64,000 nucleotides of DNA from Fibrobacter sp. UWB11. Lineage in GTDB: Bacteria; Fibrobacterota; Fibrobacteria; Fibrobacterales; Fibrobacteraceae. Below are positions 1 to 64,000 of this stretch, piece after piece (the stretch's first letter is position 1; each line of letters opens with the position of its first letter). Location of the stretch: NCBI RefSeq assembly GCF_900143015.1, contig NZ_FSRT01000002.1, forward strand, positions 434,001 to 498,000, read 5' to 3'. A program made the translations under genes and the position numbers. The notes below the pieces were generated by a model that was given only the letters and a program-made list of their open reading frames with translations, did no database searches and was not told the origin of the DNA.

Positions 1-535
1 TGGGACACATGACTCTCCCAAACCTGTTGAAGAAGGAGTTCCTTTAATAACGGGAAAATGTATATCAAATGGATTTATCGACTTTGATGAAGCATATTTT
101 ATTAGCCTTAAAGACCATGAAAACATAAAAAAACGGAGTGGGCTTTCAACAGGAGATATTCTTTTCAGCAATATTGGAACAGTAGGAAATTGCTGTATAG
201 TAAATTACAACCAAGAGTTCAGTGTAAAAAACGTGATTATTTTCAAGCCAAACAATACATCTAAAACAGCATATCTCTATTATTGGATGTTAAACGATTC
301 TATGCAAGCCGTTTTTGCAACACAAACAAACGGTGCATCACAACAGTTTGTCGGCTTAAATTTCATGCGTAGACATAAAATTCTTGTTCCAGAATTAAAA
401 GTGTTAACAGCTTTTGGAAATATAATTAAGCCAATTATCGAACAAAAGAACATGTTGCAAAAAACAAACGACAACCTCATCAAACAACGCGACCTGCTCT
501 TGCCCCGCCTAATGAGCGGCAAACTCGCCGTATAG
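1..535 (+). CDS. hsdS: Type I restriction specificity subunit HsdS, 3' part
   Basis: The reading frame is open from base 2 to the TAG at 533-535, so the gene enters from the left edge. HsdS pairs with HsdM and HsdR and reads the DNA target. The visible part holds one target-recognition domain (GTHDSPKP, then VPLITGKCISNG and LSTGDILFSNIG) followed by the long helix and the family's usual end, RDLLLPRLMSGKLAV. The next gene starts 9 bases later, yet hsdR lies about 4 kb downstream after unrelated defence genes. The missing 5' part should encode the first recognition domain, and hsdM is expected just outside the window. An internal ATG at 233 is not a plausible start because the conserved fold begins upstream. 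Confidence 0.9.
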   Translation, partial: GTHDSPKPVEEGVPLITGKCISNGFIDFDEAYFISLKDHENIKKRSGLSTGDILFSNIGTVGNCCIVNYNQEFSVKNVIIFKPNNTSKTAYLYYWMLNDSMQAVFATQTNGASQQFVGLNFMRRHKILVPELKVLTAFGNIIKPIIEQKNMLQKTNDNLIKQRDLLLPRLMSGKLAV

Positions 536-544
536 GTAATTATT

Positions 545-1201
545 ATGGCAAAAATGGTTCTTGACTTACAGCAAGCCTGTCTCGACGAAAAAGTGTCCTG
601 CTATAATTTATTACTCAGGGCGTATGCAATTGCTGAAAAATTAAACATCAAAGACATGGCTGAATTTTGCACCAATGAAATCAACGGCTACTATGACATA
701 GATGATAAAACCATCCCATTATATCGTAAAATTCATGTAAATGCAGAGGCATACAAAGAGACTGCAAAACGTTGGGAGCCCATATCTTTTCCAGCTGGCA
801 GTCCATGGTCCATGAGTATCATTGTTGAATCCATTGCCGAAATCGAAAAACTTGATCAATCCAAACGAGAAATGCTCGAAGTCCGATTGAATTACGATGA
901 ACAACTAGCCATTTATCAAATAATTGACATGCCCAAACCGTTACATGTTCGTCAAATTTTTATGGCTGCAAAGGTTACTTCGATACTCCAAATTGTCCGT
1001 AAACTCATTTTAGATTGGGCGTTGAAATTAGAAAAACAAGGTATTTTCGGAGAAGACCTTATTTTCTCCAGCGAAGAACAAAGTAAAGTCAAAGATGTTC
1101 CCTCAATCCAAATCATCATCAATGGCAATGTGACTAGTTCGAATGTTGCCGGCGTGCTAAACGATTCTATATCAAACATACAGACGCAGAGGAAGGATTA
1201 A
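545..1201 (+). CDS. AbiTii-domain protein (short paralogue)
   Basis: This 218-residue protein resembles the AbiTii abortive-infection domain: an N-terminal helical part with LQQACLD, a middle EINGYYD..IPLYRKI stretch, and an end with LILDWALKLEKQGIFGE. After the domain there is only a short tail (IIINGNVTSSNVAG) with a predicted strand and no membrane segment. The stop codon TAA at 1199-1201 abuts the ATG of the next gene, which encodes a paralogue, so the two are surely co-transcribed. Family membership is from pattern recognition. The role in phage defence is inferred from the family name and the position in a type I restriction locus. No catalytic residues are recognisable. Confidence 0.7.
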   Translation: MAKMVLDLQQACLDEKVSCYNLLLRAYAIAEKLNIKDMAEFCTNEINGYYDIDDKTIPLYRKIHVNAEAYKETAKRWEPISFPAGSPWSMSIIVESIAEIEKLDQSKREMLEVRLNYDEQLAIYQIIDMPKPLHVRQIFMAAKVTSILQIVRKLILDWALKLEKQGIFGEDLIFSSEEQSKVKDVPSIQIIINGNVTSSNVAGVLNDSISNIQTQRKD

Positions 1202-2092
1202 ATGTCTAAATTGGTTATAGAATTACAAAAAGATTGCATTAACCCAACCATTTCCTATACCACCCTTTTTCAAAAAGCGTATTTCATCGCACGCAAATTA
1301 GAACAAAAAGAAATGGCAGATTTCTTAAGAAATGAAATTGATGGATATGGCAATCAAGAGATTCCGAGTTTTCGATACATCAATGCAATATTCAAAGCAA
1401 AAAGTGCCAATGGTCCTTGGAAACCAATCATTTTAGAAGAAAATGATCCTTTAACTAAATATCAACATATTCCCGTAAAACAGGGCGTTCCTGAAATAGA
1501 ATCTTTTTTTAACTCTAATAACGAAATAATAACGGCTCCAATATACTCAGAATTACATAAAGTTTTCGAAACGCTAGAGCCATCATTATCATCTAAAGAT
1601 ATTCGCGCTCATTTTTCAAAACATCAATATAAAACCATTCTTGAAACCGTTAAACGCATAATATCTGATTGGTCTATTTATTTAGAACAAAAAGGTATTT
1701 TAGGAGAAGAATATCAATTCAGTCAACAAGAAAAGGATATAGCAAAAACAATGACGATAATGAACTTTTATGGATTATCTATAAATGGATCAAACGTCAT
1801 TGGCTCGATGACGAATTCTTCCGCAACAATCAACAATAATAACAGCTTTGATTTCAACGCCTTAAAGGAACTCATTACAAAAATAGAAACCGATTTAGAG
1901 AAAGCAAAAAATATCGAAGCAGAAAAGATTGACTCGTTAAAAGAACAAATCGCCTTACTAAAGAAGTCTGTTGAAGAACAAAACGAAACTTCTGCCATAG
2001 ATTTACTAAAGAACATTGCCTCAGGAGCCATATCTTCCGGCATATGGTCTATTGGCACAACCGTTTCGGCTTTTTTGTCTTCATTGAACTAA
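1202..2092 (+). CDS. AbiTii-domain protein with coiled-coil and hydrophobic C-terminal tail (long paralogue)
   Basis: This 296-residue protein has the same domain order as its upstream neighbour: LQKDCINP, EIDGYGNQEIPSFRYI, then ISDWSIYLEQKGILGEE. A shared strand-like element follows (GLSINGSNVIGSM). It then adds about 75 residues missing from the short paralogue: a charged coiled coil (ITKIETDLEKA..EKIDSLKEQIALLKKS) and a small hydrophobic end (ASGAISSGIWSIGTTVSAF). The tail could insert in or lie on a membrane, which would suit an effector, while the short paralogue could be a partner or regulator. That division is inference. Its last four bases overlap the last four of the convergent cyclase-like gene. 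Confidence 0.68.
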   Translation: MSKLVIELQKDCINPTISYTTLFQKAYFIARKLEQKEMADFLRNEIDGYGNQEIPSFRYINAIFKAKSANGPWKPIILEENDPLTKYQHIPVKQGVPEIESFFNSNNEIITAPIYSELHKVFETLEPSLSSKDIRAHFSKHQYKTILETVKRIISDWSIYLEQKGILGEEYQFSQQEKDIAKTMTIMNFYGLSINGSNVIGSMTNSSATINNNNSFDFNALKELITKIETDLEKAKNIEAEKIDSLKEQIALLKKSVEEQNETSAIDLLKNIASGAISSGIWSIGTTVSAFLSSLN

Positions 2093-3117
2093 ATCCCATT
2101 ACAATTCATATTTCCTATTGTCGTAACAACAGGAATCCTTTTATTCTCAGTTTCTCCATGGAACGTTAAAAAAGATTGGATCATCAGATTATAAATATCG
2201 AAATCATCATCTTTTACATGAATTTTTTCAAGTTTCTGGCAAAAAACATTTCTGATATTTCCATCGTCAATATCACCTAACGCAACCGAGAATAAACGAT
2301 CTTCATCTTGCGCATTTTGATTCAAATGTTTTAAATCTGTTTTTTTAACATAGGGTAAATTTTCAATTCCATTAGTATTTAACAAGAACCATTCGTACGT
2401 TTTGTCATCTATTAACAAACGATTCAATTTATCCTTGCTTATAATTCTTGCATTATTGATTATCGCTCGGCCATAGAACCTAGAATTTATCTTATATAAT
2501 AGGTCATATGTTATCGCATATCTTATTGTAAGTGGTCCTACATATTTTCGAAGTTTTGGATAAAGATGATATGAATTATATAGATGTAAAAACGCATTGA
2601 AATGTAATAAGAATACAACGGCATCTATAGGTTCGTCAAATATAAGAAAGCCACCATCACCGGTATCAATTAAATCATGTTGAATCCTATCATTTACATA
2701 CCGATATGAAAAAAAAGATTCCGCATAAGAAAAGCATTTCTCAGCTTCTTTTCGTAGCAGAGAAAAAACAAATGGAATAAGTTTCTGTTTTTTATAATCG
2801 AATTGACTGTATTTAAAAATATCAATTCCAAGAACAGCTTTTTTATCATCTTCCCATCTAGAAAGAAACCCATCTAAAGACTTTTCAAAATCTATTTGTT
2901 CACTTTCATCGGGTTCTTTTGATACAAAATCAAACGACTCTCTGCTATCAATTCTATCCAAAAATGATTTTATTGTTTCGTAGCTGCAATTATTACTAGT
3001 GACCTCACGATTATTATCAGAGTGCTCATAATTATTATTAGTATTCTCACGACGAGAAGTAAAAGTACGAGGCTGCAACCTCATTTCAAATCTTGAATCG
3101 CTACCGTTTCTATACAT
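2089..3117 (-). CDS. Class III nucleotidyl cyclase-like protein, possible anti-phage signalling enzyme
   Basis: A 342-residue protein with an Asn/Arg-rich low-complexity N-terminus (about residues 1-60), then a fold resembling class III nucleotidyl cyclases. The first strand has GIDIFKYS (97-104; D99 as metal ligand), the hairpin has DTGDGG (151-156; D154 as second metal ligand), and FYGRAIINNARI (214-225) sits where cyclases carry the Asn..Arg transition-state pair. Pycsar pyrimidine cyclases (PycC) belong to this superfamily and act in phage defence, so that is the leading guess, but no cyclic-nucleotide-binding effector lies beside it. The start is supported by GAGG six bases upstream. The stop overlaps the end of the AbiTii gene by 4 bp (convergent). 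A catalytically inactive homologue is possible. Confidence 0.5.
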   Translation of the reverse strand: MYRNGSDSRFEMRLQPRTFTSRRENTNNNYEHSDNNREVTSNNCSYETIKSFLDRIDSRESFDFVSKEPDESEQIDFEKSLDGFLSRWEDDKKAVLGIDIFKYSQFDYKKQKLIPFVFSLLRKEAEKCFSYAESFFSYRYVNDRIQHDLIDTGDGGFLIFDEPIDAVVFLLHFNAFLHLYNSYHLYPKLRKYVGPLTIRYAITYDLLYKINSRFYGRAIINNARIISKDKLNRLLIDDKTYEWFLLNTNGIENLPYVKKTDLKHLNQNAQDEDRLFSVALGDIDDGNIRNVFCQKLEKIHVKDDDFDIYNLMIQSFLTFHGETENKRIPVVTTIGNMNCNGI

Positions 3118-3482
3118 TTTTTCCTCAAAAAAAATAGTATTCCTTAATATACTTCTTTGTTATTCAACAAGACTAAAACATTTTATATACAAAAAAAATA
3201 TTACAAAATAGCAAACAAAGCAGGGAATCATGTTTTTGCAGAATAAATTATAATAAACTTCGTTTTTCAAGAAAATTCCTACATGACGGGATTATTTCAC
3301 TGATAAAAAAAACATCACCCACAAGTTTTTTTAACAATTAGAATAGCACTATCTTAATGTTTTTCGCACAAAGAACTCTTTACACTTGTATTTTTTAGAT
3401 GTGCGACATTTAGATGCAATTAGACATTTTCACTTGACTTGCAGTCAATAAAATTTGTATATTCTTTCGCGATAGCATTCGT
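3118..3482. other. AT-rich intergenic stretch
   Basis: Very AT-rich DNA upstream of the cyclase-like gene, presumably carrying its promoter (reverse strand). No open frame or clear palindrome was recognised. Part of the 649-base gap between the cyclase-like gene and the toxin gene. Confidence 0.5.
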
Positions 3483-3766
3483 CCCGCCGACACCGAGAAA
3501 TTGACGCCGTTGGCGTCCGTACCATAGTCTCGGTCATAGTTTCAAGCAAGCTTGAAACTGCGACTCTCGACTCAGTACTATTCAGGGCGGGTAGTTCAAC
3601 TCTCTGCTTAACGCCGACCTCCCTTTGTTCGCTCGACAGGCTCACAATTCGAGGCAGCATACACCCTATGGGGAAACTGGCCCCCTGGCGATTAACGTAG
3701 AGCACCCCCACATTCCGTGGGATCATCAATCTGTCATTCAACAGGTTTGTGAACTGGTGTTCTGCA
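3483..3766. other. GC-rich island with nested stem-loops (structured RNA or long-loop dispersed repeat)
   Basis: Base composition jumps from AT-rich to GC-rich here. Stems that can be seen: CCCGCC 3483-3488 with GGCGGG 3586-3591 closes the element; inside it CCGAGA 3493-3498 pairs with TCTCGG 3528-3533 around the hairpin GACGCC-GTT-GGCGTC (3503-3517), and AGTTTCAAGC 3538-3547 pairs with GCTTGAAACT 3550-3559. A second structured part includes GGGG..CCCC near 3670-3684 and CCCCAC..GTGGG near 3705-3720. The closing stem resembles the genome's dispersed palindrome, so this may be a long-loop member of that family. A structured RNA, or the end of a lost insertion element, is the alternative. Confidence 0.45.
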
Positions 3767-4234
3767 ATGGATCTATACACAACAATAGAAAAACTAATCG
3801 AGCAAGCTAAAGCAAGGGGAATCTATTCAGAACACGAACTATATGTCCTGTGGCCCACTTTTTTAAAAGAAAATCTCTCAAAACGCATAAACCCAGAATG
3901 TCAGAAAAAACATATCGTGGGTACAAAAACTTTTGAAAACTACAACAGGGTTTCCAAAGCTAAAGGATTTGCCGGAGCTGCCTATTTCGATTTCAACATC
4001 GATGTTTATAAAATCGTGCAACAATCTATCGGGACGGGCCTAGTCGTTTTCGACAAAACCGGAAAAATCAAAGAAGAAATCGTCAAATTCAGCAACGATA
4101 TAGGCTTTGCCGGTTGCGAAGAGCTTGTAAGGACGAATGTAATATCGATTCGATATGCCAAGAAAGGCATTCACGCGACACCGGTCCATCCTATAAAATA
4201 CGAGGACACCATAAACTTCCTCAAAAGTCGCTGA
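3767..4234 (+). CDS. Stand-alone toxin resembling polymorphic toxin type 50 (Ntox50)
   Basis: A 155-residue protein read from ATG 3767; an upstream in-frame GTG at 3749 would add residues from the structured island and is less likely. The arrangement CQKKHIVGTKTF, then VQQSIGTGLVVF, KIKEEIV and finally ISIRYAKKGIHATPVHP follows the type 50 polymorphic toxin domain (Q-K-H-I-x-G-T, then G-x-G, then Y-x-K-x-G-x-H-x-x-P). Such domains are usually the C-terminal tips of large secreted toxins and are thought to be nucleases. Here the domain stands alone after a short helical N-terminus, with no secretion signal and no recognisable immunity gene. No good ribosome-binding site is visible, so it may be a stranded toxin tip. 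Confidence 0.6.
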   Translation: MDLYTTIEKLIEQAKARGIYSEHELYVLWPTFLKENLSKRINPECQKKHIVGTKTFENYNRVSKAKGFAGAAYFDFNIDVYKIVQQSIGTGLVVFDKTGKIKEEIVKFSNDIGFAGCEELVRTNVISIRYAKKGIHATPVHPIKYEDTINFLKSR

Positions 4235-4253
4235 ATGCCCTATATACAAAAAA

Positions 4254-4316
4254 AACATCGGTAACCTTCCAGCGACCCGGCATCACCAGCCGGCGCGTGT
4301 TTTCCGATGCTTTTAT
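4254..4316 (+). terminator. Nested stem-loop after the toxin gene
   Basis: CATCGG about 20 bases after the toxin stop pairs with CCGATG just before a CTTTTATA tract, enclosing the inner hairpin CCGGC-ATCACCA-GCCGG. The shape and the T-rich end fit a terminator between the toxin gene and hsdR. An A-run also precedes the stem. Confidence 0.5.
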
Positions 4317-4497
4317 AATAATATACATTCTTATTTAACGAAAGTCAAGAGCAGCATAATTTGCCTTTCCAAAGTGGAACATTCCAAAGAAACCGAAATT
4401 CAGCAAATTCATTCATTTTCGCAAAAGAAAACTAATCATTAACACTCGTAGCATTTTTTCTATGGGTGTTTATTTATATTTAAATCAGAGATTTAAA

Positions 4498-7400
4498 ATG
4501 AAGTCCTTTATTTCTGAAGACGATATTGAACAGGCAATCCTGAAAATGCTGGAGGCAGCCCCTTACAGCTATCAGGTTGTTCGTTGCGATCCGTCTCCAG
4601 AAAAAATGGAAGACCTCAACGATGGTACAGGCAGGGCGAATAAAAAGCAATGCGTCTTGCCAACTATTTTACGAGAATCGCTCACAAAACTCAATCCATA
4701 CATTCCTTCGGACAAACTGGACGAGATTGCCCACGAACTGTCGCGAGACTATTCCGGCACAGATATCACCGCAACCAATTACACGCTCTATAAAAAGTTG
4801 CGTGATGGTGTTCGCGTAAAATTCATCAGAGATGGCAAATCAGATTTTGACGATGTAGCCTTTATCGACTTCGACAATCCCGAAAACAACACCTTTACGG
4901 CAGTATCGCAGATGTGGATTCAGGGACGTTTCAATTACCGCCGCCCCGATGTTTTGATATTTGTCAACGGTTTACCACTCGTCTTTATCGAATTGAAGAA
5001 CAGCACTGTCAAGATTGAAGAAGCCTACAACAAGAACTTGACGAGTTACAAAAAGGATATTCCGAACCTTTTTGCACTTAACCAGATTTGCGTACTATCG
5101 AACGGTTTCGAAACAAAGCTTGGAGCGTTCAACGCCAGCTACGACTATTTCTTTGAATGGCTCAAGTCTAGCGAAGACGATAAAATCGACCGCAAGTATA
5201 TCCGTGGCGAAGGCGTCAGTGCCGGGTACATGGTCAAGGGATTGCTGAACAAAGCAACTCTTATCGACTACATCGAAAACTTCATCTTGTTCGAAAATCA
5301 GTCCATCAAGATTATCGCCAAGAATCACCAGTTCATGGGTGTGAACAACTTGTGCGAGGCGGTCAAGAACCGCAAGGAACTGGACGGCAAGCTCGGCGTC
5401 TTCTGGCACACGCAAGGTAGCGGCAAGAGTTATTCGATGGCGATGTTTACCCGCAAGGTCAATCGCAAGTTCCATGGGAATTTCACTTTCCTCGTCATCA
5501 CTGACCGAGAAGATCTCGATACGCAAATTCACAAAAATTTTATGCGTACCGAAATTATCGGACCGAAAGATGAATGTCAGCCTAAGAACGGCGAACAACT
5601 TCGTGATTATTTGAGAGGAAACAAGCCTTTCATCTTCACGCTGATTCACAAGTTTGGTTATGAAAAGGGCAAAAAATATCCGGTACTTTCGACCCGTGAT
5701 GACATTTTTGTCTTAGTAGATGAAGCCCACCGCACGCAATACAAGACTTTAGCCGAAAACATGCGAACGGCGTTGCCGAACGCCAACTTCATTGCGTTTA
5801 CAGGCACACCATTACTCGGCAGCAAGCGCCTCACGAATCAATGGTTCGGCGATTATGTTTCGGAATATAACTTTGCTCAATCCGTAGAAGACGGCTCCAC
5901 CGTCCCGCTGTTTTACAGTAGGCGCGTTCCCGAAGTTGGCCTTCAAAACAACTTCCTCGATGATGATGTCGTTACGATTATCGAAGATGAAAACCTTAAC
6001 GAAGAAGAAGCAAAGCTGTTAGAAAATTCCAGCTCTCGCATTCTGGAAGTCATCAAACGCGAAGATCGTTTAGACAAAATTGCAAGAGATATAGCCCACC
6101 ATTTCCCGCGTCGCGGATTCCTCGGCAAAGGCATGGTTGTTTCCGTCGATAAGTTCACAGCCGTAAAAATGTACGACAAGGTTCAGCACTATTGGAAAGA
6201 AGAAAAGAAAGTGCTGACCATCCAACGCAATAATGTTGCTACGCAAGAAGAACGCGATCGCCTAACCGCAATCTTGAATTACATGGACAAAGTCGAGATG
6301 GCGGTTATCGTATCGGAAGAAGCGGACGAAGTTCAAAAATTCAAGGCGCAGGGTTTAGACATCGTTGCTCATCGCAACAAGATGAACGCAATTACCCCCG
6401 AAGGTAAAGATATCGAAGACCGATTCAAGGATCCTGAAGACAATTTGCAATTGGTCTTTGTCTGCGCCATGTGGCTTACCGGTTTTGACGTAAAGAGTCT
6501 AAGCACACTTTACCTCGACAAACCCATGAAAAATCACACGCTGATGCAAGCCATCGCAAGAGCAAACCGCGTATTCCCTGGGAAACCGTGCGGAATCATC
6601 GTGGACTATGTGAACGTATTCAAGTTCATGAAGCAAGCCTTGGCCGCATACGCCATTGGCGATGACGGCAGCAAATTCCCGGCCAAAGATATTGACCAAC
6701 TGATTGGCTACATTGATGCCTGTATCGAAGAAGCCAATAAGTTCCTTTTGGAACGAAACATCGATCTTTACAAGATTTTGGAAGGATCGTCTACTTTCGA
6801 CAAGTTGGATGATATTCGCGAAGCGTATAACAAAATTGTTGAAATTGACGAAGATGCCGAAAAGTTCAAGGTCATTTTGAACACCTTGCTGAACCTTTAC
6901 GAAGCTTCGAAGCCAGAAATTTTTGAACGCGACTGGAGCAATCCGATTTTCAGTGCGCTCATCTATTTGCACGGACAATTTTTCCGCCTTATAAACGACG
7001 AAAAGATTGAAAAGGCTCGCAAACGCATGGGCGATTTGCTGGATAACAGTGTTTCATCGGAAAGCGTGAAAGTTGATGGAGCTGGCGAATTCCGCGATGT
7101 TTCGAGTGTCGCGAAAAACGGCGCAGCACAATCGTATGTGCGCGGGTCGAAACTGATAGACCTTTCCAAAATTGATGCGGAAGGTCTGCGCAAAGAAATC
7201 AAGCAGGCAAAATACAAGGCTGTCGAAATCAACGACATGAAGGAATTCATCGAAAAAGCCTTGCAGCAGATGATCAACAGGAATGTCACGCGAATCAAGT
7301 TCTCCGAAAGGTTTCGCAATATCATCAATCGCTACAATGCGGGCGGAACAGAAAACGAAGATTATTACGAGCAGCTAATCAAGCTTGTCGAAGAATTGAA

Positions 7401-7767
7401 GAAAGAAGATTCTCGCGCTGCTACGATGGGCCTGTCGGACGAAGAATTGGAAATTTTCGACTTGCTCGTGATGGGCAAGAAACTCACAAATGCACAAGAA
7501 CAAGAAGTTCTGTTGACATCAAAAGCTTTGTACAAAAAGTTGAAGGATAACCGTCAAAAGATTCTTGTCGTCGATTGGTATAAAGACGAGCAGACTCGTG
7601 CGAAAGTCAAGAGCACAATCGAAGAAGTTCTAGATGCTCCCAAATCACCGCATTTGCCAGATTGTTATGACATCGACTTGTTCAATGCGAAAAGTAATCT
7701 GCTATTGAACCATTTTATCGATATGGCGGTACAGGGTTACGGCTGGGCCCGTGGCGTGATTTCATAA
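4498..7767 (+). CDS. hsdR: Type I restriction endonuclease motor subunit HsdR
   Basis: A protein of about 1,089 residues that cleaves and translocates DNA with HsdM and HsdS. The N-terminal PD-(D/E)xK nuclease motif is RPDVLIFVNG..VFIELKN (near residue 150). The SF2 motor shows Walker A QGSGKSYSM (about 305), the DEAH box VDEAHRTQ (about 407), FTGTPLL (about 434), and late helicase motifs including MWLTGFDVKSL and QAIARANRV. The C-terminal third is helical, as usual. ATG 4498 is chosen because the family N-terminus (MKSFISEDDIEQAIL) begins there; an upstream ATG at 4462 would add 12 unrelated residues. The gene appears intact. It is separated from hsdS by four accessory genes. Confidence 0.95.
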   Translation: MKSFISEDDIEQAILKMLEAAPYSYQVVRCDPSPEKMEDLNDGTGRANKKQCVLPTILRESLTKLNPYIPSDKLDEIAHELSRDYSGTDITATNYTLYKKLRDGVRVKFIRDGKSDFDDVAFIDFDNPENNTFTAVSQMWIQGRFNYRRPDVLIFVNGLPLVFIELKNSTVKIEEAYNKNLTSYKKDIPNLFALNQICVLSNGFETKLGAFNASYDYFFEWLKSSEDDKIDRKYIRGEGVSAGYMVKGLLNKATLIDYIENFILFENQSIKIIAKNHQFMGVNNLCEAVKNRKELDGKLGVFWHTQGSGKSYSMAMFTRKVNRKFHGNFTFLVITDREDLDTQIHKNFMRTEIIGPKDECQPKNGEQLRDYLRGNKPFIFTLIHKFGYEKGKKYPVLSTRDDIFVLVDEAHRTQYKTLAENMRTALPNANFIAFTGTPLLGSKRLTNQWFGDYVSEYNFAQSVEDGSTVPLFYSRRVPEVGLQNNFLDDDVVTIIEDENLNEEEAKLLENSSSRILEVIKREDRLDKIARDIAHHFPRRGFLGKGMVVSVDKFTAVKMYDKVQHYWKEEKKVLTIQRNNVATQEERDRLTAILNYMDKVEMAVIVSEEADEVQKFKAQGLDIVAHRNKMNAITPEGKDIEDRFKDPEDNLQLVFVCAMWLTGFDVKSLSTLYLDKPMKNHTLMQAIARANRVFPGKPCGIIVDYVNVFKFMKQALAAYAIGDDGSKFPAKDIDQLIGYIDACIEEANKFLLERNIDLYKILEGSSTFDKLDDIREAYNKIVEIDEDAEKFKVILNTLLNLYEASKPEIFERDWSNPIFSALIYLHGQFFRLINDEKIEKARKRMGDLLDNSVSSESVKVDGAGEFRDVSSVAKNGAAQSYVRGSKLIDLSKIDAEGLRKEIKQAKYKAVEINDMKEFIEKALQQMINRNVTRIKFSERFRNIINRYNAGGTENEDYYEQLIKLVEELKKEDSRAATMGLSDEELEIFDLLVMGKKLTNAQEQEVLLTSKALYKKLKDNRQKILVVDWYKDEQTRAKVKSTIEEVLDAPKSPHLPDCYDIDLFNAKSNLLLNHFIDMAVQGYGWARGVIS

Positions 7768-7820
7768 AAAAACTGATAGTTTCCAACTGCCCCACGAATC
7801 CACACCCCACCCCCATTGCT

Positions 7821-7840
7821 TAGTCTCGCAAATAAGACTA
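7821..7840. promoter_or_regulatory. Inverted repeat before the toxin-antitoxin pair
   Basis: TAGTCT and AGACTA are separated by eight bases about 45 bases before the antitoxin ATG. Phd-type antitoxins commonly bind such palindromes to repress their own operon, so this is a candidate operator. The assignment is positional only. Confidence 0.4.
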
Positions 7841-7883
7841 TATTTAGTATCAAATTCAGTCCTTCAGCAAAGAAAGGGAAAAC

Positions 7884-8159
7884 ATGTCTACAATCAAGAA
7901 CATCAAGCCTATTTCGTACATCAAGGCTAATGCTGCAAAAGTTTTGGACCATGTATGCGAATCACATGCCCCTTACATTGTAACGCAGAATGGAGAGGCT
8001 CGCGGAGTAATTCTCGACGTTGACACCTACCAAAAAATGCAAGATGGGCTAAAGCTTTTCAAGCTGTTCGCACAGAGCGAAGGCGAGGTTGCCCGCGGTC
8101 GAGTCATCCACCAGAAAGACCTATTCGATTCTCTGGAGAGCGAACTGAATGCCAAGTAA
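7884..8159 (+). CDS. Antitoxin of the Phd/YefM family
   Basis: A 91-residue protein with the Phd/YefM N-terminal DNA-binding fold: IKPISYIKANAAKVLDHV, then PYIVTQNGEARGVILDVDTYQKM, the family's most conserved stretch. It neutralises the toxin encoded next by binding through its C-terminal part and represses the operon. AAGGG sits just before the ATG at 7884. Its end overlaps the toxin start by 11 bases, typical of translational coupling. Confidence 0.88.
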   Translation: MSTIKNIKPISYIKANAAKVLDHVCESHAPYIVTQNGEARGVILDVDTYQKMQDGLKLFKLFAQSEGEVARGRVIHQKDLFDSLESELNAK

Positions 8160-8478
8160 GAAGTATCTAGTTGTATGGTCTGAATCGGCAGCATTCGATC
8201 TCAAGTCTATCGTCTCGTTCATTGCAGCGGACAGCATGCAAAATGCACGCGAAACTTTCGCAAAAATCAAGAAGGAATGTCTGCTTCTTGAGCGGTTCCC
8301 TGATTTGGGCAAAATTCCTGTTGAGCTAGAGGCGTTACAGATTGGTGGCTACCGCGAATTATCCATCAATCCCTGGAGAATCTTTTACCGCAAGCAGGCA
8401 AACCAGATTGTAATTCTCGCAGTTGTCGATTCGAGGCGAGACCTCGAAGATGCCCTTTGGAATCGCCTGATGCGATAA
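8149..8478 (+). CDS. RelE/ParE-family toxin
   Basis: A 109-residue protein with the RelE/ParE pattern: an N-terminal WSESAAFDLKSIVSFI strand-helix, a middle RFPDLGKIPVEL, a central YRELSINPWRIFYRK strand pair and the end VILAVVDSRRDLEDAL. ParE members poison gyrase while RelE members cut mRNA on the ribosome; the sequence alone does not settle which. It overlaps the antitoxin gene by 11 bases. The last codons overlap the A-run of a terminator that serves the convergent glucokinase gene. Confidence 0.85.
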   Translation: MPSKKYLVVWSESAAFDLKSIVSFIAADSMQNARETFAKIKKECLLLERFPDLGKIPVELEALQIGGYRELSINPWRIFYRKQANQIVILAVVDSRRDLEDALWNRLMR

Positions 8479-8502
8479 AAAAATCCCAGCACATGGCTGG
8501 GA
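8477..8502 (-). terminator. Intrinsic terminator of the glucokinase gene
   Basis: Read on the reverse strand, TCCCAGC pairs with GCTGGGA around a five-base loop and is followed by seven T. It lies 33 bases past the glucokinase stop and overlaps the last bases of the toxin gene on the other strand. Confidence 0.8.
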
Positions 8503-8534
8503 CGATAGTCGCTTCGCAAGGAGATTTCCCGCTT

Positions 8535-9602
8535 TTACTTCTGCAAATTCAAACTTGCATTAGCAGCACCGTACAAACTAATGCTGTAATCCTTGATGAG
8601 GTAAACCGGGATCTTGTTCAAAAGCGGGCGGATGTTCGGGTTGTAGTTCTTTTCGAACCAGGTCATGAACAAGTTATCGCGTTCGAGCCAGCGGAGGTCT
8701 TTCTGCACCGTACCACCGGCGAGGTAGAATCCACCCAGCGGGAGGAACAACGTGCAAGCGTCGCTAGCAAAGCGGGCAAGCATCTTCACGAACATGCGCA
8801 TCATTTCGGCAGCAACCGGATCGGTATCGCTTGCGCGGCTGATGTACTTCGGACGGTCATGCCAATCGGTTTCTTCAATCTTCTTGAAGGCATCGTTCTG
8901 CGGTACACCCTTGGTATCGCGCCACCATTCATAGAGGTGAGCAAGGCCCATGCCAGAGACAAGCGGTTCGACGCCCGGCACGGTGCCGATGCGCTTTTCC
9001 ATGTAGTCGCGGAAGTCCTGAGATTCCTTGTCGAACGGTGCGAACGTGGAGTGGCCACCTTCGGAGCAAGCCGGGATGTACTTTTCGCCATCAAATGCGA
9101 GGAAGCCAACGCCCATGCCGGTACCCGGGCCAATCACGGCCTTGGTTGCCTTCTGCGGCTTCGGTTCACTTCCGTCGGTATGCTTGAACTTGAGAATTTG
9201 ATTCGGGTCATCGACATCCAGAGTCGGGATGCCATAGCTAATGGCCATAAAGTCGTTAATCACGAGGGTCGGGATGCCGGTTGCATTCGTGATGGCATCG
9301 CCGTCAACACACCACGGGAGGTTCGTCATGACGCACTTGTTGTTTGCCACCGGACCTGCAGCGCTGATGCAGATGTGGGAGGGCTTCAAATCGGCGCGAT
9401 TTTCAGCGGCTGCCTTGAGCGTTTCGCGGATCGGAGTGTCGAGTCCTTCAATGCACTGGCTCGGGCAAACGGTTTCGAGAATGAGTGTAAACTTGCCATC
9501 CTTGTAGCCTACAAGACCAAGATTCGTATTCGTACCACCGATATCACCCGCCAAAACAAGACGGTCAAACTTTGCATCGGGATTAAGCCATTTAATTTCC
9601 AT
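8535..9602 (-). CDS. glk: Glucokinase
   Basis: A 355-residue cytoplasmic enzyme that phosphorylates glucose with ATP to glucose 6-phosphate. It matches the Glk family (not ROK): the phosphate-1 motif AGDIGGTNTNLGLV (about residues 18-31), SAAGPVANN, the sugar-binding LVINDFMAISYGIP, GPGTGMGVGFL, and LPLGGFYLAGGTV near the end. GGAG nine bases before the ATG supports the start. It is a single-gene unit with its own terminator. For a cellulose degrader this is a core step in using glucose from cellodextrins; that link is inference. Confidence 0.92.
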   Translation of the reverse strand: MEIKWLNPDAKFDRLVLAGDIGGTNTNLGLVGYKDGKFTLILETVCPSQCIEGLDTPIRETLKAAAENRADLKPSHICISAAGPVANNKCVMTNLPWCVDGDAITNATGIPTLVINDFMAISYGIPTLDVDDPNQILKFKHTDGSEPKPQKATKAVIGPGTGMGVGFLAFDGEKYIPACSEGGHSTFAPFDKESQDFRDYMEKRIGTVPGVEPLVSGMGLAHLYEWWRDTKGVPQNDAFKKIEETDWHDRPKYISRASDTDPVAAEMMRMFVKMLARFASDACTLFLPLGGFYLAGGTVQKDLRWLERDNLFMTWFEKNYNPNIRPLLNKIPVYLIKDYSISLYGAANASLNLQK

Positions 9603-9808
9603 AATTTAAAACTCCATGTTTTACGTTGAGGAATATAGTTTTTTCTCAAGGAAATAGGAGATTCACGATTAAATCAGGAATGTCAAGCGCATATTTATGC
9701 GCATGTAATAAAAACAACCGATTTACTCCGCTCAAAAAATATACATTAAGCCCATAGGGACCTATTTATATTGAGTGGGTCATAATTCACTTTTAACAAG
9801 CAGAGACC

Positions 9809-10531
9809 ATGCGCGCTATTCTTGCACTCCTTTATTACATCGTCGTTTTCACTATCATGGTTGTTGCGGGTATCCCCTACACCCTCTATTGCGGTATCCG
9901 CGGGCACTGGGAAAACTGCACCAAGATTTGCACTTTCGCCTTCAGGAACATTATTTTCAAGCTTTTCGGCATTAAAGTCGCGATCAAGGGGGCAGAAAAC
10001 ATTCCAAAGGGCGTAAACTACGTCATCGTCGCCAACCACCAGAGCTTTTTGGACATCAACGTCGTCTGGCATTCCATCACGTCGGCGTCATTCATGGCGA
10101 AGGCAAGCCTCTGGAAAGCGCCCGTATTCGGCTGGGTCCTGAACCGCTCCGGCAACATTCCTATCCACACGAACCCGCGCAAAAACGCAGGCCTCGGCAA
10201 AATCCTCAAGAAACGCCTCGAAAGCAATTACAACATTGTCGTGTTCCCCGAAGGCCACCGCAGCGAAGACGGGCACATGTTCAAGTTCCAAAATGGAATT
10301 TTCCGTTTGGCAAAAGAACAGCACTTTGACATTTTGCCAGTTACATTTATCAATACCGGAAAGATTCTCCCAAAGGTCAAATGGGCGGTCTATTCCGGCA
10401 CCGTCGAGATGGTCGTTCACCCGCTGATCCGCTATGAAGATTACGCCGAGAAGCCGATGGCCGACCTCCGCGACGAAACCCACGATTTGATTGAATCCGC
10501 GATGCCTTACATGCAGAACAAGGAGGCTTAA
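9809..10531 (+). CDS. plsC: 1-acyl-sn-glycerol-3-phosphate acyltransferase
   Basis: A 240-residue membrane-associated enzyme that adds the second acyl chain to lysophosphatidic acid, giving phosphatidic acid. An N-terminal hydrophobic segment (YYIVVFTIMVVAGIPYTLYC) is followed by the acyltransferase motif NHQSFLDI (HX4D) and the glycerol-phosphate motif FPEGHRSEDG. The stop lies two bases before the ATG of rnr, and the AGGAGG of rnr is inside the end of plsC, so the two are translationally coupled. Confidence 0.9.
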   Translation: MRAILALLYYIVVFTIMVVAGIPYTLYCGIRGHWENCTKICTFAFRNIIFKLFGIKVAIKGAENIPKGVNYVIVANHQSFLDINVVWHSITSASFMAKASLWKAPVFGWVLNRSGNIPIHTNPRKNAGLGKILKKRLESNYNIVVFPEGHRSEDGHMFKFQNGIFRLAKEQHFDILPVTFINTGKILPKVKWAVYSGTVEMVVHPLIRYEDYAEKPMADLRDETHDLIESAMPYMQNKEA

Positions 10532-10533
10532 TT

Positions 10534-12990
10534 ATGGCTAGAGAATTACCGAGCGAAGAACAAATTATTGCAATACTTCGTGACGAACCCATGGTAGGGA
10601 GCCAGCTCCGTAGCGCTCTCGGCCTCCCGAAAAAACAGAAGATGGCTTTTAAGCAGCTCCTCGCCGACATGATCGAGCGTGGCGTTTTAAAGCGTTCTGC
10701 ACACAAGGAATACCAGCTGGGCGATGGCGAACCGCTCGAAGACAAGCGCGAAAAGCGCCGCAAGAAACTTGCAGAGCAGGGCGTCGAAGACAACCGCCGT
10801 TTGGGCGCACGTAGCCGCCGTCAGACCGAAAAGGATTCCGGCACACGCGTGAAGCGCGGCATTCTGCACCAGACCGGTGAAGAAGACTGGCAGGTGACCG
10901 AACTCGATACGGGCAAGGTTTACGAGATGTGCCACCGCAGGCAGGCTCCGGGCAAGGAAGGCGAGACGATTAGCTTTACACTTTATCCGCATCCGAAGCT
11001 CAAGCATAGCTATTTGGCCAAGGTGGATCGTTCTGCCGAACTGAACAACATCAGTTGGGATGAAGTTAAAAAGCAATTCATGGAAGAGAGCAATCTTCCG
11101 AAAGGCTTTAGCCCCGCTATTGAAAAGTACGTGGCCTCCATTACGGACCCGACCGAAAAGGATTTCAAGGGCCGCGTGGATTACCGTAAGCTGGACATTC
11201 TTTGCATTGACCCCGAAGGCGCCATGGACCACGACGATGCAATCAGCGTGGAACGCAAGCCGGGTGGCGGTTACAAGCTCGGCGTACACATCGCCGATGT
11301 GAGCTACTACGTGCCTGAAGGATCTGACCTCGACGAAGAAGCTCTCGAAAGAAGTTATACTCAATACTTGCCGTGGACGGCAGTGCCGATGCTCCCGGAA
11401 AAGCTTTCTAGCGGTGTTTGCAGTTTGCACGAGGGTGTAGACCGTTGCGCATTCACTTGCATGATGGAATTGGACAAGCATGCCAACGTGCTCTCTTGGG
11501 ATTTCCACCGCAGTGTCGTGAAGATTACGAAGGGCATCACGTACCAGCAGGCCGTGCAAATGATGGAAGCTGGCGACGATTCTATCAAGGCCCTTGCCGA
11601 AGTGACCGCGCTCCTCAAACAGAACCGCACCAAGGAAGGTTTGCTCGAATTCCAGACAACGGAATATGGTTGCAAGTTCGACGAGAATGGCGAACCGGTC
11701 AAGATTGTGCCGCGCGAACACGATGAATCGAATTCCTGGGTCGAAGAGTGCATGCTTATTGCAAACAACTGCTGCGCTAAGGAACTCAAGCAGCGCAAGC
11801 TGCAAGGCATTTACCGTATCCATGAAGCTCCGGACACCAAGGACATCATGGAACTGTACTACATGTACCCGGACCTGTTCAAGGACGCTCCGGTGATGTT
11901 GCGTGATTTGGGCAAGCCGCGCAGCGGCGATACGAACTTGAACCCGACAGCATTCAAGCTGTACGAACATTTGGTGAAGCGTGCCGCGGGCGACGAAACG
12001 CTCACAAATCGCATTTTACGCAGTATGCAGAAAGCTCATTACGATAGCAATAGCTTTGGGCACTTCGCATTGAACTGGCAAGATTACAGCCACTTCACTT
12101 CGCCGATCCGCCGTTACGCGGACCTTTGGTGCCATCGTGAACTGGCCCGCAAGGGTAAGGAAATCGAAGCCGAACGCGTGAACAGCGTGATTGAAGTTTG
12201 CGACTTGATTTCTGCAAATGAAATCAAGAACATGAAGGTGGAACGCATCGCCATCAAGGTGTGCAGTTGCTGGATTTTGAAGAGTCGCATTGGCGATAGC
12301 TTTGAAGCAAATGTAACGGGTATCGAAGAATGGGGCATTTACGTTTCCATCGACGATCCGATTGCCGAAGGTCTTGTGCGTTACCGCGACATCGCTGGCG
12401 ACGACTTCTACGTGTTCAATCCGGACCAGGGCCTTGCATTCGGCAAGCGCAGTGGCCGCACCTTCCGCCGTGGCGACAAGGTGATGGTACAGTTGTTGCG
12501 CGTTGATCCGTTGCGCGGTCAGGCAGACTTCAGCATCACCGAAAAGCTGAGCCCCGAACCGAAGAAGCGCCGCAGCCGTGAAGATACCGAACGCGACATT
12601 CGCAACTTCAATGAACGCGCTGACCGCGCCGCAGCTGCCGAAGCACTTGGCTATGTAAGCCAGCCGGACGAAGACGACGATTTCGACGAACCGGAATATA
12701 TTTCTGGCGGTCGCCGTGGTCGCAGAGATTTTGACGGTCCGATTTTCGAACGCACCGGTCGCGATTCTCGCGGTCGCAAAGGGCTCCTCAAGGACCGTAA
12801 CGAATTCGATGAAGGCCGCCGTTCTGACAAGCGTGGAAAACACGGTTCTGACAAGCGCGGAGGTCGCGATTCCCGTGATTTCGGCGAAGGATTCCATGTG
12901 GCCAGCGAACCGCGTGAAGCAAGACGTGGCCGCAGGTCCAGCGAAAAAGGTCGCGGACGCAGCAGCCGCGGAGGCCGTCGCGGGAGATAA
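10534..12990 (+). CDS. rnr: Ribonuclease R
   Basis: An 818-residue 3'-5' exoribonuclease that degrades structured RNA. An N-terminal winged-helix region (IIAILRDEPMVGSQLRSALG) is followed by cold-shock-like RNA-binding parts and the RNB catalytic domain, with DPEGAMDHDDAISVE supplying the metal-binding aspartates and HFTSPIRRYADL the late motif. An S1 domain covers about residues 580-660 (GDSFEANVTGIEEWGIYVS). The last 130 residues form an unusually long Arg/Gly/Asp tail ending RGGRRGR. A strong AGGAGG precedes the ATG. The gene lies between plsC and an RgpF-like gene. Confidence 0.93.
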   Translation: MARELPSEEQIIAILRDEPMVGSQLRSALGLPKKQKMAFKQLLADMIERGVLKRSAHKEYQLGDGEPLEDKREKRRKKLAEQGVEDNRRLGARSRRQTEKDSGTRVKRGILHQTGEEDWQVTELDTGKVYEMCHRRQAPGKEGETISFTLYPHPKLKHSYLAKVDRSAELNNISWDEVKKQFMEESNLPKGFSPAIEKYVASITDPTEKDFKGRVDYRKLDILCIDPEGAMDHDDAISVERKPGGGYKLGVHIADVSYYVPEGSDLDEEALERSYTQYLPWTAVPMLPEKLSSGVCSLHEGVDRCAFTCMMELDKHANVLSWDFHRSVVKITKGITYQQAVQMMEAGDDSIKALAEVTALLKQNRTKEGLLEFQTTEYGCKFDENGEPVKIVPREHDESNSWVEECMLIANNCCAKELKQRKLQGIYRIHEAPDTKDIMELYYMYPDLFKDAPVMLRDLGKPRSGDTNLNPTAFKLYEHLVKRAAGDETLTNRILRSMQKAHYDSNSFGHFALNWQDYSHFTSPIRRYADLWCHRELARKGKEIEAERVNSVIEVCDLISANEIKNMKVERIAIKVCSCWILKSRIGDSFEANVTGIEEWGIYVSIDDPIAEGLVRYRDIAGDDFYVFNPDQGLAFGKRSGRTFRRGDKVMVQLLRVDPLRGQADFSITEKLSPEPKKRRSREDTERDIRNFNERADRAAAAEALGYVSQPDEDDDFDEPEYISGGRRGRRDFDGPIFERTGRDSRGRKGLLKDRNEFDEGRRSDKRGKHGSDKRGGRDSRDFGEGFHVASEPREARRGRRSSEKGRGRSSRGGRRGR

Positions 12991-13002
12991 GAGAGGTAGT
13001 TG

Positions 13003-13914
13003 ATGGACGCATGCAATAAAGTCGCCCTCTATGCCAGTTACCAGACCGGGGAAGACCTCCCCGGCTATGTCCGCTTTGCGCTCAAACATCTCGCGGAGAC
13101 CGACTTCAGGGTCGTTCTCCTCACGAATCGCCGAACGCTTTCGAGCGACACCTACGATTTTTTAAAGGAAAACCACATTGAGCTTTTCCTCACCGAAAAT
13201 CGTGGATTTGATTTTGGCATGTGGCGGCGTTATTTGCAACTGCAGGCGAACCGCACAGACGCTGCAGGCAACTACGCCCCCGGCATCATCACACGCGATG
13301 TGGAGCGCTTGCTGCTCATCAACGATTCGATCGTCTATTACCAGAACAAATTCAAAGAATTCTTTGAACGCGCCGAAAAAAGCAATGCAGATGTCGTTTC
13401 GCTCACGAGCAATGACGAATTTGCACCGCATTTGCAATCGTTCTTCTTGTACATGAAACCCGCCGCCCTCGGCGTGTTCTTCTTGCACATTTTCGAGACG
13501 CCGGAGCAAACGGAATTCTACGATGTCACCCGCAAACTCGAAGTGGGATTAAGCGAAAAATTCACCGAAGCCGAAGTCCTCATGGAATCGCTCTATCACA
13601 CAGAGCGCCCTGTATTCTTCGCATACGACGAGATCACCCAACAAGGCGCAGGATTCATCAAACGCAAACTTTTGGAACGCCGCTTCGATTATGAAGAGAA
13701 AAAGCACTTTGTACGCCATCACGCCTACGATGCTCTCAACAAGGACTATGCTGCCCTTGTAAAAAACGCTGGACTCGACGAAGACTTTGACGAAAGCTGG
13801 CTCCCGAAATGCAACGAGACTCGCGCCGAGCGCATCAAGGACTTTATATGGGAAAAGGGATTCCAGCTTGTTGGATTCCCTGCGAAAAGGTTGTTGGATA
13901 AGATAAAGAAATAA
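13003..13914 (+). CDS. Rhamnan-synthesis F (RgpF)-like protein
   Basis: A 303-residue protein resembling the RgpF family, found in rhamnose-containing polysaccharide synthesis. Visible hallmarks are VALYASYQTGEDLPGYVRF, ENRGFDFGMWRRYL and LLLINDSIVYY, followed by VVSLTSNDEFAPHLQSFFL. These parts form the conserved glycosyltransferase-like core. The start is ATG 13003 rather than the adjacent in-frame TTG at 13000, with GAGAGG upstream. It lies 12 bases after rnr, so it probably belongs to the plsC-rnr transcript. Its substrate cannot be told from sequence. Confidence 0.6.
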   Translation: MDACNKVALYASYQTGEDLPGYVRFALKHLAETDFRVVLLTNRRTLSSDTYDFLKENHIELFLTENRGFDFGMWRRYLQLQANRTDAAGNYAPGIITRDVERLLLINDSIVYYQNKFKEFFERAEKSNADVVSLTSNDEFAPHLQSFFLYMKPAALGVFFLHIFETPEQTEFYDVTRKLEVGLSEKFTEAEVLMESLYHTERPVFFAYDEITQQGAGFIKRKLLERRFDYEEKKHFVRHHAYDALNKDYAALVKNAGLDEDFDESWLPKCNETRAERIKDFIWEKGFQLVGFPAKRLLDKIKK

Positions 13915-13926
13915 CGTTGATTGCAC

Positions 13927-13953
13927 GGAGATTCCCGCCTGCGCGGGAATGAC
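13927..13953. repeat. Dispersed palindrome, short-loop form
   Basis: GGAGATTCCCGC..GCGGGAATGAC with a two- to four-base loop, just after the RgpF-like gene. It is one of about ten members seen in the window, always between genes. Confidence 0.85.
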
Positions 13954-13995
13954 ACGAATGGCGTTAGTCATTCATAATCAAAAAAAAGGTATGGA

Positions 13996-16131
13996 ATGAG
14001 ATTTTTTGGTTTAACAGCGATTGGTTTTGCTGCGGCATTGTTGGTTAATGGTTGTGGTTCTGACGGAAATCCATCAAGCGGAACCGGCAACAACTCCGGC
14101 AGCGGACCGGACACGCCTATTTCTCTTCTCGATACCTTGAGTGTTTTAAGTGCAGCGAACTTGCCTGCATGTGACGCGAACCATGAAGGTCGCGCCTTCT
14201 TTGTTCAGAACGAAAACATGCCACGCCTTTGCATCAAAGGCTCATGGCGCAGCACCGCGGACACTACAGATTTTAGCATTACCTGCAGCGACGGATTTTT
14301 GCACGCCGTCGATAAAATTGCAAATCAGCCCAATTTCGATGCAGATACCGTTCGATTCAACGGGTTACTGCGAGATTCCATTCAGGGAATCATACAGAAC
14401 GGGCCTTTTGTTTTTGGAACTTCCGTTGTTCAGAACGAAGCAAACGAAATGAACTTCTACAGGGCCGACGGAATCGGACACACTGCAAGCACTTGCGTGC
14501 AAACCAACGACGGCCGCTACACGCTAGAAAGTGTCAGCACCAATTCAAACTATGTGAAAATTTCTGCTACGGGATTTTACAGAAACATGGTGACCGGAGG
14601 CACGTCCGCAAGTCCCGTGACACTTTCGGCTTTGACTAAAGTTGCAAACACTTCCGAAGATGCAGGCGCAACAATACCCCTTCGCGTTCGTAATTCTGTC
14701 AACGTGAACGTTCTCACGCAATTGGAAATTTCACGCATCGAGCAGCTCGCTATGAACCACGTTGATTTTACCGAAGCAAAAGCCCAAGCGGAACGCGAAA
14801 TTTTTGCAGCCTTCGGCATCGATACAGTTCAACTTTATTCGCAACCATACTTCACCGACGGTCGCATGGATAAGCCCGTTGCCGAAGATTTGGACATGTT
14901 CGGGAACAGTGAATATAGCGCCGCATTGTTTGCGATTTCCGCAATGTTACAGGGAGACCGCAGCGAAGCTGATATGATGAGCCTCGTGAACAACCTCGCC
15001 GAAGACATCAAGGGCGATGGCATTTGGAACGACCCGAACTGGAAAATCAAAATTGCCGACTGGATTGTAGGCCTCGACACGCTCTGGAAATACAACGACA
15101 TCCGCAACAACGTATCATCTTGGGGTGTTGCAGCCATTCCGAATTTCGAGCGTTACATGCGCGCGTTTGTCCCCATCGCTTACGGCTTTGAAGCCTGCAC
15201 CGATATAAACGCAGGGCAAGTTACATTTGTGAACCAAGGGCAAAGCGCTCTTTTCGCTAACGACTATGAGCATGCCGACCATTCCACCGTTCGATTCATC
15301 TGCGACGTGAATTCCAAGGAATGGCGCATTGCACAACCCATCGAAAAAGACACCGCAGGATTTGGCCCCGGCGAATACGACAAGGAAATCCGCGAAGGCC
15401 GCGTCAGTCACGACACCTATTACATTTTCGATAGCGGCACATGGCGCGTAGCTACCCCGCAAGAAGCGGACGGTTTCACCGACCTTGTCGAAGTTTACGC
15501 CAACCTCAAGCCCAACGAAAAGGCGGTCTTCATCATCCGCCACAGCGAACGCACCGATGACACAGGCCCCACCGGCCACTTGACGAGCAACGGAAAAACG
15601 TACGCCCGCAATTTGGGAGCACGCCTCGCCGCCATCGCTCAAGAAGACTTCTACTACGGTTATTCTGGCTACACCCGCACGCAAGAGACCTGCGAAGAAA
15701 TCGCAATGGGCAAAGGCCAAGTGGGTTACACGCTCGATGTTCTCCCTTACATGGATGGCGCTTGGTATGTCATGAATCCGAGTATTGCAAACAACTACGT
15801 CAATGCCGAAGGTGGCTGGGTTGTTTATTCTAAATACGCATTTACAGGCGCCTACGAAGACGCTTTCTATGACTTAGAAACACGCAGCGAAGAACTCCTC
15901 AAGAACAACATTATCGCAAGCCTCCCGGCCATGAAACGAGTCAGCATCATGTGCACGCACGATTACATGGTCGTGCCGCTCCTCGCCTACACCACTAACG
16001 GTCACGCGAACGTGCGCTACTATGAAAAATGGCGCTGGGTCAATTACCTCTCGGGCGTTGCAATGATCATCTCCGCCGACGGTTCCGTGCGCTACATCCC
16101 CGTGAAGGGACTTGAATCCGGAACGATGTAA
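13996..16131 (+). CDS. Lipoprotein with C-terminal histidine-phosphatase domain
   Basis: A 711-residue protein with a lipoprotein signal (AAALLVNGCGSDG, Cys about 20) and a Gly/Ser linker. Residues about 50-480 are not recognised, apart from short modules of the kind common in Fibrobacter lipoproteins (VRFICDVNSKEWRIA; YYIFDSGTWRVATPQEAD). The last 200 residues resemble the histidine-phosphatase superfamily: AVFIIRHSERTDD (RHS in place of the usual RHG, about residue 514), YSGYTRTQETCEEIA, and the second-His motif MCTHDYMVVPL. It may act on phosphorylated substrates in the periplasm or at the surface. A paralogous domain ends another lipoprotein at 46629-49331. Confidence 0.65.
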   Translation: MRFFGLTAIGFAAALLVNGCGSDGNPSSGTGNNSGSGPDTPISLLDTLSVLSAANLPACDANHEGRAFFVQNENMPRLCIKGSWRSTADTTDFSITCSDGFLHAVDKIANQPNFDADTVRFNGLLRDSIQGIIQNGPFVFGTSVVQNEANEMNFYRADGIGHTASTCVQTNDGRYTLESVSTNSNYVKISATGFYRNMVTGGTSASPVTLSALTKVANTSEDAGATIPLRVRNSVNVNVLTQLEISRIEQLAMNHVDFTEAKAQAEREIFAAFGIDTVQLYSQPYFTDGRMDKPVAEDLDMFGNSEYSAALFAISAMLQGDRSEADMMSLVNNLAEDIKGDGIWNDPNWKIKIADWIVGLDTLWKYNDIRNNVSSWGVAAIPNFERYMRAFVPIAYGFEACTDINAGQVTFVNQGQSALFANDYEHADHSTVRFICDVNSKEWRIAQPIEKDTAGFGPGEYDKEIREGRVSHDTYYIFDSGTWRVATPQEADGFTDLVEVYANLKPNEKAVFIIRHSERTDDTGPTGHLTSNGKTYARNLGARLAAIAQEDFYYGYSGYTRTQETCEEIAMGKGQVGYTLDVLPYMDGAWYVMNPSIANNYVNAEGGWVVYSKYAFTGAYEDAFYDLETRSEELLKNNIIASLPAMKRVSIMCTHDYMVVPLLAYTTNGHANVRYYEKWRWVNYLSGVAMIISADGSVRYIPVKGLESGTM

Positions 16132-16290
16132 TTACACATTTTCCCCAAAAAAGTGTGATATACATCTATTTCACCATTTAAATTACATCGCCCCTCGCCC
16201 TAAACGATACGGAAAGCTTACTTTTCTAAAAATTCTGATATATATTTCTCTCCATAAAGGTCATTTAAAATCTATCCAGAGGGGAGCACT

Positions 16291-17427
16291 ATGGATTTTG
16301 GGAAGCACGCATGGCCATTTTTTGCCATCGCTTTGTGCGTATTTTTTATCGCATGCGGCGACGACAATTCTTCTGGCGCTTCAGCAAACTTGAAAAATAC
16401 ACCGATTGCCGAAAGTACGGCTCCTGCATTTTTGAAGGAAGGTGACAAAGTTGCACTCCTTTCGCCCTCTTATACGACTCCCGATTCCACAATTCAAAAG
16501 ACCGCAGAAGTCCTCAAAGATTGGGGATTCAAGCCGGTTATCGGCAAGAGCGTCAACAAAATCGAAGCAGGCAAATTTGCAGGCACCGCCGAAGAACGCG
16601 CCAAAGATTTTGAGGAAGCACTCAAGGACACAAGCATCAAGGCAATCCTTTGCAACCGCGGCGGTTACGGTGCCATCCAGCTCATCGATTTGATCGACCC
16701 GCAGCTCGTGAAAAAGAACCCGAAATGGGTTATCGGCTATAGCGACGTAACCACGTTACACGCCATGCAGACCAAAGCAGGCGTCATGAGCATTCACGGC
16801 ACCATGAGCTCAAGCATTGCAAAAACCGAAGGCAAGGACGACAACAGCACACTCCTGCGCGATTTGCTCAAAGGCGAAGTTCCCACATACAAAGTACCTA
16901 AGCACAAGTACAATCAGCAAGGCAAAGCCGAAGGCATTCTCGTAGGCGGCAATATGGCAACGTTCGTGCCGCTTATCGGAGCAAGCGACATCGATGTTTT
17001 CCAGAATGACGGTATCATCCTCTTTATGGAAGAAATCGGCGAGAACTTACGCAATATCGACCGCATGTTTCATTCCATTGAACTTCACGGCGTGATGGAG
17101 AACGTAAAAGGCGTTATCCTTGGTGAATTTGTAAGCTCCGGGACCGACCTCGATTACGAAAGCACTGAAGCCATGCTCTCCAAATATTTGAAGGAATACG
17201 ACATTCCTGTGATTTGCGGATTTCCCGCCGGGCATGACGATATAAACGTACCGATTGTAATGGGTTCCAAAGTAAAAATGGAAGTGACAAACGACGGAAC
17301 TACAATTTCTTTCGACATCAAGGGCAAAAAGAAAACTATTGATACAGACAAAATCACAGTTCCACAGCCTCTCTCGAAAGCATTGCTGAAAATGTTTGCG
17401 GGAAAGACTTTCGATGTTGAAGAATAA
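16291..17427 (+). CDS. LD-carboxypeptidase-type peptidase (family S66), lipoprotein
   Basis: A 378-residue protein with a lipoprotein signal (FFIACGDDN, Cys about 24). The S66 fold follows: EGDKVALLSPSYT, LCNRGGYGAIQLIDLID, the nucleophile in IGYSDVTTLH, the Glu in LFMEEIGENLRNID, and the catalytic His in GFPAGHDDINV. The family cuts the L,D bond of murein tetrapeptides (LdcA) or detoxifies microcin C (MccF). LdcA is normally cytoplasmic, so an exported, lipid-anchored form is unusual. GAGGGGAG precedes the ATG. NagZ follows 15 bases later, which favours a role in peptidoglycan turnover. Confidence 0.82.
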   Translation: MDFGKHAWPFFAIALCVFFIACGDDNSSGASANLKNTPIAESTAPAFLKEGDKVALLSPSYTTPDSTIQKTAEVLKDWGFKPVIGKSVNKIEAGKFAGTAEERAKDFEEALKDTSIKAILCNRGGYGAIQLIDLIDPQLVKKNPKWVIGYSDVTTLHAMQTKAGVMSIHGTMSSSIAKTEGKDDNSTLLRDLLKGEVPTYKVPKHKYNQQGKAEGILVGGNMATFVPLIGASDIDVFQNDGIILFMEEIGENLRNIDRMFHSIELHGVMENVKGVILGEFVSSGTDLDYESTEAMLSKYLKEYDIPVICGFPAGHDDINVPIVMGSKVKMEVTNDGTTISFDIKGKKKTIDTDKITVPQPLSKALLKMFAGKTFDVEE

Positions 17428-17442
17428 TTTTGAGGTGTTTTT

Positions 17443-18600
17443 ATGTTTTACAACAAACATGTTATTGCGAGCATACTTGGATGTACAGCGACAGCATTTT
17501 TCCTAGCCGCGTGCGGCGACGATTCTTCGAGCGGGCCTTCGTCTGAAGATTCCGCAATCCAGAAATTGTCCATCCGCGAGAAGGTCGGGCAGATGTTCTT
17601 TGTACGCCCCGAAGCACTAGACACAAGCATCCATTGGAACGAATACGCAGAGCTCCCCGATTACAAGCTCGAGCAAGTCAACAAGACCATGTTAGCGGTC
17701 AACAAGGATTACCCTATCGGCGGCATGATTCTTTATGCACACAACATTGTAGACGAAACACAACTTTCGAAATTCATTGATGAAATTCGAAAGTTAAATG
17801 GCACACCGCTCCTTGCTATTGACGAAGAAGGCGGTCGCGTGGCACGTATCGCAAACAACGGAAATTTTGACGTTCCCAAATACGAAAGCATGGCCGCCAT
17901 CGCGGAATCAGGCGACGCCAACAAAGCCTATGAGGCCGCGTTTACCATCGGAAGCTATGTCAAGAAATACGGTTTCGACATTGACTACGCACCAGTCGCT
18001 GATGTGAACACAAATCCAGACAACATTGTCATCGGGGCGCGCGCATTTTCGGATGATCCGGAGACTGCCGCTAAATTTGTGGTAAGCTACCTGAACGGTC
18101 TTGAATCCGCAGGCGTCATCGGCACGCTCAAGCATTTCCCCGGACATGGTGACGTGAGCACGGATACACATTACGGCTACGCCTCAACAAACAAGACTTG
18201 GGAAGAAATGCTCAAATGCGAAATGATTCCGTTCAAAGCGGGCATCAAGGCTGGCGCCCAGATGATTATGACCGCACATATCGCCGCCCCGAAGGTTTCT
18301 GGCGATGATTTGCCAGCAACGCTTTCGTCAGTGATTTTGCAAGACAAGCTGCGCGGTGAGCTCGGTTTTGACGGAGTTATCGTGACGGATGCGATGGACA
18401 TGGGCGCTATCACCAAGCAGTTCAGCAATACCGAAGCTGCCATCAAATCAATTCAGGCAGGCGTTGACGTGGTGCTTTGTTCCAGAGAATTCACACAGGT
18501 TTTCGATGCCGTCGTCAAAGCGGTCGAAAAAGGTGAAATCAAGGAATCGCGCATTGACGAAAGCGTCAAGAGAATCTTGAAACTCAAACAAAGCAGATAA
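17443..18600 (+). CDS. nagZ: Beta-N-acetylhexosaminidase (glycoside hydrolase family 3, NagZ type), lipoprotein
   Basis: A 385-residue protein with a lipoprotein signal (FFLAACGDDSSSG, Cys about 24). The GH3 TIM barrel starts at IREKVGQMFFV and carries AIDEEGGRVARI, the acid/base region LKHFPGHGDVSTDTH and the nucleophile region GVIVTDAMDMGAI. NagZ removes GlcNAc from anhydro-muropeptides. It is usually cytoplasmic in Proteobacteria, but extracytoplasmic lipid-anchored forms occur in other phyla. It is co-transcribed with the S66 peptidase. A terminator follows at 18667. Confidence 0.87.
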   Translation: MFYNKHVIASILGCTATAFFLAACGDDSSSGPSSEDSAIQKLSIREKVGQMFFVRPEALDTSIHWNEYAELPDYKLEQVNKTMLAVNKDYPIGGMILYAHNIVDETQLSKFIDEIRKLNGTPLLAIDEEGGRVARIANNGNFDVPKYESMAAIAESGDANKAYEAAFTIGSYVKKYGFDIDYAPVADVNTNPDNIVIGARAFSDDPETAAKFVVSYLNGLESAGVIGTLKHFPGHGDVSTDTHYGYASTNKTWEEMLKCEMIPFKAGIKAGAQMIMTAHIAAPKVSGDDLPATLSSVILQDKLRGELGFDGVIVTDAMDMGAITKQFSNTEAAIKSIQAGVDVVLCSREFTQVFDAVVKAVEKGEIKESRIDESVKRILKLKQSR

Positions 18601-18604
18601 AAAA

Positions 18605-18657
18605 GGAGATTCCCGCTTCCTTCGACTGTGCTCAGGACAGGCTCTGGCGGGAATGAC
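18605..18657. repeat. Dispersed palindrome, enlarged loop
   Basis: The usual arms GGAGATTCCCGC and GGCGGGAATGAC here enclose a loop of about 28 bases instead of two to eight. Confidence 0.75.
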
Positions 18658-18666
18658 TTACAATAC

Positions 18667-18697
18667 AAAAAGAAGCCGTGGATGCGGCTTCTTTTTT
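18667..18697 (+). terminator. Intrinsic terminator after nagZ
   Basis: AGAAGCCG 18671-18678 pairs with CGGCTTCT 18685-18692, followed by six T and preceded by an A-run, so it could work in both directions. Confidence 0.8.
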
Positions 18698-18702
18698 AAA
18701 TG

Positions 18703-18788
18703 GCGATCCCGTCCCCATACGCGGATCATGACCACGTAAGCGCTGAAGCGCTAAGTGGTCAAAGAAAACAAGTCCGGGGTGACATCGC
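18703..18788. repeat. Long-loop dispersed repeat with cruciform
   Basis: The outer arms GCGATCCC and GGGGTGACATCGC enclose CGCGGATCATGACCAC, a self-complementary AGCGCT..AGCGCT hairpin, and GTGGTCAAAG. GACCAC 18730-18735 pairs with GTGGTC 18755-18760. The same layout, with compensating changes in the arms, occurs at 21755-21835 and 53011-53174. Confidence 0.75.
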
Positions 18789-18861
18789 ACAACGAGCATA
18801 CCAAATGTGCGGCTAACGGCTATTATGACAAATGCGCGGGAGAACCCGCGCATTTTCTCAA

Positions 18862-20715
18862 TTACTTCACGATTTCGGCGTCCTTGACGTTCTTGCCTTT
18901 GAGTTTGGAAGAAGTCTTCGGAGTAGAGCCGTTGATCGGTGGGAACTTGCTGTAGATGTACTTGTACTGAGCAATGCTCCAAATGTTACCGATAATCCAG
19001 TAGAGCACGAGACCGGAAGGCATCACGGCGCTGAACAAGAGCATCATGGCTGGCATCATCCACACCATCATCTTTTGCTGAGCCGGATCCATGCCGGCGT
19101 TAGAACTCATCGTCACCTTGGTCTGGAAGTAAGTCGTTGCAACCATGAGCCACGGGAGAATGGCAAGGCCGGACGGCATGATGATAGGAATGCTAATACC
19201 ACTCCAGACAACGTCACTGCGGCTAAGGTCCGAGATCCAGAGGAATGCCGGAGCACCACGGAGTTCGATTGCACGACCGAGCACAAAGAAGAGGCCCATG
19301 AAAATCGGCATCTGGATGAGCATCGGGAGGCAGCCACCCGTGCAGCTAGCGAGCGGGTTGATGTTGTTCTTGCTGTAGAGTTCCATCATAGCGGCCTGCT
19401 TCTTCTGCGGGTCGGTACGATACTTGAGGTTGATTTCGTCGAGCTGCGGCTTGAGAGCGGCCATACCGCGAGTAGACTTGATCTGCTTCACGGTGAACGG
19501 AGTCGTGATACCGCGAACGATAATCGTCACAAGGATGATAGCCACACCGTAGTTCGGAATGATGCTGTAGAAGAGGTTCAAGAGCTTGAGAAGCATCTTG
19601 CAAATCCAGACGAACCAAACGTCTGCACCGCACCAGCTCCAGCCACTCACAATAATCTTTTCGTAGTCCTTGTTGAGCGAGGCAAGATCATCCCACTTGA
19701 GCGGAAGAATCATCAAGTCGTAGTTGATGGACTGAGCACCACGAACGTCGTCGGCAATCGTAAGCTTGTACGTACCCGGATCCACTTCGCTATCGTCAAC
19801 CTTCATATGCTTCGTCTTGAGCACTGCCGGAACAGCTTCGTCGAACTGGACCGTCATGGCAACGTACTTGCGACGGAGACCCGCCCAAACGATCTTGCCT
19901 TCAGTAGCATTAAAAGAAGCCTGTTCGCGCGGCATTTCGCGTTCCACAGAATAACGGTCGTTAAAGACAACTTCGCTGAAGTAGTAAGTGCTACCGCCAC
20001 CGAGACCCATGAAACCCTTGGACTTCGGAATATCTTCAGTTTCCTTGAGACCGCCCTTCCATGCGAGTTCATAAGCATTCGGCTGGAAACCGATGAACTT
20101 GTTTTCTTGACGGACTGCCGGGCCATCCTTCGTAAAGCCGTAAGAGCGGATAACCTGATTGCCGTTTGCATCCTGGAATGCGAACTGGACTTTGGCGCTG
20201 TCGGTCACGACAATCTTTGCAGGCGTGTTGCCAAGTTCGAACATGGCTTCGCTGAGGTCGGCGTTATCGAGCACCAAGTCAAATGCACCAAGCGTCGTAT
20301 CCTGGATGAGTTCCGGGAACTTGCCGGTAGAATCCGGGAGAGCCTTAACGATGACGCTCTTGACCTTAGCACCCTTGTTGGTGAGGGTCATGATAAACTT
20401 GTCGTTTTCGACCGTCACGGAACGTTCTGCAATTTCTGCCTTCGGGGCGACAGATTGCTTCGCTTCGCTCGCAATGACGCTATCTGAAGTGGCTTCAGCC
20501 TGAGCACCGCCCAAGACCGGAGCTGCCTTGATTTCAGGCGTTTTCTTCGGCACCACGAGCGTGCTTGCAGAATCCTTGGAAACCTGAGCAGCCGCTGCCT
20601 TAGCCTTTGCGGCACGAGCGGCAGCCTGCGCCTCGGCATTTGCATTATTGACAGCCATCCACCAAATCACGATGACCGCGATAAGAATGGAACCAATGAT
20701 TGTATTCTTGTTCAT
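18862..20715 (-). CDS. yidC: Membrane protein insertase YidC
   Basis: A 617-residue inner-membrane insertase that places proteins into the membrane with or without SecYEG. TM1 is at residues 5-23 (IIGSILIAVIVIWWMAV), followed by an Ala/Lys-rich linker, the periplasmic P1 domain (about 95-380) and the conserved core, with NYGVAIILVTIIVRGI, the KQAAMMELYSKN region and SCTGGCLPMLIQMPIFMGLF. The C-terminal tail is basic. Its ATG overlaps the yidD stop (ATGA). Residues 79-88 (SVIASEAKQS) are encoded by a dispersed intergenic repeat lying in frame in the linker. A hairpin at 18833-18856 follows the stop. Confidence 0.95.
   Translation of the reverse strand: MNKNTIIGSILIAVIVIWWMAVNNANAEAQAAARAAKAKAAAAQVSKDSASTLVVPKKTPEIKAAPVLGGAQAEATSDSVIASEAKQSVAPKAEIAERSVTVENDKFIMTLTNKGAKVKSVIVKALPDSTGKFPELIQDTTLGAFDLVLDNADLSEAMFELGNTPAKIVVTDSAKVQFAFQDANGNQVIRSYGFTKDGPAVRQENKFIGFQPNAYELAWKGGLKETEDIPKSKGFMGLGGGSTYYFSEVVFNDRYSVEREMPREQASFNATEGKIVWAGLRRKYVAMTVQFDEAVPAVLKTKHMKVDDSEVDPGTYKLTIADDVRGAQSINYDLMILPLKWDDLASLNKDYEKIIVSGWSWCGADVWFVWICKMLLKLLNLFYSIIPNYGVAIILVTIIVRGITTPFTVKQIKSTRGMAALKPQLDEINLKYRTDPQKKQAAMMELYSKNNINPLASCTGGCLPMLIQMPIFMGLFFVLGRAIELRGAPAFLWISDLSRSDVVWSGISIPIIMPSGLAILPWLMVATTYFQTKVTMSSNAGMDPAQQKMMVWMMPAMMLLFSAVMPSGLVLYWIIGNIWSIAQYKYIYSKFPPINGSTPKTSSKLKGKNVKDAEIVK
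20452..20479. repeat. Dispersed repeat inside yidC, in frame
   Basis: AGATTGCTTCGC..GCTCGCAATGACG matches the arms of an intergenic copy at 63175-63209. Read on the yidC strand it encodes SVIASEAKQS, the peptide typically produced when this palindrome is translated. Confidence 0.75.
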
Positions 20716-20963
20716 TTTTTATCCTTAGGGAGCGGAACGGGATCATATCCGCCCTTGCAGAAGGGGTTGCATCTTAAGACTCTAAAAACCGCAAGATAGA
20801 AACCTTTGAACGGTCCGTGTAGGCGTAAAGCTTCAATTGCGTAGTTTGAACACGTAGGCTGGAACCTGCAGACCCCATGAAAAAAATAGGGGTGAACCAC
20901 TTGGTATATACGGATGGGGGCGATCAACACCGTCACCAAGGCTTGTTTAACCTTCTGCCACAT
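20712..20963 (-). CDS. yidD: Membrane protein insertion efficiency factor YidD
   Basis: An 83-residue protein with the YidD signature: an amphipathic N-terminus (VTVLIAPIRIYQ), then CRFQPTCSNYAIEAL with the conserved Cys pair, LAVFRVLRCNPF and GGYDPVP. It helps YidC and Sec insert membrane proteins. The start at ATG 20963 (MWQKVKQ) leaves a 17-base overlap with rnpA; a start at 21014 would overlap by 68 bases. The stop overlaps the yidC start as ATGA. Confidence 0.9.
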   Translation of the reverse strand: MWQKVKQALVTVLIAPIRIYQVVHPYFFHGVCRFQPTCSNYAIEALRLHGPFKGFYLAVFRVLRCNPFCKGGYDPVPLPKDKK

Positions 20964-21300
20964 CCGGCTGCTTATCCCATTCCATCTTGTGGAAAATTTT
21001 CTGGGCGGATTCACGGAAACGTTCAGAGGACATTTCCTTGGAATTGTCGCTCACGATAATCATCGCCCACACGGGCTTTTTGATGTTCGGGACAATACCA
21101 TAAAAAAGTGGACGTAGAATCCTACGGCACTTATTGCGATACACGGCATTTCCGTTCTTCTTCTTGGCTAAGAAGCAGAAACGACAAAAACCGTCCGGAG
21201 CTTCAATCCAACGCATACTAAAAGAAGGCGCACGGACGAACTTTCCTTGGACGGCTACTTGCCGGTAAGCGGGCTGATTGGGCAGCCGATAAGAACGCAG
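20947..21300 (-). CDS. rnpA: Ribonuclease P protein component
   Basis: The protein subunit of RNase P, which trims the 5' ends of tRNAs. The RNR signature is present as AKKKNGNAVYRNKCRRILR. The first ATG in frame is at 21216 (MRWIEAP), but the frame is open upstream and encodes a typical RnpA N-terminus (LRSYRLPNQPAYRQV, then FVRAPSF). No ATG, GTG or TTG is available there. A CTG at 21298-21300 would give 117 residues, the normal family length, with GGGG upstream. The start is therefore uncertain; 20947-21216 is the conservative minimum. It lies between rpmH and yidD in the standard order. Confidence 0.85.
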   Translation of the reverse strand: MRSYRLPNQPAYRQVAVQGKFVRAPSFSMRWIEAPDGFCRFCFLAKKKNGNAVYRNKCRRILRPLFYGIVPNIKKPVWAMIIVSDNSKEMSSERFRESAQKIFHKMEWDKQPDVAEG

Positions 21301-21323
21301 AGTGGCTATAAGCCAGCCCCGAC

Positions 21324-21479
21324 TTACTTCTTATAGATTTCGTCGCTAACGGTGAGGACCTTACGGCCCTTAGCACGGCGACGGCTCAAAACAGCACGAC
21401 CCCAACGGTCTTCCATACGGGCCATAAAACCGTGCTTGTTAACGCGCTTACGATTGTGAGGCTGGAATGTTCTTTTCAT
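21324..21479 (-). CDS. rpmH: 50S ribosomal protein bL34
   Basis: A 51-residue very basic protein beginning [18 protein letters not shown] and continuing [20 protein letters not shown], which is diagnostic for bL34. AAAGG precedes the ATG at a good distance. It is the first gene of the rpmH-rnpA-yidD-yidC operon. The expected neighbour dnaA is not on the other side, which instead holds repeat-rich DNA. Confidence 0.95.
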
Positions 21480-21661
21480 GATAAAACCTTTCTATGAAAA
21501 CAGAATTTTTTGAGACTCAAATTTAGTAAAATGTTGGTTTTTATCAAGGGGTTACACCTCCCCTAAAGGTTAAAAAATCGCCCCAAACGAGACCCAAACA
21601 AAAAGCATTCAACGAAAGCACAATGTATTCACAAGATATAAACAGATATTTTTAAAGAGCA

Positions 21662-21689
21662 GGTCAGTGGTCAATGGTCATTAGTCAGT
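21662..21689. repeat. Degenerate 7-bp tandem repeat (4 units)
   Basis: Units GGTCAGT, GGTCAAT, GGTCATT and AGTCAGT follow each other without gaps. The complement has the same RACYANN pattern as the arrays at 21864 and 55346. Confidence 0.75.
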
Positions 21690-21712
21690 AGATAATAGAC
21701 ATGCAAGCTCAT

Positions 21713-21740
21713 GTCATTCCCGCCTTGAGCGGGAATCTCC
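21713..21740. repeat. Dispersed palindrome, short-loop form
   Basis: GTCATTCCCGCC..GCGGGAATCTCC, the reverse orientation of the copy at 13927. Confidence 0.85.
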
Positions 21741-21754
21741 ATTCTCTATGACAA

Positions 21755-21835
21755 GGAGACGCCCTCCCCATACGCGGATCATGACTACTAAGCAGCAAAG
21801 CTGCAAGTAGTCAAAGACGTCAAGCGGGGCATAAC
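21755..21835. repeat. Long-loop dispersed repeat with cruciform
   Basis: The outer parts GGAGACGCCC and GCGGGGCATAAC enclose CGCGGATCATGACTACT, the hairpin CAGC-AAA-GCTG and AGTAGTCAAAG. The arms GACTACT/AGTAGTC differ from those of the 18703 copy but keep pairing. Confidence 0.75.
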
Positions 21836-21863
21836 AACGCCAACACATTTTCAAGCAAGATTT

Positions 21864-21919
21864 AACTCATAACTAGCAACTATTGACTAGTAACTAGTAA
21901 CTAACAACTACCAACTTGC
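21864..21919. repeat. Degenerate 7-bp tandem repeat (8 units)
   Basis: Eight consecutive heptamers: AACTCAT, AACTAGC, AACTATT, GACTAGT, AACTAGT, AACTAAC, AACTACC, AACTTGC. The first four positions are nearly fixed (RACT) and the last three vary. The array ends just upstream of the divIVA promoter. Confidence 0.85.
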
Positions 21920-21930
21920 ATTTCCTTTTA

Positions 21931-21953
21931 TATCTTTTACATATATAATGGAG
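21931..21953 (+). promoter_or_regulatory. Promoter of the divIVA operon
   Basis: A TATAAT -10 box at 21944-21949 lies inside TATCTTTTACATATATAAT. An almost identical stretch occurs at 62479-62500 upstream of xpt. The ATG is 19 bases after the -10 box, so the leader would be very short, and no Shine-Dalgarno sequence is obvious. Confidence 0.55.
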
Positions 21954-21968
21954 CAATAGTAGAATTTT

Positions 21969-22478
21969 ATGGAACTTACCCCACTTGACATCAGAAATCA
22001 AACTTTCCACAAAAAAAGCTTCAAGGGTTACGATCCGGAAGAAGTGAAAGCGTTTTTGGAAACAGCCGCGACCGCATTCGAAAACATGTTCCGCGACCGC
22101 ACCAACTTGACCGAACGCTTGAAGGTCGCCGAAGAACGCGTGAACTACTACCGCCAAATCGAAAAGACCATCCAGGATGCCGTAGTCACCATGCAGCGCA
22201 CGATTAACGAAGTCAAAGCTTCAGCAGAAAAGGAAGCCGAAATCATCGTCGCCGAAGCAAAGGCACGCGCATTGCGCGAAGTCGAAAGCATCAAGCGCGA
22301 GAGCGAAAACCTGCGCACCGAAATCGAGCAGCTCCGCCAGCTCCGCACAAATTACTTCATCCGCTGCCGCGCCCTCATCCATAGCCAAGACGAGCTGCTC
22401 GCCGCAATGGAAAACGACCAGCAAAAAGAATTCGAAGCTCCGGTCCCTCCGCGAAATGACGGCTACGCCCTCACATAG
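21969..22478 (+). CDS. divIVA: DivIVA-domain protein
   Basis: A 169-residue coiled-coil protein. The N-terminal DivIVA membrane-binding motif is LTPLDIRNQTFHKKSFKGYD followed by PEEVKAFLETAA. Long heptad-rich helices follow (about 40-150), as in proteins that mark curved membranes at poles and septa. It starts an operon with yggU eight bases downstream, then two Cache-GGDEF genes. DivIVA next to a DUF167 gene is a common arrangement. The name is family level; the cell-biological role in this phylum is not known from sequence. Confidence 0.82.
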   Translation: MELTPLDIRNQTFHKKSFKGYDPEEVKAFLETAATAFENMFRDRTNLTERLKVAEERVNYYRQIEKTIQDAVVTMQRTINEVKASAEKEAEIIVAEAKARALREVESIKRESENLRTEIEQLRQLRTNYFIRCRALIHSQDELLAAMENDQQKEFEAPVPPRNDGYALT

Positions 22479-22486
22479 TCTACGCT

Positions 22487-22711
22487 ATGAGAATAAACAT
22501 AAAGGTACATGCACGCAGTAAGCGCGAAAGCATCACGCCGCTCCCCGACGGAAGCTACAAGGTCGATGTCAAGGCCCCGCCGGTAGATGGCGCTGCAAAC
22601 GAAGCGATTTGCGAACTTATTGCGGAACACTTCCACGTGCACAAGCGAGATGTCTCAGTGGTAGTGGGATCAACAAACAACAAAAAAGTCATCGAAATAT
22701 TGGGGAGATAA
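22487..22711 (+). CDS. DUF167 (YggU-family) protein
   Basis: A 74-residue protein with the DUF167 signature KAPPVDGAANEAICELIAEHF, and then VVVGSTNNKKVIEI. The biochemical role of the family is unresolved. It is eight bases after divIVA and one base before the next gene, whose GGGGAGATAAG ribosome-binding site lies in its own last codons. Confidence 0.88.
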   Translation: MRINIKVHARSKRESITPLPDGSYKVDVKAPPVDGAANEAICELIAEHFHVHKRDVSVVVGSTNNKKVIEILGR

Positions 22712-22712
22712 G

Positions 22713-24284
22713 ATGAAAAACCGGTTTAGAGCCTCAATTCAGACAAAAGTTTTGTTTTTGGCCCTAGCCGGGCTACTCCTTTGCGCGCTCGCCTTTGGCG
22801 GGCTTTGCTTGTATACTACAGATAAGGTTGTTTACGAGGGGACCGAAAAGAACCTGCAAAGTCTGACCAACATCGAGACTATCAAAATAAACAACCGGCT
22901 CAAAAATGTCGAGCAGTACGTGAACACGCTGAACATCGCCATCAACGGCATGCTCGACAGCCTCGGACAGCTGACCAACGAAAAGCAACTCGCAGAATTT
23001 ACTGAAAAAAGCCGCGAACTCATTCACCTTACCATCGGGAATACAGAAAAGACTGTCGCAGCCTACTTGCGATTCAATCCAGAACTGACCTCCCCGACCT
23101 CGGGCGTTTTCATGGCGATGACTCCGACAGACCACGTCCTTCGATTCACAGAGCCTACTGATTTTTCGAAATACAAACCTGACGATACCGAACACGTCGG
23201 CTGGTACTACGCGCCCATTAAATCCAAGAGGCCCATCTGGATGGCGCCCTACTTGAACAAGAACATCGGCATTTACATGATTTCTTACGTTATTCCGATA
23301 TTCAAGTTTAATAAAGTAATTGGCGTTGTAGGGGTTGATATTGACTTTGATTACTTGACCCGAGAAATCGCATCTATCCGCTTTTTCGACAAGGATTACG
23401 CATTTCTGACGGACCAATACGGCAACACGCTTTTCCACCCAACTATTCCTAAAGGCCATTCATTTACATTGCCGAACAATACGTTGCTCATTCATAACAA
23501 GCTCACTAACGGGATGAACTTGACTTTTGTTATTCCGAGAGCCTCGCTTTCCGCAAATCGCGACAATCTCATCAAGAATTTGGTACTCATCACGATGCTT
23601 ATTTTGGTCGTGTTTATTTTCGCATCGCTGATTTTCGCAAGTTCGCTCACCAAGTCAATCCGTCTCCTTACAGATTACGCGAACAGGCTTATCGACGGTA
23701 AAATGGGTATCAGCTTAAACATCAAGCGGAACGACGAAATCGGAGACCTCGCCAAAAGTTTTGTCAACGCCAAGATGCGCCTCGCCGAAACGATGGGACA
23801 AATCAAGGGCCTTGCCTTCAAAGATCCAATAACAAACGTACGCAACAGGAATTCATTTGAACATTACATCAACGAATTCCACATTCGAGCAACATCTGGC
23901 GAAATCAGTTCTTACGGAGTCCTCGTCGCAAGCGTCGATAACTTTTTTAAGGTCAAGAACAAGTTTGGCAACACCAAGGCCGTAGCGCTCTTGCAAGCCG
24001 CAAGCAAGCTTATATGCACCACATTTGATCACAGCCCGGTATTTAGAGTAAATGAAGATGAATTCATCATCATCCTCATGAATAACGATTTAAAGAACTG
24101 CAAAAAGCTCCAGGAAAAATTAAAGGAAGGCATCGAAGCAACAGCTAACGCCGAAAAAGCGTGGGAAAAAGTCGAAATATCCCTTGGAACCGCCATTTGT
24201 AAAAACGTCCAATCGACTACACTTTCCGAACAATTGGTCATCGCCGAAAATGACATGTTAAAAGGCCGTGACAGCATCGAGTAA
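22713..24284 (+). CDS. Membrane Cache-HAMP protein with degenerate GGDEF domain
   Basis: A 523-residue inner-membrane sensor. TM1 is at residues 12-34, a periplasmic Cache-type region spans about 35-285 (HVGWYYAPIKSKRPIWMAPY is typical), TM2 is near 290-315, and a HAMP linker (RNDEIGDLAKSF) leads to a GGDEF-like domain from about 365. The catalytic motif reads VNEDEFIII instead of GGDEF, and the metal/substrate stretch reads VASVDNFFKVKNKFG instead of the usual D..FK.IND.YGH. It is therefore probably unable to make c-di-GMP and may act as a receptor or partner. The next gene is its paralogue with an intact site. Confidence 0.8.
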   Translation: MKNRFRASIQTKVLFLALAGLLLCALAFGGLCLYTTDKVVYEGTEKNLQSLTNIETIKINNRLKNVEQYVNTLNIAINGMLDSLGQLTNEKQLAEFTEKSRELIHLTIGNTEKTVAAYLRFNPELTSPTSGVFMAMTPTDHVLRFTEPTDFSKYKPDDTEHVGWYYAPIKSKRPIWMAPYLNKNIGIYMISYVIPIFKFNKVIGVVGVDIDFDYLTREIASIRFFDKDYAFLTDQYGNTLFHPTIPKGHSFTLPNNTLLIHNKLTNGMNLTFVIPRASLSANRDNLIKNLVLITMLILVVFIFASLIFASSLTKSIRLLTDYANRLIDGKMGISLNIKRNDEIGDLAKSFVNAKMRLAETMGQIKGLAFKDPITNVRNRNSFEHYINEFHIRATSGEISSYGVLVASVDNFFKVKNKFGNTKAVALLQAASKLICTTFDHSPVFRVNEDEFIIILMNNDLKNCKKLQEKLKEGIEATANAEKAWEKVEISLGTAICKNVQSTTLSEQLVIAENDMLKGRDSIE

Positions 24285-24287
24285 ATT

Positions 24288-25928
24288 ATGAAAATATCGA
24301 TTCAATCAAAAATTTTAATTCTATCTCTATCTTGCACCCTCATCGGCACACTTTCACTCGGCATACTCAGCACCGTATTTATCAGCCGAACGACACAGCG
24401 CAATTCCATGCAATACATGAGGGACCAGGCAAGTGCCGAAGCCGCCAAGTTGAATTACATGTTCGAATCGCATGAAAAATACACGATGGCAATGGCTGCT
24501 GGAATTTTATCGCAAATAAACGAAGATTCCACATTTTTAACAAATAAAGAAAAACACCATGGCAATATTGAGGGAATCAAGGAACGTCTCGTTTCAACGA
24601 TTTACAATCTTTCGGGCACTAAGAGCGTTTTTGTGAGATTCAACCCCAAAATAACAAACCCAAGTGACGGAGTGCTTCTCGTTAGAGATGGTCCGGATGA
24701 TTTCTTTAAGCCACGCACACCGACAAACATTTCACAGTACAGCCCGACAGACAACGAACATGTCGGTTGGTATTACAAGCCCATTCTTTCGGGAAACGCA
24801 CTTTGGATTTCGCCTTATTTTAACAAAAATTACAACGCCTATATCATATCTTATGTTATCCCCATGTTCCTGAACAACAAAGAAATTGGCGTTGCGGGCG
24901 TAGACATTGATTTCGATTTGTTGACAAAGCAGCTTTCGCAAGTTCACATCATGAAAACGGGATTTGCATTCTTGGAAGACAGCGAAGGACTTGTCGTCTA
25001 CCACCCCACTCTTCCCAACGGGCTCACCTTCAAACCCGAAGACGACCAAGTGAAATTATCGTACCCGCTTCAAAACGGCATGAAACTTGTTATGGTCGCT
25101 CCGGTTCTCGAAATAAACGCCCAGCGTAACAAGCACCTCAAACAAAGTATCATATTCATCCTGTTCCTTTTGGCCTTTACAACGGCTATTTCGATTTTCT
25201 TCTCGAGAAGCATTACCAAGCCGCTCAAAAAACTTACAGCAGAAGCAAAAAAGATGATTATGGGCGACATGAATGCAGAATTCAACATTCGCCAGAACGA
25301 TGAAATCGGGGACCTCGCCAAAAGTTTCTCTGCGGCCAAGTTCCATATCAACCAATACATGAAGCATATGCAAGGGCTCGCCTTTCAGGATTCGCTCACA
25401 AACTTGCGTAACAAAATGGCATACGACAGTTTCTTGAATGATTTGGAACAACGGATTCAAGAAGGCGAAGTAGAGTCATACGGCATCATCGTTTTGGATT
25501 TGAACAACCTTAAAGAAATCAACGACACTTACGGTCACGAAAACGGAAACGCTTACCTTATCAATTCGAGTAAATTGATTTGCCAGGTTTTCACGCATAG
25601 CCCGGTCTTTAGAATTGGCGGAGATGAATTTATAGCAATCCTTATCGGGGATGATTTGGACAATCACCATAACCTGCTGAGGCAACTCAAGGACGGCATG
25701 AATTCGACCAAGAACGCATCATTCCCGTGGAAGCAAATTTCCATTGCTTATGGCATTGGTATCGCCCCTGTCGCAAAATCAACGACTATCGCGGAAACAT
25801 TCAACAAAGCCGACAAGAACATGTACAAGAACAAACGTGCCATTAAAATTGCGGAACACAGACCTTTGAGCCGCGACGAAGAAATGCACGAAGCAAAATA
25901 CACTGCCGAAGAAGACAGCGAAAGCTAA
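24288..25928 (+). CDS. Membrane Cache-HAMP diguanylate cyclase
   Basis: A 546-residue paralogue of the preceding protein with the same layout: TM1 about 8-33, periplasmic Cache region (HVGWYYKPILSGNALWISPY), TM2 about 285-305, HAMP (RQNDEIGDLAKSF) and a GGDEF domain. Here the catalytic motif is intact (FRIGGDEFIAIL), as is LDLNNLKEINDTYGHENG, so it should make c-di-GMP from two GTP. No RxxD inhibitory site is obvious. It starts three bases after its partner's stop, which suggests the two are made together and may form a heterodimer (inference). Confidence 0.87.
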   Translation: MKISIQSKILILSLSCTLIGTLSLGILSTVFISRTTQRNSMQYMRDQASAEAAKLNYMFESHEKYTMAMAAGILSQINEDSTFLTNKEKHHGNIEGIKERLVSTIYNLSGTKSVFVRFNPKITNPSDGVLLVRDGPDDFFKPRTPTNISQYSPTDNEHVGWYYKPILSGNALWISPYFNKNYNAYIISYVIPMFLNNKEIGVAGVDIDFDLLTKQLSQVHIMKTGFAFLEDSEGLVVYHPTLPNGLTFKPEDDQVKLSYPLQNGMKLVMVAPVLEINAQRNKHLKQSIIFILFLLAFTTAISIFFSRSITKPLKKLTAEAKKMIMGDMNAEFNIRQNDEIGDLAKSFSAAKFHINQYMKHMQGLAFQDSLTNLRNKMAYDSFLNDLEQRIQEGEVESYGIIVLDLNNLKEINDTYGHENGNAYLINSSKLICQVFTHSPVFRIGGDEFIAILIGDDLDNHHNLLRQLKDGMNSTKNASFPWKQISIAYGIGIAPVAKSTTIAETFNKADKNMYKNKRAIKIAEHRPLSRDEEMHEAKYTAEEDSES

Positions 25929-25952
25929 AATCGAAAACGCAGTTATTGTAAA

Positions 25953-26894
25953 TTAAGCCTTGTTCCGGAATTCCTTGGGCGTGCAACCCGTAAATTCCTT
26001 GAACGCCTGCGCAAACTTGCTGGAATTGGTATAGCCCACACGGCCTGCAACTTCGGCAATGTTGAATTTGCCATCCAACAAAAGCTGGGTGGCTTTTTTC
26101 ATGCGGTATGTTTTGAGGTACGAGTAAATGGAATCGCCGTATGCAAGCTTGAAATACTTTTTCATCTGCGTCGGGCTCATCTCGATTTGCTTGGAAAGTT
26201 CTTCGAGCGTCAGGTGCTCTTCAACGTTTTCGCGAAGGATTTCACGCAAGAGTTCCATTTTACCTTTGTACTGGCTCGGAATTTTTGCAGCAGTCTCATA
26301 CTTGGCTTCGGAATCAAGACGGCTCAAGAAGAGAATCAGCTCAAGCACCTTGATTTTGAAATAAGGCAAGCGGATATTTTTAGGGAGCCTGTAAAGTTCC
26401 GAAAAGATGTGGCTCACATGTTCGCTAGAAGGGAGCTTCAACGGGAGCGTAAGCGGTTGGATTTTCTGAATTACGGCCGCAAAGTCCACCCCCACGGCCT
26501 TGAACATATCCATAAGTTCGCTTTGGCAACGTTCCATAGAAAAGACAACAGCAATGCCGTGATAACAATGCACCGGGAATTGGAACGTCCTGCTAGAAGG
26601 CATCTGGTCCAAGAGCAACAAGCCGTTTTCTTCCATGGAACGCGGCAAGGAATTCGAATCCAGCCATTCCGAGCTGCCATTATGGCAATGTAAAACGATT
26701 AGGCTTTTCCCTTGATTTTCAAAGTTGAAGGTGAATTCTTTGAGGTGGAAATTGCTGTAAAAGACCTGCAATCCAGGCAACACATTATACACTAGAAGAT
26801 GCCCGGTTCCCGTTTTATTTTGAAGCATATAATGCGAAAAGAAATCTGTATTCTGTATTAGAATCAGATTTCTATCAGGGATAGGCTTTATCAT
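25953..26894 (-). CDS. AraC-family transcriptional regulator, PchR-like
   Basis: A 313-residue regulator. The C-terminal 100 residues hold two helix-turn-helix units: LTLEELSKQIEMSPTQMKKY and IAEVAGRVGYTNSSKFAQAF, then GCTPKEFRN. The N-terminal sensing half ends in FKIKVLELILFLSRL, the pattern of the PchR/YbtA group that responds to iron-siderophore. Its neighbours (TonB system, siderophore receptor, YbtPQ-like ABC pair) fit that group. Four tandem 19-bp units lie 18-94 bases upstream of its start, one of them a perfect TTAG-N6-CTAA, so iron repression of the activator is likely. The sub-family assignment is inference. Confidence 0.8.
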   Translation of the reverse strand: MIKPIPDRNLILIQNTDFFSHYMLQNKTGTGHLLVYNVLPGLQVFYSNFHLKEFTFNFENQGKSLIVLHCHNGSSEWLDSNSLPRSMEENGLLLLDQMPSSRTFQFPVHCYHGIAVVFSMERCQSELMDMFKAVGVDFAAVIQKIQPLTLPLKLPSSEHVSHIFSELYRLPKNIRLPYFKIKVLELILFLSRLDSEAKYETAAKIPSQYKGKMELLREILRENVEEHLTLEELSKQIEMSPTQMKKYFKLAYGDSIYSYLKTYRMKKATQLLLDGKFNIAEVAGRVGYTNSSKFAQAFKEFTGCTPKEFRNKA

Positions 26895-26912
26895 AATTCA
26901 CTCTCTCAAAAA

Positions 26913-26988
26913 TTAGACGAAACCAAGTATTTTAGATTAAACCAATTTTATTAGATTAAATCAACTAACTTAGACTAGACTAAATTTA
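26913..26988. promoter_or_regulatory. Four tandem 19-bp units upstream of the AraC-type gene
   Basis: TTAG occurs at 26913, 26932, 26951 and 26970, a strict 19-base period. The units share TTAGAYTARAYYAA; the last is the perfect palindromic form TTAGACTAGACTAA. The unit length equals that of an IdeR/DtxR box. The array sits where the reverse-strand promoter of the regulator should be. Confidence 0.65.
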
Positions 26989-27020
26989 GGCAATTTTCAA
27001 GAAAGCGTCAAGTAACTTAT

Positions 27021-28241
27021 CTAAAAGAAAAACTTACCTTTTGCCCATATTTGTGTATTTTTCTTGTAAGTTTTAAACGTTCCACGCCTTCCCCCGAGCC
27101 AATCGCCGCCTAACGAAATCGTTATTTGGTCATTCAGGAGGTAATCTGCCGCCGGACGCACATAGAAACCGACATTATCGACGTCAAATATTCCATAAAC
27201 GGAAAGTTTAAGCGTATTGTTCAAGACTTCCTTGGAAACTCGCGCTGTAATCATGGACGTATTCTGTTCCATTCCCAACACTTCACGGTAATCCATGATA
27301 GTCTTGTGCATGTACTGAGCCATGATGGTCCAGTTATCGCCAGCATACCAATCGATACCGATTAAGGCATTGAACGAACTTCTATGCCAATAATCCATTG
27401 AATTTTTCAAGGCAATCGGTTCACCGAAATACGCCGCCACTTCACCGCGAATCACGAGTTCACCCGCCGGAATCGAGACATCGCCACCGATGACATTCAT
27501 CGGCTCGTATATTCCCTTAATCACGGCAGATTTCGTTTCCGGATCGTAGCCTGCAATCGTCACAGGCGACTTGTTGAAGGTTCGCAGCGCGGTAAGCGAG
27601 AAATCCAGATTTTCGAGGAAGAATCGCAGACGTCCGCCAACTTCACTGTTCTTTAGACGTTTTTCCGGCGTTCCGCTCAAATCCATACGCATGCCATTGG
27701 GCACAGGCATTTGCCACGGATTATCATCGCCCGTCGGAATCACGAAATACTCGGGAACCGGCACAAAAACAAGTTCTGCAGAAAAACTTTCGCCTGGATA
27801 CTTGAGGTTGATTGCATTCACGGGCACGCGGATATCATCATAATCGTTCGCCATGAATTCGGTGTAATCCATAGGCGAAATGAGGTCGGTAATGCGGAGG
27901 CCATCGGCAACGCCCCACGTAATGATTTGGCGACCCGCCTTGACTTCGAGGAATCTGCCGGCATAGTCGAAATAGGCCTCACGGAGAAACGCGCCAGTCT
28001 GATCTTTGATAAGGCTATTGTAAGCAAGGTTCATACTCGAATAGAGCGATGCCTCGCCGTAATTCGCACGCATTTCAAGACGGAGGCGTGTCCGCGAAGA
28101 CATAATCTTGTGCGGATGCTCCACCTGCAACGCGTGATACGAATCCACAAAGCCGTTCAGTTGCAGAGAAAGTTCGTCCTGCGCATACGCGGATAAGGCG
28201 AATGCTGCGGACAACAACGCGAGACTCAACTTTTTTATCAT
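27021..28241 (-). CDS. Outer-membrane beta-barrel protein (DUF1302-like)
   Basis: A 406-residue exported protein with signal peptide MIKKLSLALLSAAFALSAYA and then alternating strands rich in aromatic residues, ending in KGKFFF, a typical barrel C-terminus. FLEVKAGRQIITWGVADGLRITD resembles DUF1302-type barrels, which often accompany an RND/MMPL exporter and a LolA-like protein, exactly the two genes upstream. ATG 28241 is preceded by GGAGAAGGAT. A longer frame starting at 28292 is an artefact, because its extra residues (HARLERAS) come from a dispersed palindrome. Confidence 0.68.
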   Translation of the reverse strand: MIKKLSLALLSAAFALSAYAQDELSLQLNGFVDSYHALQVEHPHKIMSSRTRLRLEMRANYGEASLYSSMNLAYNSLIKDQTGAFLREAYFDYAGRFLEVKAGRQIITWGVADGLRITDLISPMDYTEFMANDYDDIRVPVNAINLKYPGESFSAELVFVPVPEYFVIPTGDDNPWQMPVPNGMRMDLSGTPEKRLKNSEVGGRLRFFLENLDFSLTALRTFNKSPVTIAGYDPETKSAVIKGIYEPMNVIGGDVSIPAGELVIRGEVAAYFGEPIALKNSMDYWHRSSFNALIGIDWYAGDNWTIMAQYMHKTIMDYREVLGMEQNTSMITARVSKEVLNNTLKLSVYGIFDVDNVGFYVRPAADYLLNDQITISLGGDWLGGRRGTFKTYKKNTQIWAKGKFFF

Positions 28242-28254
28242 ATCCTTCTCCATG

Positions 28255-28282
28255 GGAGATGCCCGCTCAAGGCGGGCATGAC
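28255..28282. repeat. Dispersed palindrome, short-loop form
   Basis: GGAGATGCCCGC..GGCGGGCATGAC, with compensating base changes in both arms relative to the common form. It lies between the LolA-like pseudogene and the barrel gene. Confidence 0.85.
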
Positions 28283-28357
28283 AACCGGACATTCACTGGA
28301 TCATTCGCCCCTACAGGATGACAGAGAACATCACTTACTACTGTCTACTTCCTACTA

Positions 28358-29129
28358 TCACAGTCCGCGTTCGAGCTTATTGACAGTAAAGATTTTGGAA
28401 TCGACCTGGATGTTAAATTTTGGATCGAGGAAGAGGAGTTCTGTGGAGTGTCCCGTCTGCACATTCTTCATTTCCATCTTGCCGATAGTCCAGAAGCCGT
28501 CTACCTTCTTGATGTCCGAAGAAACCATTTGACGGTGGAGCTTACCGAGCTTGTCATAGAATTCGACCTTTTCGACAACATCACAATCCTTACGGATCCA
28601 GACAAGTTTCTTGGAGAAGATTTCGCCATCCTTCTTGGGAGTCGATTCAACAACGTAGTAGTTGAAGCCATTCGCAGATTCTTCGCGCAAGAGCTTGTGC
28701 GTATCTTCATCGACATTACGTTTACCGATATCATCGTAGGTAAAGTCAGAACCCATGAAATAATCGGTCTTGGAGCTCTTACCACTGATGCGGCGAGTTT
28801 TTTTTCAGAGCAGGCAAGTAAAGCCACTTATCGTCTTCCTTATTGACATCGTCATAATTCACGGTCAAAAATCCTGTACCCTTTACATCGTTAGGATACT
28901 GGAAGAACATAATGGTCTTGGTGTCTGCACCCACGTCCATCGCATACGACGTAATCTTACGAACACGCGTGCTGCCGTTCTTGTTCACGAGCTTCATTTC
29001 CATCGAGGAAGAGCGCGTGTCGCCATCCGGGCGGTCCTTGACCTTAATCATGATATCACGGGCATTTTGTTCGGCGGCAAACAGGAACGTTGCCGAAAGC
29101 AACATTGTTGCAATAAAATTCTTTTTCAT
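28358..29129 (-). pseudogene. Outer-membrane lipoprotein-sorting (LolA-like) protein, frameshifted
   Basis: Two adjacent frames together make one protein of about 256 residues. The 5' frame (28779-29129) has signal peptide [18 protein letters not shown] and the family core, including [19 protein letters not shown] and [12 protein letters not shown]. It then runs off frame at a tract of eight A (28798-28805 on this strand) and stops. Removing one A restores [19 protein letters not shown] and joins it to the second frame (28358-28756), with FTYDDIGKRNVDEDTHKLL and the rest of the domain. Real loss, a phase-variable tract, slippage during expression or a sequencing error would all look like this. 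The intact family member would carry lipid or lipoprotein with the RND exporter beside it. Confidence 0.85.
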
Positions 29130-29131
29130 TT

Positions 29132-31510
29132 TTATTTTTCCTTTCCACTAACAGTTTCTTTTCCAAAGATATGGAATCTCTTGACGAGTACCGGCGTCAC
29201 GAGCAAGTCGGCCAAAAGGGCAGAGCCAAGGCCAATCGAGAGCACAAAGCCGAAGTTGAAAAGCATCGTGCATTTAGAAGTCATGAAGCCGCCGAAGGTC
29301 GCGCACATGATGAACGTTGTCATCACAAGGGCTGTACCGGTAGAACGGTACACACGGAGGATGGCACTGGAGTAGTTCTTGGTGCGTTCGAATTCTTCGT
29401 TCGTGTGGTTCACAAAATGAATCGTATCGTCAACAGCAAGGCCAATGACCATCGGGATAATCGTTGCACTCATCATGTCAAGCGGGAGTCCCATCCAACC
29501 GAGGTAGCCACCCACAAAGATGGCAGGGGCTACGTTCGGGATCATGCCGATAAGTCCCGTACGCAGGCAGCCAAAGACAATCATCAAGAGCACAGCGACA
29601 ATCACGATGGAAAGACCGAAGGAACGAATTTGCCCTTTCACGAGATACTGTTGCATTGTGGTGAACTGGGGAATATTACCGACAGCAGAAACCATCGCTC
29701 CTGGGAAGAGTTCCTTACCCTTCTTGGTGATGGCAGCAATTTCTTTGTCCAGTTCGTTAGAGTTGTAAGTGCTGATTTCGACCATCATACGGAGGTAACG
29801 GTAATCGTAATCAATCCAATAATTCGATTCGGAACCGCCCGCATTTTCATAAAGCAAGAGAAGCTGCGCCACCTGTTCTTCGGTATCGGGGATGCGGTAG
29901 AACGATTCATTGTTCTCGTTTACAGTACGGTTCAAATCCTTGACGATATCGAGAATCGAAGTGAGGCGCTTGCTCAGCGGGAATGATTCGATATACTTAC
30001 CGTATTCATCGAGTTTTTTCAAGTTCTCGACTTTCTTAGCATCATCGGGAGTCGGGAATTCGATTTCGAGGTCGTAAGAATAGACGCTACCGAGCGGCGA
30101 TTCACCCATTTCGAGAATTTTGCTCACATACGGAACCTTGCGGCCCATTGTGCGTTCCACATCAAAGGACGGTTCCATCTTGAGCATGCCAACAGCAGAA
30201 ATCGCAGCGACAATCGTAAAGCAAACGAGGATTTTGCCACGGTGTGTCAAAACAAACTTGCCGATACTTTCCATAAGCAATGCCATGCGCGTATCGCCAC
30301 GTTTCAAGACATTCGGATTCGGCTGTTTATCCTTACCGAAGCTGAGAAGAATCGGAGATACCACAAGCACCACCGCAAGCACAAAGCCCACGGAAATGGC
30401 GGACAAAAGACCTACGGAACGAATGGGGCGAAGCATCACTGTGAGGAATGACAACAACGCCACAATCGTCGTAAGCCCAGAGAACAACAGCGACCAGCCC
30501 GTTTCGCGAACGGCGTGGATAACCGCATCCTTGCGTTTTCCGTGCAAGAGTAATTCCCTACGGAAGAACGAGTACAAATGAATATTATACGCAATAGACA
30601 CAGCAAACGCTAGGAACGGCGGAATCATCATGTTCGTGGAATCCATGTAGAGTCCGAAATAACCCACCAAGCCAAACGTCATCAAGATGCCCGAAAGGGA
30701 GCTCAAAATCGGCGAGACGATACCGCGCAAAGAACGCGTGACAAGAGCCATCACGATAATGGCACAAATCATAGCAAGCATCATCACACGGCCCATTTCG
30801 ACGTTGATGAACTTCATCTTTTCGGAGCTCATGTACGGCATACCGCCAGCATTCGGATGGAGCGGGGCGTATTCCGGCTTGTTGATGATGTCGTAAGCTT
30901 CGGCACCGGTCTGCATATCCGGAGAAATTTTGCCTTCGGCCTTCCACACGGAATCTTCAGGGAACGGGCGGAGTTTCACGATAATGAATGTATTCTTGCC
31001 ATCGGCGCTCACAAGCTTTTTCAAGAATTCAGGCTTTGCGGCCACGCGACGCTTAATTTCGGCAATGCCAGCTTCATCCGTCGGGATTTCTTCCGGGACA
31101 ATCTGCGTGATTTCCATGCCGTCTTCGGTTCCGAGCGTGTATTCAATGTTCGTGAGCGAAGTGACGGTTCCGTTAGAATACGAAAGATTGTCGCGGAGGT
31201 CTTCGGAAAGCTTGCGCAGCAAGCGGAGATTTTCCGGCTTGTAGATATCGTCACATTCCGTGAGAACCGAAACAAAGTAATCGTTTCCGAAGAGTTCCTT
31301 GAACTTGTCCGTCTGCACAAGCATCGGGTCGCCCTCGACAAAATAGCTGTCCCAAGAAGTTTCTACATAAATCTTCTTGGCACCGATAACCGACAACACC
31401 AAAAGAACAATGAGACCCGCTAAAAATACCAATCGGTGCGAGATTAGGTACTTCGCAAAGTTCTCGAACATTTGGTTTACCTTTTCGATGTTGATTCGAA
31501 TCCGTGACAT
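29132..31510 (-). CDS. RND/MMPL-family exporter
   Basis: A protein of about 792 residues in the inner membrane: TM1 near residues 25-45 ([18 protein letters not shown]), a large periplasmic domain, five more TM segments, then the same pattern again. The second half carries [18 protein letters not shown] and [16 protein letters not shown]-type pumps without a membrane-fusion partner usually move lipids or hopanoid-like molecules. ATG 31510 is chosen because AAGGAG lies at the right distance; an upstream GTG at 31519 overlaps the exbD stop. It sits between exbD and the LolA-like pseudogene, suggesting one long reverse-strand operon. Confidence 0.85.
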
Positions 31511-31515
31511 TTTTC

Positions 31516-31908
31516 TCACTCCTTTTTCAATTCATTGACGAACTGTATATTGTAAATCTTTTCCATCTGGAGAACGTCCAACACTTCGGCAACTTTTTCG
31601 TAAGGCGTTTTCTTGTCGATTTTCAAAGCGACCGGAGCCCTCTTGTTTTGCACCGCGGCACTCTTGCTTTTCAAGAGTTCAACCGTTGCGATTTCGCCAT
31701 TGATGGCAATTTCCGTTTCGGAAAGTTCGATAAAGAAACCTTCGGAAACTTCTTGCTTGACTTCGCTTGAAGTTTCGGGCAAGAGAAGTTTAAGGACAGA
31801 CTTGTCCTGCTTAAAGACTGATGTCACCAGGAAGAAAACAAGCAACAAAAAGACACAGTCAATAAGCGGTGTCATGTCCAAAGATATGCGATGACGTCTT
31901 TTAGCCAT
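31516..31908 (-). CDS. exbD: Biopolymer transport protein ExbD
   Basis: A 130-residue inner-membrane protein with one TM near the N-terminus. LDMTPLIDCVFLLLVFFLVT includes the conserved Asp that carries protons in the TonB motor, followed by a periplasmic domain. The start overlaps the end of exbB by eight bases. Confidence 0.92.
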   Translation of the reverse strand: MAKRRHRISLDMTPLIDCVFLLLVFFLVTSVFKQDKSVLKLLLPETSSEVKQEVSEGFFIELSETEIAINGEIATVELLKSKSAAVQNKRAPVALKIDKKTPYEKVAEVLDVLQMEKIYNIQFVNELKKE

Positions 31909-32467
31909 TACGGGACTCCGTTCTTCTGGCGTCGCGCTCCTGCAAAATTTTTCCTAAATGCAGAAGCACCTGGTTTTCAACTTCGTCCTGTTCCTGCTCC
32001 ATGCGGGCGTTCAGGTAGTTAAAAGCAATCACGTGCGGGATAGCGACTACAAGTCCAAGGACCGTTGTCACGAGGGCAAACTTGATGCCCGTCGCAAAAG
32101 CGGATGGATCATCAAGACCCGAGGCCGCTATCACCGTGAATGCGTTGAAAATGCCCACCACCGTACCGAGGAGGCCAAGCATAGGAGAAATGGAAGCGAT
32201 ATTTTCGACAGTAGTAAGCCCTTTTGTCAAAGGCGAAAACGCAAGGCCAATTTCGGTGCGGATGCTTTCTGTAATGATGTGATGGTCGGTATTGCAAGTC
32301 ACCACGCGATGTATTACCTTGTCCGTCAATCGGGGTTGTACCGTTTTGTTAAATACAATCAACGAAATGACTTTCCAAATGATAATGGCATAACCGATAA
32401 AGTTTATTGCCACCAGGATGTAACCAATAGATCCGCCCTGCTTTACAAATTCAAGAATAAAATTCAT
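31901..32467 (-). CDS. exbB: Biopolymer transport protein ExbB (MotA/TolQ/ExbB family)
   Basis: A 188-residue inner-membrane protein with three TM segments. The family motif is ENIASISPMLGLLGTVVGIFNAF, and then TTVLGLVVAIPHVIAFNYL. It forms the stator of the TonB motor with ExbD. It overlaps the end of tonB by one base and the start of exbD by eight. Confidence 0.92.
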   Translation of the reverse strand: MNFILEFVKQGGSIGYILVAINFIGYAIIIWKVISLIVFNKTVQPRLTDKVIHRVVTCNTDHHIITESIRTEIGLAFSPLTKGLTTVENIASISPMLGLLGTVVGIFNAFTVIAASGLDDPSAFATGIKFALVTTVLGLVVAIPHVIAFNYLNARMEQEQDEVENQVLLHLGKILQERDARRTESRNG

Positions 32468-33186
32468 TACGATCTCCCTGCATTAAGTTTGTACTGGATT
32501 GGAATTTCTATCCGCCAGCGTTCTTTTTCTAAAAGTTTTGGAATGGGGTCGAATTTGCCCATATTTGTAACGGCTTCCAAAGCGCTATTGTCCAAAGAGG
32601 AATAGCGGCTCGATTCCGAAACTTCAATCTGTTCAATCTTGCCATCCGCAAGGATGGTGAATCTCACGCGGACAGTGCCTTCCTGCTTCAAGCGTTTAGC
32701 TGTCGCCGGGTAGTCCTTGATCTGTTCCAATTGTTTCTTGAGCGAACGCAAGTAGGTGCGCGTTACCATTTTCAAGGAATCCGGCGATGGTTTTGGAGGT
32801 GCCTTGGCTACAGGAGGCGTTGGCGCTGGTGGTGCTGGTGGTGCTTCTACAATGGGTTCTGCGGTAGCCACGGGCGCTGTTTCCACGATGGGGGGCGGAT
32901 CCGGTTCTGGAGGTGTTTCTTCAACCGGTTTTTCAACGACTTTCGGGATTATTTTGCTCCGTACGACTTTCTTTTCAATTTTGGGCGCTTCAGGAGGTGG
33001 GGGAGGTGGCGCAATATAAACCTGTTCCGCATGAATTACGGGGGAATCTGCGCGATGTACAGGAATTTCTTTCTTTTGGAATAGCGGATTTAAGAGGGTT
33101 GCGACATGGATAAGGATTGCAACAGCAAGCCCGACATAAAAGGCCTTGTTGAAAGACAGTGCTGAGTAAATCCGTTTGCGAGTCAT
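32467..33186 (-). CDS. tonB: Energy transducer TonB
   Basis: A 239-residue protein with an N-terminal TM (about 13-33, AFYVGLAVAILIHVATLL), a Pro-rich periplasm-spanning part (IAPPPPPPEAPKIEKK, then EPDPPP and PPAPPAPTPPVAK) and the C-terminal TonB domain (GTVRVRFTILADGKIEQIEV, later KFDPIPKLLEKERWRIEIPI). It transmits inner-membrane energy to the TonB-dependent receptor. It is first in a tonB-exbB-exbD-RND operon. Upstream at 33231-33292 lie both candidate iron-control elements. Confidence 0.93.
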   Translation of the reverse strand: MTRKRIYSALSFNKAFYVGLAVAILIHVATLLNPLFQKKEIPVHRADSPVIHAEQVYIAPPPPPPEAPKIEKKVVRSKIIPKVVEKPVEETPPEPDPPPIVETAPVATAEPIVEAPPAPPAPTPPVAKAPPKPSPDSLKMVTRTYLRSLKKQLEQIKDYPATAKRLKQEGTVRVRFTILADGKIEQIEVSESSRYSSLDNSALEAVTNMGKFDPIPKLLEKERWRIEIPIQYKLNAGRS

Positions 33187-33230
33187 TTTTTCATCACTTT
33201 GGTGGTCACTTTAGGACGTGTAAAAATAAA

Positions 33231-33292
33231 TCCAAATGGACGTCTTTTTCTACTCTAAAAGGGTCTTAATCAATCCGATTAGACACGGGTAA
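33231..33292. promoter_or_regulatory. Candidate iron-control region of the tonB operon
   Basis: A 28-bp direct-repeat site runs from 33251 to 33278 (ACTCTAAAA..CAATCCGA), aligning with sites at 39415, 45661 and 57121. A further half-site TCCAAATGGAC is at 33231-33241. TTAGACACGGGTAA at 33279-33292 differs by one base from the palindrome TTAG-N6-CTAA. Confidence 0.65.
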
Positions 33293-33520
33293 CTTTTCGT
33301 CATTCTAAGCATAGCGAAGACAACTCAGCAGGCGAGAGTTGCGACAACGCTTGCGTTGTCATAACCGAGTCAAAAAGTTGGAGCTTTAGCCCAATCCAGT
33401 CATATTTAGCACTGGATCCTTCACGCTACGCGTTCAGGATGACGTAACGTAAACAAGTATGGCGCACCGTTCGGCACGCCATCCCCGCTTCTATTGTAGT
33501 CTGGGTTTTTCGAAGAAGTC
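33293..33520. repeat. Stem-loop repeat and dispersed palindrome between feoB and tonB
   Basis: AACTTTT near 33291 and AAAAAGTT near 33371 enclose two hairpins, CAACTC 33321-33326 with GAGTTG 33336-33341, and GACAACGC 33343-33350 with GCGTTGTC 33353-33360. Further on (33415-33445), GGATCCTTC..TTCAGGATGAC is another common intergenic palindrome type. No coding potential was seen. Confidence 0.6.
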
Positions 33521-35554
33521 CTAAAGCACCCACAGCGCAATACGGTAAACTATAAACGCCAAGCCGAGCGAAATTGCAAAGTAGTAACCCGCAATCGCAA
33601 GCATCCACTTAAGGGAATGCGTTTCACGATACGTTGTACCCATTGCAAGTACACAAGGGATATTGAACATCGATGCAAAAATAAATGCAAGAGCTTCCGG
33701 GATGGTCACCACGGCACGCATCATTTCGCCAAGATTTGCACCCGCCGCATTACGGGCAACAAGCGAGAACGCATCCGTTGTACTCGAGAAGACAACGCTC
33801 ATCACGCCAAGCGACGCTTCCTTGCTAAAGATTCCGCCGATATACGAAATAAACAGTTGCCAGCGCATACCGAAAATCTGCGTAAACGGTTCAATCGCAT
33901 TGCCAATGGTGTAAAGTACGCTATGTTCCACATTTCCATCTTTCGAATACGAAATAAGCCAGAACAAGAGGGACACAAACCAAATAACTGCAATCGCCTT
34001 CTTGAAAACCGCCCAGACATTGCGAGCAACCGTCTTGAGCAAAATTTTCCAATGCGGCTTGTGGTACGGCGGGAGTTCCATAATCATGCCCACGCGTTCA
34101 TTCACCGGCATCAGCTTGTTTCCAAAAAGTTTAGACGAGAGCCAGAACGATGCAAAAATCATCGCTACATAAACCAAGCCAAACAGCGGAGCCGCCGAGC
34201 CAAAGAAAACGGAAGCAAGGAAAAGCACTACGGCAACTTTTGAGCCGCACGGGATCGACCACAAAAGCACCATCGCAAACAAGCGCTGTCCACGTGTATC
34301 TAGCACGCGCGTACCGCAAACGGCGCCGCCCGTGCAAGCAAGCCCCGATACCAAAGGCATAAACGCCTTGCCATGCAATCCAAGCCGTGAAAGCCACGAA
34401 TCAAACACATACGAAGATCTCGCCAAGTAGCCCGTATCTTCCATCAAGCCAAATGTCACGAGAATCGCAAAGACAAAGCTCATCATGGCGACAGTCACAG
34501 ATAGACCGCCAATGATAACGCTATTGATAAACGACGCTACAGAGGGCCACCAGCCAAGCGATTCACAGACACGATTCACAAACGGTTCCGCACCCCCCTG
34601 AAGGCCAAAGCAACCCATAATAATCGGAACTGCGATCATCATGCTTACCGCAAGTGTAATCACCAAAATGAAGAACGCGACAAACTTTCCCCAAATGCGA
34701 TGCGTTGCAATCTTATCAAATCTGGAAAGTTTTATTGTTTTTTCGTTAGCCGAAGCGACTTCGCGGAGCGTTTCCGAAATAAAGCGGTACTTCGCTTCGC
34801 CCGTGATAAGCCCGCCATTCGAGCCTTCTGCCTCAAGGACATTCTGAATCTCTCGCCAAAGTTCCGGATTGATCGCTGCTTTAACTTCTGCACAGACAAG
34901 CACATCATTTTCCAAGAGCTTTGACACAATCCAGAACTTTTCACGATTACCGAAGTCTAGGTAATCAAGCAGCTTTTCGAGTTTCAAGATTGGCGAGGAT
35001 TCGCGACCATCCGATACATTCGCCAAAGCTATTTCACGAATTTTTGTCGATGAAATTTTAGCAGGTTTTTCAACCGCCCTTTTCAAAATTTCAAAGAATT
35101 TCGAATAGCCTTCTAAATCCGATGCGGTAAAGCCAAGCACCGGAATGTTCAAAAGCTTTTCGATTTTCTGGACGTCAATCTTTTTGCCCTTCTGCTCGGC
35201 CACATCCATCATGTTGAGCACAAGCATCACCGGGCTTTTCACGCCCGCAAAATCTGCAAGCATGTAAAGGCTGCGTTCCAGCTGCGACGCGTCAACGATA
35301 ATGCAGACAATGTCGGCATAACCATGCTCAATGTAAGTACGCGTCACAACTTCTTCGGCAGAGTTTGCCGTAAGCCCATAGCTACCCGGCAAATCGACAA
35401 CGCGGTAAAGTTCTTCGCCCTGCGTAAAAAAGCCTTCCGCCCTTTCCACCGTTTTTCCGGGCCAGTTACCGACATGCTGATGCGAACCCGTCAATGCATT
35501 AAAAAGAGTGGACTTGCCGGAATTCGGCTGTCCCAGCAAAGCAATCGTTCTCAT
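33521..35554 (-). CDS. feoB: Ferrous iron transporter FeoB
   Basis: A 677-residue inner-membrane Fe2+ transporter. The N-terminal G domain has G1 LLGQPNSGKST, VGNWPGKTVE, G3 VDLPGSYGL and G4 LNMMD. A helical switch domain follows, and then the TM region with two gate motifs, LVSGLACTGGAVCGTRVL and IFASMFNIPCVLAMGTTYRE. The length is normal for the family. Its ATG overlaps the feoA stop by four bases. It lies downstream of a TonB receptor and propeller lipoprotein, so ferrous iron may be released from a siderophore and imported here (inference). Confidence 0.93.
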   Translation of the reverse strand: MRTIALLGQPNSGKSTLFNALTGSHQHVGNWPGKTVERAEGFFTQGEELYRVVDLPGSYGLTANSAEEVVTRTYIEHGYADIVCIIVDASQLERSLYMLADFAGVKSPVMLVLNMMDVAEQKGKKIDVQKIEKLLNIPVLGFTASDLEGYSKFFEILKRAVEKPAKISSTKIREIALANVSDGRESSPILKLEKLLDYLDFGNREKFWIVSKLLENDVLVCAEVKAAINPELWREIQNVLEAEGSNGGLITGEAKYRFISETLREVASANEKTIKLSRFDKIATHRIWGKFVAFFILVITLAVSMMIAVPIIMGCFGLQGGAEPFVNRVCESLGWWPSVASFINSVIIGGLSVTVAMMSFVFAILVTFGLMEDTGYLARSSYVFDSWLSRLGLHGKAFMPLVSGLACTGGAVCGTRVLDTRGQRLFAMVLLWSIPCGSKVAVVLFLASVFFGSAAPLFGLVYVAMIFASFWLSSKLFGNKLMPVNERVGMIMELPPYHKPHWKILLKTVARNVWAVFKKAIAVIWFVSLLFWLISYSKDGNVEHSVLYTIGNAIEPFTQIFGMRWQLFISYIGGIFSKEASLGVMSVVFSSTTDAFSLVARNAAGANLGEMMRAVVTIPEALAFIFASMFNIPCVLAMGTTYRETHSLKWMLAIAGYYFAISLGLAFIVYRIALWVL

Positions 35555-35772
35555 GCCTTCTCCACGTCAATCTGCATACATTCTTTGCGGTTAATCGCAA
35601 TCATCGTATCGTGCGAATACACAAGAATCGGTGAACGTCCATCATTTTGCAGCACTAAAAACGGACTGCTCGGAGGAAGTCCCATTGACACGACACGGGA
35701 AACAAAACGGGAATCCCCGTTAATCTTTTGAATCAAACCTTTTTGATTTTCCTGCAATTCAGACAAACACAT
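35551..35772 (-). CDS. feoA: FeoA protein
   Basis: A 73-residue SH3-like protein that assists FeoB. Typical features are RFVSRVVSMGLPPSSPFLVL and IAINRKECMQIDV. It overlaps feoB as ATGA and begins 16 bases after the TonB receptor stop, so it is part of the same transcript. Confidence 0.87.
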   Translation of the reverse strand: MCLSELQENQKGLIQKINGDSRFVSRVVSMGLPPSSPFLVLQNDGRSPILVYSHDTMIAINRKECMQIDVEKA

Positions 35773-35787
35773 TCTTACAAACTCCTT

Positions 35788-38043
35788 CTATCTAAAACTG
35801 TAGCGAATCTTTGTTGCAAAACTCCTACCCGGTTTACTTTCACCAAACTTATCGTACGATTCGCTATCCGTGATGTTATCGACTTCAAAGCTCCAGCCCA
35901 GTTTATTATCCCAAATGGAATATTCAACGCCCACGTCCTGCGTGAACGAGGCTTCAATTTTACGATTCTGGCGGGAGCTAATTTTCCAGCCGTAGAAATA
36001 TTCATCCGTATAATTTGCAGACCACCAGACTTTCAAGAAGTCTTCTTTGCCAAACAAATCGCCAATATGGAATTCCGCAAGATAGTTCATAAAGAATCGC
36101 GGAATGTTAGGCACAATCGCCTTCTTGGGAACGCCCTGTTTTGCCGTATATTTCATGTTACGCAAGTCCTGGAAAGTCCAGTTTGTCCCGAGCAAAAACC
36201 ATTCATTGACATCCAACTTCACATCACCTTCGTAACCCCAGGCACGAATCGGATTCATGTTAAAGTAAGGCGTAGACATCTGTGCCGAACCCATGTAATG
36301 GATTTTATCCTTGTAGTACGAATAAAACACATCACCATCAAAGCGGAGCCTTGTCACAAGCGGCAATTCCTGCAAGTCTACAGAAATTCCAAAGTTGAAG
36401 TTATCAGCCTGTTCAGGCTTGAGGCTTGTCGCCGCGCTCACGCGAATGCCGTCGCCAAAGAGTTCTTCAGGAGTCGGCAAGCGCACAGCATGCTGATACG
36501 AAGCCTTCACAGAAAGTGGCTTTGCCACCTTGAACATCAAACTTTCATCGTAACTGAAATCATTGTAATCATTCGATTCCACCGCAGGTTCAATCAGAAG
36601 GCTCGTCGGCATATTGGAAATTTCAGCCTTCATGTAATGGAACTTGAAACCGAGAAGATTTTGGAGGCGAGATTCAAAGAAATTATTTTCAAGAGAAAGT
36701 CCCGTCGTTATCGAGAAAACTTCTCCCGGAAGCCCCGCCGTGTTAAACTGGGCCATTTTTGCGCCGTAGTCGTCCTCAGGATTTTCCTTGTGGTACTTGA
36801 TGAGTGTATTCCAATAAATCTTTTGATCCTTAATAAACAGGTAATCAAAATTCAGCAAGTTATTGAAATCATACACCTGCACCGTGCGCAATCTCGGAAG
36901 TCCCATAGACACGAGTTCGCCCACATTCTTTTGCGCCGTATCGCAGCTAAACCAGTTGCGGCAATGGACTCGGCTCGTATCGATGATTTTATTTTCTGCA
37001 AAACCGAACGAAAAATAATCACCGAAATTCAAGTTTTTCGCAAAGAAATTTTTCTTGTCTAGTCCAAAAGAAGCACCGAAATTATAGCCTTCGGAGGTTG
37101 ATTCCTTAATGCGATTTTCAATCCCCTGAATCTGCTTGTCAAACGTGCCAAAGCTTGCACCGAGTGAAATCTGGTCAAACCAGGCGTTCATCAAATTCGC
37201 AAAAGCCTGCACATTGTAAGAGGTGTAATGGTCATGATCACGAACAACACTCGTATCCGCGCCAGTAGAGCTCTTCATGTATGGAGCTGTAAATTCGTAA
37301 TCGTTATCGGAATGGTTAAAGTAACCAGACACGCCAATTTCAAGGCTTGTAGCACCCGCAATGCTATCAATCAAATGACTTGCGGAAACTGACACTTTGT
37401 GCGTATTGAAGCTCGAAAAACTGTAAGAAGCGTCTACAGAATTTGTCGGGCGTTTTTTAGTCACAATGTTAATGGCACCGCCCGCGCCGTCTGTCGCAAA
37501 ACGCGCCGGAATATAGCCCTTATAAACTTCGATATCTGCAATCTGGTCAATAGGAATATCGTCAAGTCCCAAATTTCCCTGCGTTTCGACAGGAACGCCG
37601 TTGACAAGCACCTTGATGTTCTTGCCTTCCATGCCGCGGATATTGATTTTGCCTTCGCTACCCATTCCGCCAGACTTACGCACTTTCACGCCAGACGCAG
37701 AATTAATCGCCTTAGAAACGCTCTTGCTCGTATTTTGCAATTCTGCGGCATCAATCGTAGAGACTGTTTCAACCTGTTTTGCAATGGCCGCCTGCTCCGC
37801 TTCAGATTCCGTCTCGACCGAGAGTAAATCCAGCTTTGTCACGTCTTCGGAACTTGTGGAAGCGCCCGCAGCATTTACTTCAGAAGCGCCACCATTGGGA
37901 GCATCAGTCGCATTGCTTTCCGCGACGGGTTCATCAAAATCTTCGAACGAAGTAACTTCGTCATCCTGCGCATAAGCAGAAACAACGGCAAATGCCGCAA
38001 AAGCGGCAAAAACAGTAGCAAACTTACGAATATTCATCTTCAA
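35788..38043 (-). CDS. TonB-dependent outer-membrane receptor
   Basis: A 751-residue outer-membrane protein with a signal peptide (FAAFAAFAVVSAYAQ), an acidic stretch and then the plug domain: a TonB-box-like DLLSVETESE, VSKAINSASGVKVRKSGG, INIRGMEGKNIKVLVNGVPV and YIPARFATDGAGGAINIVTK. The barrel follows and ends in KIRYSFR with a terminal aromatic. The context (propeller lipoprotein upstream, FeoAB downstream, divergent YbtPQ-like transporters) suggests a ferric siderophore as substrate. The ligand itself cannot be read from sequence. Confidence 0.9.
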   Translation of the reverse strand: MKMNIRKFATVFAAFAAFAVVSAYAQDDEVTSFEDFDEPVAESNATDAPNGGASEVNAAGASTSSEDVTKLDLLSVETESEAEQAAIAKQVETVSTIDAAELQNTSKSVSKAINSASGVKVRKSGGMGSEGKINIRGMEGKNIKVLVNGVPVETQGNLGLDDIPIDQIADIEVYKGYIPARFATDGAGGAINIVTKKRPTNSVDASYSFSSFNTHKVSVSASHLIDSIAGATSLEIGVSGYFNHSDNDYEFTAPYMKSSTGADTSVVRDHDHYTSYNVQAFANLMNAWFDQISLGASFGTFDKQIQGIENRIKESTSEGYNFGASFGLDKKNFFAKNLNFGDYFSFGFAENKIIDTSRVHCRNWFSCDTAQKNVGELVSMGLPRLRTVQVYDFNNLLNFDYLFIKDQKIYWNTLIKYHKENPEDDYGAKMAQFNTAGLPGEVFSITTGLSLENNFFESRLQNLLGFKFHYMKAEISNMPTSLLIEPAVESNDYNDFSYDESLMFKVAKPLSVKASYQHAVRLPTPEELFGDGIRVSAATSLKPEQADNFNFGISVDLQELPLVTRLRFDGDVFYSYYKDKIHYMGSAQMSTPYFNMNPIRAWGYEGDVKLDVNEWFLLGTNWTFQDLRNMKYTAKQGVPKKAIVPNIPRFFMNYLAEFHIGDLFGKEDFLKVWWSANYTDEYFYGWKISSRQNRKIEASFTQDVGVEYSIWDNKLGWSFEVDNITDSESYDKFGESKPGRSFATKIRYSFR

Positions 38044-38071
38044 TAAAACCCAGAACTACTTTTTACAAGAA

Positions 38072-38136
38072 GGAGATTCCCGGTCAAGCCGGGAATAACA
38101 CAACACTGTCATGCCCGCCTCCGAACGGGCATCTCC
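38072..38136. repeat. Two dispersed palindromes in opposite orientation
   Basis: GGAGATTCCCGG..CCGGGAATAAC (38072-38099) and GTCATGCCCGCC..CGGGCATCTCC (38108-38136) lie head to head between the propeller lipoprotein and the receptor gene. Together they could form a long transcript hairpin that tunes expression of downstream genes. Confidence 0.8.
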
Positions 38137-38142
38137 AATTCA

Positions 38143-39345
38143 TTACTTCAGCGGAACAATCCACATCGGGATCTGTTCAGACTTGGCAATCTTTTCAGCC
38201 TTATCCGTCTTCGGATCATAGCGGAAGTATGCATTGTCATCTTCTTCAGTAGAGACCGCAAAAATTACGTTGCCATCATCTTCCACATACTTGCCGTAGC
38301 TTGCCCAGCTCGAAGAATAACCAATCGGCAAAGCCTTGATTTTCTTGTTGGCAAGGTCAATCTGCACCGGCTTGCAAGTGTTATTGTGATAGCTATCCAT
38401 ATCCGTCCAGGTCTGCTGCAAATCGACCATCACGTTCAAGAAAGAATAGACATAGCCATCTTCCGACGGATACGTTGCCGGAGAGAGGTACTTGAAATTA
38501 TCCTTCTTTGTAATGCCATCAATAGCGACATCCTTCGTGATGTACCAGGCATAATCCTTGTCAAACTTGGTTTCACCCACCTTGATACGGAGGAAGCCAT
38601 CAACCTGGCCCGGAGCGTAGCCCCAAGAAGCATTACTGTAGCAGTAGATGTAACCGTCAAGCACCGTAAACGCCTGGTTCTGGGAGTCATCCAAGGAACC
38701 CACGGCAGCAACGCGGTCATCCTTAGCAACAGCGACGACTTCGTCCTTCTTGACATCGATAATGGCGACCTGAGCTTCGTTACCCGTAGCATAATCGCTC
38801 ACGTTCTGCAAGAGACCCACATAGAGGCGACCGTCAACAATCACGCCAGTTCCCGGGCTCACCACGAGAGCGTCCTTATCCTTGTACTTGGAAAGGTCAA
38901 TGGCGCCCGTCTTCTTCATGGTTTTCGGGTTGATGATGATCAAGGAATCAAGCATACCGCCCAAATAAGCCTTTTCATCGTTGACAAAATAAATGTGGTT
39001 TACCCAAGTTCCCGGGAGAGAGAGCTTTGCGGTCACCTTGCCAAGCTTGTTGTTTTCAGCCAAGCTGTAACGAGAAATAGAACCAACATCCAAATCAGCG
39101 ATGAACAGGGAATTATCGTAATAGACAACACCTGCACGCGTACCGACTTCAACAAAGTCCTTGCCCAAATCATCCGTGTGATCGAGGGACATCGTGCCGA
39201 TAAACATCGTTTCGCCCGTCGAAATGGAAGTCGCAAATTCGCGCTTGTAATCATCCGAATTAGAGCTTGCGTTGCTCGAAGAATCGCTACCGCAGGCAGC
39301 AAAAAGGCTTGCCGCAAAAGTAAGTGCAATGAGTTTTTTATTCAT
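38143..39345 (-). CDS. Beta-propeller lipoprotein, DUF4374/MxcI-like (XusB-like)
   Basis: A 400-residue lipoprotein (signal to FAASLFAACGSDSSS, Cys 18). The mature part shows repeated strand modules such as VVYYDNSLFIADLDVGSISR, VNHIYFVNDEKAYLGG and SLIIINPKTMKKTGAIDLS, resembling DUF4374/MxcI-like propellers. Bacteroides XusB, a surface lipoprotein that captures siderophores beside its TonB receptor, is of this general kind. The gene precedes a TonB receptor and FeoAB and has the 28-bp site 70 bases upstream. The family match is by pattern and the siderophore role is inference. Confidence 0.65.
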   Translation of the reverse strand: MNKKLIALTFAASLFAACGSDSSSNASSNSDDYKREFATSISTGETMFIGTMSLDHTDDLGKDFVEVGTRAGVVYYDNSLFIADLDVGSISRYSLAENNKLGKVTAKLSLPGTWVNHIYFVNDEKAYLGGMLDSLIIINPKTMKKTGAIDLSKYKDKDALVVSPGTGVIVDGRLYVGLLQNVSDYATGNEAQVAIIDVKKDEVVAVAKDDRVAAVGSLDDSQNQAFTVLDGYIYCYSNASWGYAPGQVDGFLRIKVGETKFDKDYAWYITKDVAIDGITKKDNFKYLSPATYPSEDGYVYSFLNVMVDLQQTWTDMDSYHNNTCKPVQIDLANKKIKALPIGYSSSWASYGKYVEDDGNVIFAVSTEEDDNAYFRYDPKTDKAEKIAKSEQIPMWIVPLK

Positions 39346-39414
39346 ACATGACTCCTAGTGTTTATACACCTTTCAAGTTTCGCCCGCATTTTAGAAATCC
39401 CAAAAGACCGCCTC

Positions 39415-39460
39415 AACTCCAAATGGACTCAAATCAATCCAAAAAGTTAGATATGACTAA
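39415..39460. promoter_or_regulatory. Candidate iron-control region of the divergent siderophore locus
   Basis: The 28-bp direct-repeat site covers 39415-39442, with TCCAAAT at 39418 and TCCAAA at 39438 (20 bases apart). It is followed at once by the perfect palindrome TTAGATATGACTAA (39447-39460). The region lies between the propeller lipoprotein (reverse) and the ABC transporter pair (forward), so it could serve both. Confidence 0.7.
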
Positions 39461-39524
39461 TATAACCTTTAAAACAAGACATCAATAAATTAAAATTGGT
39501 GCGAAAAACAAACAGAAGGTAACT

Positions 39525-41288
39525 ATGAGTGTTTTCAAAAGACTAACACCTTATATGCAATCGCGAAAAATTTTATATCCGTTTGCACTTTTATTTTCAT
39601 CACTGAGTTCCATCGCAGGGATCGCTCCCTTTATATATGTATGGCTCATCGTCCGTGAATTATTCGCAGACACAAGTAAAATTTCATACGATATGGTCAA
39701 GCATTACGCATTGATGGCCGTCATTTTCTCGGCAGCCAGCGTCGTGCTTTACTTTTCCGCGCTCGTTTGTTCGCACTTAGTCGCCTTCCGCATCGAAGGC
39801 AACATCCGCAGAATCACCATGAAAAAATTGCTCAGGCTCCCGCTTGGCTTTTTCGACAAGAATCCCACCGGACGCATCCGCAAAATCATCGACGACAACG
39901 CAGCCGTCACACATACATTCATGGCGCACGAGCTTCCGGATTTAGCAGGGACCATCGTCGTTCCCATCGCCTCGCTCGTATTGATGTTCATTTTCGATTG
40001 GCGTCTTGGCATTGCTTCCCTCGTCCCAATTGCCTACGCCATCATCACGCTCGGTTCCAAAATGAACAAGAGCAAGGACTTTATGCAAAAGTACATGAAG
40101 TCTCTCGAAGACATGAATACAGAAGCGGTCGAATACGTGCGCGGCATCCCCGTCGTGAAAGTCTTCCAGCAAACTATTTACTCTTTCAAGAACTTCTATA
40201 AAACGATTGATGATTACCATCAAATGGTCACTGCATATTCCAGCAGTTGGAAGTTCATCATGTGCTCTTACACGACGCTCATCAACGGCGTCGCCCTCAT
40301 CCTCGTCCCCACAACATTCCTCATCGCAACGAGTTCAGGCAACATCGCCGCAACAATCGTGGACTTGATGCTCTATGTCCTCGTGACCCCGGTATTTTCA
40401 CAGTGCGTCATGCGCAGCATGTACTTGAGCCAAGCCGTAAACCAGGCAAAACTCGCCATTGGTAGCATTGAATCGTTGACAGATTACCCGGAACTTGCTA
40501 CACCGACAAACCCGCAAGAAGTCAAGCATTTCGATGTTGAATTCAAGAATGTCAAGTTCACCTACCCCGGCACAGAAAATGAAGTCCTTCACGACATTTC
40601 ATTCAAAATAAAGGAAGGCGAAACGGTTGCACTCGTCGGTGCATCTGGTGGCGGCAAGAGCACCATTGCAAAGCTCGTCCCGAGATTTTTCGATGCCAAC
40701 GATGGTGAAATTTTAGTCGGCGGCGCGCCCATCAAGGAAATACCCCAAGAAGTCCTCATGAAAAACACATCATTCGTTTTCCAGAATACTCGACTCTTCA
40801 AGAAGAGTATTTTGGAAAACGTCCGTTACGGAACTCCTGAGGCTTCCATTGAAAGCGTCAACAAGGCGCTTAATCTCGCCCAATGCCGCGAAATCATTGA
40901 CCGCCTGCCCGAAGGCATCAACACCATCATCGGTAGCAAGGGTACATACCTCTCCGGTGGCGAACAGCAGCGAATCGTTCTTGCGCGCGCCATTCTCAAG
41001 AATGCACCGATCGTCGTTCTTGACGAAGCGACCGCATTTGCAGACCCCGAAAACGAAAGCCTTATCCAGCAAGCACTGCAAACGCTTTCAAAGGGCAAAA
41101 CAGTCTTGATGATTGCACACAGACTCACAAGCATCGTGAATGCCGACCAGATTCTCGTCGTACAAGGTGGCCGCATCGTGGAACGCGGCACGCACAAGGA
41201 ACTCGTTGAAAAAGGCGGCATATTCGCCAAGATGTGGCAAGATTATCAGCAGTCCGTCAGCTGGACTATCGGAGGCAAGAATGTATAA
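39525..41288 (+). CDS. ABC transporter, fused membrane and ATPase domains (YbtP/IrtA-like)
   Basis: A 587-residue protein with about six TM helices (residues 1-310) and a C-terminal ATPase: Walker A VGASGGGKST, Q-loop FVFQNTRLF, signature LSGGEQQR and Walker B IVVLDEAT. It is of the exporter fold. In the siderophore context it resembles the YbtP/IrtA importers that have that fold but bring ferri-siderophores in. AGAAGGTAAC precedes the ATG. Its stop overlaps the start of the partner gene by eight bases. Export of a product is an alternative. Confidence 0.85.
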   Translation: MSVFKRLTPYMQSRKILYPFALLFSSLSSIAGIAPFIYVWLIVRELFADTSKISYDMVKHYALMAVIFSAASVVLYFSALVCSHLVAFRIEGNIRRITMKKLLRLPLGFFDKNPTGRIRKIIDDNAAVTHTFMAHELPDLAGTIVVPIASLVLMFIFDWRLGIASLVPIAYAIITLGSKMNKSKDFMQKYMKSLEDMNTEAVEYVRGIPVVKVFQQTIYSFKNFYKTIDDYHQMVTAYSSSWKFIMCSYTTLINGVALILVPTTFLIATSSGNIAATIVDLMLYVLVTPVFSQCVMRSMYLSQAVNQAKLAIGSIESLTDYPELATPTNPQEVKHFDVEFKNVKFTYPGTENEVLHDISFKIKEGETVALVGASGGGKSTIAKLVPRFFDANDGEILVGGAPIKEIPQEVLMKNTSFVFQNTRLFKKSILENVRYGTPEASIESVNKALNLAQCREIIDRLPEGINTIIGSKGTYLSGGEQQRIVLARAILKNAPIVVLDEATAFADPENESLIQQALQTLSKGKTVLMIAHRLTSIVNADQILVVQGGRIVERGTHKELVEKGGIFAKMWQDYQQSVSWTIGGKNV

Positions 41289-43008
41289 CTGGATTAAAAA
41301 TCGTTTTGTCCTCTCTGATGAAGGTACAAAAACATTTATCAAAGGCGTATTTTGGACAACGTGGCATTACCTTTCGTTAATGCTCCCGCTTTCGTTCGTA
41401 TTCCTCTTCCTCAAGGAATTCATGGCGAAAATGCAAAATCCGTCGGCAGAACCGCATAATTTCTGGGTTTACATAGCAATTGCGGTCGTCATTTACCTTG
41501 TCATGTACTTCATCTATGCGCTCTCTTACGACAGCACATACGAATCCGTCTATTCGGAATGCAAAAAACGTCGCATCACGCTTGCCGAAAAGTTGCGCAA
41601 GCTCCCGCTCGCCTTCTTTGGCAAAAAGGATCTTTCCGACTTGACATCGACTATCATGAACGACGTGAACGCCCTTGAAATGATTTTCTCGCACGCCGTT
41701 CCTGAAATTTTCGCAGTCGCCGCGATGCTCGTTATCTGCGCAGTCGCACTCATCATTTACAATCCGTTGATGGCGGCAGCACTTTTGTGGGTAGCACCAT
41801 TTGCAGGCTTGCTCATTTATCTGTCCCGCAAATTACAGTTCAAAAACTTCAAGCATACCTACAATGCCGCCCGCGTCATTACCGAAGATATTCAGGAAAG
41901 CCTTGAAAATATTCAAGAAATAAAGTCCTACTGCGAAGAAGAAAGCGTCTGCAAAGCATTGGATGATCACTCCAAATTCTATGAACATTCCCAGATTAAA
42001 GGCGAATTCATGTCTGGTGTCATATTGAACGGCGCCCAGATTTTCTTGAAACTCGGCCTTGCTTCCGTTCTCATTTTCGGTTCTATCCTCCTTGCACAAG
42101 ACAAATTAAGCGTATTTGATTACCTCGTGTACATCGTCTGCGCATCGACGATTTACAGCCCCATCTATCTCGTTCTAAACAACATAACGGAACTATTCTT
42201 CTTGGATGTTCGTCTCAAGCGATTCAAGGAAATGGACGATATGGAAGTCCAGCGCGGTTCCACAAAGTTTGAGCCCGCTGATTACGACATTGAATTCAAG
42301 AACGTTGATTTCTACTACAACGAAGAAAAGCAAGTTTTGAAGAAGGCTTCGTTCACCGCCAAGCAAGGCGAAATCACCGCACTCGTGGGCCCCTCTGGCA
42401 GCGGAAAGACAACCGCAGCAAAGCTCGCCGCCCGTTTCTGGGACATTCAAGGCGGCACCATCACGCTCGGCGGACAGGACATCTCAAGAATCGATCCCGA
42501 AACGCTCCTCAAAAACTTTTCCATCGTCTTCCAGGATGTCGTGCTGTTCAACACTTCCATCCGCGACAACATCCGCATCGGTAAACGCGACGCCACAGAC
42601 GAAGAAATTCTGCGAGCCGCAAAACTTGCAAACTGCGATGACTTTGTCCAAAAGCTCCCGCAAGGTTATGACACAGTCATCGGTGAAAACGGCGATACAC
42701 TCTCCGGCGGCGAACGCCAGCGAATCTCCATCGCCCGCGCCATCCTCAAGGACGCCCCCATCGTGCTCCTTGACGAAGCCACCGCAAGCCTCGACGTCGA
42801 AAACGAATCCAAGATTCAGCAGAGCATTTCGAAACTCGTGCAGAACAAGACCGTCATCATCATCGCCCACCGCATGCGCACCATCGCCAATGCAGACAAG
42901 GTTGTGGTGTTGCAAAACGGTCAAGTTGTCGAAACCGGCTCCCCCGCAGAACTCAAGGCAAAGGGCGGCCTCTTCGGCAAAATGCTCAAGCTCCAAGAAG
43001 TAAATTAG
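41281..43008 (+). CDS. ABC transporter, fused membrane and ATPase domains (YbtQ/IrtB-like)
   Basis: A 575-residue partner of the previous protein: about six TM helices, then ATPase motifs VGPSGSGKTT, FQDVVLFNTSIRDNI, LSGGERQRISIARAIL, IVLLDEATASLD and a switch IIAHRMRTI. ATG 41281 is supported by GGAGG nine bases upstream; an earlier in-frame ATG at 41140 lies inside the upstream gene and is rejected. The two half-transporters should form a heterodimer. A strong terminator follows at 43033. Confidence 0.87.
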   Translation: MYNWIKNRFVLSDEGTKTFIKGVFWTTWHYLSLMLPLSFVFLFLKEFMAKMQNPSAEPHNFWVYIAIAVVIYLVMYFIYALSYDSTYESVYSECKKRRITLAEKLRKLPLAFFGKKDLSDLTSTIMNDVNALEMIFSHAVPEIFAVAAMLVICAVALIIYNPLMAAALLWVAPFAGLLIYLSRKLQFKNFKHTYNAARVITEDIQESLENIQEIKSYCEEESVCKALDDHSKFYEHSQIKGEFMSGVILNGAQIFLKLGLASVLIFGSILLAQDKLSVFDYLVYIVCASTIYSPIYLVLNNITELFFLDVRLKRFKEMDDMEVQRGSTKFEPADYDIEFKNVDFYYNEEKQVLKKASFTAKQGEITALVGPSGSGKTTAAKLAARFWDIQGGTITLGGQDISRIDPETLLKNFSIVFQDVVLFNTSIRDNIRIGKRDATDEEILRAAKLANCDDFVQKLPQGYDTVIGENGDTLSGGERQRISIARAILKDAPIVLLDEATASLDVENESKIQQSISKLVQNKTVIIIAHRMRTIANADKVVVLQNGQVVETGSPAELKAKGGLFGKMLKLQEVN

Positions 43009-43032
43009 AACTCATTCAATAACCACCTACTA

Positions 43033-43064
43033 AATTGCCCCGGAGAAATCCGGGGCAATTTTCT
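43033..43064 (+). terminator. Intrinsic terminator after the ABC pair
   Basis: AATTGCCCCGGA pairs perfectly with TCCGGGGCAATT around GAAA and is followed by TTCTT. Confidence 0.85.
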
Positions 43065-43076
43065 TAACATATTCTT

Positions 43077-43105
43077 GTCATTCCCGCCTCCGAGCGGGAA
43101 TCTCC
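43077..43105. repeat. Dispersed palindrome, short-loop form
   Basis: GTCATTCCCGCC..GCGGGAATCTCC, placed between the ABC pair terminator and the toxin-antitoxin promoter. Confidence 0.85.
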
Positions 43106-43170
43106 ATTTTTGTTCAGCGCCCCACTCAAATGTATTGCTTTTGTGCGGACAAATATGTATATTGAATAAC

Positions 43171-43473
43171 ATGAACAAAACCGCAAATTTATACGCCCGC
43201 ATAGAGCCCGATGTCAAAGAACAAGCTGAAAACATCCTGGAAACTCTCGGTATATCCGTTTCCAGCGCTATCAACATGTTCTATAAGCAGATTATTCTGC
43301 AACAGGGAATTCCCTTCGATGTGAAGCTGCCTAAAGCTCCCGAAAATGCCGCTAAATGGTCAAAAGAGCGCCTCGACACGGAACTCGAAAAAGGATACAA
43401 TGACATGCTGAAAGGTCGCACCCGCCCTGCAGCGATGGTCCTTTCCGATGTCAAGAAAAAATACAAGGTATGA
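43171..43473 (+). CDS. RelB/DinJ-family antitoxin
   Basis: A 100-residue protein with the RelB/DinJ ribbon-helix-helix start (NLYARIEPDVKEQAENILE) and LGISVSSAINMFYKQIIL, then IPFDVKLP. The start is ATG 43171; a longer frame begins at 43075 inside the dispersed palindrome and is not credible. It overlaps the toxin gene by four bases (ATGA). Confidence 0.9.
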   Translation: MNKTANLYARIEPDVKEQAENILETLGISVSSAINMFYKQIILQQGIPFDVKLPKAPENAAKWSKERLDTELEKGYNDMLKGRTRPAAMVLSDVKKKYKV

Positions 43474-43772
43474 ATTTCAAAGTTTTCTTTTCTTCTGCCG
43501 CACAAAACGACATCGAGCAAATCTTTGATTATATCAGCATAACTCTTTGTTCGCCTATTGCCGCGAAGAATCTAATGGGAAAATTTCAAGAATCGGTTAA
43601 CACATTATCCGATTTTCCTGAAGCATTCGCCTTATGTCAAGACGAACCTTGGTTTTTACGCGAAGTGCGTTCAATACCAGTCGGAAACTACCGACTTTTT
43701 TATCATGTCAATCACGACAAGCGAGAAGTCGTCATTTTGCGCATCTTTTATTACAGACAAGAAGCGAAATAA
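43470..43772 (+). CDS. RelE/ParE-family toxin
   Basis: A 100-residue toxin with the RelE/ParE pattern: SSAAQNDIEQIFDYIS, LSDFPEAFALC, REVRSIPVGNYRLFYHV and REVVILRIFYYRQ. Sequence alone does not separate gyrase poisons (ParE) from mRNA interferases. It ends three bases before the stop of the convergent methyltransferase gene, and no terminator lies between them. Confidence 0.85.
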   Translation: MNFKVFFSSAAQNDIEQIFDYISITLCSPIAAKNLMGKFQESVNTLSDFPEAFALCQDEPWFLREVRSIPVGNYRLFYHVNHDKREVVILRIFYYRQEAK

Positions 43773-43775
43773 TCT

Positions 43776-44372
43776 TCATTTCCCGCATTCCACATACGCT
43801 AAATCAATCCGCCCCTTGATAACGCAATTTTCCGTTATCGTCCAGCCATTCCCTTTTAAGAAAGACTTGTATTCGTCTTCCGTCCATTCGTGCGCAAAGC
43901 GGACACCGATAAGACTCAAAAACTTTTGCCACAAGTTTCTTTTGCCGTCAGCAGGGAATATAAAGTTCGGAGCTATCAGCACGCCGTCATCTTTCAAGAC
44001 GCGGCGGATTTCCGCAAGCGCCTTTGAGGGCTCCGGGATAATGTGGAGCGCATTCGCGATTACGACCACATCAAAAGAGTTATCCAAGAAGCGTAACGAT
44101 GTCGCATCAGCCACTTCGAAGCGCACGTTTTCAGGATTCTTCGCCTTGCGAGCCGTCTCAATCATCTTCGGAGCAAAATCAGTCGCTACCACATGATTCG
44201 CAAGCGGCGCAATATGCCGCGCAATCATCCCCGGACCAGTCGCCAATTCAAGCACATCCTTGCCCCGCGCGACCTCCCCAATCCGCTCATACATAAAATC
44301 ATAAATGTTCTTCTGCGAACGCATCGTGAATTCATAAACCGGCGCAAAGATATCCCAAATGTTCTTACTCAT
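43776..44372 (-). CDS. Class I SAM-dependent methyltransferase
   Basis: A protein of about 198 residues with SAM-binding motif I VLELATGPGMIARHIA, motif II VVATDFAPKMIE, DATSLRFLDNSFDVVVI and IPEPSKALAEIRRVLKDDGV. The overall pattern is that of UbiE/Methyltransf_11-type small-molecule methyltransferases. Two ATGs are adjacent (44375 and 44372); the second is better placed after GGAG. It follows the exported hydrolase gene and its terminator. Its substrate is unknown. Confidence 0.82.
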   Translation of the reverse strand: MSKNIWDIFAPVYEFTMRSQKNIYDFMYERIGEVARGKDVLELATGPGMIARHIAPLANHVVATDFAPKMIETARKAKNPENVRFEVADATSLRFLDNSFDVVVIANALHIIPEPSKALAEIRRVLKDDGVLIAPNFIFPADGKRNLWQKFLSLIGVRFAHEWTEDEYKSFLKGNGWTITENCVIKGRIDLAYVECGK

Positions 44373-44383
44373 CATTTTCTCCT

Positions 44384-44418
44384 AAAAAACGCACTTCCCT
44401 CATGACAAGGAAAGTGCG
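44384..44418 (-). terminator. Intrinsic terminator of the exported hydrolase gene
   Basis: On the reverse strand CGCACTTTCC pairs with GGAAGTGCG (one bulge), followed by six T. It lies just past the hydrolase stop and before the methyltransferase ribosome-binding site. Confidence 0.7.
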
Positions 44419-44445
44419 CCAACCGATTAAAACAAAATCTAGTTA

Positions 44446-45627
44446 TTAAAAATTCTGTGCAACGACAATCTGCTTCCGCAAAACGGCACCATCCAAAAAT
44501 TCAAACATCGTGCGGTAAGCGTTATCACGAACATCCTTGCGCGAGAGGAACAAGTCGTGCATGCCATCCGTAATCGTCACGGTCGTGACATCACTGCCCA
44601 ATTTCGGAGCCCACTTTTCGAGAAGATTCACATCAAGCATGCAGTCGCAACGCATGTAGTCGTCATCCCACTTGACCGTGTTCACGGTGCAGCCGCTACG
44701 CATCATGAGAACAGGAGCCTTGATTTGCATTCCCGCATGGATCCACTTGATGCCGCGTTCCGTCGCGCGGAGGTAACCAAAGTACTGCTGTGGCCATTCA
44801 TCGCTTTTCAATTCACGATTGAATTCCCACTCGCCTTTTTCACTTTTCAAAAGAGATATGTTGTACTTAGGGGCTTCCTGTTTTGGAGCGGGTGCATCGG
44901 GCAACAACAGCGCAATATCCGAGAACACGGGGAAAGCCACATTGCGAACAAACCAGCTATTTTTATAATCTAGGAACGGACTGTTCAAAACGAGAGCTGC
45001 AAAATCTTCGCTATTGCGTTCATTCAGGTAATTCGGCGTAATCAACCCACCCTGCGAATGACCGAGAATGACAAACGGCAATTTCGCATTCGAACCATTC
45101 GCCGCAATCTTCTTGCTGAGAGCTACAGCAGCATCCAACTCTGCATAGTATTCCTTGACGCTACGCATATCCGAGCGCGGCTCGCCTTCACTATACGAAC
45201 GACCATTGTAATGCAAGTCAATTGCAAAGAACGCAAAACCCGCAGAATCCGATTTTTCCGCAAGTTCTTCCTGGAAGAAGTAATCATTATAACCATGCAC
45301 ATACAAGATAATTCCGCGCGGATTCGGTTCATGCGTCACCGCACGCGGAGAACTTCCGTAAGGATATTCAATTAACGTTGCATGAAAATCCTTATCATAC
45401 GGTTTTACGTCAATCGGGTAAACCTGATAAGGTTCGCCAAGTTCCGGGTCCACAGCCTTCTGCGGCAAAGCGTTATCAATAATCGTCTGCAACGTAGCTG
45501 CCGAGAGTTGCTTACTGTAAGCTTCGTCCCGCTTCTTTTCCTTGCAGGCGGCAAGGCACGCATTTGCAGAAGTTGTAAAAAGCAATACGGCAGAGGCCGC
45601 GACAACAAAAGACTTTAACTTATTCAT
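44446..45627 (-). CDS. Exported alpha/beta hydrolase, possible siderophore or lipid esterase
   Basis: A 393-residue protein with a signal peptide (VVAASAVLLFTTSANA) followed by a possible lipobox LAAC. The hydrolase core has ILYVHGYNDYFF for the oxyanion region, the nucleophile elbow VILGHSQGG, and a late TITDGMHDLFLSR with the catalytic His. It resembles monoacylglycerol-lipase/S33-type hydrolases. ATG 45627 is preferred to an upstream ATG at 45642 because the signal peptide starts there. The 28-bp site of the iron loci lies 34 bases upstream, which makes a role in releasing iron from an ester siderophore worth testing (inference). Confidence 0.7.
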   Translation of the reverse strand: MNKLKSFVVAASAVLLFTTSANACLAACKEKKRDEAYSKQLSAATLQTIIDNALPQKAVDPELGEPYQVYPIDVKPYDKDFHATLIEYPYGSSPRAVTHEPNPRGIILYVHGYNDYFFQEELAEKSDSAGFAFFAIDLHYNGRSYSEGEPRSDMRSVKEYYAELDAAVALSKKIAANGSNAKLPFVILGHSQGGLITPNYLNERNSEDFAALVLNSPFLDYKNSWFVRNVAFPVFSDIALLLPDAPAPKQEAPKYNISLLKSEKGEWEFNRELKSDEWPQQYFGYLRATERGIKWIHAGMQIKAPVLMMRSGCTVNTVKWDDDYMRCDCMLDVNLLEKWAPKLGSDVTTVTITDGMHDLFLSRKDVRDNAYRTMFEFLDGAVLRKQIVVAQNF

Positions 45628-45660
45628 GCATCTACGATACAAAAATGCAATCGTTCACGC

Positions 45661-45688
45661 TACTCCAATTAGACTTTCAAAACTCCAG
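45661..45688. promoter_or_regulatory. 28-bp direct-repeat site before the exported hydrolase
   Basis: TACTCCAATTAGACTT..AACTCCAG aligns base for base with the sites at 33251, 39415 and 57121; TCCAA at 45664 and TCCAG at 45684 are 20 bases apart. There is no TTAG-N6-CTAA palindrome here. Confidence 0.6.
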
Positions 45689-45732
45689 CGCGTTTTTTGA
45701 AATTGTCAAGTTTTAATACTATCTTTTTTCGT

Positions 45733-46521
45733 ATGATTCAACCCATTTTACCCATTATCCAAGGTCTCACCATCCCGTTTTTAGGGACGGTTCTCGGCGC
45801 AGCCTGCGTATTCTTTATCCGCGGGCAAATGAAGCAGAACCTCAAGCGCGGACTTTTAGCATTTGCAGCAGGCGTCATGGTAGCGGCATCCGTCTGGAGC
45901 CTGCTCCTCCCGGCCATCAGCACCAGCGAGCATTTGGGTAAATTGGCTTTTGTACCCGCCGCAGTTGGGTTCTGGGCAGGCATTTTATTCTTGTACATTT
46001 TGGACAAAATCACGCCGCATTTGCATTTGGGCAGTCAAACGCCCGAAGGCCCGAGAGCAAAGCTCAAACGCACCACGATGCTCACGCTCGCCGTGACACT
46101 CCACAACTTGCCCGAAGGCATGGCTGTCGGCATTGTTTTCGCAGGTTGGCTTTCCGGGAACGTCGCCATCACACTCTCGGCAGCATTCGCACTTTCCATC
46201 GGTATCGCTATCCAGAATTTTCCTGAAGGAGCCGTCGTTTCACTCCCGCTAAAAGCCGAAGGCGCAACACGCAAAAAAGCATTCGCGCTCGGAGCGCTCT
46301 CTGGAGCTGTCGAACTGATCGGTGCATTGATTACCTTAATCGCCGCAGAAATTCTTTCGCCGTTCATGCCTTATCTGCTTTCGTTTGCGGCAGGCGCAAT
46401 GATCTACGTTGTCGTTGAAGAAATGCTCCCCGAAGTGAGCGAAGGCGACCACTTTGACGCAGGCACAATTCTCTTCGCCGTCGGCTTCACGCTCATGATG
46501 GCACTCGACAGCGCGCTATAG
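45733..46521 (+). CDS. ZIP-family metal transporter
   Basis: A 262-residue inner-membrane protein with about eight TM helices. The metal-binding TM4 motif is VTLHNLPEGMAVGIVFAGW and TM5 has IAIQNFPEGAVVSLPL; both HNxPEG and QNxPEG are hallmarks of ZupT-type ZIP carriers for zinc, iron or manganese. ATG 45733 begins directly at the first TM; an upstream ATG at 45697 would overlap the divergent regulatory region. The gene is divergent from the exported hydrolase, and the 28-bp site lies between them. Confidence 0.85.
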   Translation: MIQPILPIIQGLTIPFLGTVLGAACVFFIRGQMKQNLKRGLLAFAAGVMVAASVWSLLLPAISTSEHLGKLAFVPAAVGFWAGILFLYILDKITPHLHLGSQTPEGPRAKLKRTTMLTLAVTLHNLPEGMAVGIVFAGWLSGNVAITLSAAFALSIGIAIQNFPEGAVVSLPLKAEGATRKKAFALGALSGAVELIGALITLIAAEILSPFMPYLLSFAAGAMIYVVVEEMLPEVSEGDHFDAGTILFAVGFTLMMALDSAL

Positions 46522-46628
46522 AACAATACAAAATGTCCACAGCTAGAAAAAATTTTACAAACAGATTTGTAGCATTCGATGTATATTAAAAAATAGGGTT
46601 ATGGATATTTCTACTCGTGGAGGTGCGT

Positions 46629-49331
46629 ATGCACAAACTTTCCTCGGGTGTTTTAGCGGTATCGATTTTTACCGCGGGGATGGCTTGGAGTTGCTCGGAT
46701 TCATCCGAAAAAGGGGTTTCACCGGATTCACCAAATGATGGCGATCCGCCCACAATCATTTCACAATCATCAGACGATTCACATGGGGATAGTTCCGCAA
46801 AGGATCTCTCCAGTTCAAGCGATGGCAAAGCCTCGGGCGTAGATTCCGTAAGCAGTTCGTCCTCAGACGAAAACATTTCAAAACATTCATCATCGTCAAT
46901 CAAATCACCATCAAACGAAACTTCTTCATCTAGCACAAACGCATTTATATACACCGCTCCAGAAAATTTCTCGGATACTGTAAATGGTGCAATTTTTGAT
47001 ATGGTGTACGTTGCCGGAGGTTCATACACGCGCGGATGCGACAACTGCGCCGAACAAGACAAAATTTACGAATCTCCATCGCACAAAGTCACCTTGGACG
47101 ATTACCACATAGCATCAACCGAAGTGACCATCGGACAATGGAATGCAATCATGGGCGGCAAAAAATCCGCATGGGAATCCGATAAAGCACCCAAAATTGG
47201 CGTTAGTTGGTTTGATGCTAACAATTTTGCATGTAAGTTAACACAAAAGACAGGGCGGCAATACCGCCTACTCACTGACGCTGAATGGGAATTCGCAGCG
47301 CGTGGCGGCAAAGACGGAATCGCTGACAAATTCAAATTTTCTGGAAGCAATAAAATAGACGATGTCGCCTGGTATTCCGAAAATAGCGGAGGCAAGTCAC
47401 ATGACGTCGCCACCAAGAAACCGAACAAACTCGGACTTTACGACATGAGCGGCAATTCCTGGGAATGGGTTTACGACTGGCTTGTCGCTTACACATCTTC
47501 TGATAAAATAAATCCAGTACAGCTCACAGGCTCGGGCAACAAGACGCGTCGTGGCGGAAGCTATGGCGAGCCCGCAGAATTTGCGAGAGTGAGCCGCAGG
47601 GCAATCCGCAGCCGCGACGGCGCCGCTGATATGGGATTTAGAATAGGGACATCTTCAAAACTCCCGCCCGGAATGGTAAGCCCATGCGAAGCCGCAAACC
47701 CTTCCGCAGCCGTTTGCAGCGGAGAAAAGAATCGCGATTGCCGCCTAATCACAAATGCCGATGAAGCCTGGATTAGCGACGATTACACAGTCATCATCGG
47801 AGAAGATGGAACTGCCGCCGTATCGGGCTACCCCAACATTTCAGGCCAATGGTACACGCTCAACAATCGCAGTTTCAACGTCGTCACAAGAACAGGCACC
47901 AAAACATACGCCTACTACATCTTCAGTGAAGACGAACTCACCATGATTAGCGACGACGGGATTCCTTATCGCCTATACAAAAGAAGTGCTACCGAAGCCA
48001 AGAACAAAATATCACTTCCGACCGTAAGTAATCCCAAAACATTATCACAGTTGATTGCCGCAGTAGAACCCGAGCGTCTCGTAAGCGATGAGCAAATTTT
48101 ACACCCAGACACAAGCATTCGCGACAAACGCATCGCAGCCGAAAGTGGATACACTTGGTTCTTTGATGGTCGTTGCTGCGGCGGCAATCACAAATACCGC
48201 TTTCACCTTGACAAAAATGGCGATGCAGAATTCGTCGTAATGGATTATGACGACACGCACCATGAAAACATTCTCGCAAAAGGCCGCTGGTTCACCGTTG
48301 GCAACATCGGACTACACATCGTCCTGAACGGCAAATATTACAACTACCTTTACTCCGTGGGCGAACGCACCATGAGCTATAGCGAGTACATGCCCGCAGG
48401 CCCCATTTTCTGTCACATTTCCTTCCAAAGCTACGAACGAGGCGACTTCCGCATTTTCAACAAAACCGTTTATGACGATAACATAAAAAGACCTCGAGGT
48501 TTCAATGGAGAAAATCCAGTCTACGAAGCAGGCGATTATCAATGGGGATCCGAATCAACACGTTCTAACAACGATATACCTGCCCAATCATCCTCAAGCG
48601 CATCGCAATCAAAAGTATCTCTTGACGAGAATGGCTTCGCTACAGTAGCCGACGTTTACAAGAGTCTCGCCGCCAATGAAAAAGCGGTATTCATCATCCG
48701 CCATTCCGAGCGCGAAGATGATGTCGCCATGGAAACAGAACTCACTGCAAACGGCATCAAGATGGCTCAAGACCTGGGCAAGACTCTCAAAAGTAGCGAA
48801 GATTTTTCGTACATCACTTCTGGATTCGTACGCACAAATGAAACGGCAAACAACATTTCAAAAGGTCGAGGAGAATCCAGCCTCCCTAAACTCATCACAA
48901 ATTACGACATCACAGGAAACTGGTTCCTGAAAATTTCAGCCGATTCGCTCGCAAAATACGCAACATCGCTTAGTCTTAAAGGAGGTTCCGTTGAATTGAT
49001 GGCCCGTTGGGCCTATGACAACGAATACCCCGAAGCATTTTACGATCTTGAATCCCGTGCCGAAGAATTTATGCAAAGCGTCATCTTGAAAAACTTGCGC
49101 AAATGGAATCGCATCAGCATCATGGTTTCGCACGATATTTTCGTAATGCCACTAACCGTTTTCGGTTCACAAAAGAATGTAGCTCTCAAGTATCATAAAG
49201 ACTACCATTGGATTAATTACATCGCTGGGCTTGCCATCATCATTAGCGCAGATAACAATTTACGCTATATACCCATAAAGGGCGCCGATTCAGGCGTCAT
49301 CGATTATCTAGCAATGTACAAAGCAAAATAA
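46629..49331 (+). CDS. Lipoprotein with FGE-sulfatase-like and histidine-phosphatase domains
   Basis: A protein of about 900 residues. ATG 46629 has GGAGG upstream. The signal ends near GMAWSCSDS and a Ser-rich linker (about 25-105) follows. Residues about 115-345 form a formylglycine-enzyme-like (SUMF1) domain: YVAGGSYTRGCDNC, EVTIGQWNAIMG, RLLTDAEWEFAARGG, GLYDMSGNSWEWVYDW and TRRGGSYGEPAEFARVSRR. These often act as non-catalytic binding folds. A middle region of unrecognised modules leads, after another Ser stretch, to a C-terminal histidine-phosphatase domain (VFIIRHSEREDD; MVSHDIFVMPL), paralogous to that of 13996-16131. Confidence 0.7.
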   Translation: MHKLSSGVLAVSIFTAGMAWSCSDSSEKGVSPDSPNDGDPPTIISQSSDDSHGDSSAKDLSSSSDGKASGVDSVSSSSSDENISKHSSSSIKSPSNETSSSSTNAFIYTAPENFSDTVNGAIFDMVYVAGGSYTRGCDNCAEQDKIYESPSHKVTLDDYHIASTEVTIGQWNAIMGGKKSAWESDKAPKIGVSWFDANNFACKLTQKTGRQYRLLTDAEWEFAARGGKDGIADKFKFSGSNKIDDVAWYSENSGGKSHDVATKKPNKLGLYDMSGNSWEWVYDWLVAYTSSDKINPVQLTGSGNKTRRGGSYGEPAEFARVSRRAIRSRDGAADMGFRIGTSSKLPPGMVSPCEAANPSAAVCSGEKNRDCRLITNADEAWISDDYTVIIGEDGTAAVSGYPNISGQWYTLNNRSFNVVTRTGTKTYAYYIFSEDELTMISDDGIPYRLYKRSATEAKNKISLPTVSNPKTLSQLIAAVEPERLVSDEQILHPDTSIRDKRIAAESGYTWFFDGRCCGGNHKYRFHLDKNGDAEFVVMDYDDTHHENILAKGRWFTVGNIGLHIVLNGKYYNYLYSVGERTMSYSEYMPAGPIFCHISFQSYERGDFRIFNKTVYDDNIKRPRGFNGENPVYEAGDYQWGSESTRSNNDIPAQSSSSASQSKVSLDENGFATVADVYKSLAANEKAVFIIRHSEREDDVAMETELTANGIKMAQDLGKTLKSSEDFSYITSGFVRTNETANNISKGRGESSLPKLITNYDITGNWFLKISADSLAKYATSLSLKGGSVELMARWAYDNEYPEAFYDLESRAEEFMQSVILKNLRKWNRISIMVSHDIFVMPLTVFGSQKNVALKYHKDYHWINYIAGLAIIISADNNLRYIPIKGADSGVIDYLAMYKAK

Positions 49332-49342
49332 GAAATTATTAA

Positions 49343-50239
49343 TTATTCAGCTCGCTTGTCCAGTTCCGCCTTCAAAAACTTTAGGAATTGCGCGGCGGGC
49401 TTGCTGAACACGGGATTCTTTTTCCACACGACCACGAGACCGCTAGTACGTTCGGGTGAAATACGCACGAACGCAAAGGGACTGTCTTTCCCGGTGTTTA
49501 TCAGGCGTTCAAGCGTAAGGGCGGCACCCATTCCTTGTTCTACACAGACGGCGGCATTGTATATAAGGTTGTAAGTGCCGACAATGTTGAGCGATTTCAA
49601 ATCTCGCCCAAGCCACCCCGTGAATTCTCGGGAATCAAGTGTTTGTCGTGAAACTAACAGCGGAATATTCGCAAAATCACGGGCGATTATCTTCGATTTC
49701 TTTGCAAGCGGATGATCCCTGCGCAACAGAAGCCCCCATGTGTCTCGGTCGGGGAGCGTCAGGTATTCATATTTTGTTTTGTCGACAGGTTCTACCAATA
49801 ACCCGAAATCAATCAAGCCTCGATCTAGTTTCTCCGTAACATCTTCCGCATTTCCGCTAGAAATGTTCAGGCAGATTTTCGGATATTGTTTCTGCATTTG
49901 CTTGCAGGCATCGGCGATGGGCTTGAAACCTTGCGTTTCGCCTGCGCCGATATACACGTCACCCGCGATTTCTTCCTTGCTTGATTCGGCAAATTCCTTT
50001 TGGGTGTATTTCACAAGTTCCATGATTTCTTGCGCGCGCTTCTTAAAACGCAAGCCTTCTTCGGTCAGCGTCGTCTTCTTGTTGCTGCGCACAAAGAGCT
50101 GCGCCCCGATTTCTTCTTCGAGTTCCTGCATCTGGCGCGAAAGCGTCGGCTGCGTCACAAAGAGCACATTGTTTGCCGCCTGCGAAAAACATTCCTGCTC
50201 GGCCACCGCCAAAAAATATTTAAGAGTCCGTAATTCCAT
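49343..50239 (-). CDS. LysR-family transcriptional regulator
   Basis: A 298-residue regulator. The N-terminal HTH is typical: MELRTLKYFLAVAEQECFSQ, TQPTLSRQMQELEEEIGAQL and RSNKKTTLTEEG. An effector-binding domain follows from about residue 90. It is divergent from an NADPH-type flavoprotein gene, with a 138-base shared promoter region, and most likely controls that cluster. Confidence 0.92.
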   Translation of the reverse strand: MELRTLKYFLAVAEQECFSQAANNVLFVTQPTLSRQMQELEEEIGAQLFVRSNKKTTLTEEGLRFKKRAQEIMELVKYTQKEFAESSKEEIAGDVYIGAGETQGFKPIADACKQMQKQYPKICLNISSGNAEDVTEKLDRGLIDFGLLVEPVDKTKYEYLTLPDRDTWGLLLRRDHPLAKKSKIIARDFANIPLLVSRQTLDSREFTGWLGRDLKSLNIVGTYNLIYNAAVCVEQGMGAALTLERLINTGKDSPFAFVRISPERTSGLVVVWKKNPVFSKPAAQFLKFLKAELDKRAE

Positions 50240-50293
50240 AGGTATAAATATACTTTATTATGTCTAAAAAGCATAGCAAGCCATAGTAAATAA

Positions 50294-50307
50294 GTAATTG
50301 CTATTAC
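50294..50307. promoter_or_regulatory. Inverted repeat in the LysR divergent region
   Basis: GTAAT-TGCT-ATTAC is a short palindrome containing the T-N11-A pattern expected of LysR sites, located between the regulator and the flavoprotein gene. Confidence 0.4.
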
Positions 50308-50377
50308 ATAGCGGTTTAGCTATATTAAGAACGTAAAGGAAAAAAAACGCGGGCACAACCTTAAAGGGAAAATAATT

Positions 50378-50917
50378 ATGAAAAACGTTCTAGTGATTTC
50401 GAGCAGTTTGCGTGCCAAGAGCAATTCCGAGACCTTGGCGCAGGAATTTGCGAAGGGAGCTATTGAGGCGGGCAACAAGGTAGAAGTTGTTTCGCTGCGT
50501 GGCAAGAAGATTGCTTTCTGCACGGGTTGCCTTGCCTGCCAAAAGAAGGGCAAGTGCGTCATCAAGGACGATGCAAACGCCATCACTGAGAAAATGAAGA
50601 AGGCCGAAGTCATCGTGTTCGCGACGCCGATTTACTATTACGAGATGAGCGGTCAACTCAAGACGATGCTCGATCGCGCAAATTCCCTTTATGTAAGTGA
50701 TTACAAGTTCCGCGAAATTTACCTGCTCGCTTCTGCTGCCGATACCGACAAGAAGGCGATGAACATCGCGAAGCGCGGCATCAGCGGCTGGATAGCCTGC
50801 TTTGACGGCGTGAAGTTCAAGGGCGGCATATGTGCCACCGGTGCCGAGAATCCCGGCGATGTCAAGGAACGCACTACACTTTTGAAGAAAGTGTACGCAA
50901 TGGGAAGTAAAGTTTAA
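50378..50917 (+). CDS. NADPH-dependent FMN reductase / iron-sulfur-type flavoprotein
   Basis: A 179-residue flavodoxin-fold protein: VLVISSSLRAKSNSETLAQE, then the Cys pattern CTGCLACQKKGKC seen in iron-sulfur flavoproteins, VIVFATPIYYYEMSGQLKTM, and a last part for FMN. It likely reduces quinones, flavins or other small acceptors using NAD(P)H. It is first in a cluster with a hydrolase lipoprotein (17 bases downstream) and a cyclophilin-like lipoprotein, under the divergent LysR. Confidence 0.85.
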   Translation: MKNVLVISSSLRAKSNSETLAQEFAKGAIEAGNKVEVVSLRGKKIAFCTGCLACQKKGKCVIKDDANAITEKMKKAEVIVFATPIYYYEMSGQLKTMLDRANSLYVSDYKFREIYLLASAADTDKKAMNIAKRGISGWIACFDGVKFKGGICATGAENPGDVKERTTLLKKVYAMGSKV

Positions 50918-50934
50918 CGACAAGGAGATAACTC

Positions 50935-52134
50935 ATGAAATCCAAATTCTTAAGTGCGGCGTTCGCCGTGGTTTCCGCCTGCACCCTGATGGCGTGCTGC
51001 CCCGAAAAAGAAAACAATGCTGCGCAGGGTGCCGCAACGCCGGCCGCGCAGCCCACAACTGAAACAGCTCAACCTGCACCGGAGAAAGATATGAATAAGC
51101 TTAACCTCACCGCCGAATGGGACAAGGTTTTCCCGCAGAGCGAAAAGGTGGAACATTCCAAGGTCACTTTCAAGAACCATTTTGGCATTGAACTCGCCGC
51201 CGACATGTTCGTGCCCAAGGACACGAGCCTCAAGGCGAACGGTAAGTTCCCTGCAATCGCCATTTCGGGCCCGTTCGGTGCCATCAAGGAACAGTCCTCT
51301 GGGCTTTACGCGCAGCACATGGCGGAACGCGGATTCCTGACCATCGCATTCGACCCGTCGTTTACCGGCGAATCGGGCGGCGAGCCGCGCTACATGAACA
51401 GCCCGGACATCAATACCGAAGACTTCATGGCGTCTGTAGATTTCCTCTCGACCCGCGACAACGTTGACCCGGAACGCATCGGCATCATCGGCATTTGCGG
51501 CTGGGGCGGCATGGCGATTAACGCTGCCGGCATCGATACCCGCATAAAGGCGACCGTCGCTTCGACCATGTACGACATGAGCCGCGTCACCGCCAACGGT
51601 TACTTCGACCAGGCGAACAACGCAAAGGCACGTAACGAAATGCGCAAAGCTTTGATGGCACAACGCACCAAGGAATTCAAGGATGGCAAATACGAACTCG
51701 CAGGCGGCGTGGTAGACCCGCTCCCGACTGACGCTCCGTTTTTCGTGAAGGATTACTACGACTATTACAAGACCCCGCGTGGCTACCACAAGCGTTCGCT
51801 CAACAGCAACATGGGCTGGATTAAATCGGCTGGCACGTCGCTCTTGAACACAAAACTGCTCGCTTACGCCAACGAAATCGAAAGAGCCGTGCTCGTGATT
51901 CACGGCGAAAAGGCCCACAGCCGCTACTTCAGCGAAGGTGCGTTCGAAAAGATGACCGGCAAGAAGGTCAAGGTCCCCGCAAAGCTTGACCCCAGCAAGA
52001 ACTGGAGCATGACCGTCGGCAACAAGGAACTCCTGATTATCCCGGGTGCAGTCCATACCGACCTCTACGACGACGTGAACGGCAGAATTCCCTACGACAA
52101 GATGGAAGAATTCTTCAAGACAAATTTGAAGTAA
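50935..52134 (+). CDS. Alpha/beta hydrolase lipoprotein with Cys nucleophile elbow
   Basis: A 399-residue exported hydrolase. The lipoprotein signal ends in ACTLMACCPEKE, and an Ala/Pro/Gln linker follows (about 25-50). The core begins FKNHFGIELAADMFVPKD, and the elbow reads IIGICGWGGMAINAAG, with Cys where most hydrolases have Ser, as in dienelactone-hydrolase-like enzymes. LVIHGEKAHSRYFSEGAF and IPGAVHTDLYD supply the Asp/His region. Ribosome-binding site AAGGAG. It belongs to the LysR-linked cluster. The substrate is unknown. Confidence 0.8.
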   Translation: MKSKFLSAAFAVVSACTLMACCPEKENNAAQGAATPAAQPTTETAQPAPEKDMNKLNLTAEWDKVFPQSEKVEHSKVTFKNHFGIELAADMFVPKDTSLKANGKFPAIAISGPFGAIKEQSSGLYAQHMAERGFLTIAFDPSFTGESGGEPRYMNSPDINTEDFMASVDFLSTRDNVDPERIGIIGICGWGGMAINAAGIDTRIKATVASTMYDMSRVTANGYFDQANNAKARNEMRKALMAQRTKEFKDGKYELAGGVVDPLPTDAPFFVKDYYDYYKTPRGYHKRSLNSNMGWIKSAGTSLLNTKLLAYANEIERAVLVIHGEKAHSRYFSEGAFEKMTGKKVKVPAKLDPSKNWSMTVGNKELLIIPGAVHTDLYDDVNGRIPYDKMEEFFKTNLK

Positions 52135-52144
52135 CTTGACTGAT

Positions 52145-52171
52145 GTCATCCCCGCGTAGGCGGGGATCTCC
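52145..52171. repeat. Dispersed palindrome acting as a terminator
   Basis: GTCATCCCCGCG..GCGGGGATCTCC directly follows the hydrolase gene and runs into a TTTTT tract, so this copy has the form of an intrinsic terminator. Confidence 0.8.
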
Positions 52172-52207
52172 TTTTTATTATTGAATTAAATTTTTCAGAG
52201 AGTTTTT

Positions 52208-52705
52208 ATGAAAGGACGTATCCTATACATTGTCATTTTATTGCTGTTCGCAGCTTGCTCTTCTGACGCGGCGTCGTCTGTCAAACCGTCGCAGCCTGAA
52301 GCTCAGACGCCGAAATCGTCCGCCAATTCATCCGCCCAAACGGAGGCTCCCGTGAAACTCAAGATCCATGTGAACGATACCACCTTCACGGCGACGCTCG
52401 AAGAAAATTCCTCCGCCAAGGCCTTCGCCGAATTCCTCGCGCAGGGCGACATGACGCTCGACATGCATGACTACGGCAGTTTCGAGAAGGTGGCCGACCT
52501 GCCGCGCAGTTTCCCGCGCAATGACAAACAAATCGACACCGACGCAGGCGACATCATCCTTTACCAGGGTAATTCCATTACTATCTACTACGACAAGAAT
52601 TCCTGGAACTTCACGCGCCTCGCCCGTATTGACAACGTAAACAAGAAACGCCTCCAGCAGATTCTCGGCAAAGGGAACGTGAAGGCGACATTCTCGGTGG
52701 AATAA
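52208..52705 (+). CDS. Cyclophilin-like fold lipoprotein
   Basis: A 165-residue lipoprotein (LLLFAACSSDA, Cys about 18) with a Ser/Ala/Pro linker and a C-terminal cyclophilin-like domain: VNDTTFTATLEENSSAKAFA, MTLDMHDYGSFEKVADLP, GDIILYQGNSITIYYDKN and FTRLARID. This family is often found near flavoprotein and hydrolase genes; peptidyl-prolyl isomerase activity is not established for it. Confidence 0.82.
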   Translation: MKGRILYIVILLLFAACSSDAASSVKPSQPEAQTPKSSANSSAQTEAPVKLKIHVNDTTFTATLEENSSAKAFAEFLAQGDMTLDMHDYGSFEKVADLPRSFPRNDKQIDTDAGDIILYQGNSITIYYDKNSWNFTRLARIDNVNKKRLQQILGKGNVKATFSVE

Positions 52706-52929
52706 GTAGTTTTGGCGATTTTACTACCATAAATCTGCCAAAAGAGAATTTTTTTAGCCTGTTTTGGCAAAAATATTGTATATCCCGTAAAACCCATAAT
52801 TCTAGCCGTAATTTTGCTATTGCGTCCATGCGGAGTTTTGCTTAATTTACACACTTACCACCGCCCTCGTGTACGTCACCAAGCCGTATGGAGGAGAGAA
52901 GCGCAAATAAGCAAATCCGCTAACGCAAT

Positions 52930-52957
52930 GTCATCCCCGACTAGTTCGGGGATCGCC
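52930..52957. repeat. Dispersed palindrome, short-loop form
   Basis: GTCATCCCCGAC..GTTCGGGGATCGCC, a variant with compensating changes in the arms. Confidence 0.8.
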
Positions 52958-53010
52958 ATCTCGTATAAAAAAAGTATTCCCTAAAACAAAGGGAATACAT
53001 AAATCAAGAA

Positions 53011-53174
53011 GGAGATTCCCTCCCCATTCGCGGATCATGCTCACATAAGTGCTAGTTGCATTCAAGGCGAGTGTCGCGACAGGCTGCTTGCAGACTGTCA
53101 TGATTGAGCCGAAGATGCTGACGCAAAGCGTCAAAGCACTAAGTGATCAAAGAGCTCGGAGGCGGGAATGACAA
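53011..53174. repeat. Long-loop dispersed repeat with several hairpins
   Basis: The usual arms GGAGATTCCC and GGCGGGAATGAC are 140 bases apart. Between them are CGCGGATCATG, the arms AGTGCT..AGCACT, GTGTCGCGACAG, and the hairpin GACGC-AAA-GCGTC, then AAGTGATCAAAG. This layout is shared with 18703-18788 and 21755-21835. Confidence 0.75.
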
Positions 53175-53183
53175 GCCTTTCGC

Positions 53184-53207
53184 AAAAACGCCTGACTTTT
53201 TCAGGCG
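53184..53207 (-). terminator. Intrinsic terminator of the P-type ATPase gene
   Basis: On the reverse strand CGCCTGA pairs with TCAGGCG around AAAAG, followed by five T, 18 bases past the stop. Confidence 0.8.
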
Positions 53208-53224
53208 CATTTTTAACACATCAA

Positions 53225-55324
53225 TTATTCCACCTTCAACTTAGTCATGCTTTTTGCACAAATGCCCATGGTCGATACGTTGTGCAAGAAAGCTGACGTT
53301 GTCGGAGAAAGCATGCCGAAGAATCCGCCTAAGAGCAAGCTCGTATTGAACGCCACGATAAAGCGGTAGTTCATCATAATGCGTTCCATCAGCTTTTGGC
53401 TCAAGAGACGCAGTTCCACGAGGTCTTCGAGATTCTCGCGACGGAGCGTCACATCGGCTGTTTCGCGGGCAATGTCCGAAGCATCGCTCATTGCGACAGA
53501 GACGTTTGCCGCAGCAAGCGCAGGGGCATCGTTGATGCCATCGCCCACCATAATTACACGTTTGCCTTCGGCCTTCATTTGTTCCACATAATGGTGTTTA
53601 TCTTCGGGCAAAACTTGAGCGAAGAACGTATCGATTCCTAAAAGTTCCGCTACGCGTTGAGCCGCATTTTTGCTATCGCCCGTAATCATCACCACATTCT
53701 TGATGCCACTTTCACGCAACCTGCGTATGGCAGCAGCCGCTTCTTCGCGAGGCGGGTCGCTAATGCACAAGGCGCCGGCAAGTTCACCACCGATGCCAAG
53801 GTAAATCACAGACGCAGCCCCCGCTTCTTTATCGATGATGCGCTGGTCCTCTTCGGACACAATCACCTTTTCGTCTTCAATCACAAAATGCTTGCTGCCG
53901 ATGACCGCACGTTTTTCGTCAAGCGCTGTCGCAATGCCATGTGCCACAATGTACTTGACATCGGCATGTTCTTCTTCGTGAGCGATTCCGCGTTCAAGCG
54001 CAGCCTTCACAATTGCACGTGCCATGCTATGCGGGAAATGTTCCTCGATGCATGCTGCAATTTTCAGGATTTCATCTTCGCTGCGACCGCCAAACGGGAT
54101 AATCTTTTCAAGACGCGGTTCTGCCTTCGTGAGCGTTCCCGTCTTGTCAAACACAATCGTATCCGCAAGTGCAAACTCTTCGAGATACTTGCCGCCCTTC
54201 ACCGTCATGTCCATATCCGCCGCTTCACGCAGTGCAGAAATCACGGAAATCGGAGTCGAGAGCTTTATCGCGCAAGAGTAATCCACCATCAAGATGGAAA
54301 CCGCACGAGAGATGTTCTGCGTGAACAAAAGCGTGAGTCCAAAGCCGAGGAAACTGAACGGCACGATGCTATCGGCCAAATGTTCGGCACGGCTCTGCAC
54401 GCTCGCCTTCAAATCTTCGCTATGGTCAATCAGCTCGATAATCTTTTGAATTTTCGTGTTGCCATTGACCGCGCGAACCTTCACGACAATCGCACCTTCT
54501 TCCAGAACAGTTCCCGCAAACACCGTCTTGCCGCGAGTTTTCATCACCGCCTTGGATTCGCCCGTCATCGTCGATTCGTTGACAAGCGCTTCGCCTTCCA
54601 TGACGCGACCGTCCACAGGAATCATGCTCCCAGAACGCACACGCACCAAGTCGCCAACCTGAACATCCTTGAGTTCAATCAGCACATCCACGCCGTCTTT
54701 CACGACCCAGACTTTATCGACTTTAACAGCAAGGCTCCCTGTAAGCGCCGTACGCGTACGCGCCTTGGTATAATCTTCGAGCAAGCCCGAAACGCCCAAA
54801 AGGAACATGACCGTCCCAGCAGATTCGTAATTGCGTTGCAACAACGAAGCACCAATGGCGGCACCGTCCAACACATCAACGGTGAGCTTTCCGCTCATGA
54901 GCGTTGAAACACCACGCGCCACATAACGCAACCCACGAACCACCGTAATTGCCGTGCGAATTGGGAACGGAACAAACCAGCGCAACAAATAGCGACGCGC
55001 AATCATCCCCATGAGGCTAGCCTTAAAGCCGTCATCAAGAGATTGCAATTGGTATTCCGTTTCGCCATCGCATTCCGGCAGCGATTTGGGGTTCAGCGAT
55101 TTTGCAAATTCAAGAATCTGGCTACGACTCGCGCCGTAATCGCCGTTCTGCGGCTCATATTCAAGTAATAGTCCGCCATTGGCACTATGCACCACGGCAC
55201 TTTTTACGCAAGGCACGCCTACACACGCCTTGTGAACACGCGCTTCATACTCACGATCAAAAGCATACGCTCCGGCGCGCAAACGCAAACGCCCCGGCTT
55301 ATCGTAAACGATTCTGAATCTCAT
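53225..55324 (-). CDS. P1B-type metal-transporting ATPase without a CPC motif
   Basis: A 699-residue inner-membrane pump. An N-terminal HMA-like part (GRLRLRAG, CVGVPCVKSAV) precedes the TM region. The actuator has TGES, the phosphorylation site is FDKTGTLT, and the ATP domain has HP (EEHFPHSMA), GDGINDAP and so on. The key membrane motif reads DYSCAIKLSTP, not CPC, as in the subgroup near CtpC, which is linked to manganese or iron rather than copper. The end (FLHNVSTMGICAKSM) also fits that subgroup. A small partner gene precedes it. The metal is inferred, not shown. Confidence 0.85.
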   Translation of the reverse strand: MRFRIVYDKPGRLRLRAGAYAFDREYEARVHKACVGVPCVKSAVVHSANGGLLLEYEPQNGDYGASRSQILEFAKSLNPKSLPECDGETEYQLQSLDDGFKASLMGMIARRYLLRWFVPFPIRTAITVVRGLRYVARGVSTLMSGKLTVDVLDGAAIGASLLQRNYESAGTVMFLLGVSGLLEDYTKARTRTALTGSLAVKVDKVWVVKDGVDVLIELKDVQVGDLVRVRSGSMIPVDGRVMEGEALVNESTMTGESKAVMKTRGKTVFAGTVLEEGAIVVKVRAVNGNTKIQKIIELIDHSEDLKASVQSRAEHLADSIVPFSFLGFGLTLLFTQNISRAVSILMVDYSCAIKLSTPISVISALREAADMDMTVKGGKYLEEFALADTIVFDKTGTLTKAEPRLEKIIPFGGRSEDEILKIAACIEEHFPHSMARAIVKAALERGIAHEEEHADVKYIVAHGIATALDEKRAVIGSKHFVIEDEKVIVSEEDQRIIDKEAGAASVIYLGIGGELAGALCISDPPREEAAAAIRRLRESGIKNVVMITGDSKNAAQRVAELLGIDTFFAQVLPEDKHHYVEQMKAEGKRVIMVGDGINDAPALAAANVSVAMSDASDIARETADVTLRRENLEDLVELRLLSQKLMERIMMNYRFIVAFNTSLLLGGFFGMLSPTTSAFLHNVSTMGICAKSMTKLKVE

Positions 55325-55345
55325 AATGAATCTTAAGCAAATACT

Positions 55346-55440
55346 GCAAGTTATCAGTCATTAGTCAATAGTTACTAGTTTAAAATTTGGCGGCTACGCC
55401 GCGATTATAAAAACCAATGACCAATGACTATTGACTAAAT
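55346..55440. repeat. Two degenerate 7-bp tandem arrays flanking a palindrome
   Basis: GCAAGTT, ATCAGTC, ATTAGTC, AATAGTT, ACTAGTT (55346-55380), then a short CGGC..GCCG palindrome, then ACCAATG, ACCAATG, ACTATTG, ACTAAAT (55413-55440) in the opposite sense. The first array is the complement of the RACTNNN type at 21864 and even shares the end unit AACTTGC. Confidence 0.8.
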
Positions 55441-55664
55441 TACTTAATCCCTGCTTCTGCCTTGGCGTCGTTGCAGATATCGTTTGCTTCGTCCTTCATG
55501 TCTTGGAAAGCAGCCTTGGCATCGGCAGTGAACTTCATGCCATGAGCAAGTCCCTGAACGGCGAGTTCGCGAGTCTTCTTTGCCTTAAGCACTTTCTTTG
55601 CGACTGCGGAACCCACAGCACCTGCAACTACGAGCCAGAATTTTTCGTTTTTGAACATCGACAT
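55440..55664 (-). CDS. Small partner protein of a P1B ATPase (DUF6110/DUF1490-like)
   Basis: A 74-residue protein with one hydrophobic helix near the N-terminus (FWLVVAGAVGSAVAKKVL) and a Lys/Ala/Asp-rich helical tail (MKDEANDICNDAKAEAGIK). Small proteins of this shape (DUF6110; DUF1490 beside mycobacterial CtpC) are encoded directly upstream of manganese-type P1B ATPases, as here. They may act as a chaperone or regulatory subunit. The assignment rests on shape and context. GGAGAA precedes the ATG. Confidence 0.55.
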   Translation of the reverse strand: MSMFKNEKFWLVVAGAVGSAVAKKVLKAKKTRELAVQGLAHGMKFTADAKAAFQDMKDEANDICNDAKAEAGIK

Positions 55665-55811
55665 ATCTATTCTCCTTATTAAAGAAAAATCAGCGGAACA
55701 CCTGCCCGCTTTTAAAAATTAGATACTCTCCCCTGCGATTGCAAATCACAAACAAACTAAATACATAATTCACGAGACCCCGCGTCGCAGTTGAGTTTCA
55801 CGCGACCGACG

Positions 55812-55870
55812 CTAACATTGTTAGTGAATTTCTAACAATGTTAGACTCTCTAATTTTGTTAGCGAGTCTA
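55812..55870. promoter_or_regulatory. Cluster of CTAAC..GTTAG palindromes
   Basis: CTAACATTGTTAG (55812-55824) and CTAACAATGTTAG (55832-55844) are 20 bases apart and complementary to each other. They are followed by a hairpin with AGACTC..GAGTCT arms around CTAA-TTTTG-TTAG (55843-55870). The region is upstream of the ATPase operon and downstream of flavodoxin. It suits a cluster of metalloregulator operators or a complex hairpin. Confidence 0.55.
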
Positions 55871-55944
55871 ACATTTTGTGGATCCCCTCCCTGACGGTCG
55901 AGGATGACAACAACCAACTACGCTCCAGGATGACGGTACTACAA

Positions 55945-56373
55945 TTACGAAAGCGCAAGAACCTTGCCGAGTTCACGGCATTTTTCTTTGCCAGCATCAT
56001 CCGGAGCGCCTTCAATAGCGAGCGGATCATCAGCAAGCACGAGGCCCGCATTCGCAGCATCTTCTTTCCACGGATTCATCCATTCGCCGCCGCCCCAGCC
56101 GTAAGAGCCGAACAAAACGACCTTTTTGCCCGAAATCTGCGTCTTCAGTTGATCATAAAGCGGCTGGAATTCGCTATCTTCAAGTTCTTCGGCACCCATC
56201 GCCGGGCAGCCCAAAGCAAACTTGTCAAATTCATTGGCTTTTTCCACCTTAAAAGCAGACGTATTGAAAAGCGTCACTTCGGCACCAGCTTCCTTTGCTC
56301 CAGCGACCACTTCATTCGCCATAACTTCGGTATTTCCCGTTCCTGTCCAATAAATAACAGCAATTTTATTCAT
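55945..56373 (-). CDS. Flavodoxin
   Basis: A 142-residue electron carrier with FMN loop IYWTGTGNTEVMA (T/S-x-T-G-x-T pattern), FALGCPAMGAEELED and LFGSYGWGGGEWM. Flavodoxin replaces ferredoxin when iron is scarce, which fits the iron-type control sites upstream of this operon (57121-57165). DUF3793 is the upstream gene, 25 bases away. Confidence 0.92.
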   Translation of the reverse strand: MNKIAVIYWTGTGNTEVMANEVVAGAKEAGAEVTLFNTSAFKVEKANEFDKFALGCPAMGAEELEDSEFQPLYDQLKTQISGKKVVLFGSYGWGGGEWMNPWKEDAANAGLVLADDPLAIEGAPDDAGKEKCRELGKVLALS

Positions 56374-56397
56374 TTTTATCCTTTTGTTATCGGTTAG

Positions 56398-56958
56398 TTA
56401 ACTTGCCACAGTCAATTCATCCAAAGAATCGCCCTGTTCAAAACGCTCATTGAAAATCTTGTGACATTTTTTGTAAACATCAAAGATATGCATCGAATTC
56501 GGTACATCGTTATAAACTTTCCAACACCCTATCACCTTGTAATTTTTTCCACCATATGCAATAAAATCTTTCACATCTTGCAACGGGTAACCTAAAAACA
56601 CTCCCACTTCATGAGGGAAACAAACGGAACGCGCCATGCGCACTTGGAAAAAATTCAATAACGACTCTACATCAAACCCGATGTAGCCAAAACCTTTCAA
56701 AAAATCCCTAATCTCATAAGAATTACCCAACTCCTGTAAAGCGCTATTTCGGTAGACATATATAAAATAACGGCCACATCGTTCTGCAACAATGCGAGCC
56801 GAAACGCCCTTAGGATTCAATACGCGATTCCAACGAGCCAAAATATTGCAAAGCAAAACACCATCCGCATCATCAAGGCAAAATAAATTTGCCGTTTTAA
56901 GACCGGCAAGCGTCGGAGCGCAATGGCGAACAAGGCGAGAATCGATATTTTCAATCAT
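56398..56958 (-). CDS. DUF3793 family protein
   Basis: A protein of 186 residues with the family pattern: HCAPTLAGLKTANLFCL, FIYVYRNSALQELG, LKGFGYIGFDVESLL, CFPHEVGVFLGYPLQDV, IAYGGKNYKVIGCWKVY and YKKCHKIFNERF. DUF3793 genes often sit beside flavodoxin, as here, but the role is unknown. ATG 56958 is chosen over an upstream TTG. Its leader contains an intrinsic-terminator-like hairpin only 29 bases before the ATG. Confidence 0.85.
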   Translation of the reverse strand: MIENIDSRLVRHCAPTLAGLKTANLFCLDDADGVLLCNILARWNRVLNPKGVSARIVAERCGRYFIYVYRNSALQELGNSYEIRDFLKGFGYIGFDVESLLNFFQVRMARSVCFPHEVGVFLGYPLQDVKDFIAYGGKNYKVIGCWKVYNDVPNSMHIFDVYKKCHKIFNERFEQGDSLDELTVAS

Positions 56959-56978
56959 GAACAACCTAAGCAAAAAGC

Positions 56979-57018
56979 AAAAAAAAATCCCGCCTACGAC
57001 TTCCGCCGTAGGCGGGAT
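56979..57018 (-). terminator. Terminator-like hairpin in the DUF3793-flavodoxin leader
   Basis: On the reverse strand ATCCCGCCTACG pairs with CGTAGGCGGGAT over 12 bases around an eight-base loop and is followed by an eight-T tract. It lies between the candidate promoter/control sites (57121-57165) and the ATG (56958), so it would stop transcripts before the gene unless disrupted. A smaller hairpin GGATA-GGT-TATCC overlaps its 5' arm. Confidence 0.7.
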
Positions 57019-57120
57019 AACCTATCCAGCATATATGAGGTAACGAATCTTATACACTAGCTGAGGTTCTATGGCAAAATTTCCTTTATCCTTATTTTAG
57101 AAATCTATACAACCAAATGC

Positions 57121-57165
57121 TACTCCAAATAGACTTGAAACAATCCAAATATTAGACAAAGCTAA
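57121..57165. promoter_or_regulatory. Candidate iron-control region of DUF3793-flavodoxin
   Basis: The 28-bp direct-repeat site is at 57121-57148 (TCCAAAT at 57124 and again at 57144), followed by the perfect palindrome TTAGACAAAGCTAA at 57152-57165. The layout is the same as at 39415-39460. Confidence 0.7.
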
Positions 57166-57172
57166 CATAAAG

Positions 57173-57206
57173 AAAAACCCCGCCAACAATTTTCATCGTG
57201 GCGGGA
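57173..57206 (-). terminator. Intrinsic terminator of the outer-membrane barrel gene
   Basis: On the reverse strand CCCGCCA pairs with TGGCGGG and is followed by five T. It lies 35 bases past the stop and just before the next operon's control sites. Confidence 0.75.
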
Positions 57207-57240
57207 TTTTCATCCTATGGCAAAAAATTAGAATAGTTTA

Positions 57241-58365
57241 TTAGAAAGCAAATACAGTTTCGAGACCGAAGCCAAGACCCGTATCGTCGCCAGCATCATC
57301 GCCGACCGGGATATTGAACAAGGCAAAGCCAGTCACTTCAAGACCTTCGACCGGAGTGAAGTAAGCACGGAGGCCTACGTTGAACGTAGAGACGTCATCG
57401 TCCTTATCAATCGTGTTCGTGTGGTATTCCAACGGAAGACCAAGAGCAAGAGCATCGTTAATCTTCACGCCCGGTTCACCATAGACAAAGAAGTATTCAG
57501 GAATTTCTTCGCCATGAACAGTCGGAGTCTTGTCGTCGAAAATAGCGTAGAGCACAGAAGCCTTGATGCTGAACGTTCCGAGATCCAAAGCCGGCTCAGC
57601 AAGGAGTGCGTGCGTAGCCTTCGGATCATCTTCCTTAAGTGCATCTACATGCAATCCATAAACGAAGTGGAATGTAAATGCATCGAACTTCAAGTTTGCA
57701 TCGAAGCCGGCATGCAATTCATTGTGCTTTGCTTCCTGATAGGACTTGTAATCAATGAACGGACGCAGCACATGTTCGCCAACGCCAAGTTCGTAAGCGA
57801 GGTGGAGGTCATAAGCAACGCCTACGCATGCTTCTTCATCACCTTCTTCAACACACACCTGATTGTCGTTGTCGCCGCGACCAAAGCCGAGGCCAAAAAC
57901 AAGGCCATTATAGTCAATTTCAAAACCTCGGATATCGTGTTCTGCCATACCTGCGGCGTTATCAGCCGGATCATCATAATCGTAGAAGTTGAGGAAAGCG
58001 CCTTCCGAGAAAGTCAAGTCGCCAAACTTCACAGCAAACTTATCGCTATGCGTGTACTGGACAAATGCGCCATTATAAATGGCAGCCGGATCGGTCGTTT
58101 CGCCGTCAGCTTCGAGCTGTACGGATGCAGACCACTTTTCGTTAAATTTGACATCAACATTCAAATCAAATGTAGAAGCGTAGCTATGGCTCTGCGTATC
58201 GTCATTGATCACATCACCCGTGTAAGCGTCAAATTCAACTTCGCCAGAGAACTTGACTTCCGGGCCTTTAGATGCTGCTTCAGCTTCCTGAGCAAGAGCC
58301 GGAACGGCAAGGATAGATGCAGTAGCAAGACCAAACAAGAGATTGGATGTTAAACGTGTCTTCAT
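57241..58365 (-). CDS. Outer-membrane beta-barrel (porin-like) protein
   Basis: A 374-residue exported protein with signal peptide LFGLATASILAVPALAQ. The mature part is acidic, with alternating strands (VKFSGEVEFDAYTGDV, WSASVQLEADGE, VKFGDLTFSEGAFLN, YNGLVFGLGFGRGD) and a terminal Phe (FGLETVFAF). It is a barrel of porin size, but no specific family was recognised. Ribosome-binding site GGAGAG. Upstream, at 58537 and 58556, are two TTAG-N6-CTAA-type sites 19 bases apart, suggesting metal control. Its neighbours are FeoB and flavodoxin genes. Confidence 0.75.
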   Translation of the reverse strand: MKTRLTSNLLFGLATASILAVPALAQEAEAASKGPEVKFSGEVEFDAYTGDVINDDTQSHSYASTFDLNVDVKFNEKWSASVQLEADGETTDPAAIYNGAFVQYTHSDKFAVKFGDLTFSEGAFLNFYDYDDPADNAAGMAEHDIRGFEIDYNGLVFGLGFGRGDNDNQVCVEEGDEEACVGVAYDLHLAYELGVGEHVLRPFIDYKSYQEAKHNELHAGFDANLKFDAFTFHFVYGLHVDALKEDDPKATHALLAEPALDLGTFSIKASVLYAIFDDKTPTVHGEEIPEYFFVYGEPGVKINDALALGLPLEYHTNTIDKDDDVSTFNVGLRAYFTPVEGLEVTGFALFNIPVGDDAGDDTGLGFGLETVFAF

Positions 58366-58536
58366 TTTTACTCTCCTATGACGGTTTTTTATTTTTTTGT
58401 AACACCCCGTCTAGACTTTTACATTTTGTGTCACAAAATCCTAGGCTTTTTGCCCTTTTCGATATGTTTTAAGCAAAGAGCGTGCCAAGTTTTTATCAGT
58501 TCAATCCATTCCTGTTCTTCATTTGATTCAATCATT

Positions 58537-58569
58537 TTAGCCTACTCTATCTTTATTAGTTTAGTCTAA
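58537..58569. promoter_or_regulatory. Two DtxR-type sites upstream of the barrel gene
   Basis: TTAGTTTAGTCTAA (58556-58569) is a perfect TTAG-N6-CTAA. TTAGCCTACTCTAT (58537-58550) has one mismatch. Their starts are exactly 19 bases apart, the same spacing as in the 26913 array. Confidence 0.6.
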
Positions 58570-58582
58570 GTTAAGGGGTTTA

Positions 58583-58620
58583 ATTAAGGGCCGAAGGCTT
58601 TTGGACCATCGGCCCTTAAT
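58583..58620. terminator. Long stem-loop after feoB
   Basis: ATTAAGGGCCGA pairs perfectly with TCGGCCCTTAAT around a 14-base loop. It is 34 bases past the feoB stop on the reverse strand. There is no long T tract, so it may be a processing or stability hairpin rather than a strict terminator. Confidence 0.55.
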
Positions 58621-58653
58621 GGTTCTTGACTCAAATGAAACTGGATCTAGATT

Positions 58654-61611
58654 TTAATCTTCAAATCGACCTTTCTTGTTTGCACTCATACCGAAGAGCT
58701 TGAGGAAGGCAAATGTCGCCACAAGCACAACAATCGAGCACACAATCCAGAACTTGTCGCCGCCCACCGGAATCTGGTAGAGGAGTATCGACACCGCCCA
58801 GGCAAGCACCGTCTGGACTACAGCCATCAACACACCAAGGCCAAGGCCGATTTCGCGAACGACCACGCCCATTGCAGCAAGGCAAGGCACGTAGAGCAAG
58901 ATAAAGATCAAGAACGCAAACACCTGCCAGTTAAATCCGTCTACCGGATTTCCATTCTTGTCCGGGTTGTGGAAGTAAGAACGGAGGTTGGCATAGATGT
59001 CAGCAGTTTCACTCAAGTCACCTTCTTCGAGAGCGCCGATTTCATCTTCGCTCAGCGTGAGGCCAGCAGCAGCGAGCTTTGCAAACACCTCTTCGCGAGC
59101 CTTGTCGGCACCTTCATCTTCGCTGAAGGTCTCGATAGAAGCATATTCTTCACAAGTAATCGCCTTGGCTTCAAGAATCTTGTCGAGCGTGACCTTCTTG
59201 AGTTCTGCAGCATTCTGGGCTTCAAGTTCGCCAGAAGTTCCGAGAATATCCGTAAGAGAACCAAAGACTTCGCTCAAGTTTTCAGGAATCGTGCCAAGGG
59301 CTTCCTTGAATGCACCGAGAATATCCGGAGCACCGCCTTCTTCCTCTTCTTCGGCCGGGCATTCATCCACGCCAGCGATAAGGGGCTTTTCTTCGGCAGG
59401 GGCTTCAGCAGGCTCAGCGACCTTATTTGAGTCGGCTTCAGCAACCGCGCTATCCGCGACAGTTGCAGAGTCAACCACAGCCACCTTTGCAGAATCTACT
59501 ACAGATACGTTACCTTCTGCGTCGGGGCGTTGCGGGGTGTCCCCGCTAGAAGGGGTAGCGGATGCCGTGTCAGTGGCAGGAGCGAGGGGAAGGCTTTCCC
59601 CACCACCTATTCTTTCGTCTTTCGTCTGTAGCGAGCCACCGGCGAGCGTTCTTTCGTCTGACACGTCGCCAGGACCCGCCATGGAATACAAGGAGTTCAT
59701 CGTACCAATCACAGCTTCCTTAGCGAGGAGACCCGTGAACAGCGACACAGAAGCAGGCCAGTTGTTGGATTCAACGCCGAACGGTTCAAAAATCGGAGTA
59801 ATCGCTTTACCAATTGCAGAGAGCAAGCTGTTTTCGGAATCCCCATTGCCAGCCGTGAATTCCGTTTCCGTCTTAATCTTGGATTCGTCAATCACGACAC
59901 CTTCGGGGAGCGGGACTTCCTTTTCATCCTGCACCATAGCGTAGCCTTCTTCGCTCTTCACGATTTCGGTCTTTTCGCCATTGATTTCAGTATAAAGTTT
60001 GTCCACAAAGCCAAAACTGTTGAGGAAGCCAAGAACGGCAACGGCAATCGTAATCACCTTACCCGCACGGATAATGTAATCGCGCAGACGTAGCCAAGAA
60101 TGGATCATCAGCGATTTGAATTTCGGCAAGTGATACGGCGGAAGTTCCATTACAAAGTTGCTCGCTTCGCCAACGAACAAAGAGCGACGGAGAATCAAAC
60201 CGTAGACAATCGCGAACAAAACACCCGCAAGGTAAAGCGCAAACACAACGGTTCCTGCCTGAGCCCCAAAGAATGCCGCAGCAAACAACGCATACACCGG
60301 AAGGCGAGCGCCGCAGCTCATGAACGGCACAAGGAAAATCGTGAGGAAACGTTCACGCTTGGATTCGAGCACGCGAGAGCCCATAATGCCCGGCACACCG
60401 CAACCGAAACCGACCATCATCGGCACGAATGCACGACCCGGAAGCCCGAGGAATCTCATAAAGCGGTCAGCGACAAAAGCCGCACGCGCCATGTAACCCG
60501 AGTCTTCCAAGAAAGAAAGGCAGAGGAACATGAAGAAGATGACCGGGATGAACGTCGAAACCGTCTGGATACCGGCGCCGATACCGTCGGCGAGAATGGC
60601 GGACACAAAGCCCGGCGCATGGAACACATCCGTGAGCAAGTAACCGAGGCCATCCACAAAGATGGCACCAAACAGCACATCAAAGAAATCGATGAATGCA
60701 GAACCAATCGTGACTGCAACCCAGAAGACCAGGTACATCACCAAGAGGAATATCGGGAGCGAAGCCCAGCGATTCAAAAGCACAGAATCGAGCTTGTCCG
60801 ACCAAGTTCTCTTGGAACGGTTCGAAAGAATTGTCTTGCCTGCAATTTCGTGAGCCAAGCTGTAGCGCGCATCTGCCATTGCAAATTCGCTTTCTTCGTT
60901 CAGCATCTTAGTCACTTCAGCCTTGTTAATCTTAACCTTGGCTTCGGCAAACTTATCTGCATAGCTCTTTTCGTTTCCCAAGTACATGAGCGAAACCCAG
61001 CGGGCATCCGTTCCCAAAAGCTTTGCAACCGGTTCAACCTGCGGTTCCAAATACTTCACGGCATTTTCGACATTCTCGCCGTAATGGATAGCCTTCGGAG
61101 TCATCTTCTTGCCAGCGACAACATGAGCCATTTCGCTGATGAAGTTCGTGATACTTCTTTCGTTCACAGCCGAAAGCGGAATCACCGGCACGCCAAAACG
61201 TTCAGCAAGGACATCCAAATCCAAGTGCAAGCCGCGTTTTTCTGCAATGTCGATCATGTTTGCAGCAATCACCATCGGGATCTGCATATCGACAAGCTGC
61301 GACGTCAAGAACAAATTGCGTTCGATATTCGAAGCGTCAATAATATTGACAATGAGGTCTGCTTCGCGAGTGAGCAAGTAGTCCACAGCGGCGCGTTCGT
61401 CTTCGGCATTCGCAAAGAGAGCGTAAGTACCCGGCAAGTCCACCACGCGAATGTGCTGGTTACCGAGTTCAAAAAAGCCTTCTTTCTTTTCGACAGTCAC
61501 ACCCGGCCAGTTACCAACACTCTGGCGAGCACCCGTAAGAGCATTAAATAGAGCCGTTTTACCACAGTTCGGGTTACCGGCAATAGCAATAGTAAAAAGC
61601 TTCGGAGCCAT
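58654..61611 (-). CDS. feoB: Ferrous iron transporter FeoB with a large insertion
   Basis: A 985-residue Fe2+ transporter. The G domain has G1 AGNPNCGKTALFNALTG, VGNWPGVTVEKKEG, G3 VDLPGTYALF and G4 AANMID. The TM region has gates GFGCGVPGIMGSRVL and LLYVPCLAAMGVVVREIG. Family members are usually 650-800 residues. Here about 245 residues separate KEAVIGTMNSLY (near 637) from FNWQVFAFLIFILLY (near 890), where about 70 is usual. The insertion starts with repeat-derived-looking sequence (APATDTASATPSSGDTPQRP), has VVDSAKVAVVDSATVADS repeats, and then an acidic helical part. Its start overlaps the feoA stop (TAATG). Confidence 0.92.
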   Translation of the reverse strand: MAPKLFTIAIAGNPNCGKTALFNALTGARQSVGNWPGVTVEKKEGFFELGNQHIRVVDLPGTYALFANAEDERAAVDYLLTREADLIVNIIDASNIERNLFLTSQLVDMQIPMVIAANMIDIAEKRGLHLDLDVLAERFGVPVIPLSAVNERSITNFISEMAHVVAGKKMTPKAIHYGENVENAVKYLEPQVEPVAKLLGTDARWVSLMYLGNEKSYADKFAEAKVKINKAEVTKMLNEESEFAMADARYSLAHEIAGKTILSNRSKRTWSDKLDSVLLNRWASLPIFLLVMYLVFWVAVTIGSAFIDFFDVLFGAIFVDGLGYLLTDVFHAPGFVSAILADGIGAGIQTVSTFIPVIFFMFLCLSFLEDSGYMARAAFVADRFMRFLGLPGRAFVPMMVGFGCGVPGIMGSRVLESKRERFLTIFLVPFMSCGARLPVYALFAAAFFGAQAGTVVFALYLAGVLFAIVYGLILRRSLFVGEASNFVMELPPYHLPKFKSLMIHSWLRLRDYIIRAGKVITIAVAVLGFLNSFGFVDKLYTEINGEKTEIVKSEEGYAMVQDEKEVPLPEGVVIDESKIKTETEFTAGNGDSENSLLSAIGKAITPIFEPFGVESNNWPASVSLFTGLLAKEAVIGTMNSLYSMAGPGDVSDERTLAGGSLQTKDERIGGGESLPLAPATDTASATPSSGDTPQRPDAEGNVSVVDSAKVAVVDSATVADSAVAEADSNKVAEPAEAPAEEKPLIAGVDECPAEEEEEGGAPDILGAFKEALGTIPENLSEVFGSLTDILGTSGELEAQNAAELKKVTLDKILEAKAITCEEYASIETFSEDEGADKAREEVFAKLAAAGLTLSEDEIGALEEGDLSETADIYANLRSYFHNPDKNGNPVDGFNWQVFAFLIFILLYVPCLAAMGVVVREIGLGLGVLMAVVQTVLAWAVSILLYQIPVGGDKFWIVCSIVVLVATFAFLKLFGMSANKKGRFED

Positions 61612-61895
61612 TAGACCCTCTTCAATTTAAGAACGTTCGCTTCTTGCTTGCGAAGCGACAGACGGTACGACAAAACACTCACCTCGATCGGATCCCCGAG
61701 AGGTGCAATCTGCAAGACTTCAAGCGTCACGCCACGCACAAGTCCCATAGAAAGCAATTTGGACTTGTAGCGGGCATCGCCCTCGTTATAACCAAGGATT
61801 TCCACCTTATCACCTTTCTTGAGGTCAGAAAACTTTGGTTCAAGATTCCATTTCTTTGTAGAGGTTTTGCCTCCACAACCGCAATTACAACCCAT
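61611..61895 (-). CDS. feoA: FeoA protein with Cys-rich N-terminus
   Basis: A 94-residue SH3-like partner of FeoB: LSDLKKGDKVEILGYNEGDA-like start (written LKKGDKVEILGYNEG here), YKSKLLSMGLVRGVTLEV and LSYRLSLRKQEANVL. It has an extra N-terminus MGCNCGCGGK with three closely spaced Cys that could bind a metal or iron-sulfur cluster, unlike the first FeoA of the window. It overlaps feoB by one base (TAATG) and follows dtxR by one base. Confidence 0.88.
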   Translation of the reverse strand: MGCNCGCGGKTSTKKWNLEPKFSDLKKGDKVEILGYNEGDARYKSKLLSMGLVRGVTLEVLQIAPLGDPIEVSVLSYRLSLRKQEANVLKLKRV

Positions 61896-61896
61896 T

Positions 61897-62331
61897 TTAT
61901 TTTCCTTTTTTTGCCTTTAAAGCATTCGCCTTTTTCGCAACAGCGCCTTCATTTCCCCTCTTCATGAAGTCTTCAATTGTCGAAAGAGTTTCAGCAGAAA
62001 GAATATGCTCCATGCTGCAGGCGTCCTTGTCAGCAATAGCTTCGGAAACGCCCAGACGGATCAAAAAACCCTTCAAAAGAATATGGCGGTTCAGCACATC
62101 GGCAGCCGCCTTACGCCCTTCTTCGGTGAGTTCCACACCGCTATAGGGTTCCTGAGTCACAAGGCCCAGCTTTTTAAGTTCAAGAATCGCTTTTGCCACA
62201 GAAGGCATCTTCACAGAAAGGGCGGCGGCAATATCCTTGACACGGGCAATCCCGTTCGCCAAGCGAAGCATGTGCACCATTTCCAAGTAGTCTTCGAGAC
62301 TCTGGCTGAGCTTCACGTGATTGTTTTCCAT
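61897..62331 (-). CDS. DtxR/MntR-family metal-dependent repressor
   Basis: A 144-residue regulator. The N-terminal HTH is SQSLEDYLEMVHMLRLANG, VKDIAAALSVKMPSVAKAI and LGLVTQEPYSGVELTEEG. The dimer and metal domain contains NRHILLKGFLIRLGV, ACSMEHILSAET and a basic end. It lacks the SH3 domain of longer DtxR proteins, so it is MntR-sized. It is first in the dtxR-feoA-feoB operon, with three TTAG-type sites just upstream, and is the natural candidate to bind the TTAG-N6-CTAA sites of the window. Confidence 0.9.
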   Translation of the reverse strand: MENNHVKLSQSLEDYLEMVHMLRLANGIARVKDIAAALSVKMPSVAKAILELKKLGLVTQEPYSGVELTEEGRKAAADVLNRHILLKGFLIRLGVSEAIADKDACSMEHILSAETLSTIEDFMKRGNEGAVAKKANALKAKKGK

Positions 62332-62370
62332 ATTTGATGATCCTTTAAACGTTAACGTCGCCTAATTTTA

Positions 62371-62418
62371 TTAGACAAGACTAAAATTAGTAAGCCTAGG
62401 CTAATTAGTCAAGGCTAA
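62371..62418. promoter_or_regulatory. Triple DtxR-type operator before dtxR-feoAB
   Basis: TTAGACAAGACTAA (62371-62384) and TTAGTCAAGGCTAA (62405-62418) are perfect TTAG-N6-CTAA sites. Between them TTAGTAAGCCTAGGCTAA (62387-62404) has the central palindrome AGCCTAGGCT and resembles a full IdeR box. They lie 40-87 bases before the dtxR start. Confidence 0.75.
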
Positions 62419-62478
62419 ACTTTTATAATTTTTTACTATTACCCTAGCAAAAGCCCCGCTATAACGGGCGTAAATCCT

Positions 62479-62500
62479 TATCTTTTACATATATATGGAG
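62479..62500 (+). promoter_or_regulatory. Promoter-like element upstream of xpt
   Basis: TATCTTTTACATATATATGG is nearly the same as the divIVA promoter at 21931-21953. If used, the xpt leader would be about 80 bases. No purine-riboswitch core was recognised in that leader. Confidence 0.4.
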
Positions 62501-62586
62501 AATTTGACCATTTCTAAGGAAATTTGGGCATCCCCTTATTAATATGCGGTCTTTGCAAAAAATTTGCCTTTTGCTAGATTTCAAAC

Positions 62587-63168
62587 ATGAACTTTCTTGA
62601 GCAGAAAATCCTTGCCGATGGCGTCGTCAAGCCCGGCAACGTTCTTAAGGTTGACAGTTTCCTGAACCATCAAATTGATATTCGCCTGATGCACAAAATC
62701 GGCGAAGAGTTCAAGCGTCGTTTTGCCGATGTTGAGTTCAACAAGGTTCTCACCATCGAAGCTAGCGGCATCGCCATCGCGGCATTTATCGCCTATCTAA
62801 ACGATGTTCCGGTCGTTTTCGCAAAGAAAGGTCAGACCGTCAACAGCACCGACGATAAATACGTGGCAAAGGCCTACTCTTTCACGCACAAAAAATTCAA
62901 CGATATTTTCGTTTCGCGCCCGTACCTCAAGCCGACCGACAAGATTCTGATTGTTGACGACTTCCTTGCGGATGGTGAAGCAAGCAAGGCGCTTATCGAT
63001 CTCGTGAAGCAAGCAGGCGCCGAACTCGTCGGTGTCGGCATCGCCATCGAAAAGGGCATGCAGCCCGGTGGCGCAAAGCTCCGTGCTGCAGGCATACGCC
63101 TGGAATCCATAGCCATCGTCGATAGCATGGACCCCGAAACCGGATTTATCAAGTTCCGCGAACAATAA
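62587..63168 (+). CDS. xpt: Xanthine phosphoribosyltransferase
   Basis: A 193-residue purine-salvage enzyme that converts xanthine and PRPP to XMP. It matches Xpt: LEQKILADGVVKPGNVLKVD, FLNHQIDIRLM, LTIEASGIAIAAFIA, VVFAKKGQTVN, the PRPP-binding ILIVDDFLADGEASKALI and GIAIEKGMQPGG. A purine permease follows 93 bases later, separated by a dispersed repeat, which supports import and salvage of xanthine as a unit. Confidence 0.93.
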   Translation: MNFLEQKILADGVVKPGNVLKVDSFLNHQIDIRLMHKIGEEFKRRFADVEFNKVLTIEASGIAIAAFIAYLNDVPVVFAKKGQTVNSTDDKYVAKAYSFTHKKFNDIFVSRPYLKPTDKILIVDDFLADGEASKALIDLVKQAGAELVGVGIAIEKGMQPGGAKLRAAGIRLESIAIVDSMDPETGFIKFREQ

Positions 63169-63174
63169 AATCAT

Positions 63175-63209
63175 AGATTGCTTCGCCCCATTCGGGGCTC
63201 GCAATGACG
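63175..63209. repeat. Dispersed repeat between xpt and the permease
   Basis: AGATTGCTTCGCCCC..GGGGCTCGCAATGACG, an intergenic copy of the element that lies inside yidC at 20452-20479. Confidence 0.8.
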
Positions 63210-63261
63210 AAATAAAACATTCAAAGTTCGCAATGGCAAAACAAAGCATTTAAGGTGAAGC

Positions 63262-64000
63262 ATGAAGACTTCGGACAACATTTATCAACTTGACGGACGC
63301 GTTCCGCTTTTGCAGGCGATACCTTTCGGCTTACAGCATGTACTCGCCATGTTCGTGAGCAACATTACCCCCATCATCATCCTTGCAAATGTTGTCGGGA
63401 TCGAAAAGGGCATCACCGCTTCGCTTATCCAAAATTGCATGATTATCGCGAGCATCGGCACACTCATCCAGCTCTACCCCATCTGGAAAATCGGTTCCAG
63501 GCTCCCTATCGTAATGGGCATCAGCTTTACGTTTCTCTCCGTTTCCATTGCAATCGGCACTACGCAAGGCATGGGAACGCTCATGGGAGCGGTTATCGTT
63601 GGCGGTATTGTCGAAGGTTTGCTCGGTCTTTGCGCTAAATACTGGCTCAAGCTCATCCCGCACATCGTTGCGGCCACGGTCGTCACATCCATCGGATTTT
63701 CGCTTTTGCCCATCGGCGCAAACTCATTTGCCGGCGGCCAAGGCGCCGCTGACTTCGGTTCCGCACAGAACTGGATTGTTGGTAGCGTCACACTCCTCAC
63801 TTGCTTGCTCACGCAGATTTTTGCAAAAGGATTCCTGCGTTCACTCTCCGTTTTGGTTGGCCTCATCGTGGGTTACGTTCTCGCACTTTGCATGGGCATG
63901 GTTGATTTCTCCGGACTTGCCAACAGCAGCATTATCGCGCTCCCGAAGATTCTCCCGTTCACTCCGGAATTCCACCTCGGTGCAATCCTCTCCGTTGTCG
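63262..64000 (+). CDS. pbuX: Xanthine/uracil permease (NCS2 family), 5' part
   Basis: The frame is open from ATG 63262 to the window end (246 residues visible). The N-terminus is typical: YQLDGRVPLLQAIPFGLQHV, LAMFVSNITPIIILANV, QLYPIWKIGSRLPIVMGISF, IVEGLLGLCAKYWLKLIPHI and VVTSIGFSLLPIG. This is an inner-membrane purine/proton symporter, with several TM helices visible. The ATG has AAGGTG upstream. Together with xpt it makes a xanthine-salvage pair; the symbol reflects the context. Confidence 0.87.
   Translation, partial: MKTSDNIYQLDGRVPLLQAIPFGLQHVLAMFVSNITPIIILANVVGIEKGITASLIQNCMIIASIGTLIQLYPIWKIGSRLPIVMGISFTFLSVSIAIGTTQGMGTLMGAVIVGGIVEGLLGLCAKYWLKLIPHIVAATVVTSIGFSLLPIGANSFAGGQGAADFGSAQNWIVGSVTLLTCLLTQIFAKGFLRSLSVLVGLIVGYVLALCMGMVDFSGLANSSIIALPKILPFTPEFHLGAILSVV

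Follow-up and report, generated by a model that had tools for sequence, protein, structure and literature searches.

The LolA-like gene of Fibrobacter sp. UWB11 is read in two frames that meet at a run of eight adenines (A8), which raises the question of whether the gene was inactivated by a recent mutation, is intact in the cell and only miscalled in the assembly, or is still expressed, or switched on and off, by way of the run itself. The gene lies within a cassette of putative envelope-transport genes, in a window of 64,000 nucleotides (contig C2, positions 434001-498000), the whole stretch of DNA that was analysed. The features of the cassette and its surroundings are the following (window coordinates, strand, description).

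25953..26894, (-), AraC-family regulator, downstream of the cassette, open (PF12833)
27021..28232, (-), DUF1302-type outer-membrane barrel, open (PF06980, E 1.4e-13)
28358..28797, (-), 3′ portion of the LolA-like gene, read in the second frame (PF17131 positions 40-184; dN/dS 0.02-0.04 against relatives)
28798..28805, (-), A8 tract, site of the frame change (tract sequence, compared with relatives)
28782..29129, (-), 5′ portion of the LolA-like gene, encoding the signal peptide and the first part of the mature protein (PF17131 positions 2-39)
29132..31519, (-), MMPL/RND-type inner-membrane transporter, open (PF03176, E 6.6e-43)
31516..33186, (-), ExbD, ExbB and TonB genes, upstream of the cassette, open (PF02472, PF01618, PF03544)

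The interrupted LolA-like gene

The A8 run (window 28805-28798, minus strand) splits the LolA-like gene into two frames, and one extra base in the run is the cause of the frame loss. The upstream ORF (28779-29129) encodes 116 amino acids with a signal peptide, enters the tract in one frame and terminates at a stop located shortly beyond it, at 28779-28781. The second frame is open from 28798 to 28358, and the protein ends there in ERGL. The profile PF17131 (LolA_like) has a curated cut-off of 30 bits in Pfam, and membership in the family requires most of the profile length. The upstream part matches profile positions 2-39 (E 1e-11, 45 bits) and the downstream part positions 40-184 (E 5e-47, 160 bits); the two matches adjoin without overlap, and the gene belongs to the LolA_like family. 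The A8 site is a frameshift far beyond chance, since it was the sole homopolymer frameshift at the strict threshold when 464 kb of the genome were scanned by codon usage.

The initial annotation was correct in its coordinates and in its description of the frameshift, including both frames and the position of the tract. Its statement that family sequence is present on both sides of the break is borne out by the adjacent profile matches, as well as by the single frame found in all the relatives described below. The rest of the operon is intact, as it had also proposed, with the MMPL, ExbD, ExbB, TonB and DUF1302 barrel genes all open. The MMPL frame encodes 799 amino acids in UWB11, and mostly 795-830 among relatives.

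Comparison with related loci

A search with the downstream half of the gene covered 80 genomes of the genus and found matches in 46, UWB11 itself included. The fifteen nearest Fibrobacter orthologues are 92-97% identical over the full length, and in each the frame runs uninterrupted for at least 260 codons. The tract site in these orthologues reads AAGAAGA, AAAAAGA or AAGAAAA, and this mixture of AAG and AAA lysine codons indicates that no tract is kept there for switching. Including Bacteroidales, a single frame crosses the site in 109 of 109 related loci. The longest A run at the site is A7, present in frame in four of the 109 loci, which are more distant. A run of eight or more was found in none of them and is private to the UWB11 genome; likewise, none of the 109 loci keeps the frame break. 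Because all of these loci are single-frame and none carries A8, neither the run nor the break is conserved, and the conservation expected of a slippage-dependent gene is unsupported. A frame broken in one genome while the orthologues of its close relatives are intact, as found here, is the pattern of a recent pseudogene. An exact-pattern scan of the genome contigs for the tract region gave no match.

Both halves of the gene are under strong purifying selection, as in the relatives, and decay after the break is absent. Compared with the fifteen relatives, the downstream half shows dN/dS values of 0.018-0.042 (median among the relatives, 0.037), and the upstream half values of 0.03-0.15 (median among the relatives, 0.075). 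The upstream half reaches its higher values against relatives whose signal peptide differs; against its two closest relatives (L011 and L013) the range is 0.03-0.05. Since neither half has decayed, the break is either very recent or not present in the DNA.

Other homopolymer frameshifts in the genome

The codon-usage scan at homopolymers covered 464 kb of the genome, and later 1.14 Mb of sampled stretches. The scan recovered about 71% of planted indels at the loose threshold, and a stricter threshold lowered this to about 32%. In the 464 kb, five sites were detected at the loosest threshold, and the extension to 1.14 Mb revealed no additional clear case by eye. Two clear homopolymer frameshifts are counted in the approximately 1.14 Mb sampled, one in the LolA-like gene and one in an ORF6N-domain gene, a lower bound given the limited sensitivity of the scan. 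Three further candidates were rejected: at window position 61906 a DtxR-type regulator gene meets FeoA in a normal junction, and reading of the three frames showed a gene start at L127:17147 and a gene junction at L135:6334.

The frameshift in the ORF6N-domain gene is located at L120:2045 (G000:C1, approximately 102,045), on the minus strand, and is also an A8 frameshift. In other species, intact homologues of this gene span about 315 codons in one frame and reach 98% identity over the C-terminal part; the frameshift fits ordinary gene decay. Two +1 events at A8 would also agree with a low rate of homopolymer error, of a few per genome.

Part of contig C2 was compared with its counterpart in a relative (G046), which paired 377 proteins over 107,039 aligned residues (about 321 kb of coding sequence). 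Among these proteins, a clear homopolymer frameshift was seen in the LolA-like gene alone, and the other six split matches proved to be gene starts or junctions when their sequences were read. The reverse comparison showed no clear internal homopolymer frameshift. The many frameshifted genes expected from systematic homopolymer error were not found, and widespread error of this kind is ruled out by the two scans and the comparison with G046. The assembly is good.

Long homopolymers are depleted in coding sequence. Synonymous codons were shuffled within 566 long ORFs of the sampled 1.14 Mb; the figures are approximate, as antisense ORFs are possibly included. Coding A8 runs numbered 36 against 48.6 expected, and runs of A9 and longer 4 against 23.5. 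Similarly, 48 coding T7 runs were observed against 77.9 expected, and a single run of T9 or longer against 14.4. Long A/T runs look harmful in this genome, which would therefore be ill-suited to tolerated slippage or contingency tracts. Neither mutS nor mutL is interrupted, in UWB11 or in five relatives, and a mismatch-repair mutator was rejected as the cause.

Origin of the frameshift

The initial annotation left four readings side by side, namely a fresh pseudogene, an assembly error, slippage-dependent expression and a contingency switch; the first two survive, and the last two are disfavoured. A fresh mutation is the leading explanation, with assembly error close behind, and recoding and phase variation are unlikely. 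We give about an even chance to a genuine and very recent +1 expansion of the A run by replication slippage in this one strain, which would have inactivated the LolA-like carrier completely or nearly so. A synonymous AAG-to-AAA change would first have produced a pure A run, with both lysine codons AAA, and replication slippage would then have added one A; the order of these events is the one we infer. The DNA of the strain would truly carry A8, and the frameshift would cost the MMPL/RND, LolA-like and DUF1302 cassette its LolA-like product. The absence of decay is, however, equally expected from an assembly error, and among assembly errors the gain or loss of one base in an A run is common. 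That the frame is intact in the DNA and the eighth A a mistake of the consensus is accordingly a real possibility, although one that we hold at somewhat less than even. It agrees with a +1 change in a homopolymer, private to one assembly and lacking decay on either side, and with the second +1 frameshift of the same form in the ORF6N gene within the sampled 1.1 Mb, which a low error rate would explain. Against it, homopolymer frameshifts are rare (one per approximately 321 kb of orthologous coding sequence), and coding sequence keeps its frame through dozens of A7 runs and about a dozen A8 runs. Illumina sequencing seldom miscalls A8. Fibrobacter isolates were Illumina-sequenced (PMC6291624), which also counts against an error, although this may not be the platform of the present strain; for some isolates (five), PacBio sequencing and HGAP assembly were used as well (PMC6291624), which favours an error.

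That transcriptional slippage or ribosomal frameshifting on A8 rescues the gene, with a useful amount of full-length protein, is improbable. Long A runs do promote slippage of polymerase and ribosome (PMC1088944, PMC4256274, PMC4363877), a +1 slip on this run could be followed by re-pairing of a lysine tRNA, and the RNA near the site folds slightly better than shuffled sequences (z -2.1). The net change required is nevertheless the loss of one A or the gain of two, which is the rare direction: in E. coli transcription, insertions overwhelmingly prevail in A/T homopolymers, and less than 1% of deletions begin in homopolymers (PMC5574713). No upstream stimulator was noticed by eye, and the lack of a conserved tract or break in the 109 relatives also stands against rescue, as functional slippage is signalled by conserved organisation according to Baranov et al. 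(PMC1088944). Known functional cases have longer runs or such a conserved organisation (PMC1088944, PMC4256274). The genes described by Baranov et al. 2005 (PMC1088944) resemble the LolA-like gene in being read in two frames at an A run with homologues that are single ORFs, and genes of this type are "normally considered as pseudogenes" (PMC1088944). However, their runs are of nine, where slippage is expected, and the run of eight in the LolA-like gene needs the rare direction. Similarly, a frame change at an A run interrupts tssM of Citrobacter rodentium (PMC4256274), a gene that functions only with both of its products; frameshifting is also used by the tssM of a Yersinia pseudotuberculosis cluster (PMC4256274). 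In tssM of C. rodentium, slippage adds A's to a run of eleven, whereas the A8 of the LolA-like gene is not conserved and needs the opposite change. Traces of full-length protein from the A8 gene are possible, since ribosomes may slide both forward and backward on long A runs (PMC4363877).

A phase-variable contingency locus, in which a change between A7 and A8 switches the transporter cassette on and off, is the least probable of the four readings and very improbable in itself. An intragenic homopolymer in an envelope gene is the right kind of sequence for such a switch, but eight A's are short for a contingency tract. The conservation of the tract at the site that a contingency locus would show is missing: more than one hundred relatives are intact and none has eight A's, the fifteen nearest orthologues with their mixed lysine codons among them. 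The depletion of long coding runs (A8 and longer) and the intact MutS and MutL point in the same direction. That A8 acts as a live site in this one strain, either leaky or switching on and off, is hardly more probable; some cells would then have the LolA-like carrier and others lack it, so that envelope transport would vary in a fibre-degrading gut bacterium.

Consequences for the cassette and its paralogue

The same genome possesses a second LolA-like/MMPL/DUF1302-like cassette, complete and intact, at L137:8891-13539, in which the MMPL and barrel genes were named by reading and gene order, without a profile search. The order of the genes is LolA-like, MMPL and barrel in the paralogous cassette, and MMPL, LolA-like and barrel in the broken one. 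The two LolA-like proteins share 40% identity over the downstream part. Given the intact second cassette, the loss of the first LolA-like carrier may be softened, and thus tolerated.

We take AmeABCD of Castellaniella defragrans to be the nearest characterised arrangement. Similar to the Fibrobacter cassettes, it comprises an HAE3 RND transporter, a periplasmic protein of the LolA superfamily and a DUF1302 outer-membrane protein (PMC6394551). Growth on monoterpenes is impaired when a transposon inserts into ameB, the LolA-type gene (PMC6394551), and by this likeness the loss of the LolA-like carrier would probably disable the first cassette. Unlike in AmeABCD, the LolA-like protein of Fibrobacter fits PF17131 much better than DUF1329, and an ameC-type gene is absent among the Fibrobacter cassette genes.

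Whether a fresh mutation or a sequencing slip, the break in the LolA-like gene is an ordinary event, which matters little beyond the annotation, where the gene is provisionally to be marked as frameshifted. If it is real, the strain would be a natural near-null for one of its two LolA-like/MMPL/DUF1302 cassettes, and handy for comparison when the substrate of the cassette in Fibrobacter is sought.

Other features of the window

A palindromic 31-base element is located between the LolA-like and barrel genes (window 28255-28285). About twenty exact or near copies are present elsewhere in the genome, and the element is probably a dispersed intergenic repeat or a terminator. The window also harbours two different FeoB-type genes, at 33521-35554 and 58654-61611; the latter follows a DtxR-type regulator and FeoA, and carries a long acidic insert. 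Across Fibrobacter, the MMPL gene falls into two classes, with 94-96% against 65-68% identity, which gives an allelic mosaic at window 29066-31519. The signal peptide of the LolA-like gene likewise occurs in two types, and the mature part is 92-97% alike throughout. From these sequence patterns, a recombination breakpoint is likely near the start of the LolA-like gene.
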